The position numbers and the translations under genes were made by a program. Below are positions 1 to 43,958 of a DNA stretch of 43,958 nucleotides, piece after piece. The notes under the pieces are model-generated. The model was not told the origin of the DNA. It ran no database searches and was given only the letters and a program-made list of their open reading frames with translations. The DNA is from Acidobacteriota bacterium (GTDB taxonomy: Bacteria; Acidobacteriota; UBA6911): assembly GCA_016933615.1 (NCBI GenBank), contig JAFGAO010000179.1, positions 1 through 43,958 on the forward strand, written 5' to 3'. Numbering within the stretch: the first letter of the stretch is position 1; the number at the start of each line of letters is the position of its first letter.

Positions 1-98
1 AGTTCGGCGGCAATAAAACCAGGGCCGCCGATTTCCTGGGCATCAACCGGAAAACCCTGCGGGAGAAAATGGAGCGCTACGGTCTCAATGTTAAATAA
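1..98 (+). CDS. C-terminal tail of a Fis-type (sigma-54 activator) regulator, partial
   Basis: Only the last 31 codons are in the window (first full codon at 3, TAA at 96-98). They read as a Fis-type helix-turn-helix: N-K-T-R-A-A-D-F-L-G-I-N-R-K-T-L followed by R-E-K-M-E-R-Y-G-L. This is the usual C-terminal DNA-binding end of NtrC/AtoC-type enhancer-binding proteins, which activate sigma-54 promoters. The central ATPase and sensory domains lie outside the window, so the signal sensed is unknown. The gene converges on the PEP-CTERM gene, which itself has a -24/-12 type promoter, so a regulatory link is attractive but inferred. Family assignment is firm; the subfamily (for example PrsR) cannot be decided from this tail. 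Confidence 0.85.
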   Translation, partial: FGGNKTRAADFLGINRKTLREKMERYGLNVK

Positions 99-142
99 GC
101 TGCGAACATCAACTGAAAGACCTACTTCAAAGGAAACAAAAA

Positions 143-169
143 ATAAGGGCTGCTTGATGCAGCCCTTAT
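143..169 (-). terminator. Intrinsic terminator of the PEP-CTERM gene
   Basis: A perfect 11-bp stem (143-153 with 159-169) with a 5-nt loop. On the minus strand it is followed by a run of T (A-rich tract at 136-142 on the plus strand), so it fits rho-independent termination of the leftward PEP-CTERM gene ending at 197. It also lies after the rightward regulator stop at 98 and may stop both transcripts. Confidence 0.85.
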
Positions 170-196
170 CGAGTGGGTATTAATTTTTTGTCCTTA

Positions 197-868
197 CTAT
201 TTTCTTTTACGCCTGAATGCAACTAAAGCCAGCCCTGTTAAGCCAGTTCCAAAAAGAAGCAGGGTGCCAGGTTCCGGTATAACTGCTTCAAAGTCCGGCC
301 TCTGGCGCAGGTAGAAAAGATCTATAGGACTGTTATCGGTAATGATGTAATTAAATGTGACCTCCCCTCCGTTGGGTACTATGCCATTGAAAAAGTTGAT
401 GTAGTCACGCGGAAGAATGATTTCGTTGTATGACATGAATACATCTGAAGTCCAGGGACGACCTGCAGCATAACCTTGAGCGAATGAAAGTCCATCGCCG
501 TCGGAGCTGGGCGTGCCAAGTATCTCCTGGAGTTCGTGATCGTAGAAATCCCAATCGATGCCGGTATTATTCGTGACTACTTTCTGGATGGCAAATCCTG
601 TACTATGACCACTACCGGTTAGATTTCCAAACTGGGGCATACCTTCTATTGATAGTGTCACGTCCAATCCGGTAACAGTTTCATTAAGTACTATTGGATC
701 CTGCTCCGTTCCTGTACCCGATCCGCCAGTGATTGTAAATCCCGCGCTCACTTCGGAAAATGTGAGGCCGTTTACGGTAACAGGGCCTGCCCATGCCTGC
801 GGGATTGCAATTGCGAAAGCAAGCAGAGCGGCTGAAAAAGTTGTTGCTAGAAATCGCAGGTTTTTCAT
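197..868 (-). CDS. PEP-CTERM sorting domain surface protein
   Basis: A 223-residue protein. A start at 868 is chosen because GAGG lies 8 nt upstream; the longer reading from 913 adds a segment without a ribosome site and displaces the signal peptide. It opens with a Sec signal peptide (basic K-N-L-R, hydrophobic stretch, A-W-A cleavage site). It ends with the classical tripartite PEP-CTERM signal: V-I-P-E-P-G-T, a hydrophobic helix, and R-R-K-R-K. Known for the family: exosortase recognises this tail and processes the protein for export to the surface or exopolysaccharide matrix. The body has no domain I recognise. No exosortase is in this window. Expression is probably sigma-54 dependent (see 933-947). 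Confidence 0.93.
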   Translation of the reverse strand: MKNLRFLATTFSAALLAFAIAIPQAWAGPVTVNGLTFSEVSAGFTITGGSGTGTEQDPIVLNETVTGLDVTLSIEGMPQFGNLTGSGHSTGFAIQKVVTNNTGIDWDFYDHELQEILGTPSSDGDGLSFAQGYAAGRPWTSDVFMSYNEIILPRDYINFFNGIVPNGGEVTFNYIITDNSPIDLFYLRQRPDFEAVIPEPGTLLLFGTGLTGLALVAFRRKRK

Positions 869-932
869 CTCCATCACCTCAATTCCGATTGTTTTTAAGT
901 TCAATAAATACATTCAGATGTTCTACTTCCAA

Positions 933-947
933 GCAATCTATATGCCA
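933..947 (-). promoter_or_regulatory. Sigma-54 (-24/-12) promoter of the PEP-CTERM gene
   Basis: On the minus strand the sequence reads TGGCAT-N5-TTGC. It matches the sigma-54 consensus TGGCAC-N5-TTGC at all positions except one, with exact GG-to-GC spacing. It lies about 65 nt upstream of the chosen start codon at 868, giving a leader of roughly 50 nt. The regulator whose tail is at 1-98 belongs to the class of activators such promoters need. Confidence 0.75.
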
Positions 948-1071
948 TAAACCTAGAACCTTTAAATTTCCAGGAAATATTCGTTCAAAACATAATTTTA
1001 ACAATCACTTATGGGAACTCTACTTCTTGTCTTTTCCAAATTTTAGTAATAACTAATTTTATCCTTGCCTA

Positions 1072-1100
1072 GACCATTGTAAAATTTTTTTACAATGGTC
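1072..1100. promoter_or_regulatory. Perfect palindrome, candidate enhancer site
   Basis: GACCATTGTAAAA (1072-1084), a 3-nt spacer and the exact reverse complement (1088-1100). It lies about 150 bp upstream of the predicted start of transcription from the sigma-54 promoter at 933-947, a typical distance for enhancer-binding protein sites. There is no gene upstream on either strand that needs a terminator here, and neither side has a T-run outside the stem. Binding function is inferred. Confidence 0.55.
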
Positions 1101-1339
1101 CTGAGGAATTGAATAGATATCTCTGTATAAAGCTTTGAAAATGAATAATTTATATGCCGAATAAACAATTTGTAAGAATTAACGACACTGGTTATTTTCT
1201 CTTTGGATATCAGATTCAATTACTAATATATTGAATTCAAATCACTTACTCTGTCACATGGTTTAATGATACGACACCACTATTTCTTGCGTGTTTGTTA
1301 TTGGTTGATCAATAAACGACGGCTGATAGCTCCTTGTGA

Positions 1340-1370
1340 GCAATATGGACCGGTGGTACAATATGTACCG
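1340..1370. promoter_or_regulatory. Direct repeat plus palindrome upstream of the receiver-NuoE operon
   Basis: Two near-identical copies of CAATATGKACCG (around 1341-1352 and 1359-1370) are spaced 18 bp apart; the second lies within the palindrome GGTACA-ATA-TGTACC (1355-1369). The element sits just upstream of a candidate -35 box, where an activator would bind. No regulator can be named. Confidence 0.4.
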
Positions 1371-1381
1371 CTTGTCCGTTT

Positions 1382-1410
1382 TTGGAGATACAGCGGGCTG
1401 TTTTTATAGT
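1382..1410 (+). promoter_or_regulatory. Sigma-70-like promoter of the receiver-NuoE operon
   Basis: TTGGAG (1382-1387), a 17-bp spacer and TATAGT (1405-1410). The -10 matches 5 of 6 consensus bases and the -35 4 of 6. Predicted transcription starts about 80 nt before the ATG at 1496. A weak -35 plus the upstream repeat would fit activator dependence. Confidence 0.4.
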
Positions 1411-1495
1411 TGGGACGACGAAGCCTCCGATTCGACCCTCCGACGATCCCGGCCGTAAAATGAACTGAAATCTTTCATTTAAAAAGAGGTTGCTT

Positions 1496-2602
1496 ATGCA
1501 TGCCAGCAATCAGGTAGCTCAAAGGCGATCGACTACATTCCCGCTCGATGTCTTGATCATCGACGGCGACAAGGGCTTTACCAGGAACTGCGTCAAGACG
1601 ATCGAATCCTCCGCCTACACGGTCGTCGGCGCCAACACCGCCCAGGCGGGACTGGCTGTCGCCGAAACATCCCATCCCCGCGTCGTGATCGTCGACTGGA
1701 ACACCCCGGGCGGCAACGGGCTCGAGATACTGAAAAGCCTTGCCGAACGCGAGCCGACCGCGGTTCCCGTCGTCGTCACGGCCAATGCGACCGTCGACGC
1801 CGCCGTCGAAGCCATGAAGCACGGCGCCTTTGATTTCCTGGCGAAGCCCGTCGATTCCGAGAAGCTTCTGGAAACGGTGCGCAGGGGGCTGGACCTGAGC
1901 AGCCTGCGCAAGGAAGCCGCCGGCGCGGAGGCCGAAACGGACGCTTCGAAGAAATACGACCTCCTGCTTCAGGGCCTGGACGTATTGGGAGAAGCGTATT
2001 CGATGGGCATAGAAAAGAAGCAGCTTCTCGACGAGCTCACCTTCCTCGAGAATGAAGCCAAGTACCACGCCGAAAGCCTGGGGCAGATCAAGAAAAAAGA
2101 GAGAGTCATTCTCGACATCCGGAACGACCTGGCCGAGGTGGACGCCATCCTGCGCAAATACGATTTCCAGAAGAATTCCCTCATCCAGGTTCTGCTCGAC
2201 GTGCAGGAAAGCTTTCGCTGGCTCCCCCGGCATATCCTGAACTGGATCTCCGGGCGGCTGAACATCCCCATCCGGGAAATATACGTGATCGCAAATTTCT
2301 ACGAGGCCTTCAGCCTGGCGCCCCGCGGGAGACATACCATCCATGTGTGCACCGGAACGGCGTGCCACGTGCGCGGCGCTTCGGAAACCCTCACCCGGAT
2401 ATCCTCCACACTCGGCATCGCGGCGGGAGAAACGGACAAGGACCAGGAATTCACCCTTGAAACCGTGCACTGCATCGGGTGCTGCGCCCTGGCTCCCGTC
2501 GTGCAGATCGACAAGCAGTACTATCGGGATCCTTCCAAGAAAGAACTCGAGAAAATCATCAAAACGCTAAAGCAGGAGAAGGAGGAACCATGTCTCGCTT
2601 AA
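1496..2602 (+). CDS. Response-regulator receiver domain fused to a NuoE/HndA-like [2Fe-2S] subunit
   Basis: A 368-residue fusion. The ATG at 1496 has AGAGG 6 nt upstream. Residues about 17-130 form a complete CheY-like receiver: acidic pair D23/D25, phosphoacceptor D67 (V-I-V-D-W-N), T95 and K117 (A-K-P). Residues about 145-210 are a charged, helical linker. Residues about 210-355 are NuoE-like: a helical N-lobe, then a thioredoxin-like fold with the four [2Fe-2S] ligands C285, C290, C326 and C330. NuoE proteins pass electrons from the NADH/FMN subunit. The gene overlaps the next one by 13 bp, so the two are probably co-translated. A receiver joined to NuoE suggests that phosphorylation by an unidentified histidine kinase controls the complex; this is inference. 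No kinase is nearby. All key receiver and cluster residues are intact. Confidence 0.93.
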   Translation: MHASNQVAQRRSTTFPLDVLIIDGDKGFTRNCVKTIESSAYTVVGANTAQAGLAVAETSHPRVVIVDWNTPGGNGLEILKSLAEREPTAVPVVVTANATVDAAVEAMKHGAFDFLAKPVDSEKLLETVRRGLDLSSLRKEAAGAEAETDASKKYDLLLQGLDVLGEAYSMGIEKKQLLDELTFLENEAKYHAESLGQIKKKERVILDIRNDLAEVDAILRKYDFQKNSLIQVLLDVQESFRWLPRHILNWISGRLNIPIREIYVIANFYEAFSLAPRGRHTIHVCTGTACHVRGASETLTRISSTLGIAAGETDKDQEFTLETVHCIGCCALAPVVQIDKQYYRDPSKKELEKIIKTLKQEKEEPCLA

Positions 2603-4509
2603 AAAAGCCCGCCGACCTGAAAAAACTCAAGAAAGAAGCCGTCGCACGGCGCGGCGCCAAAAAGACCTGGCTGGCCGTATGCACGGGGACCGGCTGCCGC
2701 GCCTACGGGGCCGAGCCGCTGGCCGATTCCTTTGAAGGCGAGATAGCCAGGCGCGGCATCGCGGACACCGTGGGCGTCCGGCGCACGGGCTGCCACGGCT
2801 TCTGCGAACGGGGGCCTCTGGTCGTCATTCAACCGGAAGACACCTGCTACCTGGGGGCGAAACCGAAGAACGTACCCGACATCATCGACCGGCTCACCAC
2901 GGGGGAGGGCAATGTCGAGAAGCTTCTCTATCTTGATGAAGCCAACGGGGAACGCCTGAGCCGCCTGGAACAAATTCCCTTCTACAAGCACCAGAAGCGC
3001 ATCCTGCTGGAAAACAACGTTCTCATCGATCCTTCCGACATCCTGGATTACATCGCCGTCGGCGGCTACTCGGCCCTGGCCAAAGTGCTTGCCGGAATGG
3101 CGCCCGAAGATGTTCTCAAAGAGGTTACCGACGCGAATCTGCGCGGCCGCGGGGGCGGCGGATTCCCGGCGGGCTGGAAATGGGAAACCACCCGGGACGC
3201 GCCCGAAGAGCCCAAATACGTGATTGTCAACGCCGATGAAGGCGATCCCGGCGCCTACATGGACCGCAGCATCCTGGAGGGGAACCCCCACAGCGTTCTG
3301 GAGGGATTGATCATCGGCGCCTACACCATAGGGGCGTCCCAGGGCTTCATTTACGTCCGGCAGGAATATCCCCTGGCCCGGAAACACGCCGAAAGAGCCC
3401 TGGATCAGGCCAGGGAATACGGGCTTCTGGGCCGCAACATCCTGGGCACGGATTTTTCCTTCGACGTGAAGATTCACCGCGGAGCCGGCGCGTTCGTGTC
3501 CGGGGAGTCGAGCGCACTGATGTGCGCCATCGAAGGGCACGTGGGCGAACCCCGCCCGAAATACATCCACACCTCCGAAAAGGGCCTCTGGGGAAAACCC
3601 TCCTGCCTGAACAACGTCGAGACCTGGGCCAACGTGCCCCATATCATCAACCACGGGGCTGAATGGTTCGGCCGGATGGGCACGGAGAAAAGCAAGGGAA
3701 CGAAAATTTTCTCCCTGGTAGGAAAAGTCAAAAATACCGGGCTGGTCGAAGTCCCCATGGGCATCACCCTCAGGGACATCATCTTCAAAATCGGAGGCGG
3801 CGTGCCCAAGGGGAAAAAGTTCAAGGCCGTGCAGACCGGAGGCCCCTCCGGCGGCGTCATCCCCGAATCGCTGCTCGATCTGCCCGTGGACTTCGACGAA
3901 CTCACCAAGGTGGGCTCCATGATGGGCTCGGGCGGGATGATCGTCATGGACGAAAACACCTGCATGGTCGACACGGCCCGCTACTACACGAATTTCCTCG
4001 CCCACGAGTCCTGCGGGAAATGCGTACCCTGCCGCGAAGGGCTGCGCCAGACGCTCGAAATCCTCAACAGGATCGCGGCCGGCCGGGGGAAAGAGGGCGA
4101 CCTGGCGCTGCTGGAAGAGCTCGGCGAATTCATGGAAGCCGCCTCTCTCTGCGCCCTGGGCCAGTCGGCTCCCTTCCCCGTTTTGAGCACGCTGAAGTAT
4201 TTCCGCAAGGAGTACGAAGAACACATCAGGGAAAAGCGCTGCGCCGCCGGCGTCTGCACCGAACTGATCGCGTACGTGATCGACCAGGAAAAATGCACGG
4301 CCTGCGGCGCCTGCTTCCGCAACTGCCCGGTGGACGCGATAAACAAATCCAAGGACAAGGTTTTCACCATCATTCAGGAAAAGTGCATCAAGTGCGGCGC
4401 CTGCTACACGGCCTGCCCGGACAAATTCAGCGCGGTCGTCAAGGTGCCGGCAACCACGATGCAAAAACAATCCGCGGGGGCTGCAACCCTGCATGAAACC
4501 AAGGCGTAG
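2590..4509 (+). CDS. NuoF/HndC-like NADH-binding flavoprotein with extra Fe-S domains
   Basis: 639 residues; ATG at 2590 follows GGAGG and overlaps the upstream gene. Domains in order: a thioredoxin-like [2Fe-2S] domain (C31, C36, C68, C72), the FMN/NADH core with its glycine-rich loop (G-R-G-G-G-G-F-P-A-G, 186-195), an SLBB segment, the NuoF [4Fe-4S] site (C475, C478, C481, C521), and a C-terminal 2x[4Fe-4S] ferredoxin (C569/572/575/579 and C599/602/605/609). This is the layout of HndC/HydB, the NADH- or NADPH-handling subunit of bifurcating hydrogenases and related formate dehydrogenases, and of NuoF-like diaphorases. It should transfer hydride electrons from NADH via FMN to Fe-S clusters, or the reverse. 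No hydrogenase or dehydrogenase catalytic subunit is adjacent, so the final partner is unknown. Confidence 0.93.
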   Translation: MSRLKKPADLKKLKKEAVARRGAKKTWLAVCTGTGCRAYGAEPLADSFEGEIARRGIADTVGVRRTGCHGFCERGPLVVIQPEDTCYLGAKPKNVPDIIDRLTTGEGNVEKLLYLDEANGERLSRLEQIPFYKHQKRILLENNVLIDPSDILDYIAVGGYSALAKVLAGMAPEDVLKEVTDANLRGRGGGGFPAGWKWETTRDAPEEPKYVIVNADEGDPGAYMDRSILEGNPHSVLEGLIIGAYTIGASQGFIYVRQEYPLARKHAERALDQAREYGLLGRNILGTDFSFDVKIHRGAGAFVSGESSALMCAIEGHVGEPRPKYIHTSEKGLWGKPSCLNNVETWANVPHIINHGAEWFGRMGTEKSKGTKIFSLVGKVKNTGLVEVPMGITLRDIIFKIGGGVPKGKKFKAVQTGGPSGGVIPESLLDLPVDFDELTKVGSMMGSGGMIVMDENTCMVDTARYYTNFLAHESCGKCVPCREGLRQTLEILNRIAAGRGKEGDLALLEELGEFMEAASLCALGQSAPFPVLSTLKYFRKEYEEHIREKRCAAGVCTELIAYVIDQEKCTACGACFRNCPVDAINKSKDKVFTIIQEKCIKCGACYTACPDKFSAVVKVPATTMQKQSAGAATLHETKA

Positions 4510-4521
4510 GGAGGCGTCTCC

Positions 4522-5061
4522 ATGGAAACCATCAATTTGACAATCGACGGCAAGCCGGTAACGGCGGAAAAAGGGACCACCGTACTGAAAGCGGCGCAAT
4601 CGGTCGGGATCAAGATTCCCACTTTATGCCACGACGACAGGCTGGAAGATTACGGCGGATGCCGCATGTGCATGGTGGAAATAGAAACAAAACGGGGCCG
4701 GAAAAGACTCGTGGCTTCCTGCGTGTATCCCGTGGAGGAAGGGCTGCAGGTCCAAACCAATACCGAGAAAGTGAGAAAAATCCGGCGCATGATCATCGAG
4801 CTGCTCTGGCCTGCCTGGCAGCCGTATGCCGAGGAATACGGAGTCACATCCTCCCGCTTCAAAACCGGCATGACGGACTGCAGTTTGTGCGGACTGTGCG
4901 TGCGCTACTGCGCCGACGTCAAAAAAGCGAACAGGATCTACTTTGAAGGCCGCGGCGTAGACCGGAAGCCGGCGCTGGTTGAAGGATCCGAACTTCAATG
5001 CAGGGCCTGCGGCGAGTGCTTCACGCTCTGCGGCAGCGGCTGGATCGCCTCGCGCTGCTAA
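4522..5061 (+). CDS. Short NuoG/HoxU-like ferredoxin subunit
   Basis: 179 residues, 12 nt after the flavoprotein gene, with GGAGG upstream. Residues 1-75 are a plant-type [2Fe-2S] domain (C36, C47, C50, C67). Two Cys4 motifs follow: C120/C123/C126/C130 and C160/C163/C166/C170. The His-Cys3 cluster usually found between them in NuoG and HydA is missing, as is any catalytic domain. The second Cys4 motif lacks the usual proline after the last cysteine and is followed only by G-S-G-W-I-A-S-R-C and a TAA stop, so the end is short for the family. It is the likely electron outlet of the three-gene module. Truncation of a longer ancestor is possible, but I see no homologous coding continuation downstream. 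Confidence 0.87.
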   Translation: METINLTIDGKPVTAEKGTTVLKAAQSVGIKIPTLCHDDRLEDYGGCRMCMVEIETKRGRKRLVASCVYPVEEGLQVQTNTEKVRKIRRMIIELLWPAWQPYAEEYGVTSSRFKTGMTDCSLCGLCVRYCADVKKANRIYFEGRGVDRKPALVEGSELQCRACGECFTLCGSGWIASRC

Positions 5062-5067
5062 TCGGTC

Positions 5068-5293
5068 GGCAGTCGGCAGAAAAATTGTTTTATTAATGAC
5101 TATGTTCTGTAGCATACTGCCGACTGCCCTGTGACTCTTAAATCGGTTTTTTTCGTGGAAGATGAGTTTCTGTAGAGTGCGGCAGCTTGCCGCCGCCTTC
5201 CACAAAAGCTCCCGTCGGACAGTCAATGTCATTTTAGGAAGTGAGTCGCAGATTTTTTAATCCGGCGAAGCTTGGCCGAAGTTTCACTTCGGC
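5068..5293. repeat. Intergenic hairpin cluster
   Basis: Within the gene-free gap 5062-5332 are three structures: a 12-bp inverted repeat GGCAGTCGGCAG (5068-5079) with its complement (5117-5128), a 6-bp hairpin GCGGCA-GCT-TGCCGC (5179-5193), and GCCGAAG-TTTCA-CTTCGGC (5275-5293). The last closely resembles a hairpin at 35771-35789, which suggests a dispersed repeat. One of them may end the NADH module transcript, but none has a good T-run. Confidence 0.5.
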
Positions 5294-5332
5294 TTGACTA
5301 ACCACTGCCGACCGTTTTTTTGGAGATGGAAT

Positions 5333-6163
5333 ATGAAAAAGGCCCTTTGGCTCCTTCTGCTTGCGTTTTCGTTATCTTATTTGAGTTCCCAAGCACCAAT
5401 CGCCGCCTTCGCCCAGGAGTACGAACCTTCCGTCGGGCAGCAGGGAAAGGACGTGATCTGGGTTCCGACTCCGAATGAGCTCATCGAAGCCATGCTGGAT
5501 GCGGCCGGATTGACTCCCGAGGATTTCCTCATCGACCTCGGATCCGGAGACGGGCGCATCGTTATCGCGGCCGCCCGAAGGGGAGCCCGGGCCCTGGGCA
5601 TCGAATACAATCCCGAGATGGTGAAACTGTCCCAAAAGAATGCCGAAAAGGAGGGCGTCTCCGACCTGGCCTCCTTCGTCGAAGGCGATATTTTCGCGAG
5701 TGATTTCAGCCGGGCCACGGTCATAACGATGTACCTTCTGCCCCACCTCAACGAGAAACTGCGTCCGTCGATCCTGCAACTGCAGCCCGGGACGCGAATC
5801 GTCTCCCACGCATTCACAATGGGCGAATGGGAGGCGGACCAGACCATCCATGAGGAGGGACGCACGGCCTACCTGTGGATCGTTCCGGCGAAAGTCGACG
5901 GGATCTGGGAATGGCGCGAGGGCTCGGAAACGGTAACGCTCAAGCTGACCCAGGATTTCCAGAAGATCGAAGGGGAGCTGACGGTAAAGGGAACCGCGTG
6001 GCCGATCACCAATGCGGAACTGGTGGGCAGCCACATTGAATTTGCCTGGGGAAAGCAGCAGTACTCCGGGGAAGTCGGCTCCAGCGGCATCCGGGGGAAG
6101 GTCCAGACAATAAACCGCGAAATAGACTGGGCCGCGGCAAGGGCGCTTCAGGCGGGAAATTAA
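5333..6163 (+). CDS. Exported class I SAM-dependent methyltransferase-like protein
   Basis: 276 residues; ATG at 5333 with GGAG 7 nt upstream. The first 28 residues form a Sec signal peptide (K-K, leucine-rich core, A-F-A cleavage site before Q28). A class I methyltransferase fold follows, with motif I L-I-D-L-G-S-G-D-G-R (66-75) and the acidic end of strand 2 (G-I-E-Y-N). The last ~90 residues form a different, probably beta-rich domain. S-adenosylmethionine is not known to be available in the periplasm, so an exported enzyme is odd. The domain may be membrane tethered, use another ligand, or the hydrophobic N-terminus may be an anchor. Substrate unknown. It stands alone between repeat-rich gaps. 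Confidence 0.82.
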   Translation: MKKALWLLLLAFSLSYLSSQAPIAAFAQEYEPSVGQQGKDVIWVPTPNELIEAMLDAAGLTPEDFLIDLGSGDGRIVIAAARRGARALGIEYNPEMVKLSQKNAEKEGVSDLASFVEGDIFASDFSRATVITMYLLPHLNEKLRPSILQLQPGTRIVSHAFTMGEWEADQTIHEEGRTAYLWIVPAKVDGIWEWREGSETVTLKLTQDFQKIEGELTVKGTAWPITNAELVGSHIEFAWGKQQYSGEVGSSGIRGKVQTINREIDWAAARALQAGN

Positions 6164-6283
6164 AAAGCCTTCCCGGGTCCAAGACCTAAAAACAGCCGAT
6201 GGAATTACAAGCACAGCCGACGCTGATATTTTCCGAATCACCTCCCCTATAATAGTGTTTTAACCGGCAAATCGGGAAGGATC

Positions 6284-7054
6284 GTGGAAGAGCCTCAACC
6301 TTCAGCTTTAGTGACGGGAGCTTCCAGCGGAATCGGGGAAGTGTTTGCCAGGAAATTATCCCAAAGAGGATACCGCGTCCTTCTCGTGGCCCGCCGCATG
6401 CAGCGCCTGGAAAGACTGGCCGCAGAGCTCGAAAGCGCTCTTGCCGTGCCGGCGGACCTGACCGTCGACCGGGATATACTCAGAGTCGAATCCCTGATAA
6501 AAAAACAAACCGGCCTGGAATTTCTTGTAAACAACGCCGGTTTCGGCGTGCCCGGACCCTTTTTTGAAGCCGACCGGGACGCCCTGGACAGGATGCACCG
6601 GCTTCACGTCCTTGCCGTCGAACGCCTGACCCGTGCCGCGCTGGAAGGGATGATGCGCCGCGGCAGGGGCAACATCGTGAACGTCTCCTCCGTCGCCGGT
6701 TTCTTCAATACATTGAACAGCACCGGCTACTGCTCCACGAAAGCCTGGATCAACAGCTTCAGCGAAGGCCTGTACCTGGAAATGAAACACCTCAAAGCCC
6801 CCGTACGCGTTCAGGCCCTCTGCCCCGGATTCACGGTCACGGAATTTCACGACGTCATCAAAATGGACCGGTCGCGGATAGCCGAAAGCCTGTGGATGAC
6901 CCCGGAAGCCGTTGTCGAAGATTCCCTGCGGGGGCTGGAGAAAAACCGGCTGTTCGTAATTCCCGGCTGGCGCTACCGCCTTTTCGTCGGGCTGAACCGT
7001 TTCCTCCCCCGGTCTCTGAGGCACTATATCGCCATCAAATATCAATATAAATAA
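6284..7054 (+). CDS. Short-chain dehydrogenase/reductase (DltE-like)
   Basis: 256 residues with a GTG start preceded by GGGAAGG, and a perfect TATAAT box at 6248-6253. Classical SDR features are present: T-G-A-S-S-G-I-G nucleotide loop (11-18), N-N-A-G (83-86), and Y149-x3-K153 with S136 as the catalytic set. Residues R37/R38 after strand 2 suggest NADPH preference. These enzymes reduce or oxidise carbonyl/alcohol groups; the substrate cannot be told. The C-terminal R-Y-R-L-F-V-G-L-N-R-F resembles membrane-associated SDRs of lipid metabolism. The gene is monocistronic and followed by a repeat-rich gap. Confidence 0.9.
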   Translation: MEEPQPSALVTGASSGIGEVFARKLSQRGYRVLLVARRMQRLERLAAELESALAVPADLTVDRDILRVESLIKKQTGLEFLVNNAGFGVPGPFFEADRDALDRMHRLHVLAVERLTRAALEGMMRRGRGNIVNVSSVAGFFNTLNSTGYCSTKAWINSFSEGLYLEMKHLKAPVRVQALCPGFTVTEFHDVIKMDRSRIAESLWMTPEAVVEDSLRGLEKNRLFVIPGWRYRLFVGLNRFLPRSLRHYIAIKYQYK

Positions 7055-7055
7055 G

Positions 7056-7200
7056 GCGTTGTTGCACGTTGAACGTTTTAACGTCGCACGTCAACTGCAA
7101 CTGCTTCCTTGGAACGTTCGACCCGAGACCGGCTTTTTAACTTGCAACGATCTTTTTGTTTTTAACCTTCAACGTGCTAACGTGCAAGCGTGCAACGGTA
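7056..7200. repeat. AACGTT-rich intergenic repeat
   Basis: A gene-free stretch built from variants of GCACGTTGAACG and its complement. GCACGTTGAA (7064-7073) pairs exactly with TTCAACGTGC (7168-7177), and GTTGCAC/GTGCAAC copies flank them. Related words recur at about 9015-9120 and more loosely near 35700-35870, always between genes, which points to a dispersed noncoding repeat family. Confidence 0.5.
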
Positions 7201-7273
7201 TTTCGAATGGCATTTATTTTTGTTAGAGTAAGAGGCATGCAGGGATGTTTCCCCAATAAAGGAGAGAGGTTTC

Positions 7274-8998
7274 ATGAAGAACAGAATCCGAAGATGTCTC
7301 ACGGCACTGCTGTTGCTTGCGCCTTGCATAACAGGCATTTCCGCGGCTCAGGAGCCTGAAATAACCGTTCTCAATCCCCTGGGGCAGCCCCCGGCAATTG
7401 TCCGCGTCCCCATGGCGCCCAGAATCGACGGTCTGGAAGGGAAAACAATCTATATCGTCGATATCGGTTTCACGGACACCCATCAACTGTTCACGGAGAT
7501 GCGGAGCCTTCTTGCGGAGAAATATCCCCAAACAACCTGGATCGTCCGGACCAAAATCGGCACCTACTTCGACGACGATCCGAAGCTGTGGGCCGAGATA
7601 AAAGAGAAAGGGCACGGCATGATCATGGGGGTCGGCCATTGAAGCACATGCGCGCCGGCGGCCGCCGGCCACAGTTGGACAGTCGAAAAGCTTGGAGTCC
7701 CCACCGCTCCCGTCGTCACTTTGAGGTTCGAGAACCTTGTAAAAACATATATTTATAAAAAAGGCATGCCCAATATGCGGTTCACTTTCGTTCCGCACCC
7801 CATTACGGGTACCGCCGCCGAAATCTGCAGGAAATACCTGCAGGGCAGCGACCCGGTCACCGGAAAGCCCGTGCTGGAGGAGATCATCGCGGCGCTTACC
7901 GCGCCTCTTTCGGAAGAGGACACGAAAACGGGGTTCATAGAAAGGCCGACACCCCGGCTGGTTGATCCCGACACCGAGAAGAACCTGCGCCGGACTTTCC
8001 TCGAAAACGGGTGGACGGACGGGCTGCCGATCGTGCTTCCGACCGAAGCGCGCGTCGCAGAAATGCTCAAGGGAACCAGCCACGACCGGGACAAAATCGT
8101 CGGGAGGATGCAGCCGTCCTCGCCCCACGAACTCTGGAGCTACACGGTGGAGAAGGTCGCGGCGAACGCGGTCATGGCGGGCGCAAAGCCGGAACATTTT
8201 CCCGTGATACTGGCGCTGGCGTCCATGGGGGTGACGTCGATATCGACCTCCACGACCTCGTTTGCCACCATGGTGGTCGTCAACGGTCCCGTGCGGAATG
8301 AAATCGGGATGAATTACGGGATCGGCGCGCTGGGCCCCTTCAACCAGGCCAATGCCGTAATCGGCAGGGCATGGACCCTGATGTCCATCAACCTGGGCGC
8401 CAGCGGAAAAGTCGGCGAAACCTACATGGGAAGCCAGGGGAACAATTACAACTACAACAACAACTGCGTGGCGGAAAACGAGGAGGCGCTTCCCGAAGGC
8501 TGGAACCCGCTTCACGTGCAGAAAGGCTACAGCCCCGATGACAGCACCGTGAGCCTATTTCTGGGTTGGGGATTCACCCACCCGGACCAGAGCTTCGGAA
8601 AGGCTTTCGCGCCCCAGATCCCGTTCTGGCTTAAGTTCGTGAGCCCTTTTTCCTCCACGACGCTGGTTCTGGACCCGACCATCATCCAGCAGCTGAAAAA
8701 CAACGAGGGATACGACTCCAAGGAACAGCTGATCGACTGGATCCAGAAAAACACCAGGGTCACGGTCGGGGACTGGCTGGACGATTTCTACGCGGTGCAG
8801 AACTTTGTCCTTCCCACGGCCCGGCGCGGGATCGAACCGTTCGCGTCCTGGATGAAACTGCCGGAGGATGAATGGATCCCGCAGTTCCCGTCGGTTTCCA
8901 GGATCAACATCCTCTGCGTGGGCGGCGGAACAAACCTGTTCTGGCAGGCGGGGGATTTCGGCTATCTTTCGACCGCACCCGTGGATGTATGGCGGTAA
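7274..8998 (+). CDS. Exported UGSC-type selenoprotein with in-frame TGA (copy 1)
   Basis: Read as one 574-residue protein with selenocysteine at residue 123 (TGA 7640-7642). The start at 7274 follows GGAGAGAGG. Residues 1-25 are a Sec signal peptide. Residues about 28-170 resemble the UGSC-type (seleno)protein domain: E-I-T-V-L-N-P-L-G, A-P-R-I-D, G-K-T-I-Y-I-V-D, then G-V-G-H-U-S-T-C. Residues about 200-574 form a large domain of unknown function with the conserved core N-G-P-V-R-N-E-I-G-M-N-Y. The frame stays open for 451 codons after the TGA with no usable start or ribosome site, and the paralogue at 24349-26061 shows matching protein sequence on both sides of its own TGA. U-S-T-C resembles a redox C-x-x-C pair, so a thiol/selenol redox role in the cell envelope is likely but inferred. 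Selenocysteine machinery is outside the window. Confidence 0.85.
7640..7669 (+). promoter_or_regulatory. Selenocysteine TGA and SECIS-like hairpin, copy 1
   Basis: After the TGA (7640-7642) a GC-only hairpin forms: GCCGGC (7654-7659), loop GGCC, GCCGGC (7664-7669). The apical loop starts 17 nt past the TGA and opens with G, consistent with the spacing and loop preference described for bacterial SECIS elements recognised by SelB. The region is also coding, so folding alone is weak proof. Confidence 0.6.
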
Positions 8999-9134
8999 AA
9001 ATCACCGCTTCGTTGCTCGTTGGAACGTTTCACGCCGATGCAAATGAGGCGTTCAAAAAAAACGCGCTGATACGTGGTGAACGCTGGACTTTTGACGTTG
9101 AACGTCCAAGGTTTTTACGTTCCCATTTACAGCC
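8999..9134. repeat. Second AACGTT-rich intergenic repeat
   Basis: Gene-free gap with CGTTGGAACGTTTCACG, GGTGAACGCTGGAC and GACGTTGAACGTCC variants. It shares words with the gap at 7056-7200. The two gaps bracket the selenoprotein gene, which may reflect chance or past duplication/insertion. Confidence 0.4.
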
Positions 9135-10442
9135 ATGCCACTTGTCAATGAGGAGTCGGCTACGGATACTTTCGAGAAATACAGAAAATACGTCATTACG
9201 AGTTTTGTAAAATCTGTCGCGCCCGTCGTGATTGAAAAGGCGAAAGGAGCGGTCATAACCGGCATCGACGGCCGGGAGTACATCGACTGCTTTTCGGGGA
9301 TCTCGGTCGTCAACGCCGGGCACTGCAACCCGCGGGTCATCGAGGCGGCAAAAGCCCAGATGGACAAGCTGGTCCACGGCTCCTCCTACCTGTTCCACGT
9401 ACAGCCCACGGCCGATCTCGCCGAAAAGATGGCCCGCATCGCGCCCGCCGGCCTGACAAAATCATTTTTCGGCAACAGCGGGGCCGAAGCGATCGAGGGG
9501 GCGCTCAAGCTGGCGCGCCTCCACACAGGCAGGCACGAGTTCATCGCCCTTCAGGGCGGGTTCCACGGCCGCAGCTGGGGCGCGCTGAGCATCTCCGGCT
9601 ACCAGGGAAGAAAGAAAGGGGGCGGCCCTTACGCTCCCGGGGTTTCTTTCGCCCCCGTCCCCTACCCCTACCGTTCCCAGTGGCCCGGCGATGCCGACGA
9701 ATGCGGCCGCCGCTCTGCCGCCGCCATCGAAGAACTGATCCATTACGCGACCTCGAACGACGTGGCGGCCTTCATCGCGGAACCCGTCCTGGGGGAAGGC
9801 GGGATCATTGTTCCCCCGTTCAACTACTTCCGGGAAGTCAAAAAGGTGCTGGACCGGCACGGCATTCTTTTCATCGCCGACGAGGTGCAGAGCGGGTTCG
9901 CCCGCACCGGGAAGATGTTCGCCATCGAGCACTACGGCGTCGTTCCCGACATTCTGGCCACGGCCAAGGGGATCGCGGACGGGTTCCCCCTGAGCGCGTT
10001 CACCACGCGCGAAGACATCGCCGCCGCGTTCAAGGTCGGGGACCACCTGTCGACCTTCGGGGGCAACCCGGTGTCGTGCGCCGCCGCCTGCGCCAACATC
10101 GACTTCATAGAAGAAGAAGGCCTGTGCGAAAACGCGCGCAATCTCGGCGAATTCGCCCGCTCCTGTTTCCGGGAACTCGAGCGGGCGCACCCGCTCATCG
10201 GCGAAGTCCGCGGCCTCGGACTGATGATCGGGATCGAACTCGTCAGGGACGGCCGGCGAACGCCGGCCGCCGCCGAAGCCGCGGCCCTCAAGGACCGCTG
10301 CCTGGAGTCCGGCCTGATTGTGGGGCTTGGGGGAACTTTCGCGAACGTCATCCGGTTCCAGCCGCCCCTGGTCATAACCCGGGAGCAGGTCGACCGGGCG
10401 ATCAACATCTTTTCCGAGGCACTTGAAGAGCCGGCTCATTAA
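9135..10442 (+). CDS. Class III PLP-dependent aminotransferase
   Basis: 435 residues; ATG at 9135 without a clear ribosome site. It covers the full class III fold: G-N-S-G-A-E-A (113-119) for cofactor phosphate, F-H-G-R (143-146), D249-E-V-Q-S-G for the PLP pyridine, and PLP lysine K278 (A-T-A-K-G-I-A). The closest families are 4-aminobutyrate, alanine-glyoxylate (AGXT2-like) and acetylornithine aminotransferases, which move an amino group from an omega-amino or similar donor to a keto acid. The exact substrate cannot be set from sequence alone. It lies after the selenoprotein in the same direction, but 136 bp of repeat separates them, so an operon is doubtful. Confidence 0.92.
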   Translation: MPLVNEESATDTFEKYRKYVITSFVKSVAPVVIEKAKGAVITGIDGREYIDCFSGISVVNAGHCNPRVIEAAKAQMDKLVHGSSYLFHVQPTADLAEKMARIAPAGLTKSFFGNSGAEAIEGALKLARLHTGRHEFIALQGGFHGRSWGALSISGYQGRKKGGGPYAPGVSFAPVPYPYRSQWPGDADECGRRSAAAIEELIHYATSNDVAAFIAEPVLGEGGIIVPPFNYFREVKKVLDRHGILFIADEVQSGFARTGKMFAIEHYGVVPDILATAKGIADGFPLSAFTTREDIAAAFKVGDHLSTFGGNPVSCAAACANIDFIEEEGLCENARNLGEFARSCFRELERAHPLIGEVRGLGLMIGIELVRDGRRTPAAAEAAALKDRCLESGLIVGLGGTFANVIRFQPPLVITREQVDRAINIFSEALEEPAH

Positions 10443-10509
10443 ACGACCGGACAAGCATACCAAATAGCGAAAAAAACACAAAGAAAGCGCCGTTCATAAG
10501 GTTCCGCAA

Positions 10510-11286
10510 TTACCGGAACAGGTTGCCGGCCAGATCCGAAAGGCCGAGCAATACCATTGCTGAAACGACGATGACGGCGATCAGGATCCACCGGACGAAT
10601 TTCGCTCCCTTCTCGACCGCCATGCGGGCCGCAAACCAGGCTCCCAGCATGTTCCCGGCCGCAAGCACCAGCCCGGGCAGCCATTCGACCTGGTCGTTCA
10701 AAATGAATACGGCCAGTGCAAAGAGCGTAGACGCCATCACAATCAGGTTCTTGACGGCGTTGGCCCGCACCAGCTCGTATCCGGCTCCCAGCACGAGCCC
10801 GGAGAGCAGGAAAATTCCGACGCCGGCCTGGATGAACCCGCCGTAAATCCCTATCAGGAAGAAGAGCCCGAGCTGCGTCCATCCCGGCCGCTTCAGGAGC
10901 AACTCCGGACGTCCCTCGAGCCAGCGCCTCGGACGGACCAGCACCACGACCAGCATCCCCGCCATCAGAACGCCGATCACGGTCTCCATCGTTTTCTCGT
11001 TAAGGTTTACCGCAATCTGCGCCCCCGCTATAGCCCCCAGGACAGCCGGCGCCGTCAGCGCGAGCCCTTTCCGGAGATCCAGCGTCCCGCTTTTATGAAA
11101 ACGCTTTACGGCCACCGCCGTCTGCAGCAGCACCGCCACCCGGTTGGTCCCGTTGGCCACATTGGCCGGGAGGCCCGCGAATATCAGCAGGGGGAGCGTA
11201 ATCAGGGACCCGCTTCCGGCCAGGGTATTGATGAATCCCGCCAGGAATCCGGCCGCAACTATCAAAGGGAAAATGTACCAGTCCAT
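10510..11286 (-). CDS. TauE/SafE (TSUP) family membrane permease
   Basis: 258 residues, about eight hydrophobic segments in two repeats, each opening with the family's small-residue pattern (G-F-L-A-G-F-I-N-T-L-A-G-S-G in the first, G-I-Y-G-G-F-I-Q-A-G-V-G in the second). TSUP proteins are inner-membrane transporters linked to export or uptake of sulfite, sulfoacetate and other sulfur-containing anions. The substrate is not visible here. It converges with the aminotransferase and has no operon partner. Confidence 0.92.
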   Translation of the reverse strand: MDWYIFPLIVAAGFLAGFINTLAGSGSLITLPLLIFAGLPANVANGTNRVAVLLQTAVAVKRFHKSGTLDLRKGLALTAPAVLGAIAGAQIAVNLNEKTMETVIGVLMAGMLVVVLVRPRRWLEGRPELLLKRPGWTQLGLFFLIGIYGGFIQAGVGIFLLSGLVLGAGYELVRANAVKNLIVMASTLFALAVFILNDQVEWLPGLVLAAGNMLGAWFAARMAVEKGAKFVRWILIAVIVVSAMVLLGLSDLAGNLFR

Positions 11287-11424
11287 TCCGTCCGCCTCGA
11301 AAGCCGGGATGTTACATTATTCCCCATGAAAAAGGAAAAGAAAGCCGGGAGCCGAATCAGCACACTCAGGCGGCACACACTACACTCCGCCGCGGAGCCC
11401 AAACGCCGGATTTAAAGAATTTCG

Positions 11425-11460
11425 TTGACCGTCAGCATATTATGTCTTACTTTGTATGAC
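11425..11460 (+). promoter_or_regulatory. Promoter and operator-like repeat of the toxin-antitoxin pair
   Basis: TTGACC (11425-11430), a 17-bp spacer and TACTTT (11448-11453). An inverted repeat GTCTTAC-TTT-GTATGAC (11444-11460, one mismatch) overlaps the -10 and abuts the ATG at 11461. RHH antitoxins usually repress their own promoter through such sites. Predicted transcription would start at or next to the ATG, so the message may be leaderless. Confidence 0.5.
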
Positions 11461-11682
11461 ATGAAAACTTCGAGCCTTACCATAAGATTGGACAAGGAAC
11501 TGAATGCCCTGCTGACGAGGGCCAGTCAGCGGTCCGGTAAAAACAGAAGCGCAATCGCGCGCGATGCCCTCAGACGCCAGCTTCGTCTGGAACAGTTTGA
11601 GGAGATCAGGAAAAGGGTCATGCCGTTTGCCGAAGCACGAGGATATTTAACCGACGAAGATGTTTTTACCAAGATATCATGA
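11461..11682 (+). CDS. Ribbon-helix-helix antitoxin (CopG-like)
   Basis: 73 residues. The N-terminal S-S-L-T-I-R-L-D strand followed by two helices (E-L-N-A-L-L-T-R-A-S and K-N-R-S-A-I-A-R-D-A-L-R-R) is a typical RHH DNA-binding fold; the C-terminal part would wrap the toxin. It overlaps the PIN gene by 4 bp (ATGA), the usual arrangement for a type II toxin-antitoxin module. No ribosome site precedes the ATG; upstream in-frame codons lie inside the promoter, so 11461 is preferred. It likely neutralises the PIN nuclease and represses the promoter. Confidence 0.87.
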   Translation: MKTSSLTIRLDKELNALLTRASQRSGKNRSAIARDALRRQLRLEQFEEIRKRVMPFAEARGYLTDEDVFTKIS

Positions 11683-12095
11683 GAGTCTTTCTCGATACCA
11701 ATGTTCTGGTCAGTGCCGTGGCAACTCGCGGTCTTTGTGCCGATGTTCTCAGGGAAATCCTGCTCTCTCACCGGCTTGTGCTCTCCGCGCCTTTGCTCGC
11801 TGAATTAAAGAATACCCTTCGCATCAAGATCGGAATCCCCCCGAAAATAATATCCGATTTCGTAGATCTATTGGTGAAGGATTCCACCCTGTCCGGCAAT
11901 CTTGAGCCAAGGGATATCGACATAAATGACAGGGACGACATTCTCATCCTTTCAACAGCGTTAAACGGCAAGGCGGAATTGTTTATCACCGGCGACAAAG
12001 AGTTGCTTGAACTGGGGAAAATAAAAAAAATGAGGATCCTATCCCCCAGACAATTCTGGGAAAAATTGAAAAGCCGACACCCGGACGAACACTGA
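11679..12095 (+). CDS. PIN-domain ribonuclease toxin
   Basis: 138 residues. PIN-domain acidic residues are all visible: D6 (F-L-D-T-N-V), E42 (L-A-E-L), D86/D87 (D-R-D-D) and D106 (T-G-D-K-E-L-L). It belongs to the putative-toxin PIN subgroup, which cleaves RNA in a metal-dependent way. Its start overlaps the antitoxin stop. The set of residues is complete, so it should be active. A hairpin follows 3 nt after the stop. Confidence 0.9.
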   Translation: MRVFLDTNVLVSAVATRGLCADVLREILLSHRLVLSAPLLAELKNTLRIKIGIPPKIISDFVDLLVKDSTLSGNLEPRDIDINDRDDILILSTALNGKAELFITGDKELLELGKIKKMRILSPRQFWEKLKSRHPDEH

Positions 12096-12097
12096 CC

Positions 12098-12117
12098 GAA
12101 AAAGCTGACGCTTTTTC
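12098..12117. terminator. Terminator-like hairpin after the toxin gene
   Basis: GAAAAAGC-TGAC-GCTTTTTC forms a perfect 8-bp stem starting 3 nt past the PIN stop. The T-run is inside the stem, a form that can act on both strands. Flanking CCG/CGG can lengthen the stem. Strength is uncertain because only two pairs near the loop are GC. Confidence 0.5.
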
Positions 12118-12159
12118 TGCGGGGTATCCGCGGCAGGCAATGGACCCAAAGGGGGGAAA

Positions 12160-12405
12160 ATGAAGAAAATCCTGGGATTGAGCGTTGGTGCTTTGGTGTG
12201 CTGGGCGGTTATGTTCCTGGCCGGACACGACGCGTGGCACTATCTCGGCAGCCCGGACTTTTGGCGACTGAGCGGGCCGCCACACACGGATATGCGGGCG
12301 TTCGGTTACGCTTTCTATCTTCAGTTCCTGATTCTCCTCGGTGTAATCGGAATGGCGGTCGGGTTGGAGCTGAGGAGACGGCGTGCGGAGAGAAAGGCTC
12401 TCTAG
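12160..12405 (+). CDS. Small two-helix membrane protein, unknown
   Basis: 81 residues with a strong GGGGGG ribosome site 4 nt before the ATG. Two hydrophobic segments (about 5-22 and 49-68) are joined by a polar, aromatic loop of about 25 residues (W-H-Y-L-G-S-P-D-F-W), and the C-terminus is highly basic (R-R-R-R-A-E-R-K). The shape suggests an inner-membrane protein with a periplasmic loop. I do not recognise a family. Confidence 0.7.
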   Translation: MKKILGLSVGALVCWAVMFLAGHDAWHYLGSPDFWRLSGPPHTDMRAFGYAFYLQFLILLGVIGMAVGLELRRRRAERKAL

Positions 12406-12552
12406 GCGCATGCAGTCGGCGCACGGAGGCGTCACAGGGCGTTCAGGGCACTCGCGCGCGCCATCGCCTGCTGCGGATTGACATTTGTCTTCTGTCCGGC
12501 GCTAGACGCCATCCATACGGTTCATCCACGCGCTATATGGGCGAGGTTGTCG

Positions 12553-13212
12553 ATGATTAAGTCCAAGCCTCTTGTCGCTGGGCAAGGCGGGAGCCGCTTC
12601 ACGCACGGAGCGGTCTACCATGTGCTCTACGACCGGCCCTTGGCCGAGACCCGCAGGGCTGTCGTTGACGCCATCCCTGCATCTTCCAGGGTTCTGGATA
12701 TTGCCTGTGGTACGGGGGAACTCTGCTTCGATCTCGCAACGCGGAAAGGCTGTCAAGTCGTGGGAGTGGACCTGTCGCCCCGGATGATCGAATTCGCCCG
12801 CAAGCGCAATCGAAGCCCTGAAGTAAGATTCGATCTGGGCGACGGAACCGACCTCGCGCACCTCGGAGAGGATTCCTTCGACATTGCTACGATCCTGCTT
12901 CTGCTGCACGAAATACCCTTGGAGAAGCAGATGATTGTGCTCAACCAAGCATTGAACCGCGCACGAAGGGTCATCGTCGTCGATTCCCACGTGCCACTGC
13001 CGAAGAATCTCCATGGGCTGGCGCTGAGGATAGTCGAAGCCTCCGGAGGACCATCGCATTATCGTTATTTCGCAGACTACCTCGCTTCCGGCGGCATCGG
13101 CGGCATTTTGGAAAAATCCAGCGCGCGGGCGACTGTCACGGCGCGCTCGGTGTTCTGGCACGGTTGCCGGGAGATAGCAACGCTTGACAGGCACGAAAAA
13201 GCGACTTTTTGA
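12553..13212 (+). CDS. UbiE/Methyltransf_11-type SAM methyltransferase
   Basis: 219 residues. The ATG at 12553 has GAGG 6 nt upstream; a longer frame to 12478 lacks a ribosome site. Motif I is V-L-D-I-A-C-G-T-G-E, then V-G-V-D-L-S-P-R-M-I (strand 2 acid) and I-L-L-L-L-H-E-I-P (motif II/III area). Class I methyltransferases of this type act on small molecules or lipids; the acceptor is unknown. It is cytoplasmic, without a signal peptide. A short inverted repeat (GATCACCG, 13213-13220, with 13234-13241) begins right after the stop. Confidence 0.88.
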   Translation: MIKSKPLVAGQGGSRFTHGAVYHVLYDRPLAETRRAVVDAIPASSRVLDIACGTGELCFDLATRKGCQVVGVDLSPRMIEFARKRNRSPEVRFDLGDGTDLAHLGEDSFDIATILLLLHEIPLEKQMIVLNQALNRARRVIVVDSHVPLPKNLHGLALRIVEASGGPSHYRYFADYLASGGIGGILEKSSARATVTARSVFWHGCREIATLDRHEKATF

Positions 13213-13376
13213 GATCACCGAGAAATATGATCCCGGTGATCGTTCAATCAGTAGGGCCAAGAAAACGATGGCGCGTGTCACCGCGGTTACAGTCCCTTTT
13301 TGCGGAGCCACCGCCGCACTAGCAGGCGCCATATTCAAAGGAGGGGGGAGGCGGAGTCACAGCCCCTTTTTACACG

Positions 13377-13895
13377 ATGACCATTAAGATCCGACGCACG
13401 GAACCCGGCGATTACGAAGCCGTACAGCGCATCCTGGCGGGCCCCAAGGCGGTATGGGGCACCCTGCAGTTGCCGTTTCCTTCGGTGGAGCAGTGGCGCA
13501 AACGCCTGGCCGAGCCTGCGGAGAGCCTGTTTAGCTTGTCCGCTTGTGTTGAGAACGATGAAGTGGTCGGCCAGCTCGGGCTGCAAACGTTCCCCGACCG
13601 GCCCCGCCGCCGCCACGCGGGGCAGATCGGCATGGCGGTGCGGGACGACTGGCAGGGCAAGGGGGTGGGCGCGGCCCTCATGAAAGCGGCGATTGATCTT
13701 GCGGACAACTGGCTGAACCTGACGCGGCTCGAGCTGGAGGTGTTCGCCGACAACACGTCGGCCGTCAGGCTTTATGAGAAGTGCGGCTTCACGATCGAGG
13801 GAACGCTGGCGAGCTACGGTTTCCGGGACGGGCAATATGCGGATGCCTACATAATGGCGCGCCTTCGAGGCCCGAAACCGTCGGCCGGGTCTTGA
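13377..13895 (+). CDS. GNAT acetyltransferase, YhhY/AaaT-like
   Basis: 172 residues. The N-terminus (I-K-I-R-R-T-E-P-G-D-Y-E-A-V), the G-T-L-Q-L-P-F-P-S segment, the acetyl-CoA loop (D-W-Q-G-K-G-V-G-A-A-L-M) and the tail (G-F-T-I-E-G-T, G-Q-Y-A-D-A-Y-I-M-A-R) follow E. coli YhhY, an L-amino-acid N-acetyltransferase. Substrate in this organism is inferred only. No clear ribosome site sits next to the ATG; a purine-rich run lies about 30 nt upstream. An imperfect direct repeat of the type CAGYCCCTTTTT occurs at about 13292 and 13358 in the gap before it. Confidence 0.87.
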   Translation: MTIKIRRTEPGDYEAVQRILAGPKAVWGTLQLPFPSVEQWRKRLAEPAESLFSLSACVENDEVVGQLGLQTFPDRPRRRHAGQIGMAVRDDWQGKGVGAALMKAAIDLADNWLNLTRLELEVFADNTSAVRLYEKCGFTIEGTLASYGFRDGQYADAYIMARLRGPKPSAGS

Positions 13896-14001
13896 CTTCA
13901 AGGCAAGGCGGATTTCACAATCGGATTTGTCTTTATGCGGAGTGAACGATTAAAATGTCGCTGGATCCATACACAAAAACAACCCACGACAGGAGGCGGG
14001 C

Positions 14002-14691
14002 ATGAAAAAGTATGGCGCTGAGTTTTTTGGAACATTCTGGCTGGTGCTTGGAGGATGCGGCAGTGCCGTTCTGGCTGCCGCCTTTCCGAATGTCGGGATC
14101 GGGTTGCTGGGCGTTTCCCTGGCCTTCGGCCTGACCGTGCTGACGATGGCTTACGCCGTCGGGCACATATCGGGCTGCCACCTCAACCCTGCCGTTTCGT
14201 TCGGCCTCTGGGCCGGCGGCCGTTTTCCGGCAAAAGATCTGCTGCCCTATATCATCGCGCAGGTCCTGGGCGGCATCGTGGCCGGCGGCGTTCTGTACAT
14301 CATCGCATCCGGCAAGGCGGGCTTCGACGTCTCCGCGGGCTTTGCTTCAAACGGGTACGGCATGCATTCACCCGGCGGGTACAGCCTGCTGTCGGCGCTG
14401 GTGATCGAGATAGTCATGACCATGATGTTCATTCTCGTCATCCTTGGCGCAACGGACAAGCGGGCCCCGAAAGGTTTTGCCCCCATTGCCATCGGTTTGT
14501 GCCTGACGCTCATCCATCTGGTTACCATACCGGTCACCAATACCTCCGTGAATCCGGCCCGCAGCACGGGCGTGGCCCTGTTTGTGGGCGGCTGGGCGGT
14601 ATCGCAGCTTTGGCTCTTCTGGATAGCGCCGATTGCGGGCGGCCTGCTGGGCGCCGCCGTCTACCGTATAATCGGCCGCGAAGAGGACTAA
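14002..14691 (+). CDS. aqpZ: Aquaporin Z-type water channel
   Basis: 229 residues with AGGAGG upstream. Six membrane helices and both N-P-A half-helices (62-64 and 184-186) are present. The selectivity filter residues match AqpZ (F42, H172, T181, R187 against F43, H174, T183, R189 in E. coli), so it is a water-selective channel rather than a glycerol facilitator. The next gene starts 3 nt after its stop, so they are co-transcribed. Confidence 0.96.
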
Positions 14692-14694
14692 AAT

Positions 14695-15651
14695 ATGAAA
14701 GATCAAGTCTGGCTGGTCAGTCCCGACACAGGGAAGCTGGTCACGCCCTACGGGGAACACCCCAAGTGCAGAAAAATTGTTGCGGCGCAGCCTTTCACGG
14801 TCTCCATGGTCGCGGCTGTCGTGGCGGAAGATCTCGACGGGATATTCAGGGGCGACAACGATCTCCTGGTTCTTACGCGCTCCTCGATGGGAGAGCGGCC
14901 TCTGGTGGAGAGGATCCACTTTTTCGAGGAGGAGATACCGAAGGGGCGCCCGATCCGGAGCATGCTCGCGGATACCGTCTACCTGGCCGACGACTACAAC
15001 GGCATCGACAAGCTCTGGGTGGAGGTGGACGTGCTCGAGATCGATACGGATACGGGGGAGCGCAAAGCGGCTGTGAAGGCATTCCAGAATCTTGCCGCAG
15101 CGGCCGGGGCCGTCTTCCCCGCCCTCCTGCCCTACGCGTTCGGCGCCGGCGCGGTGGCCGGCGTGATTGAAAAAATGACGGCGGCCCTTGAAAGGAACAA
15201 ACACGTCATCAGGATTCCCTTCGCGATGTATCCCGGCGCGCCCAGGCCGGGCCGGGCGCCTCTGCAGGCCGGAACTTACGCAGCCTTCGCGCAACCCCAG
15301 GATCCATCGGGCTTCAGGATGCACGCGAACGGGCTTCTGTCTGCGGCCGGCAAGGCATCCGGAACCTCCTACGCCGTCTTCGAAGTTGCCCCCGTGAAAC
15401 AGGCGAGCCCGAAATTCGTCACGAGCCAGAAGGTCGCGACGCTGCTGACGCAGATGCAGCGGGGGAATCCCCATTCGGCGCTGGCGACGATCGATTTTCT
15501 GGCGGACACGCTGACTCAATACGGCAACTTCAAAAAGCTCAACAGGTACCTGGAGCTGAAATCCAAAGAGAAGCCGAGCAGCGAGGAGAAAGCCCTGCTT
15601 GCAGAGATCGGGAAGATCGACGCCCTGAAGCCGTTTCTGCCGGTTGAATAA
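14695..15651 (+). CDS. Unknown protein co-transcribed with aquaporin
   Basis: 318 residues, ATG 3 nt after the aqpZ stop with GAGGA overlapping the end of aqpZ. I do not recognise it. Visible features: an N-terminal all-beta-looking region (residues about 35-125) with acidic loops such as G-D-N-D-L-L-V-L-T-R and L-A-D-D-Y-N-G-I-D-K-L-W, reminiscent of C2-like or calcium-binding beta sandwiches; a hydrophobic A/G-rich helix (about 135-160); and a helical charged C-terminus. No signal peptide. Tight coupling to aqpZ suggests a link to osmotic or membrane function, by inference only. Confidence 0.75.
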   Translation: MKDQVWLVSPDTGKLVTPYGEHPKCRKIVAAQPFTVSMVAAVVAEDLDGIFRGDNDLLVLTRSSMGERPLVERIHFFEEEIPKGRPIRSMLADTVYLADDYNGIDKLWVEVDVLEIDTDTGERKAAVKAFQNLAAAAGAVFPALLPYAFGAGAVAGVIEKMTAALERNKHVIRIPFAMYPGAPRPGRAPLQAGTYAAFAQPQDPSGFRMHANGLLSAAGKASGTSYAVFEVAPVKQASPKFVTSQKVATLLTQMQRGNPHSALATIDFLADTLTQYGNFKKLNRYLELKSKEKPSSEEKALLAEIGKIDALKPFLPVE

Positions 15652-15713
15652 AAAGCAGCGCCTTCGGTGCGGGAGCTCGCCCCGCCTTCGTTACATTGAC
15701 GGCGGATCAAGCC

Positions 15714-18146
15714 TCAATTCCGAAAAGGAATTGGATAGGATGTTTTATCGTCCCGGCCGAATTTCCGCAGGCCTTCGGCAAATTGCAGAAGGCGCCGCTC
15801 GATCCCGTGGTTTATGGTGCCCTCGGGATAGGATCCTTCGACGCGCTCTCCGGCCGGACGTCCCGTGAGGATTTCCATTCCCTGATCGATCGTTTCAATC
15901 GCATAGACGTGAAAGCGGCCGGCGGCGACGGCTTCCACGACATCCTCGCGCAGCATCAGGTTTTTAACATTCTGAACCGGAATCATGACGCCCTGGTCCC
16001 CGGTAAGCTCCAAGGTCCTGCACAGATCGAAAAAGCCCTCGATCTTGTGGTTGACGCCGCCGATGGGCTGAATGCACCCGTTCTGGTCGACCGAACCCGT
16101 CACCGCGATCCCCTGCCGGATCGGCGCGTCCGCCAGGCTCGACAGCAGGGCGTACAGCTCGGTCGAAGAGGCGCTGTCCCCGTCGACGCCGTCATAGGAC
16201 TGCTCGAAACAGAGGCTGGCCGCCAGCGCCAGGGGAAAATTTTGTGCGTACTTCGCACCCAGGTAGCCGCTCAGGATGAGCACGCCCTTGTCGTAGATTT
16301 TGCCGCTCATCTTCGCTTCCCGCTCGATATCCACGACCCCGTTCCCGCCCATATAGGCTTTCGCCGTAATGCGGGAGGGCTTTCCAAAGCGGATATCCCC
16401 GAGGTCGACGACGGCCAGCCCGTTGACCTGGCCCAGGGCTTCACCGGCGATATCCACACGGATGGTACCATCAGTGATAAGTTCCCGTATGCGTTCTTCC
16501 GTGAGATTGGAACGGTAAGTCTTCTCCCGGACGGCGCGCTGCACGTGGGCATCGGAAACGGAATCCCGGCCGTCGATGCGCGCCCAGTAATTCGCCTCCC
16601 GCACGATGTCCGCGATGTCGCTGAAGCGGGCCGAGAGCTTGTTCTGATTCTCCACGAGCCTGCAGCCGTATTCGACGACCCGCGCCACTCCGGACGCGTC
16701 GAAGTGCAGGAGCCCCTCGTCGCTGCAGCGCGTACCGATGAAGGAGGCGTAGTCCTGAAACGCCTGCGAGTCCCGGGGCATTTCCGAATCGAAGTCGGCC
16801 TTGACCTTGAAGATTTTCCGGAAATCCTCTTCCGCCTCGTACAGGAGATGGTAGATGATCTGGGGTCCGATCATGATGACTTTGACGTCGGCCGGCATCG
16901 GGTTGGGCCGGATGCCGGCCACCGGAACGATTCCCGACTGCTCTCCCAGCTCTTCGATTCTCACTTCCCGGTTTTCCACGGCCCGCTTCAATGTCGCCCA
17001 TACGCCGGGGTTGGACAGGACGTCCTGGGCGTTGACGACAAGAAATCCCCCGTTGGCCTTGGCGTAGGAACCCGGACATATCGAAGTGAAATTCTCGGAA
17101 AAAGTCCCGAACTGGGCCCGCCTCTGCACCCGCCCGAACATGTTGTGGTAGGTCGGGTTGGTCTCGATCACGATCGGGGCTCCCTTTAAATCCGTGTTGT
17201 CCACCACTATGTTCACTTCGTATTTGAGGAAGGGGTCAGAATGAGACTCCATCAGGGCCTGCACCGCTTCGGAAGCGCTCTGCTTTTGATCGCTGTCGCT
17301 GAAATCTTCCAGGTGAGACAGGATGTAATCCTGGACGTCCCTCAGGTAAGCCGCGATTTTGGGGAATTCCTCGTACTGCTCCTTGATTTCGTCGATGCGG
17401 ACCCCGACGACATACAATCCGACCCTGCGGCGCAGCTCCGCCACTTTATCCCGGCTGCGCTTGTTGATGTCGCGAACCTGCCGCAGGAAGGACTGGATTT
17501 CGGAATTCAACTCTTCCCGTTTCGCTTCAATCCGCTTTTTCTCCTCTTCCCCCAGCGTTTCATAGCGCTCGGGCGCCATCGGCTTGCCGTCGGCCAGCAG
17601 CGCCAGGGATACGCCGACTTCGGAAATCTCCACGGCGAATCCCTCTTCCCTGGCCTTTCCCGACAATTTCTCGAAAAGAGCCTGCTGGGCCTCCTGGTTT
17701 TTCCGCATCAAACGGCCTATGCTCTCCTCGTAGTCTTTCGACTCGAAGGCCCTGGGGATCCCGGCCTTCAGATTGCGGATGAGTTCGCTCATTTCGGCCT
17801 TGAAAGCCCTGGCCCGGCCCGGCGGCAGGCTGAGGATGGTAGCGGAGGCGGGGTCCTTGAAGTTATGGACGTAAAACCAATCGTCCGGGCGCGGCATCTT
17901 CGCGGCAATTTCTTCAAGGAACATCTTGATGATGGTCGTTTTGCCCGTGCCGGTCAGGCCGCTGACGTAGATGTTGTAGCCCGGCGAAGCGATATCGAGG
18001 CCGAAACGGATGGCCTTGATCGGCCGTTCCTGCTCGATGATTCCCTTGAGCGGAGCGATGTCCGCCGTCGTTTTGAAGCTGAAAATGGAAGGGTCGCAGT
18101 TCCACCGCAATTTATCCGGGGGTACCGTGTACGGCTTCGTGCTCAT
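15714..18146 (-). CDS. Lon-like ATP-dependent protease (AAA plus S16 domain, YcbZ/LonH type)
   Basis: 810 residues. Walker A is G-L-T-G-T-G-K-T-T (63-71). A long coiled-coil/insert region (about 130-330) is followed by the rest of the AAA module and a C-terminal S16 protease domain with catalytic S658 (D-G-D-S-A-S) and K701 (N-H-K-I-E-G). The Ser-Lys spacing of 43 equals that of E. coli Lon (S679/K722). Unlike LonA, it lacks the N-terminal substrate domain, as in the YcbZ family. Expected role: ATP-driven proteolysis of cytoplasmic proteins; substrates unknown. It stands alone and converges with the unknown gene ending at 15651. Confidence 0.93.
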   Translation of the reverse strand: MSTKPYTVPPDKLRWNCDPSIFSFKTTADIAPLKGIIEQERPIKAIRFGLDIASPGYNIYVSGLTGTGKTTIIKMFLEEIAAKMPRPDDWFYVHNFKDPASATILSLPPGRARAFKAEMSELIRNLKAGIPRAFESKDYEESIGRLMRKNQEAQQALFEKLSGKAREEGFAVEISEVGVSLALLADGKPMAPERYETLGEEEKKRIEAKREELNSEIQSFLRQVRDINKRSRDKVAELRRRVGLYVVGVRIDEIKEQYEEFPKIAAYLRDVQDYILSHLEDFSDSDQKQSASEAVQALMESHSDPFLKYEVNIVVDNTDLKGAPIVIETNPTYHNMFGRVQRRAQFGTFSENFTSICPGSYAKANGGFLVVNAQDVLSNPGVWATLKRAVENREVRIEELGEQSGIVPVAGIRPNPMPADVKVIMIGPQIIYHLLYEAEEDFRKIFKVKADFDSEMPRDSQAFQDYASFIGTRCSDEGLLHFDASGVARVVEYGCRLVENQNKLSARFSDIADIVREANYWARIDGRDSVSDAHVQRAVREKTYRSNLTEERIRELITDGTIRVDIAGEALGQVNGLAVVDLGDIRFGKPSRITAKAYMGGNGVVDIEREAKMSGKIYDKGVLILSGYLGAKYAQNFPLALAASLCFEQSYDGVDGDSASSTELYALLSSLADAPIRQGIAVTGSVDQNGCIQPIGGVNHKIEGFFDLCRTLELTGDQGVMIPVQNVKNLMLREDVVEAVAAGRFHVYAIETIDQGMEILTGRPAGERVEGSYPEGTINHGIERRLLQFAEGLRKFGRDDKTSYPIPFRN

Positions 18147-18289
18147 TCGGGCCTCCTGAGGAAACGGGATTCAACCGGCGAGGATTGTAGCACAGTTGCC
18201 GGCACTCCAACCCCGGCGAATGCTCCGGGATTCAGTCGGTCGGAATAAGCCGCGGTTTTTTGGGCCCGTTTTATTTCCGGAAACAACCC

Positions 18290-18505
18290 TTACGCGTACA
18301 GTCCGGCATCGCCCACGGTGTAATGGAAAATGGGTTTCCTGACGTTTCTCAACGTCAACGGCCCGTGCGACACGCCTTTGGGAATTATGGCGGCAAAGCT
18401 TTTGCTTATGATGTATTCCTCAAGAGGCGTGCCCGGCATTCCCCAGGCAAGCACCACATCCTTTTTCATTTCCGTGATGATGTATTCCGGTTTGAATTCC
18501 GCCAT
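18290..18505 (-). CDS. Short cupin-like protein or fragment
   Basis: 71 residues from an ATG at 18505 preceded by GGGAGGGAG. The segment I-I-P-K-G-V-S-H-G-P-L-T resembles the last beta-strands of cupin-fold proteins, including one possible metal-ligand histidine, but the first half of a normal cupin (the G-x5-H-x-H motif) is absent. Either a specialised small protein or the remnant of a longer gene; the good ribosome site favours a translated small protein. Function unknown. Confidence 0.55.
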   Translation of the reverse strand: MAEFKPEYIITEMKKDVVLAWGMPGTPLEEYIISKSFAAIIPKGVSHGPLTLRNVRKPIFHYTVGDAGLYA

Positions 18506-18845
18506 TTTCTCCCTCCCGATGTTCCGGCCCCCGGGCTGCCGAAAAGCCGCTTCCAGGCCGCGAGACGATATGAAAAACCCGGCGGCCGGTATTAATGGCC
18601 AGTCCCGATTGCAGAAACGCTCTGCGCGATGGTTTTGACTTCGAAAAGCCTCCTGCCACTGTGCCCGCACAGTCGGAGCCGGTCGATTCGATTGTATCCC
18701 AGTCGGTAGAATTTTACGGCAGCCATTATAAAGCCGATTTCCCCCTTATCGCTGAAGATTATAAGGTCTTCCGCCCCCGTCCATGCTGCCGCCGCAATAG
18801 ACCGGAGAAGGGACCGTGAAGCCGGCGGGTCAGCAGCCGCGGGGA
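18506..18845. other. Gene-free stretch
   Basis: About 340 bp with no ORF that shows a ribosome site together with recognisable protein features. The frame of the cupin-like gene stays open to 18670, but that extension looks noncoding. No repeat or terminator with a T-run seen. Confidence 0.5.
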
Positions 18846-19664
18846 TTACTGAGAGGAAACGACCAGCCGCCCGCGGTCGATTCTCATGTCCCGGATGCCC
18901 GCGGGGAGCTTGAATTTCTCCCTGTTTTCGCGGGATTCGAATACTTTATCGACCGCGCTGCGCAGCGTTGCGGGCGGAAGAGGCAGCGATCCCAAACGGC
19001 CGCCGACCGGATCCATTTTCAGGTAGCCGTCCTCGGCCCGCAGCCGCCCTTCTATTTCCAGGGAAAGATCGATCCCGTGGGTTTCGAAAAGGGCGTAAAG
19101 CCGGACCGTGTCCTGAAGCAGCTCGACCCTGAGATCGCGGATGGAGGATTTCGCTTTTTCGAGTTCTTCTTCATCGATTTCGTACTGTTTCAGACCTGCA
19201 CCGATCGTTTCCGCGCCCGCTTCCCCTTGCGGAAAACGGACTGGTTCCGCTACCCCGGGATTCCCAATTGCCAGGTTTGTCTGCAGCCACCCGTTCAGTT
19301 CGGGTTGATCCAGCTCGAGTTCGCCTTTGCGCCCCTGCTGCATGCCGGACCGGAACTGCCGTACCTTGACTTCAGCCTGTTCGATGGCATTGCGGGGAAT
19401 TTCGACCCGCGGAGGCGAAGAATCGCACAGGATCAGGGCCGCGGCCGAAACGAAAACGACGAGGCCGGCCCACCGGAACATCCGGTAATACCGGCGCAGG
19501 CGCCCGGTTGCGGGCGGGCTGGAGTCCCCGCGGGACTCCGGGATTGGATCCGGCGGCGTGATTGAGGCGGAGGCGCGCATCCTGCTGAAAATGATGCCGC
19601 AGCGCGGGCATTCCGCGCCTTCATCTTGCTCGAATCCGCACTTGGGGCAATGGATGGCGGCCAT
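18846..19664 (-). CDS. Zinc-ribbon protein with one membrane helix
   Basis: 272 residues from ATG 19664 (an in-frame TTG at 19685 is less likely). A zinc ribbon at the very N-terminus (C6-P-K-C9, C19-P-R-C22) is followed by a proline/serine-rich linker, a single membrane helix (about 62-82), and a polar C-terminal domain of about 190 residues predicted to lie outside the membrane. The C-terminal part has repeated L-x-V/L-E-L strands (I-R-D-L-R-V-E-L-L, L-S-L-E-I-E-G-R-L) reminiscent of lipid-binding LmeA/DUF2993-type folds. Role unknown; topology suggests ribbon in the cytoplasm and sensor/binding domain in the periplasm. Confidence 0.78.
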   Translation of the reverse strand: MAAIHCPKCGFEQDEGAECPRCGIIFSRMRASASITPPDPIPESRGDSSPPATGRLRRYYRMFRWAGLVVFVSAAALILCDSSPPRVEIPRNAIEQAEVKVRQFRSGMQQGRKGELELDQPELNGWLQTNLAIGNPGVAEPVRFPQGEAGAETIGAGLKQYEIDEEELEKAKSSIRDLRVELLQDTVRLYALFETHGIDLSLEIEGRLRAEDGYLKMDPVGGRLGSLPLPPATLRSAVDKVFESRENREKFKLPAGIRDMRIDRGRLVVSSQ

Positions 19665-19846
19665 GGCTCTAATGCTCCCGTGCAACTTTTTCTACCAGGA
19701 TCACATCGGCCGCTTGGCATGACTTCAATAGATGCCGGGGATTTTTTATCCATCCCCCGGCAGCGGGTATTTCCCTGTGAATTGAATATTTTCCTGTGGG
19801 TGGAAGCTTGAATAACGGCGCAGACGGGATTTCTGTATATGCCCGA

Positions 19847-21691
19847 CTAACGGTGCAGATCCCGGGCCAGTTCGAGAAGGCCAAGTTTCTCCAGGGCTTC
19901 CCGGGACGGCTTTCCGGTCCGGATGTCCCACTGCATCTCCTTGAAATACCCCTCTCTCAGGGATCTGTAGTCCACCCGGGTCGCGGCGGTGATGCGTTTG
20001 GGCAGCTCGAACTGATCCGGCGTCAGCCCTTCACGGGCGTTGAAAGCCTGCCGCAGCGCCAGTATCCGGCGGCCGGTCTCGAGCGCCTCCCGCCAGCCGA
20101 AATCCCACCCGCAGGCGCCGGCGACAAGATCCGTGATCGGGGGCGGCGTCGTGGCGATGGTGAACAGGGAGCACAGCCCGGCTGCATTCAGCAACTGGTG
20201 ATAGGCGCTTCCTATGGCGTAGGACGCGAAGGGGTTGCCTTCAGGCACTTTCAGGGCGGGGTCGGAGCCGATCGACGCTCCCTCGCTCAGCATCCCGGTA
20301 ATCTGGCTGTCCATGTGGTGCGCCGGGTTGGCGTCGGCGATATTGGCGGTGCCGAGCGCGGGCGACAGGCGGGGATCGTGGCAGGCCAGGCTCTTGCCGC
20401 GAACGGAGACCGCATACTGCTCCGCCCCTTTCCCGATGCGTTCGGCGGCCTTCTGGGTCCCGTCGGCCAGGACCTCTCCGAAACCTTCCCTTTTGGCGAC
20501 CTTTTCGACCATGGCGACGATGGCTTGCGCATTCCCCCAGGTCAGGTCGATGCCGTCCGTATCCCCTCGGCCGATGAGCCCGTTCTCGTAGCACTCCATC
20601 GCCATCGCGATGGCGCCGCCGACTCCCATGGTGTCGATGCCGTAGCGGTTGCAGATGTCGTTGGCCTTGATCACGGCTTCCAGGTTGTCGTTCATCAGCA
20701 TGCCGCCCAGGGCGGCCAGCGTCTGGTATTCCGGCCGGTGCATCCGGTCCTTGATCGCGAACGGCCCCTCCCGCTGCTGGATAATGGCGCCGCAGCTGAC
20801 CGGGCAGGCATAGCAGCCGAACCTGCCGACCTTGTATTTGTCCATGTTGGCGCCGTCGAGGTTCGAAACGCCGGGCAGGGACTCCAGGCCGCTGAGCCGC
20901 CAGTTCTTGAGCGGGGTGTTTCCCATCGACACCAGGAGGCTGATGTCCTTTCCCGTGCCGGCGGCGGCGAGCCCCTTGGCGTATTCGTTGTTTTTTATAA
21001 TCGACAAGAAATCCTTAACCGCCCGCCGGAACCGGTCCGGGTCCTCCGCCTTTATTTTGCGCACGCCGCCGCTGACGGCAAAAGCTTTCAGATTTTTGGA
21101 GCCCATGACGGCGCCGACGCCGTTGCGGGCCGCCATCCGGCCCCTTTCGCTGACCACCCCCGCCAAAAGCGACATCCGCTCCCCGGACGGTCCGATGCAG
21201 GATATTTTCAGCCGTCTGTCGTTGATCTCGCCGCTCAGCAGATCCTGGGTCTCGTAGGCATCCCTGCCCCAGAGATGCGACGCATCCCGCAATCCGGCTT
21301 TCCCGTCCTTCAGCAGCAGGTAAACCGGGCGCGGGGAGATGCCGGAGAAAAAAACCGCATCGTAGCCGGCCGTCTTCAGTTCGGGGCCGAAGCTGCCGCC
21401 TGAGTTCGACTCCGCCCAGGTGCCCGTAAGGGGGGATTTGGCAACCAGCATGTGCCGTCCGCTTCCCGGGGCCGTGGTTCCGGTCAGATTTCCGACGACG
21501 AAACCCACGATGCCGTCCGGTCCCATCGGATCGACGCCGGCCCGCATCTTTTCGTAAAGGACGCGCACGCCCAGGCCATTGCCTCCGATGAAATCCCTGC
21601 AGGTTTTTTCCTGCAGCTCTTCTTCTCTTAAAATCCCTTTGGCAAGGTCCACGAACAGGACCTTGCCTGCATAGCAAGCGGGCGCTCCCAT
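19847..21691 (-). CDS. aor: Tungsten-dependent aldehyde:ferredoxin oxidoreductase (AOR family)
   Basis: 614 residues, full family length. N-terminal tungstopterin domain (Y-A-G-K-V-L-F-V-D-L start; G-S-G-R-H and A-G-Y-D-A-V core motifs) and the [4Fe-4S] ligands C293, C296, C300 and C507 are intact. AORs interconvert aldehydes and carboxylic acids with ferredoxin as electron carrier, or serve related oxidoreductases; the branch and substrate cannot be set here. Cytoplasmic. No partner ferredoxin or molybdopterin gene adjoins; it is divergent from the glycine-pentad gene. It supports an anaerobic lifestyle. Confidence 0.95.
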   Translation of the reverse strand: MGAPACYAGKVLFVDLAKGILREEELQEKTCRDFIGGNGLGVRVLYEKMRAGVDPMGPDGIVGFVVGNLTGTTAPGSGRHMLVAKSPLTGTWAESNSGGSFGPELKTAGYDAVFFSGISPRPVYLLLKDGKAGLRDASHLWGRDAYETQDLLSGEINDRRLKISCIGPSGERMSLLAGVVSERGRMAARNGVGAVMGSKNLKAFAVSGGVRKIKAEDPDRFRRAVKDFLSIIKNNEYAKGLAAAGTGKDISLLVSMGNTPLKNWRLSGLESLPGVSNLDGANMDKYKVGRFGCYACPVSCGAIIQQREGPFAIKDRMHRPEYQTLAALGGMLMNDNLEAVIKANDICNRYGIDTMGVGGAIAMAMECYENGLIGRGDTDGIDLTWGNAQAIVAMVEKVAKREGFGEVLADGTQKAAERIGKGAEQYAVSVRGKSLACHDPRLSPALGTANIADANPAHHMDSQITGMLSEGASIGSDPALKVPEGNPFASYAIGSAYHQLLNAAGLCSLFTIATTPPPITDLVAGACGWDFGWREALETGRRILALRQAFNAREGLTPDQFELPKRITAATRVDYRSLREGYFKEMQWDIRTGKPSREALEKLGLLELARDLHR

Positions 21692-21827
21692 AAAAATTCC
21701 CTACTCCATCCCGGCGTCAAAGATATTTCTCGAATCGACGCCGCTTTTAAAGGATAACACGAATAGTCCCGCCGGGGCGGGTTGATGCCGCCAAGCTCAT
21801 CAGGTTTCTACAGAAAGCAACCTATCA

Positions 21828-21844
21828 CCCCGGCAGAGCCGGGG
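21828..21844. other. GC-rich hairpin in the divergent gap
   Basis: CCCCGGC-AGA-GCCGGGG, 7-bp perfect stem, about 75 bp before the glycine-pentad gene start and 135 bp upstream of aor. No T-run follows. Possibly a leader structure; function unknown. Confidence 0.35.
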
Positions 21845-21921
21845 GCAGATCTTGAAAGGCATTGAATAAAAAACCCTTCTCCCGTCTAATGCCCTGCCTG
21901 CTTTATGACGAAGAATCCGGT

Positions 21922-22464
21922 ATGAAAAATATGCTCATGGAAAAGGTGGATTACAAAATCGACGAAACCCCCGGCGGGGTGTGGAGGCGGTTTGTTTATC
22001 CCAACGGGCAGTATTTCGCCGAGTACCGCAGCAGAAAAACCATCCTGGGTATGCCGCTCGTGCACTATACCCGGGGCAAATGCCCCGAAACGGGAAGGCG
22101 CATTGTCGCCAGAGGATTCATAGCCGTCGGCAGAATGGCCGTCGGCGTGATCGCGCTCGGCCATGTCTCCGCCGGCATCATCGCCTTCGGGCAGGCGAGC
22201 CTCGGGCTGCTTCTTTCCGTGGCTCAGGCGGGCGCCGGATTCATGGCCCTGGGGCAGCTGGCCCTGGGGATACATCTGGGCATCGGCCAGCTGGCATCGG
22301 GCGCCACGGCAATCGGACAGTTTGCCGTCGGCAAATACATACTGGCCCAGATAGGATTCGGGGAGCACATGTGGACCGCCGACATCGCGGATCCCGCGGC
22401 CGTAGACCATTTCCGGGAGCTGTGGGCCCGGATCGCTTCCCATCTGCCTTTCACGGGCCGCTGA
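21922..22464 (+). CDS. Glycine-pentad repeat protein, unknown
   Basis: 180 residues from ATG 21922 (start uncertain; the frame is open to a TTG at 21862). A basic/polar domain of about 65 residues precedes a run of about 85 residues in which glycine recurs nearly every fifth position with alanine two before it (I-A-V-G, V-I-A-L-G, I-I-A-F-G, M-A-L-G-Q-L-A-L-G, A-T-A-I-G, Q-F-A-V-G). Spacing of 5 hints at a pentapeptide-type beta-helix or a glycine-zipper membrane bundle. The tail (30 residues) is polar. I do not recognise the family. It lies between aor and a metallopeptidase without an operon. Confidence 0.72.
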   Translation: MKNMLMEKVDYKIDETPGGVWRRFVYPNGQYFAEYRSRKTILGMPLVHYTRGKCPETGRRIVARGFIAVGRMAVGVIALGHVSAGIIAFGQASLGLLLSVAQAGAGFMALGQLALGIHLGIGQLASGATAIGQFAVGKYILAQIGFGEHMWTADIADPAAVDHFRELWARIASHLPFTGR

Positions 22465-22481
22465 TTTCAATTGATTGGATT

Positions 22482-22856
22482 TCATTCGTATCCCAGTGTA
22501 GCCAGCCGCTCCTCGTCGATGCCCAGGTAATGGGCGATCTCGTGCACCAATGTGATCTCGACCTGCCGCTCCAGCTCCAGGGTCGTGCCGCACATCTCCT
22601 CCAGCGGCTTCTGAAAGAGAAGGATCATGTCGGGATAGAGCGGCGGCTCCAGCGCGGACCGATCCGTCAGGGACACGCCCCGGTAGGCGCCCAGCAGCGT
22701 CTCCCCGGGCGGCACTCCCATCTCTTCCAGCAGTTCCGGGGAGGGACGGTTCGCCACGGAAATCACTATGTTTTCCAGGTTTTCCCTGATCTCCCGCGGA
22801 ATCCGCCGCAACGATCGGGAAACCACCCGGTCGAATTCCTTTCTGCTCAATCTCAT
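22482..22856 (-). CDS. Small zincin metallopeptidase-family protein
   Basis: 124 residues from ATG 22856 (GGAGG about 12 nt upstream). The C-terminal H-E-I-A-H-Y-L-G-I-D (H105, E106, H109, D114) is the zinc-binding HExxHxxGxxD-like motif of the short bacterial metallopeptidase family often annotated next to housekeeping genes. The N-terminal part (R-R-I-P-R-E-I-R-E-N-L-E-N-I) fits the family start. Cytoplasmic, substrate unknown. Convergent with the glycine-pentad gene (17 bp apart). Confidence 0.87.
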   Translation of the reverse strand: MRLSRKEFDRVVSRSLRRIPREIRENLENIVISVANRPSPELLEEMGVPPGETLLGAYRGVSLTDRSALEPPLYPDMILLFQKPLEEMCGTTLELERQVEITLVHEIAHYLGIDEERLATLGYE

Positions 22857-23093
22857 CGAACAGTCTTCCCTCCTTTGAACTTGCCAGCCTGCCGGGTTTC
22901 CATACTCAAAGAGCCCCGACCGCTTCATAGGACATCATTATTATACTTTTTTTAGGGGAATGTAGCGGCTTGTAAGGCGAAAGTGCCGGTGGAATAAAAT
23001 CATTACGAGTCACTACGAAAAGAGACTGAAGAAAAGAGAATACGAAGGAATGATTCCGTGTTCTTCTTTAATGAAGCAGCAGCCGGAAATTAA

Positions 23094-23300
23094 CTACCGA
23101 CGTTTGCGGCGGTTGGGACCTTTCGATCGTGGATGTGGGGGTCGGGTGCCTGGATTTTCGAAGTTGGTGTTCTCTGCAGTCAGTGTGATATGGGTCCCGC
23201 ACATGGAGCAGTAATAGTTATTTCTTTGCAGAGCGATGACCGGAATGCGCGACCGATAGCCGCACCGGGGACAAGTAACCAATGCTTCACCTCGTGCCAT
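23094..23300 (-). CDS. Small zinc-ribbon protein
   Basis: 68 residues with AAGGA about 10 nt before the ATG. Two C-x2-C knuckles (C10/C13 and C31/C34) separated by a 17-residue beta hairpin form a rubredoxin-like zinc ribbon; the C-terminus is strongly basic (R-S-K-G-P-N-R-R-K-R-R). This suggests nucleic-acid or ribosome association, by inference. No named family recognised. Confidence 0.7.
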   Translation of the reverse strand: MARGEALVTCPRCGYRSRIPVIALQRNNYYCSMCGTHITLTAENTNFENPGTRPPHPRSKGPNRRKRR

Positions 23301-23490
23301 ACACGTTCATCCTTCCTTACGACGGTTATTGATGGAAACAATCTCCAGGCTGGGTGTACTGCGCGGCCTGAAAAACTTACGTTTCCGGCCTGAGGATTCG
23401 CGTCAGGATTTAAAGTAATGACACGCCGGCATCCTAAATGCAATCAATCCGCATTTCTCCCCGGGGTTTGTTTCAAGGCAGATTGAACTG

Positions 23491-23522
23491 AAAAAACAGA
23501 GGTCCCGGCTGTCCGGAACCTC
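23491..23522 (-). terminator. Intrinsic terminator of the cold-shock gene
   Basis: On the minus strand GAGGT..CCGG pairs with CCGG..ACCTC (23499-23522), followed by a TGTTTTTT tract (A-run 23491-23496 on plus). It lies 20 bp past the cold-shock stop. Confidence 0.85.
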
Positions 23523-23541
23523 CGTCGTAACCTTAAACTTG

Positions 23542-23745
23542 TTAAATCTTGGCCACATTCTGGGCTTTAAAGCCCTTGGGGCCTGATACTACTTCAAACT
23601 CCACGCCGTCTCCTTCGTTGAGCGACTTGAATCCATCTCCTTGAATGGTGCTGTGATGGACAAAAACGTCATCCCCAGAATTGCGGCTGATAAAACCGAA
23701 GCCTTTATCGTTATTAAACCACTTCACGGTTCCTTGTTCTCTCAT
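23542..23745 (-). CDS. Cold-shock protein, CspA family
   Basis: 67 residues, a single cold-shock domain with RNP1 (K-G-F-G-F-I) and RNP2 (V-F-V-H-H-S) and the family ending [10 protein letters not shown]. Binds single-stranded RNA/DNA as an RNA chaperone. AGGA lies upstream of the ATG. A complete terminator-like hairpin (23829-23865) lies about 90 bp upstream on the same strand, so the leader may be subject to attenuation. Confidence 0.96.
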
Positions 23746-23828
23746 TTGTTATCCTAGCTTTCTATAACCCTGCAAGGGGCTGTTTGTAATATTGATCGGT
23801 TTCAGCAATCATCCGCAATTTATCGGGC

Positions 23829-23865
23829 AAAAAAAAAGCCGCTTCCTCCTTCAGGAGTCTGCAGC
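23829..23865 (-). terminator. Strong intrinsic terminator upstream of the cold-shock gene
   Basis: On the minus strand: GCTGC, internal AGA/GAA loop, CTCC-TGAA-GGAG, GCGGC (23838-23865), then nine T (A-run 23829-23837). No recognisable gene ends just upstream, so it may end a small RNA or act as an attenuator in the cold-shock leader. Confidence 0.75.
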
Positions 23866-24167
23866 CTGTTAAACTAACGAAATCTTACATAAACCTGACT
23901 GAGTTTCAAATATACCGCATTCCCTATCAAAAAACCAAATATTCTTAAAATTCCAACATGTTCCGATGAACTGCCGCGAATTCGAAGCCGAAACCCGGTG
24001 GTACCGGGCGAGCAATGGAGCTGCACCTGATCCATGCGCCGGTCGAGATTAAATTGAATGGGCGTTCTGCCCCTTCGGATATAATGACGGTTCCGCAAGG
24101 ATCCCGTGGATTCTTTGCATAAGCCCGCGGCCGTCCGAGACCCCCGCAAGCAGCCCAAGATGGAACT
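23866..24167. other. Gap upstream of the terminator; possible small RNA region
   Basis: About 300 bp without a supported protein gene. A minus-strand ORF of 94 codons lacks a ribosome site and family features. Any minus-strand transcript begun here would end at 23829-23865. A TATAAT word lies on the plus strand at 24080-24085 upstream of the RND relic, without a well-spaced -35. Confidence 0.4.
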
Positions 24168-24302
24168 ATGAACCGTGCCATAGCCTGGTTTGTACGCAAT
24201 CCGGCTGCGAACCTCCTGATAGCCCTCATCCTGGCGGACTACATCAACCGCTGCCGCCGCCCGGGCGTCCCGCTCCGCGAAGTGATCCGGACACCCGGAT
24301 GA
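24168..24302 (+). pseudogene. RND efflux pump relic with large internal deletion
   Basis: A 44-codon frame. Codons 1-22 read N-R-A-I-A-W-F-V-R-N-P-A-A-N-L-L, the typical first membrane helix of AcrB/HAE1-type RND transporters. Codons 23-41 read A-D-Y-I-N-R-C-R-R-P-G-V-P-L-R-E-V-I, which matches the loop that in full pumps lies about 900 residues later, before the last helices. The middle of the gene is thus deleted in frame. It is preceded by no clear ribosome site. Most likely nonfunctional. Confidence 0.75.
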
Positions 24303-24348
24303 CTCTTTGTGCCGCCGCCTTAAGAAAACCGCGAGAGCCGCGGGTCGC

Positions 24349-26061
24349 CTAGCGCCACTCGTCGATCTGGACCGACCGGGAGGGCACCATGCCGCCCATA
24401 CTGAAATAGTTGTTGTTGGATCCGCCGGTGACGATCACGGTAAAGGTCCCGCCCGCGTTGCGGATGCCGCTGTTGAGGTTCCCGCCGACGGCGGGCTTGG
24501 CGCCGGGCGGCCGGCCCGTCACCCATTCCGTGAACTTTTCGACCGTGTCGTACCCGGCATCCCTGACGAAATTGGCGATCGGGGGGCTGAGAACGGCGCA
24601 GGTTCCGAACAGCCACCCGTCCTGCGTGCCGTAAATTTCCTTGATGATCTCGGGGTAATTCATATTCGGGCCCCAGACGGTCGCGGCCCAGTTCTTGGCG
24701 GAAAGAATGCCCCATCCCATGAACAGGGTGACGACATTCTCGCCCTTCCTGAACCCGCGCCGCACCGACAGCGGCCTGAAGGGGGATTTCTCCTCGTTTT
24801 CGGCCATGATGATCCCGATCAGGTTCATGGGGTTTCCGATCGTGCCCATGTAGGTGGTTCCAACCTTGCCGCAGTTTCCGCCGTTGATGGACAACAGGCT
24901 CCAGGCTCTCCCGATCGTCGTATTGGCATGCGCGTAAGGGCCCACCGCGCCCTCCTCGTAATTCAGCCCGATTTCGTCGCGGATCTCGCCGTTGATCACG
25001 GCGCCCGCCATGAAGCCGTTGTCGGAAACATTGACGGCCGTCATGCCGGTCGAACCCAGAGCCAGGATGACCGGGAAATATTCCGGCGCGGCGCCCGCCA
25101 TGACCGCATTGATCGCCGCGGTCTTTACCGTGTAGGTCCATGTCTCGCCGGCCTCGGATCCCGGATTCATCCTGCCGAGCACTTCGCCGGGTTCGCGGCT
25201 GGTGCTTTTCAGCATCTCGGCCACTTTTTCTTCCGTGGGCAGTTCCACTGGCAGAAAATCCGTGTATCTCTTTTCGAGAAACAGCTTCTGAAGTTCTTCC
25301 GGAGTTCCGGTGTACGTCCCGGGCCCCAGGTCTTTCTTCACTTCCCCGGTCCTGCGTTCTTCGGCGGCCAGGGGTCGTGTCAGGTTTTCCACCAGTTCCT
25401 GCATCACGGGCCTTCCAGTGATGGGATTGCCGCCTTCCATGACCTGCTTGCGGATCTGCTCGTTGGTTTTTCCCCAGACCGGGCCGCGGAAATACTGGAT
25501 CCGGAAGTTGGGCATGCCGAGGTTGAAGGCGACCTCTTTCTGCTGCGCTGCAAAATCGTGCATGACGACGGGCACTGCGGGTTTTTTCATTCTGGACTCG
25601 ATTTCAAAGGAGAGGCGGACCGCCCCCGGTGCGCAGAGGCTTCAATGGCCCAGCCCGACAATGGCGGCGTCCCCCTTTTCGGCAATCTCGGCCCACAGGG
25701 CATCGCTCAGGGACGACAAACCGGCCCCGCTTTGATTGTCCCTGTACACGATGCTGGTTTCGGGATAGTTGGCCCGGAACCATTTCGCCGTTTCATCCAT
25801 AAAGCGGTCGGTCCCGATATAGCCCGTATTGATCAAATAGATCGTCTTGCCGTCCAGCGTGTCCAGGCGCGGCGCCTGCGGCACCAGCCTGATCGGCGGC
25901 GGCGTGCCCATCGGGTTGAGCACGGTAATTTCAGGCATGGAGGCCGGTCCGCCGGACAAAGCCGCCCTCTTTCCCTGCGCATGGGTTTGATGGCTCAGCA
26001 TTGAAACACCGAAAACAAGGCCCAGGCATAAAACTGTAGTGACTGCGATACGCAATTTCAT
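24349..26061 (-). CDS. Exported UGSC-type selenoprotein with in-frame TGA (copy 2)
   Basis: Read as one 570-residue protein with selenocysteine at residue 140 (TGA at 25644-25642); ATG 26061 follows GGGAGGA. Residues 1-29 are a Sec signal peptide (T-H-A cleavage site). P-E-I-T-V-L-N-P-M-G, A-P-R-L-D-T-L-D-G-K-T-I-Y-L-I and G-L-G-H-U-S-L-C match copy 1 at 7274. After the TGA, 17 codons without a start codon lead to the first ATG at 25590, which has no ribosome site, and homology to copy 1 covers this stretch (C-A-P-G-A, P-A-V-P-V-V). The C-terminal domain shares N-G-E-I-R-D-E-I-G-L-N-Y and the final V-Q-I-D-E-W-R (V-D-V-W-R in copy 1). Stop is TAG. Cell-envelope redox function is inferred from U-x-x-C. 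Downstream is an RND relic; upstream lies the RPH-like gene, 138 bp away in the same direction. Confidence 0.85.
25615..25644 (-). promoter_or_regulatory. Selenocysteine TGA and SECIS-like hairpin, copy 2
   Basis: Reading leftward after the TGA (25644-25642): GCG, C, ACC, loop GGGGGC, GGT, C, CGC (25634-25615). The stem has one C/C mismatch, and the loop begins 15 nt after the TGA with G residues, close to the position and loop type in copy 1 although the primary sequence differs. Confidence 0.55.
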
Positions 26062-26199
26062 GCGCGATTCCTCCCTATTTGGTTTGTGTTGTCGCCCGTC
26101 CCGCGTTACTTACAGCCCGAATATAAACCGGGAATCCCTTCTTATAAAGGTGAATGCCGGCCTTCTGCGGTTTGATGTCCGGCGCATTTGCGGGGACAT

Positions 26200-28386
26200 T
26201 CAGGAATCCGGCAGGATCGCCTCGCCCACGGTCACGATGCCCAGGTGGCCGTCCACGGTGATGAAGTCCCCGGTCTTGATCCGCAAGGCTGCATCCGGGA
26301 CGCCGGTCACGCAGGGCAGCCCGTACTCCCGGGCTATAATGGCCCCGTGAATGAGCATGCCGCCCCGCCTTTCCACGACGGCCGCGGCCAGGGGCACAAT
26401 AAAGGTCATGCCCGGATCGATGGCGTCGCACACCAGGATCTCTCCCCGCTGGAAATTATAGAGGTCTGAAGGATGGACGATAACCCTGGCTCTGCCCATC
26501 GCCACGCCTGCGCCGGCAGGCTGCCCCACGATCTGTCTCGACTTGAGCGAGAAGCCTCCGCCTTCGGTTCTCCCCGTCCTCCTGCGGTCCGTTGCCGTCA
26601 GGGAGGATTCCAAGAGTACGGCTTTTTTGAGGGCATCGCCCCGGCCTGTTTTCCCCGAAGAGCGGGATCGGGCCCGGATGCGGCGCGATCCCTCCTTTAC
26701 CGCGGCAAACAGCCGGCTTTCAATTTTCCCAAGGTATATATTATCGTCGTCCCGGAGCCGGTAGCTGGCCCGGGCCAGGTCCAGAAGCTCCAGGGCATAC
26801 TTTTTCCGTCCCGGACCGAAGCGGGACAGGAAGCGCCGCCGCAGAACGGCGGGATTTTGGCTTTGCGCGCTTTTTTCAGGAAGCTCCGCCATCCGAAGCG
26901 CAATATTCAGGATGCGGCTCCGGTCCCGGCCCGGACTTCCCTTCTCCCCGACCAGGTCTGAAAACCGATCCAGGATGCGGTCGCATTCCCGCAGGACCGT
27001 AGGGCTGCACTGATCCGCCTTTCCCGCGAGGATGCAGGCTCTGCCTGCCGGGTCTTTGCGAATCAGCGCCGCCAGGCCCCCGAGCATCCTGTTCCTTTGA
27101 GTGCTGATCATCGGCGCCCCTCCCAGAAGCGCCATAAACTGGAAAGGGTCCTGCGGCTTCATGAGATCGTTGTAGATCCTGCCGAAAAGGCGCATCCCGT
27201 GGGCGAAAGGGATGCAGTCGTCCCAGTACACCTGCCGCCACCGGTCGTATATTTCTCTTCGCCTTCGTATTTCCCGGGCAAGGGCGGCGTCGGAAAGCCC
27301 GGAAAGATCGATGCGGCCCAGTTGAAGAGATTCTTTTTCCATCCCCGGGATGTGCGCCTCTTCGATTTTCCGTCTCAAGCTTTTCAGGTTCTCGAGGCTT
27401 CGGTGAAGGCTGAGATACCAGGAACGCCCGTCCCCGGAAGAGGGCGGAGTGGTGATGGGCCTGGCCTGAAGCGTATGGAGGATCTTCCTCCGGTAGGTCC
27501 ACTCGACATCCTGGGGGCATCCGAACAGGGACTCCGCGGCCAGGGCAAGCCTGTAGACTTCGCCGACCTCCCGCCCGTCGATCGGGGGGCGCTCCCGCAG
27601 GGCGCGCGGCAGTGTTTTCAACGAAACGCCCCGGCGCCCCGGCGCCACGTATTTTCCCCTGCGGGCGGGGCTGTGCTCCAGGATCCGCCCGGTCTTCCTG
27701 TCCAGAATCCACCGGTCCGGTTCAATGGTGCCGTCGACAAATCCCTGGTTCAATCCGTGAACCGCCTCCACGATTGTCTGTTTATTGTGGACGGGACTCC
27801 GCCCGAAGACCACGCCCGAGCGCCCTCCCGCGACCATCTTCTGGACCACGACGGCCATGGCGCTGGTTTCAGGGTCGAGCTTCAATTCTTTTCTGTAGAG
27901 AAGGGCGCGGTCCGACCAGAGGGAGGCCCACACAAGCCGCACGTGCTCCAGGACCGATTCCATTCCATGGATATTGACGAAGGATTCGTGGAGGCCGGCG
28001 AAGGAGGACCGGGCGGAGTCTTCACCCGGCGCCGAGGAACGGACCGATACGGGGGCCTTCCGGAAACGGGGCTCCAGGCCGCGGAGCAGACGCGCCCGGA
28101 GTTCCCCCGGCATCGGCGTCCTGGCAAACATATTGCGGATCCTGAGGGAAACGTCCCAGATCTCTTCCCAGCGCATCTCTTCAAACGGCTTCCGGTAGAG
28201 CTCCATCCGTATCCGGTCCTTCAGTTCCGTGGACGCCAGGAACTCCCGGTAGGCGTCGGCGCTGATGCAGGCCGCATCGGGAATGCGCATGCCCTTCCTT
28301 TGCATCTCGGCCAGCGCATAGCCTTTGCCCCCGATTCGGGGGCGGTCCCGGGCGGTGATTTCAGCAAGGGCGAAAATAAGTTTCAT
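26200..28386 (-). CDS. Rifampin-phosphotransferase/PEP-synthase-like dikinase
   Basis: 728 residues. Residues 1-320 form the ATP-grasp domain of PEP synthase/PPDK (G-G-K-G-Y-A-L-A-E-M, V-R-S-S-A-P-G-E-D, D-V-E-W-T-Y). A helical, variable middle (about 330-610) replaces the PEP-binding TIM barrel. The C-terminal swivelling phosphohistidine domain carries H680 in G-G-M-L-I-H-G-A-I-I-A-R-E-Y-G. This order matches rifampin phosphotransferases, which use ATP to phosphorylate a small molecule through a phospho-His carrier. The middle domain does not identify the acceptor. The loop has I-H-G-A where S/T-H-A-A is usual. Its ATG shares one base with the stop of the upstream PPOX gene (TAATG), so translation is coupled. 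Confidence 0.87.
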   Translation of the reverse strand: MKLIFALAEITARDRPRIGGKGYALAEMQRKGMRIPDAACISADAYREFLASTELKDRIRMELYRKPFEEMRWEEIWDVSLRIRNMFARTPMPGELRARLLRGLEPRFRKAPVSVRSSAPGEDSARSSFAGLHESFVNIHGMESVLEHVRLVWASLWSDRALLYRKELKLDPETSAMAVVVQKMVAGGRSGVVFGRSPVHNKQTIVEAVHGLNQGFVDGTIEPDRWILDRKTGRILEHSPARRGKYVAPGRRGVSLKTLPRALRERPPIDGREVGEVYRLALAAESLFGCPQDVEWTYRRKILHTLQARPITTPPSSGDGRSWYLSLHRSLENLKSLRRKIEEAHIPGMEKESLQLGRIDLSGLSDAALAREIRRRREIYDRWRQVYWDDCIPFAHGMRLFGRIYNDLMKPQDPFQFMALLGGAPMISTQRNRMLGGLAALIRKDPAGRACILAGKADQCSPTVLRECDRILDRFSDLVGEKGSPGRDRSRILNIALRMAELPEKSAQSQNPAVLRRRFLSRFGPGRKKYALELLDLARASYRLRDDDNIYLGKIESRLFAAVKEGSRRIRARSRSSGKTGRGDALKKAVLLESSLTATDRRRTGRTEGGGFSLKSRQIVGQPAGAGVAMGRARVIVHPSDLYNFQRGEILVCDAIDPGMTFIVPLAAAVVERRGGMLIHGAIIAREYGLPCVTGVPDAALRIKTGDFITVDGHLGIVTVGEAILPDS

Positions 28387-28838
28387 TATTTGATATGGAC
28401 CTCAACGACATTCTGAAAGCGGGTGCAGACAAAATAGGTCCGAACGCGGACCTCGCACAGGGCGCATGTGGGCGACTGCGCAAAACTCTCGAGGTAGGGA
28501 TGCTTGGCCAGGTACAGGGCCAGTATGCCGTTCCGTTCTTCGGGAGCCACTTCCGCGGTTTTCCCCGTCGCCGTCACGGCCGTTGCCTGCTGGAAATCGG
28601 CCGGGGCGTTGGAGCGGCTGTCGATGAGCATGGCCACTCTGGAATCCTTCATGATGTTTGCGAACTTGCGCGTCGAACGAATGGTGGCGAAATACAGACG
28701 GGCCAGGTCGTCGCTGCAAGCGAAGGCCACGAGGCTGGCGTAGGGCTGGCCGTCCTGCTGCGTGGAAAGTACAGCCAGCGGCTGGGTCCGCAGGAGTTTT
28801 TTCAGGTCGTTTCTGATTTCAGGGAGATCTTGGCTCAT
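28386..28838 (-). CDS. Pyridoxamine-5'-phosphate-oxidase-fold (HugZ-like) protein
   Basis: 150 residues from ATG 28838 (AAGGA 6 nt upstream; the frame is open to 28913). Split-barrel FMN-binding fold: L-A-V-L-S-T-Q-Q-D-G-Q-P-Y-A-S-L-V (strands 1-2), L-Y-F-A-T-I-R-S-T-R-K-F-A-N (phosphate-binding R/K), and V-A-M-L-I-D. Such proteins bind flavin, haem or F420. T-A-T-G-K-T-A-E-V is also typical. Coupled to the dikinase-like gene by a TAATG overlap, so the two probably act in one pathway. Confidence 0.87.
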   Translation of the reverse strand: MSQDLPEIRNDLKKLLRTQPLAVLSTQQDGQPYASLVAFACSDDLARLYFATIRSTRKFANIMKDSRVAMLIDSRSNAPADFQQATAVTATGKTAEVAPEERNGILALYLAKHPYLESFAQSPTCALCEVRVRTYFVCTRFQNVVEVHIK

Positions 28839-29053
28839 GAAAGTCCTTGTCATGTTGAAACATGTATGCGGCCGGACGACCCGTAAATCATACTTGCCCT
28901 CCGCCTTTTTCACAAACAGTCTTATGCGCCCGCTCTTGAATGCTTCCGGAGGAAAGGGCCTGCCTGCGGGGGATTTCCCTTACAATCCGGCCCCGGCCCG
29001 TTTTCCCATGGGCGGCTGGATTCGAGGGAAAAACCCGTGTATATTGAAATCCG

Positions 29054-29446
29054 ATGAACGCGAAAGTCTACTACGACGGATTGTGCCACCTGTGCTCGAG
29101 AGAAATCGGCCACTACCGCCGCCAGAAAGGCGCGGAATCCATGCAGTTCATAGACATAACCGCCGCGGACTTCGACGCCGCCCGGGAAGGGCTGGACCCC
29201 TACCGCGTCCACAGGGAGATGCACGTCAGGACCGGGGACGGCAGGCTGGCAACCGGGGTGGACGGATTCATTGAAATCTGGGAGCGCCTGCCCCGCTACC
29301 GCTGGGCGGCCCGAGCGGCCCGGAACAGGCTTCTGAAAGCCTTCCTCGATCTTTCCTACCGGGCGTTTGCCCGCATCCGCCCCATCCTGCCCCGAAAGAA
29401 AAATCCCTGCGGCGACAGCCCCTACTGCAATCTCGAGAGCCGGTAG
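29054..29446 (+). CDS. DCC-family (DUF393) thiol-disulfide oxidoreductase-like protein
   Basis: 130 residues. It opens with V-Y-Y-D-G-L-C-H-L-C (C11/C14), the DCC family signature, a thioredoxin-like C-x-x-C, followed by F-I-D-I-T and G-V-D-G-F-I-E-I-W, typical of the family. It probably has a redox role in the cytoplasm, but the family is poorly characterised. Two further cysteines near the end (N-P-C-G-D-S-P-Y-C) are unusual and may bind metal. No operon partners. Confidence 0.9.
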   Translation: MNAKVYYDGLCHLCSREIGHYRRQKGAESMQFIDITAADFDAAREGLDPYRVHREMHVRTGDGRLATGVDGFIEIWERLPRYRWAARAARNRLLKAFLDLSYRAFARIRPILPRKKNPCGDSPYCNLESR

Positions 29447-29492
29447 CTTAACCGTGTCCCGGTTCCCCGGGCAGGGAATTTGCAATCCGCCG

Positions 29493-30059
29493 TCACGCCA
29501 GGAGGTGCTCCACCAGGATCCTGCCCCCGATAAGAATCAGCAGGATTCCTCCCAGAACTTCGACCCGTTTGCCCCACCGGAGACCGATGCGCCGGCCCAG
29601 GAGCATGCCCGTGACCGTGAACGCGGCCGCTACGACCCCGATAACCAGAACGGGCAACAGGATGGGCGAACCGATGACTCCGAGGGAAAGGCCGACCGCC
29701 AGCGCATCAATGCTTGTGGCAACCGAAAGAATGACGAGCGACCATCCGGATGTGGGGTCCTTCGAACGCACCGCGCCTTCATCGCCTCCGGAAACCGCGC
29801 CCCGTATCATCCTGGCGCCGACGTAGGCGAGGAGGCCGAAGGCAATCCAGTGGTCGAATGCAACGATGTACCTGTGGATGGAAAAACCCGCCGCCCAGCC
29901 GATCGCGGGCATGAGCGCCTGGAACAGGCCGAAATGAAAAGAGAGGCGGAATACATGCCTTTTTGTCAGTTTTTCCAGGGTAAGTCCGGCCACGACAGCC
30001 ACGGCGAATGCGTCCATCGCCAGGGCCGCCGCCAGCAGCGGAAGGTTCCAGCCGTCCAT
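29493..30059 (-). CDS. mntP: Manganese efflux pump MntP
   Basis: 188 residues, six membrane helices in two inverted halves. The metal-binding acidic motifs M-D-A-F-A-V (D16) and S-I-D-A-L-A-V-G (second half) are present, as in E. coli MntP. It exports Mn2+ from the cytoplasm. I see no Mn riboswitch (yybP-type) in the short upstream gap. Confidence 0.93.
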   Translation of the reverse strand: MDGWNLPLLAAALAMDAFAVAVVAGLTLEKLTKRHVFRLSFHFGLFQALMPAIGWAAGFSIHRYIVAFDHWIAFGLLAYVGARMIRGAVSGGDEGAVRSKDPTSGWSLVILSVATSIDALAVGLSLGVIGSPILLPVLVIGVVAAAFTVTGMLLGRRIGLRWGKRVEVLGGILLILIGGRILVEHLLA

Positions 30060-30160
30060 GGTTCACCCGTCAGAGGCAGCCTGCATGGATTGTGCCCGCG
30101 TTATCCCTTTCATCGGTTTTACAATCCCGTGCAGTATCGGAATTCAATCGCGCGGACGGA

Positions 30161-30502
30161 TTATTTTACCGCCAGCGCGGCCGCCTTGCGCAAGCTTCGC
30201 TTACGGGCGTGAAGCTCACGCCGCACCTTTTTCAGTCCGGCGTGATCGTGCGCCTCCAGCGCCTCATCCCTTTTGGCCTTAAGAGCCTTCATCTCCGATT
30301 TGATCCTGGCCTTGTCCTCTCCGGAGACCTTGCTTTTATGGCGCGTATGCGTATCGATATTGAGGGCTTTGCAAAGCGCCTCCAGCAGATGCTCCTTGTT
30401 CAGCTGCGTGTACCCCTTGACGGCCTCATGGTCGATGCCGGAGGCTATCTCCCTCATCTCTGCAACCGTCATTCCCTTCAGCTGATCGAACGTATATTCC
30501 AT
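30161..30502 (-). CDS. Small basic protein with Rho-N/SAP-like helix-extension-helix
   Basis: 113 residues with AGGAGA upstream. The first ~50 residues (L-K-G-M-T-V-A-E-M-R-E-I-A; Y-T-Q-L-N-K-E-H-L-L-E-A-L) match the Rho N-terminal/SAP-like fold that binds nucleic acid. The remainder is a lysine/arginine-rich coiled coil (S-E-M-K-A-L-K-A-K-R-D-E-A-L; R-R-E-L-H-A-R-K-R). A nucleic-acid-binding or chromosome-associated role is inferred. It stands alone. Confidence 0.78.
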   Translation of the reverse strand: MEYTFDQLKGMTVAEMREIASGIDHEAVKGYTQLNKEHLLEALCKALNIDTHTRHKSKVSGEDKARIKSEMKALKAKRDEALEAHDHAGLKKVRRELHARKRSLRKAAALAVK

Positions 30503-30668
30503 AGACCGGTTTCTCCTTTCCCGTATTTATTAAGAGGCCGTATTATGTTCTCCTATCCGATATTTCATCCGTTCAATTATTAAAGTGCTATTGTATGCCC
30601 GTTGATGCAAACTTGAACGGTTTATTAAACCATATTTTTTCCAAAACCGGATAAGCGGAAAGACGCGA

Positions 30669-31397
30669 ATGGAATTGATGATCAGCGTGCTGTCGGCCCG
30701 GGAAGCGCACGACGCCCTTGCGGGCGGCGCGGCGATCCTGGATGTCAAGAACCCGGCGGAAGGATCCCTGGGGGCCCAGCCTCCGCGCGTGATCCGGGAT
30801 ATCATAAAAATCGGCGCCGGCAGGGTGTCGGTCAGCGCCGCCATCGGCGACATGCCCAACCTGCCTGCAACCGCGGCCCTGGCCGCCCTTGGGGCCGCCT
30901 CCTGCGGCGCGGATTTCATCAAGGTCGGCCTCCGCGGTCCGGCAAACGAATCGGAAGCGCTCGTCATGCTGCGGGAAATCCGGGAGGCCGTGAAGGATTA
31001 CCCCGTTTCCGTCGTCGCCGCCGGCTATGCCGATCACGCCCGCTCCGGCGCCCTGGACCCGGCCTGCCTTCCCCGGGTTGCCGCCGCGGCCGGAATCCGG
31101 GGGTGCCTTCTGGACACGGCCGTCAAGGACGGGCACAACCTGTTTGAGTATCTCGGCCCGCGGCAAATACAAGCCATGGCGGAACAGGCGCACGCCGCCG
31201 GCCTGCTGTTCGCCCTTGCCGGCGCCCTTAGAGAAAAGGACCTGCCGCAGGCGAGGAAACTGGGGGCGGATATTGTGGGCCTGCGCACGGCCGTCTGCCG
31301 GGACAACCGGCGCGAGGGGCCGCTGGAAGCGGGGCGCGTCCGCCGGCTTCTGCAGAATCCCGCCTTGATTCCCGGGGGGGGTTCCCCGGGCATTTAA
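30669..31397 (+). CDS. mfnB: (5-formylfuran-3-yl)methyl phosphate synthase, methanofuran biosynthesis
   Basis: 242 residues, full family (former DUF556). It should form the furan ring of methanofuran from two glyceraldehyde-3-phosphate molecules. The TIM-barrel lysines are in place: D25-V-K27-N-P, F-I-K85-V-G and D149-T-A-V-K153-D-G, equivalent to catalytic residues of the archaeal enzyme. It converges with mfnE; the two stop codons overlap within TTAA at 31394-31397. Presence with mfnE and mfnF implies a methanofuran/methylofuran-like C1 carrier in this bacterium. Confidence 0.92.
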   Translation: MELMISVLSAREAHDALAGGAAILDVKNPAEGSLGAQPPRVIRDIIKIGAGRVSVSAAIGDMPNLPATAALAALGAASCGADFIKVGLRGPANESEALVMLREIREAVKDYPVSVVAAGYADHARSGALDPACLPRVAAAAGIRGCLLDTAVKDGHNLFEYLGPRQIQAMAEQAHAAGLLFALAGALREKDLPQARKLGADIVGLRTAVCRDNRREGPLEAGRVRRLLQNPALIPGGGSPGI

Positions 31398-32083
31398 AGT
31401 GCCGGTTTATAATCAGGATGCGGGATAATCCGGGTGCCGGTTGTTTTCCCGGAATCCAGCAATTCGGAAACGCGTTCCGGGTGCAATCCGTTCACGATCC
31501 AGGTTACCAGACTGGTCTCTTGCAGCAAACGGCCCAGGTAGGGGTCCACTCCGCCGCTGTGTCGGGCCAGTTCTCCAACAGTCATCCGGTCCATGATCCG
31601 CGCGGCGCTGTCTGCGGGATCCCGGGTTCGGGACAGGCCGTCGACGTCCTTGACCAGGACCAGCCGCGCGCAGCAGAGTGCGCACGCAATCCATGCCGCA
31701 ATCGAATCGGAAGTCACGTCCCAGGAATGAGGCAGGGGATCGGTTCGGCCGAGCGCCGTGGACGGCAGGAAAACCGCCACCCTGCCGGACTCCGCCGTTT
31801 GACGGGCGCGCACCATTTCCGTTTCCAGCCGGCTGCCTTCAATCAGGCGGTTCAGCAGGCAACCGTACTGGTCCATGGCCAGAAGCGCCATATGGTGCGC
31901 GGCGGTTTCCCCGAGTTCGTACTCCCGGTAGTATTTCCGCACCAGGTCGGCGAATTCCCCCCCGCCCGGGACGACGAGGACGGGGTGCCGCCTCCCGAGC
32001 GGGCCGAGCTCCCTGCAGAGTGCGGCCAATCCCTTGCTTCTGCCAAGGCTGCCGCCGATTTTGAAAACCGTGTTCAGGCGCAT
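31394..32083 (-). CDS. mfnE: Amino-acid-kinase-family protein, probable MfnE-type furan phosphate kinase
   Basis: 229 residues from ATG 32083 ([12 protein letters not shown]); a longer start at 32101 is possible. Amino-acid-kinase fold: K-I-G-G-S-L (phosphate loop), V-P-G-G-G-E-F-A-D, and W-D-V-T-S-D-S-I-A-A-W. In archaea MfnE phosphorylates (5-aminomethyl-3-furyl)methyl phosphate to the diphosphate. Assignment rests on this family together with adjacent mfnF and mfnB. Overlaps mfnF by 10 bp, so it is co-translated. Confidence 0.82.
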   Translation of the reverse strand: MRLNTVFKIGGSLGRSKGLAALCRELGPLGRRHPVLVVPGGGEFADLVRKYYREYELGETAAHHMALLAMDQYGCLLNRLIEGSRLETEMVRARQTAESGRVAVFLPSTALGRTDPLPHSWDVTSDSIAAWIACALCCARLVLVKDVDGLSRTRDPADSAARIMDRMTVGELARHSGGVDPYLGRLLQETSLVTWIVNGLHPERVSELLDSGKTTGTRIIPHPDYKPAL

Positions 32084-33135
32084 CCGTGCCCCGCGTTGCA
32101 TTGTTCCGCCAGCAGGCAGGCGACGGCGAGGCAGGGGAGGGCGTCCGATCTCTTCTCTCCCAGGTCGCTCCGCAGGTTCCGGATCTCGAGCCCCAGGCCG
32201 GCGGCGGCTTCCTCGCCCAGGAAAGCTCCGGTTCCGAAAACAACAGCCGGGTGACGTCTCAGTTCCGGGAGCCTAGCCACAACCTGCTCCATTGCCGAAC
32301 GGATCTGGAGAACCTGCTGCGCGTGGACGTAACGGGCCAGCTCCTCGATCTCCTGCGCCGCCAGCATTTCCGTGTCCGCGCAGACCAGCCGGGCCAGGCG
32401 GCCCCGGGCCGAAGCCGCCGTCGGCGGCCGGTTGTCCGGCGTCGTACAGGTATAATCGTCCGGATCCAGATAGCCCAGGATCAGATTTACGTCGCCGCTG
32501 ACCGTAAAGTATTCCGAAGCGACCCTGCAGGCGCGCCCCCGGACCGGGACGGACCGGACGATCGCGGCCACGTTGGTGCGCAGGGCCCCGGTGTAGACCA
32601 GTTCTCCCAAAACAAGGCGTTCCATATCGGTTTTCCCGCCGACCAGGACCCGGCCGTCCAGGACGGGCAGGATGTCCGTCGTCGTGCTGCCGACATCCAC
32701 CAGGAGCGAGTTCGGGTGGCGGCCCGCGAGCCACCGGGCCGAAGCCGCCCAGTTGGCCGCGGCGAATTCCATTGGGGAGGCAAGGGCCGTTTCGAGCCGC
32801 ACCAGTTCACCCGAAAGGCTCAGGACATGGATTTCATGGCCCGGGAAACACGAGCGGACACACTCCAGCACAAACAGGACTCCTTCGCGTTTTATTGCAA
32901 AAACATCGGAAAGTTCGGCGCTCATGGTCACGGCCATCGCACGGACCGGACCGCCGCGAGCGATTTCCCCGGCTGCGGCGCGCAGCACTTCCGGCAGCAG
33001 CTCCCTGTCGCGCCATATCTCGAAGGGCCTGGAAACGACGCGGGAGCGCCGGATCCGGTTCCCTTCCTCGGCCAGCCATGAAGCTTTGACATTGACGCCT
33101 CCGATATCCCAACCCACGAACCCGGCCGTTCCCAT
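32074..33135 (-). CDS. mfnF: MfnF-like, H4MPT-linked C1 pathway/methanofuran condensation protein
   Basis: 353 residues of the hydantoinase/ASKHA-like family. The N-terminal [10 protein letters not shown] nucleotide loop and [10 protein letters not shown] second phosphate loop are clear. In methanogens MfnF joins the furan diphosphate to tyramine-glutamate; bacterial homologues are annotated as H4MPT-linked C1 transfer pathway proteins. First gene of the leftward mfnF-mfnE pair. Together with mfnB it gives three of the known methanofuran steps; the tyrosine decarboxylase and ligase genes are not here. Confidence 0.85.
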
Positions 33136-33432
33136 CTCCGCAATCCTTTATTTCAACCGATAAACGGCATTATATCCTTAAATCTCCCGCGGCCCGCATT
33201 TCCTGCAACGCTTCAAAACGCAAATTCACCGTCGGGCCGCAGGCCGGAAGCGCAGAAATCTGTCGAGATATTCGGACCATGGTGTAAAATCCTTTTTCCC
33301 GATGTCGCAGCATCCGGCGTTTCGGGACTTCCGGGAAAACAGAATAGCATCATCATAAGGAAAACGGAGCGTATCGCCCGGCATTTTAAACAAGCGGCCG
33401 AGAGGGCTTTAAGGAGAAAAATCAAGAAAGTC
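33136..33432. other. Gap between divergent mfnF and icd
   Basis: About 297 bp with the divergent promoters presumably inside. A GGAG ribosome-like run lies at 33411-33414, rather far from the icd ATG at 33433. No repeat or strong hairpin seen. Confidence 0.4.
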
Positions 33433-35667
33433 ATGACAAAAAAAACATCGAAGATCATATGGACTTGGACGGACGAGGCGCCGGCGCTGGCCACACTGTC
33501 TTTCCTCCCGATCGTGCGGGCGTTCACAAAAGGAACCGGGATCGCGGTAGAAATGTGGGACATATCCCTGGCGGGCCGCATCCTGGCCAATTTCCCCGAG
33601 TATCTCGAGGAATCAGAGCGCATCCCCGACTACCTTACCATGCTCGGCGACCTGACCCAAAAGCCGGAAGCAAACATCATCAAGCTGCCGAATATTTCCG
33701 CCTCAGTCCCGCAGCTGCAGGCCGCCGTAACAGAGCTTCAGTCCAAAGGCTACAACCTTCCGGACTACCCCGAGAATCCGCAGAATGAAGAGCAAAGGGC
33801 CATCCGGGCGAAATACTCCATCGTTCTCGGAAGCGCGGTCAACCCCGTGATCCGCCAGGGCAACTCTGACCGCCGGTCCCCGCTGTCCGTAAAGGCATAC
33901 GCGAAGAAGCATCCCAAAAAGCTCGGCCCCTGGAGTCCGGATTCCAAAACCCACGTGGCGCACATGTCCCGGGGGGATTTCTACGAAAGCGAAACGTCCG
34001 TCAATATGAAAACCGCCGCCGAGGCGCGCTATGAATACGTCTCCGAAGACGGCGCGATCCTGGTGCTCAAGGATGATATGGCCCTTGCGGAAGGAGACAT
34101 CCTGGATACGTCCGTGATGCATGTCCTGCAACTGCGCCGGTTTTACGAGGAGCAGATCCGGGAGGCAAAGGAACAGGGCGTGCTTTTTTCCCTGCACGTG
34201 AAAACGACCATGATGAAGATATCGGACCCGGTTATCTTCGGTCATGCCGTCAGGGCCTTTTTCAATCCGGTATTTGAAAAACACGCCGGCATCATCGATG
34301 AACTGGGCGTAAATCCGGACAACGGCCTGGGCGACCTCCTCTCCAGGATCGAGTCCCTTCCCGAAGAAAAGAGAGCCGAAATTGAAAAGGACATCCGGGA
34401 CGTATACGCCATGCGCCCGCCTTTGGCGATGGTGGATTCGGACCGCGGCATCACCAACCTCCATGTTCCGAACAACGTCATTATCGACGCTTCAATGCCG
34501 GCCATGATCCGGGATTCGGGCAAGATGTGGAATCCCGAGGGGGAGTTGCAGGACACCAAGGCCGTATTACCGGACCGATGCTATGCGACAACCTACAAAA
34601 CAATCGTCGAGGACTGCAGGCGCAACGGCGCCTTCGATCCCGCAACCATGGGGAGCGTTCCCAACGTGGGCCTGATGGCCCAGTCGGCCGAAGAGTACGG
34701 ATCGCACGACAAGACCTTCATCGCCCCCGGGCCCGGCAAAATCAGGGTCGTCAACAGGGCGACCGGCGAGACGATTCTCGAACAGACGGTCGAAAAGGGC
34801 GACATCTTCCGTTCCTGCCGGACGACGGATGCCGCGATACGCGACTGGGTGAAACTGGCCGTGCGCCGCGCCCGCGCCACCGGGGTGCCGGCCGTGTTCT
34901 GGCTCGATCCCGACCGCGGCCACGACGCCCAGGTCATTCAGAAGGTCCGTGTTTATCTTAAGGATCACGATACGGCGGGGCTGGAGCTTCCCGTCATGGA
35001 TCCGGTGCGGGCCATGAAGTTCTCGCTCAAGCGCATCCGCGAAGGGCTGGACACCATTTCCGTAACAGGCAACGTGCTCCGGGACTACCTGACCGACCTC
35101 TTCCCCATCCTGGAAATCGGCACATCCGGGAAAATGCTCTCCATTTCACCGCTGCTCGCGGGCGGCGGGCTTTTTGAAACCGGCGCGGGCGGGTCCGCTC
35201 CCAAACATGTCCAGCAATTCCGGAAGGAGTGCTACCTGCGATGGGATTCGCTGGGCGAATTCTCCGGACTTGGAGCTTCCCTGGAACATCTCGCGGCTGG
35301 TTTCAACAATGAAAAAGCCGCCATACTGGCCGAAACCATGGATCAGGCAATAGGAAAGTTTCTTGAAAACAACCGGTCGCCCGCCCGGAAACTGGGCGGC
35401 ATCGACAACCGCGGCAGCCATTTCTACCTGGCCATGTACTGGGCCGAGGCGCTGGCCGCCCAGTCGAAAGACCCGGAACTGAGGGCGCGTTTCTCCACGG
35501 TGGCCGGCCGGCTGATCGAAAACGAGGACAAGATCAACGCGGAACTGCTGGGAGCCCAGGGCCAGGCGGTGGACATGGGCGGCTATTACCTTTTCGATAT
35601 CCCTAGAATAACCGGGAAAATGCGCCCGAGCCCTACCCTGAACGCGATTATCGACGGGATGATTTAA
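33433..35667 (+). CDS. icd: Monomeric NADP-dependent isocitrate dehydrogenase (IDH-II type)
   Basis: 744 residues, the normal size of the monomeric class. Starts [15 protein letters not shown] and contains [15 protein letters not shown] (substrate-binding S and R residues), [12 protein letters not shown] and [10 protein letters not shown]. It oxidises isocitrate to 2-oxoglutarate with NADP and Mg/Mn in the cytoplasm. Unrelated in size to the dimeric Icd common in many deltaproteobacteria. Monocistronic, followed by a repeat-rich gap. Confidence 0.97.
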
Positions 35668-35699
35668 TCACTATACCGACGAAGAATGCATCCCGTAAC

Positions 35700-35880
35700 T
35701 CCACGTTCGCATATCCGAACGTTTACACCTTCTTACGTTAAGGGCGAACACACCGGTCCGCCGAAGCCCGGCCGAAGCTTTGCTTCGGCTAGGGGCGAAG
35801 GCGGAAGGTTCGCCCCTGCATGCTGCGGACTGCTGCAAATACCGCTCACGAACGTGTAAATTTCGCCGATGATTAGTCTT
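35700..35880. repeat. Intergenic hairpin/repeat cluster after icd
   Basis: Contains GCCGAAGC-TTT-GCTTCGGC (35771-35789), nearly the same hairpin as at 5275-5293, then AGGGGCGA paired with TCGCCCCT (35791-35798 with 35810-35817). Outer words CGAACGTTTACAC (about 35716-35728) and CGAACGTGTAAA (about 35849-35860) are partly inverted. A dispersed noncoding repeat that may also end the icd transcript. Confidence 0.45.
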
Positions 35881-35891
35881 AGGCCAGAGTT

Positions 35892-36587
35892 ATGGGAACC
35901 GGAGTGACGGCAGCCGCCGAAGAAAAAATCCGTATCGTTGTGGTGGAAGATTACGAACTCTTCCGGAAGGGGCTATGCTCGCTTCTTTCCGGGCGAAAAG
36001 ATTTCGAGATCGCCGGGGATTCCGGGGATTGGGAGCAGGCCCTGGCCATGATAAGGAACGAACAGCCGAACATCGTCATAGTCGGACTGGCTTCCGGGGA
36101 CAGTGAAAAGATGGACTTTCTTCCCCAAATTACGGATGCGGCCGAAGACTCGAAAATCCTCGTACTCTCAAAAGCTGAAGACGGAGATTTTCATCACAAA
36201 GCGGTGCGTCTGGGAGCCTCCGGCGTCGTGTCCCACGACAAGTCCGCCGACATGCTGGTGAAAGCCATAGTATGTGTGAACCGGGGAGAGGTATGGCTGG
36301 ACAGGTTCACGACAGCCAGCCTGCTCCGGGAGCTTTCTCCCAGGAACAGAAATGAGAAGCAGGATCCTGAAGAGAGGAAAATAGCCTCCCTGACCGAGAG
36401 GGAGCGCGAAGTGATCCGGCAGATCGGCAAGGGATTGAAGAACAGGCAGATCGCCGAAGCCCTTTTCATCAGCGAAATTACGGTACACCACCACCTGACC
36501 TCCATCTACTCCAAGCTGGAAGTTGCCGACCGTTTTGAATTGTTGATTTTCGCCTACAGAAACCGCCTGGCCGAAATACCCCGCTGA
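35892..36587 (+). CDS. LuxR/NarL-type regulator with degenerate receiver domain
   Basis: 231 residues. The C-terminal LuxR helix-turn-helix (about 165-225) is intact: L-T-E-R-E-R-E-V-I-R-Q-I-G-K-G-L-K-N-R-Q-I and V-H-H-H-L-T-S-I-Y-S-K-L. The N-terminal receiver has the acidic pair E19/D20 and S93, but the phosphoacceptor Asp is replaced by G65 (V-I-V-G-L-A) and the conserved Lys by H115. Phosphorylation by a histidine kinase is therefore unlikely; it may act through dimerisation or ligand binding. No kinase adjoins. Targets unknown. Confidence 0.9.
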   Translation: MGTGVTAAAEEKIRIVVVEDYELFRKGLCSLLSGRKDFEIAGDSGDWEQALAMIRNEQPNIVIVGLASGDSEKMDFLPQITDAAEDSKILVLSKAEDGDFHHKAVRLGASGVVSHDKSADMLVKAIVCVNRGEVWLDRFTTASLLRELSPRNRNEKQDPEERKIASLTEREREVIRQIGKGLKNRQIAEALFISEITVHHHLTSIYSKLEVADRFELLIFAYRNRLAEIPR

Positions 36588-36831
36588 ACCTCATTCCGAT
36601 ATTGTTTCCCCCATATTGTTAAACTCATTTTGGGCTTCCATAGTCAACAAAATCTCTTGGAATAGTCAGGCTTTGAGAAATGCGGGCAGGGTCGCGCGGC
36701 TGGAGGCGGCGGGTTTAGTTGTAATGAATCCTCAGCTCGGAAATTGCGGCAGGCGGTCCTGTCGAATTCCATGGACAAGTGGATATTGCCGGCTGACCGG
36801 TATTTTCGTGATTTCCCCGGGTCCCGGCGGA

Positions 36832-37149
36832 TCAGTGCGCGCGCCTTGTCAGGAAAGAGGCGGCAAAAACACAGGTGCCGTCCGGCCGGTTTTCCGTCCG
36901 CGATACAACCGCGCGGGCTGAAGCCGCCGGAGCCTGTGCAGGATTGCTGCCGGGCACGGCGAAGCGTATGTGCAGGTTTATTTTTTCTCCCGGAAGCAGG
37001 GGTCCGGGCGCGACGGCGCACAGGCCGCCGGCGCCGATGTCCCGCGTGATGGAAGGAAACTGGAACGGTTTCCCGCGCCTGTTGGTGCTGCGCACAATAA
37101 CCGGCAATGGTTCGTTCAACCTGGGATGTTTCCTGCGTTCATGGTTCAT
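36832..37149 (-). CDS. PilZ-domain protein
   Basis: 105 residues, one PilZ beta barrel. It starts with R-R-K-H-P-R (RxxxR, R6 and R10) and has D37-I-G-A-G-G42, where the usual serine of D/N-x-S-x-x-G is glycine. PilZ domains bind cyclic di-GMP; the changed serine may weaken but need not abolish binding. Next to a secreted metalloprotease (same strand, 44 bp downstream of it), so both may belong to surface or motility control. Confidence 0.83.
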   Translation of the reverse strand: MNHERRKHPRLNEPLPVIVRSTNRRGKPFQFPSITRDIGAGGLCAVAPGPLLPGEKINLHIRFAVPGSNPAQAPAASARAVVSRTENRPDGTCVFAASFLTRRAH

Positions 37150-37193
37150 GATCGGTCTCGCAGTCGTCCGCGGCCCGGGACAGCTGAAACCGG

Positions 37194-38111
37194 CTAGCGG
37201 TTCCAGATAATAATCCGGGGATTCAGGCCGGTCCGGGTCTGGTTCAATTTCGGAGCGGCACCCTGACTGGAGCCGGCGGACTCCATCCAGGCGGGCAGCC
37301 AGAAACGCATGAAAAGCCCGGTTTGAATATATTCGTCTATAGTAGCAGGCTCGAGACTCTGTACCGTGTATCCGCTTATCTGGGCATTGGCCAGAATGTC
37401 CAGTTCGGAGGGCATTCGCCGCTCATCGGCATTGATTCCGCTCATCAGGCAGCCGTAGGAAACCTCCATGACATTGAAGTGCGGTATGTAACCGGAATTA
37501 TTGAACTCGAGCGGAGCCATGGTTCCTGCAAACGGGAGGCGCTCGGAGAGAAGAATGACGCCGCCCGCGCTCTGAGCGGCGAATGCATGGTTGCCGACGG
37601 ACATGCCCATGGAGTGTCCGATCTCATGGAGCACCACCGAGAGCAAATCCAGGTATCCGGCCGCGGTCCCTGTCGGCTGCCTGAATATGCGGGCGACATT
37701 GATCAGTCCGCCCCCGAAATTTTGTAACTCTTCATCGCTCTGCAGATATTCCTCGTTAGAGTCCGGGGTCGGATCCAGGAAGAAGAGGGTTTTGCCGGAA
37801 TTATCGAACAGCAGCATGCCGAAAAGCTCCTGATTCCCCTGTTCGTTGAATCCAAGCGCTATGTGGTTTCCCGCATCCGGTATGGATGCCCAGCCATAGT
37901 CCAGTGTAACCGTGACGGGATCCGCATAGAAGGATTCCCAAATGCGCGCGGCGGCTTCGACGATGCCGGTCAGGTTTCCGGACCCCGAGGCGTTCGCGGG
38001 GGGCGTGCCCCCTATGAAGCGGGTAACTATTGTCAGAGCCTGGGATTCCGAGGCAGAGATGAAAACGAACAGCACAACCAGCGGAAGGAATTTTATGTAT
38101 TTTTTATGCAT
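37194..38111 (-). CDS. Secreted zincin metalloprotease
   Basis: 305 residues. Signal peptide of about 25 residues (S-Q-A before L-T-I-V). The zinc motif H162-E-I-G-H166-S-M-G-M is complete for the first two ligands; the third is not in the usual place (H175 rather than three residues after G169), so activity needs caution. The fold resembles matrixin-like/NF038122-type proteases that often accompany PEP-CTERM systems, but there is no PEP-CTERM tail here. It would act in the periplasm or outside the cell; substrate unknown. Confidence 0.8.
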   Translation of the reverse strand: MHKKYIKFLPLVVLFVFISASESQALTIVTRFIGGTPPANASGSGNLTGIVEAAARIWESFYADPVTVTLDYGWASIPDAGNHIALGFNEQGNQELFGMLLFDNSGKTLFFLDPTPDSNEEYLQSDEELQNFGGGLINVARIFRQPTGTAAGYLDLLSVVLHEIGHSMGMSVGNHAFAAQSAGGVILLSERLPFAGTMAPLEFNNSGYIPHFNVMEVSYGCLMSGINADERRMPSELDILANAQISGYTVQSLEPATIDEYIQTGLFMRFWLPAWMESAGSSQGAAPKLNQTRTGLNPRIIIWNR

Positions 38112-38415
38112 GGCCTTTTCTCCATTGCCGCAACCCGTTCATGCCGGATTCGGGGACAGTGTACACGGATCTGACCGGATGCGCATCGTGGATTGTGACC
38201 AAAATCACCGGCAGGTTCTGCCTGGTGAAACAACATGGCTATGGCCAGGATTGCCCATGGAGAATTGGCCCGTATCCGTCAAAAACCTGGGGCAGGGCCC
38301 CGATAAAACATTGTAAAAAAGGGTTTTTCTATTAAGTTAACGGCATTGGACCCAACCCGATTCCGGATAAGGAAGTGCCTGGAGTGAAAGTGCGGGAAAC
38401 CGTGGAAAGTCTGAA
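38112..38415. other. Gene-free gap
   Basis: About 300 bp between the metalloprotease start and the CoA-transferase stop, with no supported gene. It should hold the metalloprotease promoter. A GGCAT..TTGC word pair on the minus strand near 38130-38145 has the wrong spacing for sigma-54. Confidence 0.4.
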
Positions 38416-39174
38416 TTAACCGACGTAAATCCGGCCGGGGTCGATCTCCTCCCGGATCAACCTCAGCTGTTCCGGAGACGGCGCTTCCGTAAACGGCACC
38501 GTATCCGGGATTTCGGGCTTGAACCCCATGGTTTCAATGACGTCCTCAAGAGTATTTCCGGGGTGAATGGACCGGATCGACATCCGTTTCGATTCCGGGT
38601 GAAAACCGAAAATCGCCTTATCCGTGATTACGCAGCTCGGCCCTCCCGCGAGGCCCGCTTCCTCGCGGGCCTTGCCGCCGCCCACATATCCCGGACTGGT
38701 GATGAAAGAAACCGATTCCCGGAGCTTGCGCGGCTCGTGCCGCATGATGTAAACCGTTTTTTTCGCGCAGGACGCAATGTCGTTGGCGCCGCCGCTTCCA
38801 ACCATGTGCCGGAATTCGCCCTTCGGATCCCCGATGAGGGTGGTGTTGAGGTTGCCGTACCGGTCCACTTCAAGACCTCCCAGAAACCCCACATCCACAC
38901 GCCCGCGGTGCAGAAGCGTCCCCAGAATATCCACGAAGCTGCTCAGAACGGTTGCCCGGTACCACACCCGGGGATCCGCCAGCCCCACGCCGGTGTGAAC
39001 CGGCTCGGAATCGATGACGCCGATCTCGAAGACGATGGCCATATCGGGGGCGTGCGTCCGCTTCGCCAAAAGCGACGCCACCATCGGAAGCCCGACGCCC
39101 ACGGCCACGACCTGGCCGTCGCCGAGCTCCCGGGCCCCCGATACCGCCATCAATTCGGACGGGGTATACTCCAT
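38416..39174 (-). CDS. Family I CoA-transferase, beta subunit (GctB-like)
   Basis: 252 residues. The catalytic glutamate is probably E50 in V-F-E-I-G, which forms the CoA-ester intermediate. G-S-G-G-A-N-D-I-A (CoA-binding) and F-L-G-G-L-E-V-D-R-Y-G-N are typical. With the alpha subunit just upstream (11 bp apart) it forms an enzyme that moves CoA between carboxylic acids, such as glutaconate or 3-oxoacids. The substrate cannot be set. Second gene of its operon. Confidence 0.92.
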   Translation of the reverse strand: MEYTPSELMAVSGARELGDGQVVAVGVGLPMVASLLAKRTHAPDMAIVFEIGVIDSEPVHTGVGLADPRVWYRATVLSSFVDILGTLLHRGRVDVGFLGGLEVDRYGNLNTTLIGDPKGEFRHMVGSGGANDIASCAKKTVYIMRHEPRKLRESVSFITSPGYVGGGKAREEAGLAGGPSCVITDKAIFGFHPESKRMSIRSIHPGNTLEDVIETMGFKPEIPDTVPFTEAPSPEQLRLIREEIDPGRIYVG

Positions 39175-39185
39175 CGCATGTCTCC

Positions 39186-40085
39186 CTAATATCCAAGGAC
39201 CGGGTCGGCACGAAGGCTTTCGAGCTTATCCCGGCCCCCGATCTTTTCGAGGTATTCCCGGTGGTTCTTCACGCCGAAAACATAGGCGTCCAGGTACGCC
39301 CTGAACGCATCCCGGCTTCCGCCCGCCTCGACGTATTCCTCTATCCGGCGGGAGTCGTAATCGTACTCGCGGTACACGGATGTCGGATGCGCTCCGAAGG
39401 GCAGCTCCACAACGTGCGAAACCAGAAGGCCCGGAATCACGCTGCGCTCCGGCTCCCGCCGGATCTCGTCCGCCGGAATCACGCGCTCGGCGATGACGAT
39501 GGCCCGACCGCTCGCTTTCACCAGCTCCCCGTTGTCCCATTTCGGCCCCATGATCCAGCTGTTCCCCTCTGCGTCGCAGGCCTGCACCTGTACCACCGCA
39601 ACATCCGGGACCAGCGGCTTCAGCACAAGCCACCGGACTTTGGTGAAAGGGTCCTCGACGGTTGCGACGTCCGATCCCGATTTTTCGCGAAGCCGGGCCA
39701 GAAGGTCGGAGCCGGACAGAGACCGGATCGGGATGAAAGGCAGGCCCAGCGAACCGGCCAGATAGCGGAATGCAACCGAGAGGCTGCTGTATTCTTCAGC
39801 GACGAGCGTACCCGTTTCAATTGCGGCATTGACGTTGGCGAGCAGCCCGAAACGGTCCAGCGAACCGCCTCCGTAAATAAGCCGGTCCACGGCGCCGGCG
39901 CCGACGAGCATATCCGCGTCCATCGCGCCCACGCACTGGGAAACGGTCAGATTCCGAATGCCCTGGCGGATTATTTCCCTTGCGAAGGCCATCGCGCACC
40001 GGGCGATCGAAAACCCGGAAAGACCGATGTGCGCGCCGTCGGCAATCGACGCCACCGCTTCACCCAGGCCGGTCACTTTCGGCAT
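39186..40085 (-). CDS. Family I CoA-transferase, alpha subunit (GctA-like)
   Basis: 299 residues, full length. G-A-H-I-G-L-S-G-F opens the CoA-transferase fold, and V-G-A-G-A-V-D-R-L-I-Y-G-G matches the GctA core. Longer than ScoA/AtoD alpha subunits, closer to glutaconate CoA-transferase. First of a two-gene unit; a terminator at 40345-40392 separates it from the nitroreductase unit. Confidence 0.92.
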   Translation of the reverse strand: MPKVTGLGEAVASIADGAHIGLSGFSIARCAMAFAREIIRQGIRNLTVSQCVGAMDADMLVGAGAVDRLIYGGGSLDRFGLLANVNAAIETGTLVAEEYSSLSVAFRYLAGSLGLPFIPIRSLSGSDLLARLREKSGSDVATVEDPFTKVRWLVLKPLVPDVAVVQVQACDAEGNSWIMGPKWDNGELVKASGRAIVIAERVIPADEIRREPERSVIPGLLVSHVVELPFGAHPTSVYREYDYDSRRIEEYVEAGGSRDAFRAYLDAYVFGVKNHREYLEKIGGRDKLESLRADPVLGY

Positions 40086-40344
40086 GCATCCCTCCCGGTA
40101 CCGTTCACTCCGTCCTCGAACATCGACAACGGGGAAAATGACAGACTACGCCCTCCGCCTTCACCCGCTCAAGTTCAACCGGACCCGGACCGGGAAGCAC
40201 GACGCGCCCGGCCGGCGCCGGATTGGATTATTCCTGACTTTGGGCCGTCAGAATGCGGCTGCCCTGCAACGCGGCAGCCGGCTGCCGCACACCACGGGTT
40301 CTGCCGGGAGTCAGGCCGATGAGGCAGTGGTTTATTGTCGCTCT
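40086..40344. other. Leader region of the gctAB-like pair
   Basis: About 260 bp between the terminator and the alpha-subunit start; should contain its promoter. No gene or clear binding repeat seen. Confidence 0.4.
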
Positions 40345-40392
40345 GAAAAATAGAAGCCGCGCACCTGGAGCGGACGCCTGTCGCGCGGCTTC
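40345..40392 (-). terminator. Intrinsic terminator of the acyl-CoA/nitroreductase operon
   Basis: GAAGCCGCGC (40353-40362) pairs perfectly with GCGCGGCTTC (40383-40392); on the minus strand the stem is followed by TATTTTT. It lies 35 bp past the unknown gene ending at 40428. Confidence 0.85.
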
Positions 40393-40427
40393 GATTAAAA
40401 ATCAGGATTGCCGAAGGGAGAATGCGG

Positions 40428-40982
40428 CTACTCCTGCTTCTTCCTGTCGGCTGCGGCAAGGATCTGGGAACCCTGGCTTTCAAGCCACTCCCTGTCCGGG
40501 TCGTCCTTGAGCCAGTCCGTCACATGGCCGATCATATCAGGCGTTTCGTAAAGGGCCATATAGAGCAGGCACCGGTTCCTCTCCGGATCGATGGCGATCT
40601 TGGACAGGTAGCTCGTCGTGTATTTCAATTTATCGTGAATCTGGTCCAGAACCATATTGGCGATCGGGCAGATGTAGGGCCGGACGCCTTCCGCCTTGAC
40701 GTGGGCTTCCTTGCCGTGGTGCATGCAGCCGTTGACCGTCAGCTTGAGCATGACTCCGTCGCCGCCCGTTTTGTACGCGACATCCTCGACGATTCCCTCA
40801 TCCTTCATAACCCTGGCGCAGCTTTCGACGATTTCGGGAACCGAGGATCCTTCGATCCTGTGACTCCGGATGAAGTCGACGCCTACAAACTCGCATTTCC
40901 AGTAGGCCATGCCGGAGAGTTCCTGATACATGAGTTCCTCGACCCGCGCCAGCACTTCGTTGCAGTATTTTATCTTATCCAT
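40428..40982 (-). CDS. Unknown protein with conserved-looking Cys/His motifs
   Basis: 184 residues; the ATG at 40982 follows AAGGAGAGG and shares one base with the nitroreductase stop (TAATG). I do not recognise the family. Visible: N-G-C86-M-H-H-G-K-E-A-H and R-P-Y-I-C105-P-I-A-N-M, which could bind a metal or cluster; a helical N-terminus; C30 and C55. The tail is acidic then basic. Coupling to an FMN nitroreductase and a CoA-transferase suggests a role in reductive acyl-CoA chemistry, by inference. Confidence 0.75.
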   Translation of the reverse strand: MDKIKYCNEVLARVEELMYQELSGMAYWKCEFVGVDFIRSHRIEGSSVPEIVESCARVMKDEGIVEDVAYKTGGDGVMLKLTVNGCMHHGKEAHVKAEGVRPYICPIANMVLDQIHDKLKYTTSYLSKIAIDPERNRCLLYMALYETPDMIGHVTDWLKDDPDREWLESQGSQILAAADRKKQE

Positions 40983-41650
40983 TAGGGCCTCTCCTTGTTT
41001 CCAAATTTTTCCCAATACACCATCTCCTCGAGCGGCAGTTTCGGCCTCGGGTGCTTGCGCTGTTCCAGAGGCCAGCCGACGGCAAGGTAGGAAAGCACCT
41101 TGAAATCGCCGAAACCGGTCGGGATGCCCAGGATCTTCTTGAACCGGATGGCGTCCCGGGTGCTGGCCACGGGGCCGTAAACCCAGCACGATCCCAGGCC
41201 CATGGCGTGGGCCTGAAGGATCATATTCTCCATGGCCGCGCAAAGATCGTAGGGAACGTCGACGCTTCCGATCTGCAGATCTCCGATCACGGCGAAAATC
41301 ACCGGCGCCTGCTTGCAGAACTCGGACACTCTGCCCGAATACATGAACTCCAATACGCCGGCTCTCTTTTCGGGATCTTCGATCCCCTCGAATCTCTGCT
41401 GCAGTTCGTTGAGGCAGTACCAGGAGGTCATGCGGGATCCGCTTCCCTGTTTGGAGATGTCGCCGATCTTGTTCCGGGTCTCCTGGTCGCGGATGACGAT
41501 GAACCTCCACGGCTGGTAGTTTTCCCCCGTAGGCGCCCATCGTGCCGCCTCGAGGATCATGTCAATCATCTCGTCCGGAACCGGGTCCGGTTTGTATCTT
41601 CGGATACTCTTTCTCGATTTGAGTATGTCCAGAAATTCCTGGCCGTTCAT
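40982..41650 (-). CDS. Nitroreductase-family FMN oxidoreductase
   Basis: 222 residues. R-K-S-I-R-R-Y near the N-terminus and A-A-R-W-A-P-T-G-E-N-Y-Q-P-W-R-F (FMN-binding) are typical. The middle insert (Y-C-L-N-E-L-Q-Q-R-F-E-G-I) is longer than in NfsB. Such enzymes pass hydride from NAD(P)H to quinones, nitro groups, enones or other substrates. Middle gene of a leftward three-gene unit (CaiB-type transferase, this gene, unknown Cys/His protein). Confidence 0.93.
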   Translation of the reverse strand: MNGQEFLDILKSRKSIRRYKPDPVPDEMIDMILEAARWAPTGENYQPWRFIVIRDQETRNKIGDISKQGSGSRMTSWYCLNELQQRFEGIEDPEKRAGVLEFMYSGRVSEFCKQAPVIFAVIGDLQIGSVDVPYDLCAAMENMILQAHAMGLGSCWVYGPVASTRDAIRFKKILGIPTGFGDFKVLSYLAVGWPLEQRKHPRPKLPLEEMVYWEKFGNKERP

Positions 41651-41682
41651 AGGGATTCACCTCCAATTTGGTAAAAATACGA

Positions 41683-42876
41683 TTAAATTACTTTCGCTTC
41701 CTCGAGCTTTTTCATCTCCTCCTCGTCGATCCCCAGAAGCTGCCGGTACACTTCCACGTTGTGCTCGCCGACTTCGGGAACCCGCATGCGGCGGTCGCCC
41801 GGGGTCCTGGACATTTTGTAGACCGAACCCGAGAGTTTCACCTTCCCGGATACGGGCTGCTCCACTTCTACGATCATTTCCCTTTCCAGGAGGTGGGGAT
41901 CGCTGGCAACCTGGTCGAAAGTCGGCAGAGGGGAGCAGGGAACGCCGAATTTCTTGAGAATTGAGAATACTTCCTCGACCGTTTTTCCCCCGCACCAGGC
42001 TTCGACCAGGCCGTCGACCTCTTCCATGTTGTGGGTGCGGCTCTCGCGCGTGGCGTAACGCTGCTCGCCGCTCAGATCCTCGCGGCCCATTGCCTGAAGG
42101 ACTTTCTGCCATTGCGCATCCGTGATGGTGCAGATCACCACGTAACCGTCTCTGGCGTGATAGGCGCCGAACGGGGCGGAACTGCTGAGCTTGTTGCCGA
42201 ATCTTTTGGGAACTTCGAGCGTATCGAAATAATTGGCGCGGTCCGGAAAAACCATGGCCCAGATGCCGTCCTGCATGGAGATGTCGATGGCCTGACCCTC
42301 GCCCGTCACGGTCCGGTAATACAAAGCGGCAAGTATGGCGATGACGCCGTTGTATCCGCCCATGTAGTCTCCGAGGGAGACGCCCACCTTCAGCGGCTCG
42401 CCGTCGGGCCGGCCGGTTACGCTCATCAGCCCGCCCATGGCCTGGGCGACCACGTCGTAGCTGACATCGTCGCGCCGGGGGCCCGTCTGTCCGAAGCCCG
42501 AGATCGAGGCGTAGATGATGCGGGGATTGATCCCGCTCAACTCTTCATAGCCGAGACCCAGCCTCTGCATGACGCCTGGAGCGAAATTTTCCACGAGGAT
42601 GTCCGCCTTGGCCGCCAGCTTTTTGGCGATCTCCACCCCCTTCGGATCCTTGAGATTCAGGGTAATGCTCTTTTTGCCCCGGTTGTATGAAAAAAACTGA
42701 TAGGACTCCCCTTTGGGCGTCTTGGGCATGGCCTGCCTTTCCGGCTCCCCTATGCCCGGCCTTTCTATCTTGATGACCTCGGCTCCCAGCTCGCAGAGCA
42801 CGCTGGTGCCGTGGGGGCCGGACAGATACTGCGTGAAATCCAAAACTTTGACACCTTCAAGCGCTCCCCTCGCCAT
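41683..42876 (-). CDS. Family III (CaiB/BaiF/Frc-type) CoA-transferase
   Basis: 397 residues from ATG 42876 (GGAGAAGAGG upstream; the frame is open to 42915). The catalytic aspartate is D170 in V-S-L-G-D-Y-M-G-G, equivalent to D169 of formyl-CoA transferase. Starts L-E-G-V-K-V-L-D-F-T and has V-I-K-I-E-R-P-G and N-R-G-K-K-S-I. It moves CoA between organic acids by way of an aspartyl-CoA anhydride. Together with the nearby LysR gene it looks like a regulated carboxylate-activating operon; the substrate is unknown. Confidence 0.95.
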   Translation of the reverse strand: MARGALEGVKVLDFTQYLSGPHGTSVLCELGAEVIKIERPGIGEPERQAMPKTPKGESYQFFSYNRGKKSITLNLKDPKGVEIAKKLAAKADILVENFAPGVMQRLGLGYEELSGINPRIIYASISGFGQTGPRRDDVSYDVVAQAMGGLMSVTGRPDGEPLKVGVSLGDYMGGYNGVIAILAALYYRTVTGEGQAIDISMQDGIWAMVFPDRANYFDTLEVPKRFGNKLSSSAPFGAYHARDGYVVICTITDAQWQKVLQAMGREDLSGEQRYATRESRTHNMEEVDGLVEAWCGGKTVEEVFSILKKFGVPCSPLPTFDQVASDPHLLEREMIVEVEQPVSGKVKLSGSVYKMSRTPGDRRMRVPEVGEHNVEVYRQLLGIDEEEMKKLEEAKVI

Positions 42877-43020
42877 GGATCCTCTTCTCCTTGTTTCTAA
42901 AACCGGATTGCGCATTGCGCGCGAATCGTCACGTTATTTTATAGCCCGGAGACGCAATCCGCGTCCAATATTAAGAACAGGCGTTGGTGATAACCCGAAT
43001 GTATCAAAAATCCGGGCCGG

Positions 43021-43899
43021 TCAGCGCAGCTCGGAAAGGGTTTTTATGAAGCGTCCGAGAAGCGGAGACGCATTGTCGCGGCGCCAGACGGCCGCGAGTT
43101 CGGACAAAGGGGGCTCGACCTTGAGCTTTTTATAAGCCACGCCCTTGACGTGAATGGACTGAAACGACTCCGGAACCAGCGAAACCCCCAGGCCGGCCGC
43201 CACCAGCAGGAGCCCGGTCTGGAGCAAACGCGTATTGTGAATGCGCTCGGGGCGCACACCGGCCCGCTGGTAGGCGCTGCGAACCTGCTCATAAAAACCG
43301 GAGCTCGAATGCGCGGCGGGCATGATCGCGGGCCAGGCGGCCAGATCCTTCATGCCGACGCGCCTCGAGCGCGCCAGTTTGCAGGAGGCCGGGACGGCCA
43401 CGATCAGGCGGTCGCGGGCGACCACCATCGACTTAAAAATATCCTGGGACAGTTTGGCGTGCACGAAACCGACATCCAGCTGCCCCCGGTAAAGCCCGTC
43501 GACCTGCTCCCCCGCGGCGAGCTCGTTCAGTTCCACCTCGGCCCGCGGCGCCTCCTTCTGCAGCTGTTTCATTGCGGCCGGCAGCACGCGGATAGCGGCC
43601 GTGCTGACGAAGCCGACCCGGATGCTGCCGGCGTCGCCGCTTTCAACCTTCCTGGCATTCGACACCGCCTGATCCGCCTGCTTGAGAATGCGCTGCGCGT
43701 TTTCGTAAAAAGCTTTTCCGGCGGTCGTGAGGCTGACATTGTGGCGGGAGCGCTCGAAGAGGGTCACGCCGATTTCCGCTTCCAGCTGCTTGATCTGCTG
43801 CGAGAGCGCCGGCTGGGCCACGTGCATGATCTCGGCGGCGTGGCGGAAATGCAGCTGCTCCGCAACCGCGACGAAATACCGCAGATGCCTCAATTCCAA
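43021..43899 (-). CDS. LysR-type transcriptional regulator
   Basis: 292 residues with a TTG start preceded by GGGAGG, 6 nt away. Winged helix-turn-helix at the N-terminus (L-R-Y-F-V-A-V-A-E, A-Q-P-A-L-S-Q-Q-I-K-Q-L-E), then the effector domain; nearest to BenM/CatM/CbnR-like regulators of aromatic or acid catabolism. Lies directly upstream of the CoA-transferase operon on the same strand (144 bp gap), so it probably controls that operon. The effector is unknown. Confidence 0.95.
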   Translation of the reverse strand: MELRHLRYFVAVAEQLHFRHAAEIMHVAQPALSQQIKQLEAEIGVTLFERSRHNVSLTTAGKAFYENAQRILKQADQAVSNARKVESGDAGSIRVGFVSTAAIRVLPAAMKQLQKEAPRAEVELNELAAGEQVDGLYRGQLDVGFVHAKLSQDIFKSMVVARDRLIVAVPASCKLARSRRVGMKDLAAWPAIMPAAHSSSGFYEQVRSAYQRAGVRPERIHNTRLLQTGLLLVAAGLGVSLVPESFQSIHVKGVAYKKLKVEPPLSELAAVWRRDNASPLLGRFIKTLSELR

Positions 43900-43958
43900 C
43901 GTTCACCTCCCGGCAAATGCCCCGGACGGGCGGACAATAATACAGACGGGGTACGGAT

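Follow-up and report, generated by a model that had tools for sequence, protein, structure and literature searches.

UGSC proteins were described in 2008 by the GOS study (PMC2398784), which reported them among the commoner selenoproteins of ocean and freshwater metagenomes. The accessible text of that study guesses at a thioredoxin-like fold for UGSC, lists many redox families with a U-x-x-C motif, and already describes a fusion of UGSC to a second domain, Unknown_1. Because both the family and the fusion are in print, calling a gene of this kind a selenoprotein is not new in itself. As for function, UGSC is listed without one in a 2022 review and appears among largely uncharacterised proteins in a 2026 review (PMC13188914), in the accessible parts of each. 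The other systems that concern us are protein B of glycine/sarcosine/betaine reductase (GrdB, GrdF, GrdH) and PrdB, the D-proline reductase. Within the literature searched, whose coverage was partial, nothing links UGSC with GrdB or describes the expansion in a genus that we report below.

The window that we analysed is a contig of 43,958 nucleotides from an Acidobacteriota genome. On its forward strand, a frame runs from an ATG at 7274 to a TAA that ends at 8998, and its sole internal stop is a TGA at 7640-7642 (codon 123). Reading through the TGA gives a product of 574 residues with the motif GVGH-U-STC, which we call copy 1; this is the frame that the first-pass annotation had proposed. That annotation also expected simple gene calling to yield a 122-residue protein and a later protein with a TTG start, and both were recovered by mechanical ORF calling (a 122-aa ATG ORF at 7274-7642 and a 425-aa TTG ORF at 7721-8998). 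A comparison of the fused protein with UGSC profiles had been suggested as a check. The Pfam family for UGSC (PF24696) matches copy 1 with 82.8 bits, above its cut-off of 25, and the match straddles the TGA (Table 1). Because the profile spans the TGA, and because relatives have TGA or TGC at this column (see below), the broken frame is not due to chance. NCBIfam's "equivalog" model for UGSC (NF041046) gives 62.7 bits, under its curated cut-off of 125.

Copy 1 has in common with PF24696, NF041046, and the GOS fusion a UGSC domain that is read across a TGA, a U-x-x-C pair, a second domain, and the existence of Sec and Cys forms. Its second domain is likely the Unknown_1 of PMC2398784, as far as the accessible text of that study describes it. 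In contrast to known UGSC proteins, copy 1 is probably exported, has the motif U-S-T-C, falls below the NF041046 cut-off, and is one of 17 matches in its genome. What goes beyond the known family is the expansion in this genus, the signal-like N-termini, a distant relation to GrdB, and split genes that lie beside trxB in some organisms. Our reading is that copy 1 is a single gene for a probably exported selenoprotein, a GrdB-like reductase from a multiplied family. We give this reading as a whole a probability of roughly 0.65.

Table 1. Features of copy 1, and a second UGSC gene, by position in the window
Feature	Positions	Strand	Basis or remark
Purine-rich stretch, possible ribosome-binding site	7262..7273	+	sequence reading; directly upstream of the copy 1 ATG
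Signal-like N-terminal peptide	7274..7348	+	MKNRIRR and hydrophobic core, end near ISAAQ; limits approximate
UGSC domain (PF24696), residues 32-187	7367..7834	+	profile match, E = 4.1e-23
In-frame TGA, read as selenocysteine 123 (predicted)	7640..7642	+	frame and codon column of relatives
bSECIS-like hairpin	7645..7677	+	core stem 7654-7659/7664-7669; loop GGCC at 7660-7663
Cys126, partner in the U-x-x-C pair	7649..7651	+	alignment of relatives
C-terminal domain, ~350 aa	7940..8995	+	without family or clear fold match; separate neighbouring gene in some organisms
TAA stop of the fused gene	8996..8998	+	translation
Second full-length UGSC fusion	24352..26061	-	motif GLGH-U-SLC; TGA at 25639-25641; 39% identical to copy 1

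Copy 1 is flanked by an SDR gene and an aminotransferase gene, with gaps on either side, and it looks like a single-gene unit. The upstream gap contains an imperfect inverted repeat (7064-7077 and 7164-7177; 14 nt, 93% complementary), and similar words recur in the gap 3' of the gene.

Judging by profile comparison, the UGSC domain is a distant homologue of the domain that carries Sec in protein B of glycine/sarcosine/betaine reductase. Using only loci that were read on the correct strand, we compared the UGSC domain (11 sequences) to six GrdB-like sequences with hhalign. The probability was 94 and E was 1.4e-7, and the alignment pairs the U/C-x-x-C columns of the two profiles. The score was 56.4, as compared to a maximum of 25.1 for 200 column-shuffled profiles and 17.8 for the reversed profile. 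With all 16 copies from the source genome included, the match was weaker (probability 73, E = 3.1e-5). When the UGSC profile was run against 936 translated stretches, the top nine hits were GrdB-like (9 of the 12 such loci), and three of these had E under 0.01. Results for individual proteins varied. A stand-alone UGSC protein from another genome of the genus (G010) matched TIGR01917 (GrdB) in its Sec region with E = 4e-5. Four other stand-alone UGSC proteins had no GrdB-type match at E = 0.01, and among ten UGSC domains tested, one had such a match (E = 0.08-0.1) and nine had nothing at E = 2. None of 51 UGSC-family members matched Pfam's GRDB (PF07355) at E ≤ 5, in a search whose filters remove most matches with E over about 0.1; all 51 members of the same alignment matched PF24696. 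Given the profile-profile match and the lack of a match to PF07355, we consider UGSC to be a distant relative of GrdB, not a member of that family. GrdB itself is absent from the source genome.

The likeness to GrdB, GrdF, GrdH, and PrdB is that Sec-x-x-Cys lies at the same place in what appear to be distantly homologous domains. Another likeness to the GrdB and PrdB systems is that genes of the thioredoxin system adjoin some UGSC family members. Unlike those systems, the UGSC fusion has no PF07355 match, has another second domain, and has a signal-like N-terminus.

An AlphaFold2 model of copy 1 (51 sequences) has a pLDDT of 92.1 and a pTM of 0.89. Strands and helices alternate in the first domain, and Sec123 lies between strand 115-119 and helix 126-139 (secondary structure as read from the model). 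The model suggests a Rossmann- or flavodoxin-like sheet in which a helix begins with the Sec-x-x-Cys pair. Foldseek's highest-probability matches were flavodiiron proteins (probability 0.99, E about 6e-3, about 176 columns); FtsZ, RecJ, and the nitrogenase Fe protein had lower E values but lower probabilities. Because the modelled order is of the alternating Rossmann type, it is at odds with the thioredoxin-like fold that was guessed in 2008, and by the same secondary-structure reading, the beta-alpha order differs from that of thioredoxin-fold selenoproteins. Fold searches of the PDB with the whole model and with the C-terminal domain found nothing at E ≤ 0.001, and a sequence search of the PDB found nothing below E = 0.5. 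The C-terminal domain (pLDDT of 87.7) had weak, repeated structural matches to class I fumarase, to Toblerone-fold cyclic amide hydrolases, and to the cysteine desulfidase CyuA. With E values of 0.017 and up and probabilities of 0.23 or less, these matches are a lead only.

The first-pass annotation described the protein as exported, and the N-terminus of copy 1 is indeed signal-like by a simple Kyte-Doolittle hydropathy test with start codons that we chose (maximum 2.48 over 12 residues). At the strength of that test, copy 1 is probably exported. To find relatives, we built a profile from four copies in the source genome and ran it against named genome contigs. This gave at least 594 stretches and at least 496 relatives, and we kept the best 80. 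With a threshold of 2.0 for this named set, 14 of the 79 testable relatives have a signal-like N-terminus, all of them within the best-scoring 24 (of the best 80 of at least 496). Within the source genome, 14 of the 17 copies have one, counting the copy on contig C44 at 1.99 (just below 2.0); five of these also have a lipobox-like motif, and the copies on C221, C242, and C181 have no signal-like N-terminus. From these two proportions, a typical named member looks cytoplasmic, and most of the expanded lineage looks exported.

The two domains are encoded by separate adjacent genes in Halorientalis, Halalkalicoccus, Arthrobacter, Roseovarius, Variovorax SRS16, and genome G010. (The Variovorax UGSC scores below the NF041046 cut-off.) The UGSC genes of the split forms that we read keep the motif and the part downstream of it, so the split lies at the domain border and not at the Sec codon. 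Another stand-alone UGSC gene, on plasmid pFER4 of Paracoccus ferrooxidans (CP038202; L158:7372-7941), has a TGA in the motif VGLAN-U-GSC and is annotated as two hypothetical proteins. It adjoins a second-domain gene and is about 4 kb from selB, with genes for cysteine desulfurase, TusA, and DsrE close by.

For plasmid context, we read ten neighbourhoods out of 24 matched records, using a plasmid gene table that is incomplete. trxB is annotated in three of the ten: the gene order is trxB-trxA-domain2-UGSC in Arthrobacter and domain2-UGSC-trxB in Roseovarius, and in Variovorax SRS16, trxB lies three genes upstream of the gene for domain 2. The other seven (Halorientalis, Halalkalicoccus, Acidovorax, Neorhizobium, Variovorax boronicumulans, Sporomusa, and Paracoccus) have no annotated trxB. 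CoA-transferases and TRAP or TTT transporter genes are recurrent neighbours on the plasmids. A 20-kb stretch of G010 combines a Pyr_redox_2 (TrxB-like) gene next to a stand-alone UGSC gene with a TGA, a stand-alone second domain, and three fused copies (one with a TGA) with a DHDPS-like gene, a MaoC-like gene, a MarR regulator, and three CoA-transferase III genes, one of which is double.

Among the neighbours in the source genome that were identified with profiles (four around copy 1 and ten around other copies), none is a thioredoxin or a thioredoxin reductase. Two strong TrxB matches in this genome are on other contigs (C145 and C166), and weak matches (below 29 bits) are more than 8 kb away from the copies on C253 and C69. 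Other copies are near an aldehyde ferredoxin oxidoreductase (C181) or a TPP/ferredoxin enzyme (C249). The copies on C253 and C39 are near subunits of molybdenum hydroxylases of the xanthine-dehydrogenase type (L033:4769-10573 and L036:1509-3797), and L033 also has a molybdopterin oxidoreductase near its UGSC copy.

We propose the following mechanism. UGA 123 would be decoded as selenocysteine by SelB and tRNA-Sec, aided by the hairpin just downstream, and the signal-like N-terminus would place the protein outside the cytoplasm. The selenolate may then attack a small organic substrate that is held between the first and C-terminal domains and cleave it reductively. Cys126 would bond with the Sec as Se-S, and a thioredoxin-type donor would reduce this bond, as in GrdB and PrdB. 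That the family of copy 1 has GrdB-like reductive chemistry is, we think, close to an even bet. Against the proposal, a cytoplasmic thioredoxin cannot directly feed an exported protein, and trxB is not among the profile-identified neighbours of the source genome's own copies and is annotated in only three of the ten plasmid neighbourhoods.

Alternatively, copy 1 could be a selenoprotein with a general thiol-disulfide or peroxide-type role, such as envelope redox repair, and cleave no substrate. The apparent export of 14 of the 17 copies would suit such a role, as would the thioredoxin-like fold guessed in PMC2398784 and, in the accessible text, the many U-x-x-C redox families listed there; the trxB and trxA neighbours are compatible with both views. 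But the clear distant relative is the Sec domain of GrdB, the model has a Rossmann-type order with flavodoxin-like proteins as its high-probability Foldseek matches, and several of the neighbourhoods are catabolic (CoA-transferase III, MaoC, DHDPS, and TRAP/TTT transporters). We consider a general redox role to be unlikely, if the strongest of the alternatives.

The reductase reading and the general redox role both take copy 1 to be a selenoprotein, and UGA 123 almost certainly encodes selenocysteine. Among the best 80 of at least 496 relatives, the codon that aligns with copy 1's TGA is TGA in 61, TGC (Cys) in 18, and CTG in one. Sec or Cys is thus present in 79 of these best 80, and the second Cys, three residues on, is present in all 80. 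(These counts include L096 and L118, which have an additional TAA or TAG.) By their names, the records with TGC belong to Hyphomicrobiales and kin, Hyphomonadaceae, or Ramlibacter, and they provide the Cys orthologues that the first-pass annotation had said to look for. If the TGA were instead a true stop, then copy 1 would be two proteins or a broken gene (a pseudogene or a sequencing error). The halves do occur as separate genes in the organisms with split forms named above (Halorientalis through G010), and there is a mechanical TTG start at 7721, but the natural split is at the domain border, away from the Sec codon. Also, TGA is found in 61 of the best 80 relatives where 18 have Cys, a hairpin follows, and 15 of the 16 own-genome copies that were aligned (all but C44) have TGA in a common column. 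A true stop is therefore very improbable.

The evidence for the hairpin is the position of its loop. Counting the T of the TGA as 0, 49 of the 61 named TGA genes (among the best 80 of at least 496) and 6 of 15 TGA genes from the source genome have a best loop that begins at offset 20; these sequences are related, and the counts are not of independent events. In the 18 TGC genes, which are one branch of the family so that descent and function are not fully separated, the best loop never starts there, and the hairpin is not at that place. The loop at offset 20 is mostly GGUC (GGCC in copy 1). The folding energy of the 48 nt after the codon, relative to synonymous shuffles, differs weakly: mean z was -0.54 for own Sec genes, -0.51 for named Sec genes, and +0.28 for Cys genes, and in the own set, some of the control offsets come to -0.43 as well. 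We also tried counting a fixed six-pair stem, which was formed in 74% of cells for named Sec genes, 54% for own Sec genes, and 40% for Cys genes. Sliding the stem by -3 gave 81%, 59%, and 55%, respectively. Because the slid position scores as well or better, we discarded the fixed-stem count as evidence for a SECIS and rely on the position of the best loop.

The source genome (3.62 Mb in 298 contigs, 82% complete) contains all of the selenocysteine machinery whose presence was to be checked: selA (561 bits), selB (383 bits), two selD genes over the cut-off, and a tRNA-Sec. The tRNA-Sec is on contig C296, has a UCA anticodon, and scores 73 bits, and the Rfam model and ARAGORN agree on it. A second candidate, on contig C14 (L037:5834-5923), scored 53.5 bits with Rfam's tRNA-Sec model, above the cut-off; ARAGORN identified it as a tRNA-Ser with anticodon TGA, and we rejected it. 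Each of the selD genes (L024 and L025, on contigs C97 and C203 of the source genome, G000) has one in-frame TGA. Together with the UGSC match and the Cys orthologues, the machinery supports the first-pass annotation's main claim, of one selenoprotein across the TGA. TGA looks avoided as a stop in this genome (among 15 ordinary genes that we checked, the stop is TAG in 8, TAA in 6, and TGA in 1), as might be expected if this lineage decoded UGA as some other amino acid, but such an altered code is very improbable as well, given the Sec machinery, the presence of Cys at this codon in 18 of the 19 relatives that lack the TGA (among the best 80 of at least 496), and the absence of in-frame TGA from the same 15 genes, which include selA and selB.

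Selenocysteine thus remains our reading of the codon, and most other copies in the genome have a TGA as well. At E ≤ 1, PF24696 has 17 matches in the source genome; 15 are over the cut-off and 16 have an in-frame TGA. The match on C14 has two TGA codons within it and the match on C181 has none. The match on C44 (L029; G000:C44:6327-6794) contains both a TAA and a TGA and is a broken gene or an assembly error. The 15 other copies that were aligned are 24-53% identical to copy 1.

All ten genomes of the genus that we examined have many UGSC matches (17, 12, 10, 19, 27, 28, 14, 16, 11, and 11, for a total of 165). Among five further genomes of the same taxonomic family, one has one match. We listed 150 of the 166 genus and family matches, and of those listed, 131 contain one or more in-frame TGA codons and 19 contain none. 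A sample of 396 genomes from the phylum included 386 from outside the genus, of which 30 have 1-2 matches and the rest have none; this sample scored at most 8 candidates per genome, and the counts for the genus are from a separate search. We also built a quick tree (LG+G4) with 105 rows: 16 copies from the source genome, 52 others from the family or genus (26 of 27 family loci were retained), and 37 of the 80 named relatives, with the frame chosen by shared words. The source genome's copies mostly group with copies from other genomes (15 label changes among 16 rows, as compared to a shuffled mean of 15.1), although the copies C14, C181, C253b, and C242 have long branches and are placed unsurely. 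Rows from genomes G012, G009, and G006 are at zero distance from records named Acidobacteria bacterium nzgw75, Zod_Metabat.240, and AS06rmzACSIP_132, and these deposited MAGs most likely belong to the genus. Given this branching and identities of 24-53%, the paralogues are not strain duplicates, and most of the duplications look older than the species.

Some copies have lost part of the motif. C253b, from the source genome, has no second Cys (U-G-A-A). We read the Sec column in 18 copies from other genomes of the genus, and 14 have neither Sec nor Cys; they have Ser, Lys, Asn, Asp, Gly, Thr, or Leu instead (loci L175-L177, L181, and L185, which were chosen partly for a missing TGA). In these 14, the redox residue was apparently lost, and not exchanged from Sec to Cys. 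Because of these copies and C253b, not all members need share GrdB-like chemistry. Another paralogue (L037:1103-2875, - strand) has four in-frame TGA codons: two of them would give neighbouring Sec residues (GGUUGC), and the other two fall in GGHUVU at the C-terminus. L184 from G010 (G010:C289) has the same four, and because they are conserved, this looks like a real four-Sec protein.

Other genomes are rich in selenoproteins: the Delta 1 symbiont of Olavius algarvensis is reported to have 57 selenoprotein genes, and a Methylomirabilota MAG is reported to have 63 (cited in the accessible text of PMC13188914). The likeness lies in having many selenoprotein genes in one genome, whereas the genus studied here has 10-28 copies of a single family per genome. 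Since the reported upper bounds for all selenoprotein genes together are 57 and 63, it is unusual for a single family to have as many as 28 matches. Having 10-28 divergent copies per genome, most of them with TGA, suggests that these reductases differ in the substrates on which they act. The proposed parallel is with the reductive dehalogenases of dehalogenating bacteria, where one enzyme is multiplied for many organic substrates. That each paralogue has a single substrate is a tentative suggestion. More doubtful still is a broader proposal, that UGSC proteins might be a large and so far unrecognised class of GrdB/PrdB-type reductases that depend on Sec and have an unclassified domain in place of the pyruvoyl subunit, and that this genus would have exported and multiplied the enzyme 10- to 28-fold for many substrates.

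Reading TGA as a stop hides genes of this kind, and the Paracoccus plasmid record shows two hypothetical proteins instead. With the relation to GrdB, the trxB neighbours in some organisms, and 10-28 mostly exported-looking copies per genome, a family whose function is listed as unknown would become a testable class of enzymes.
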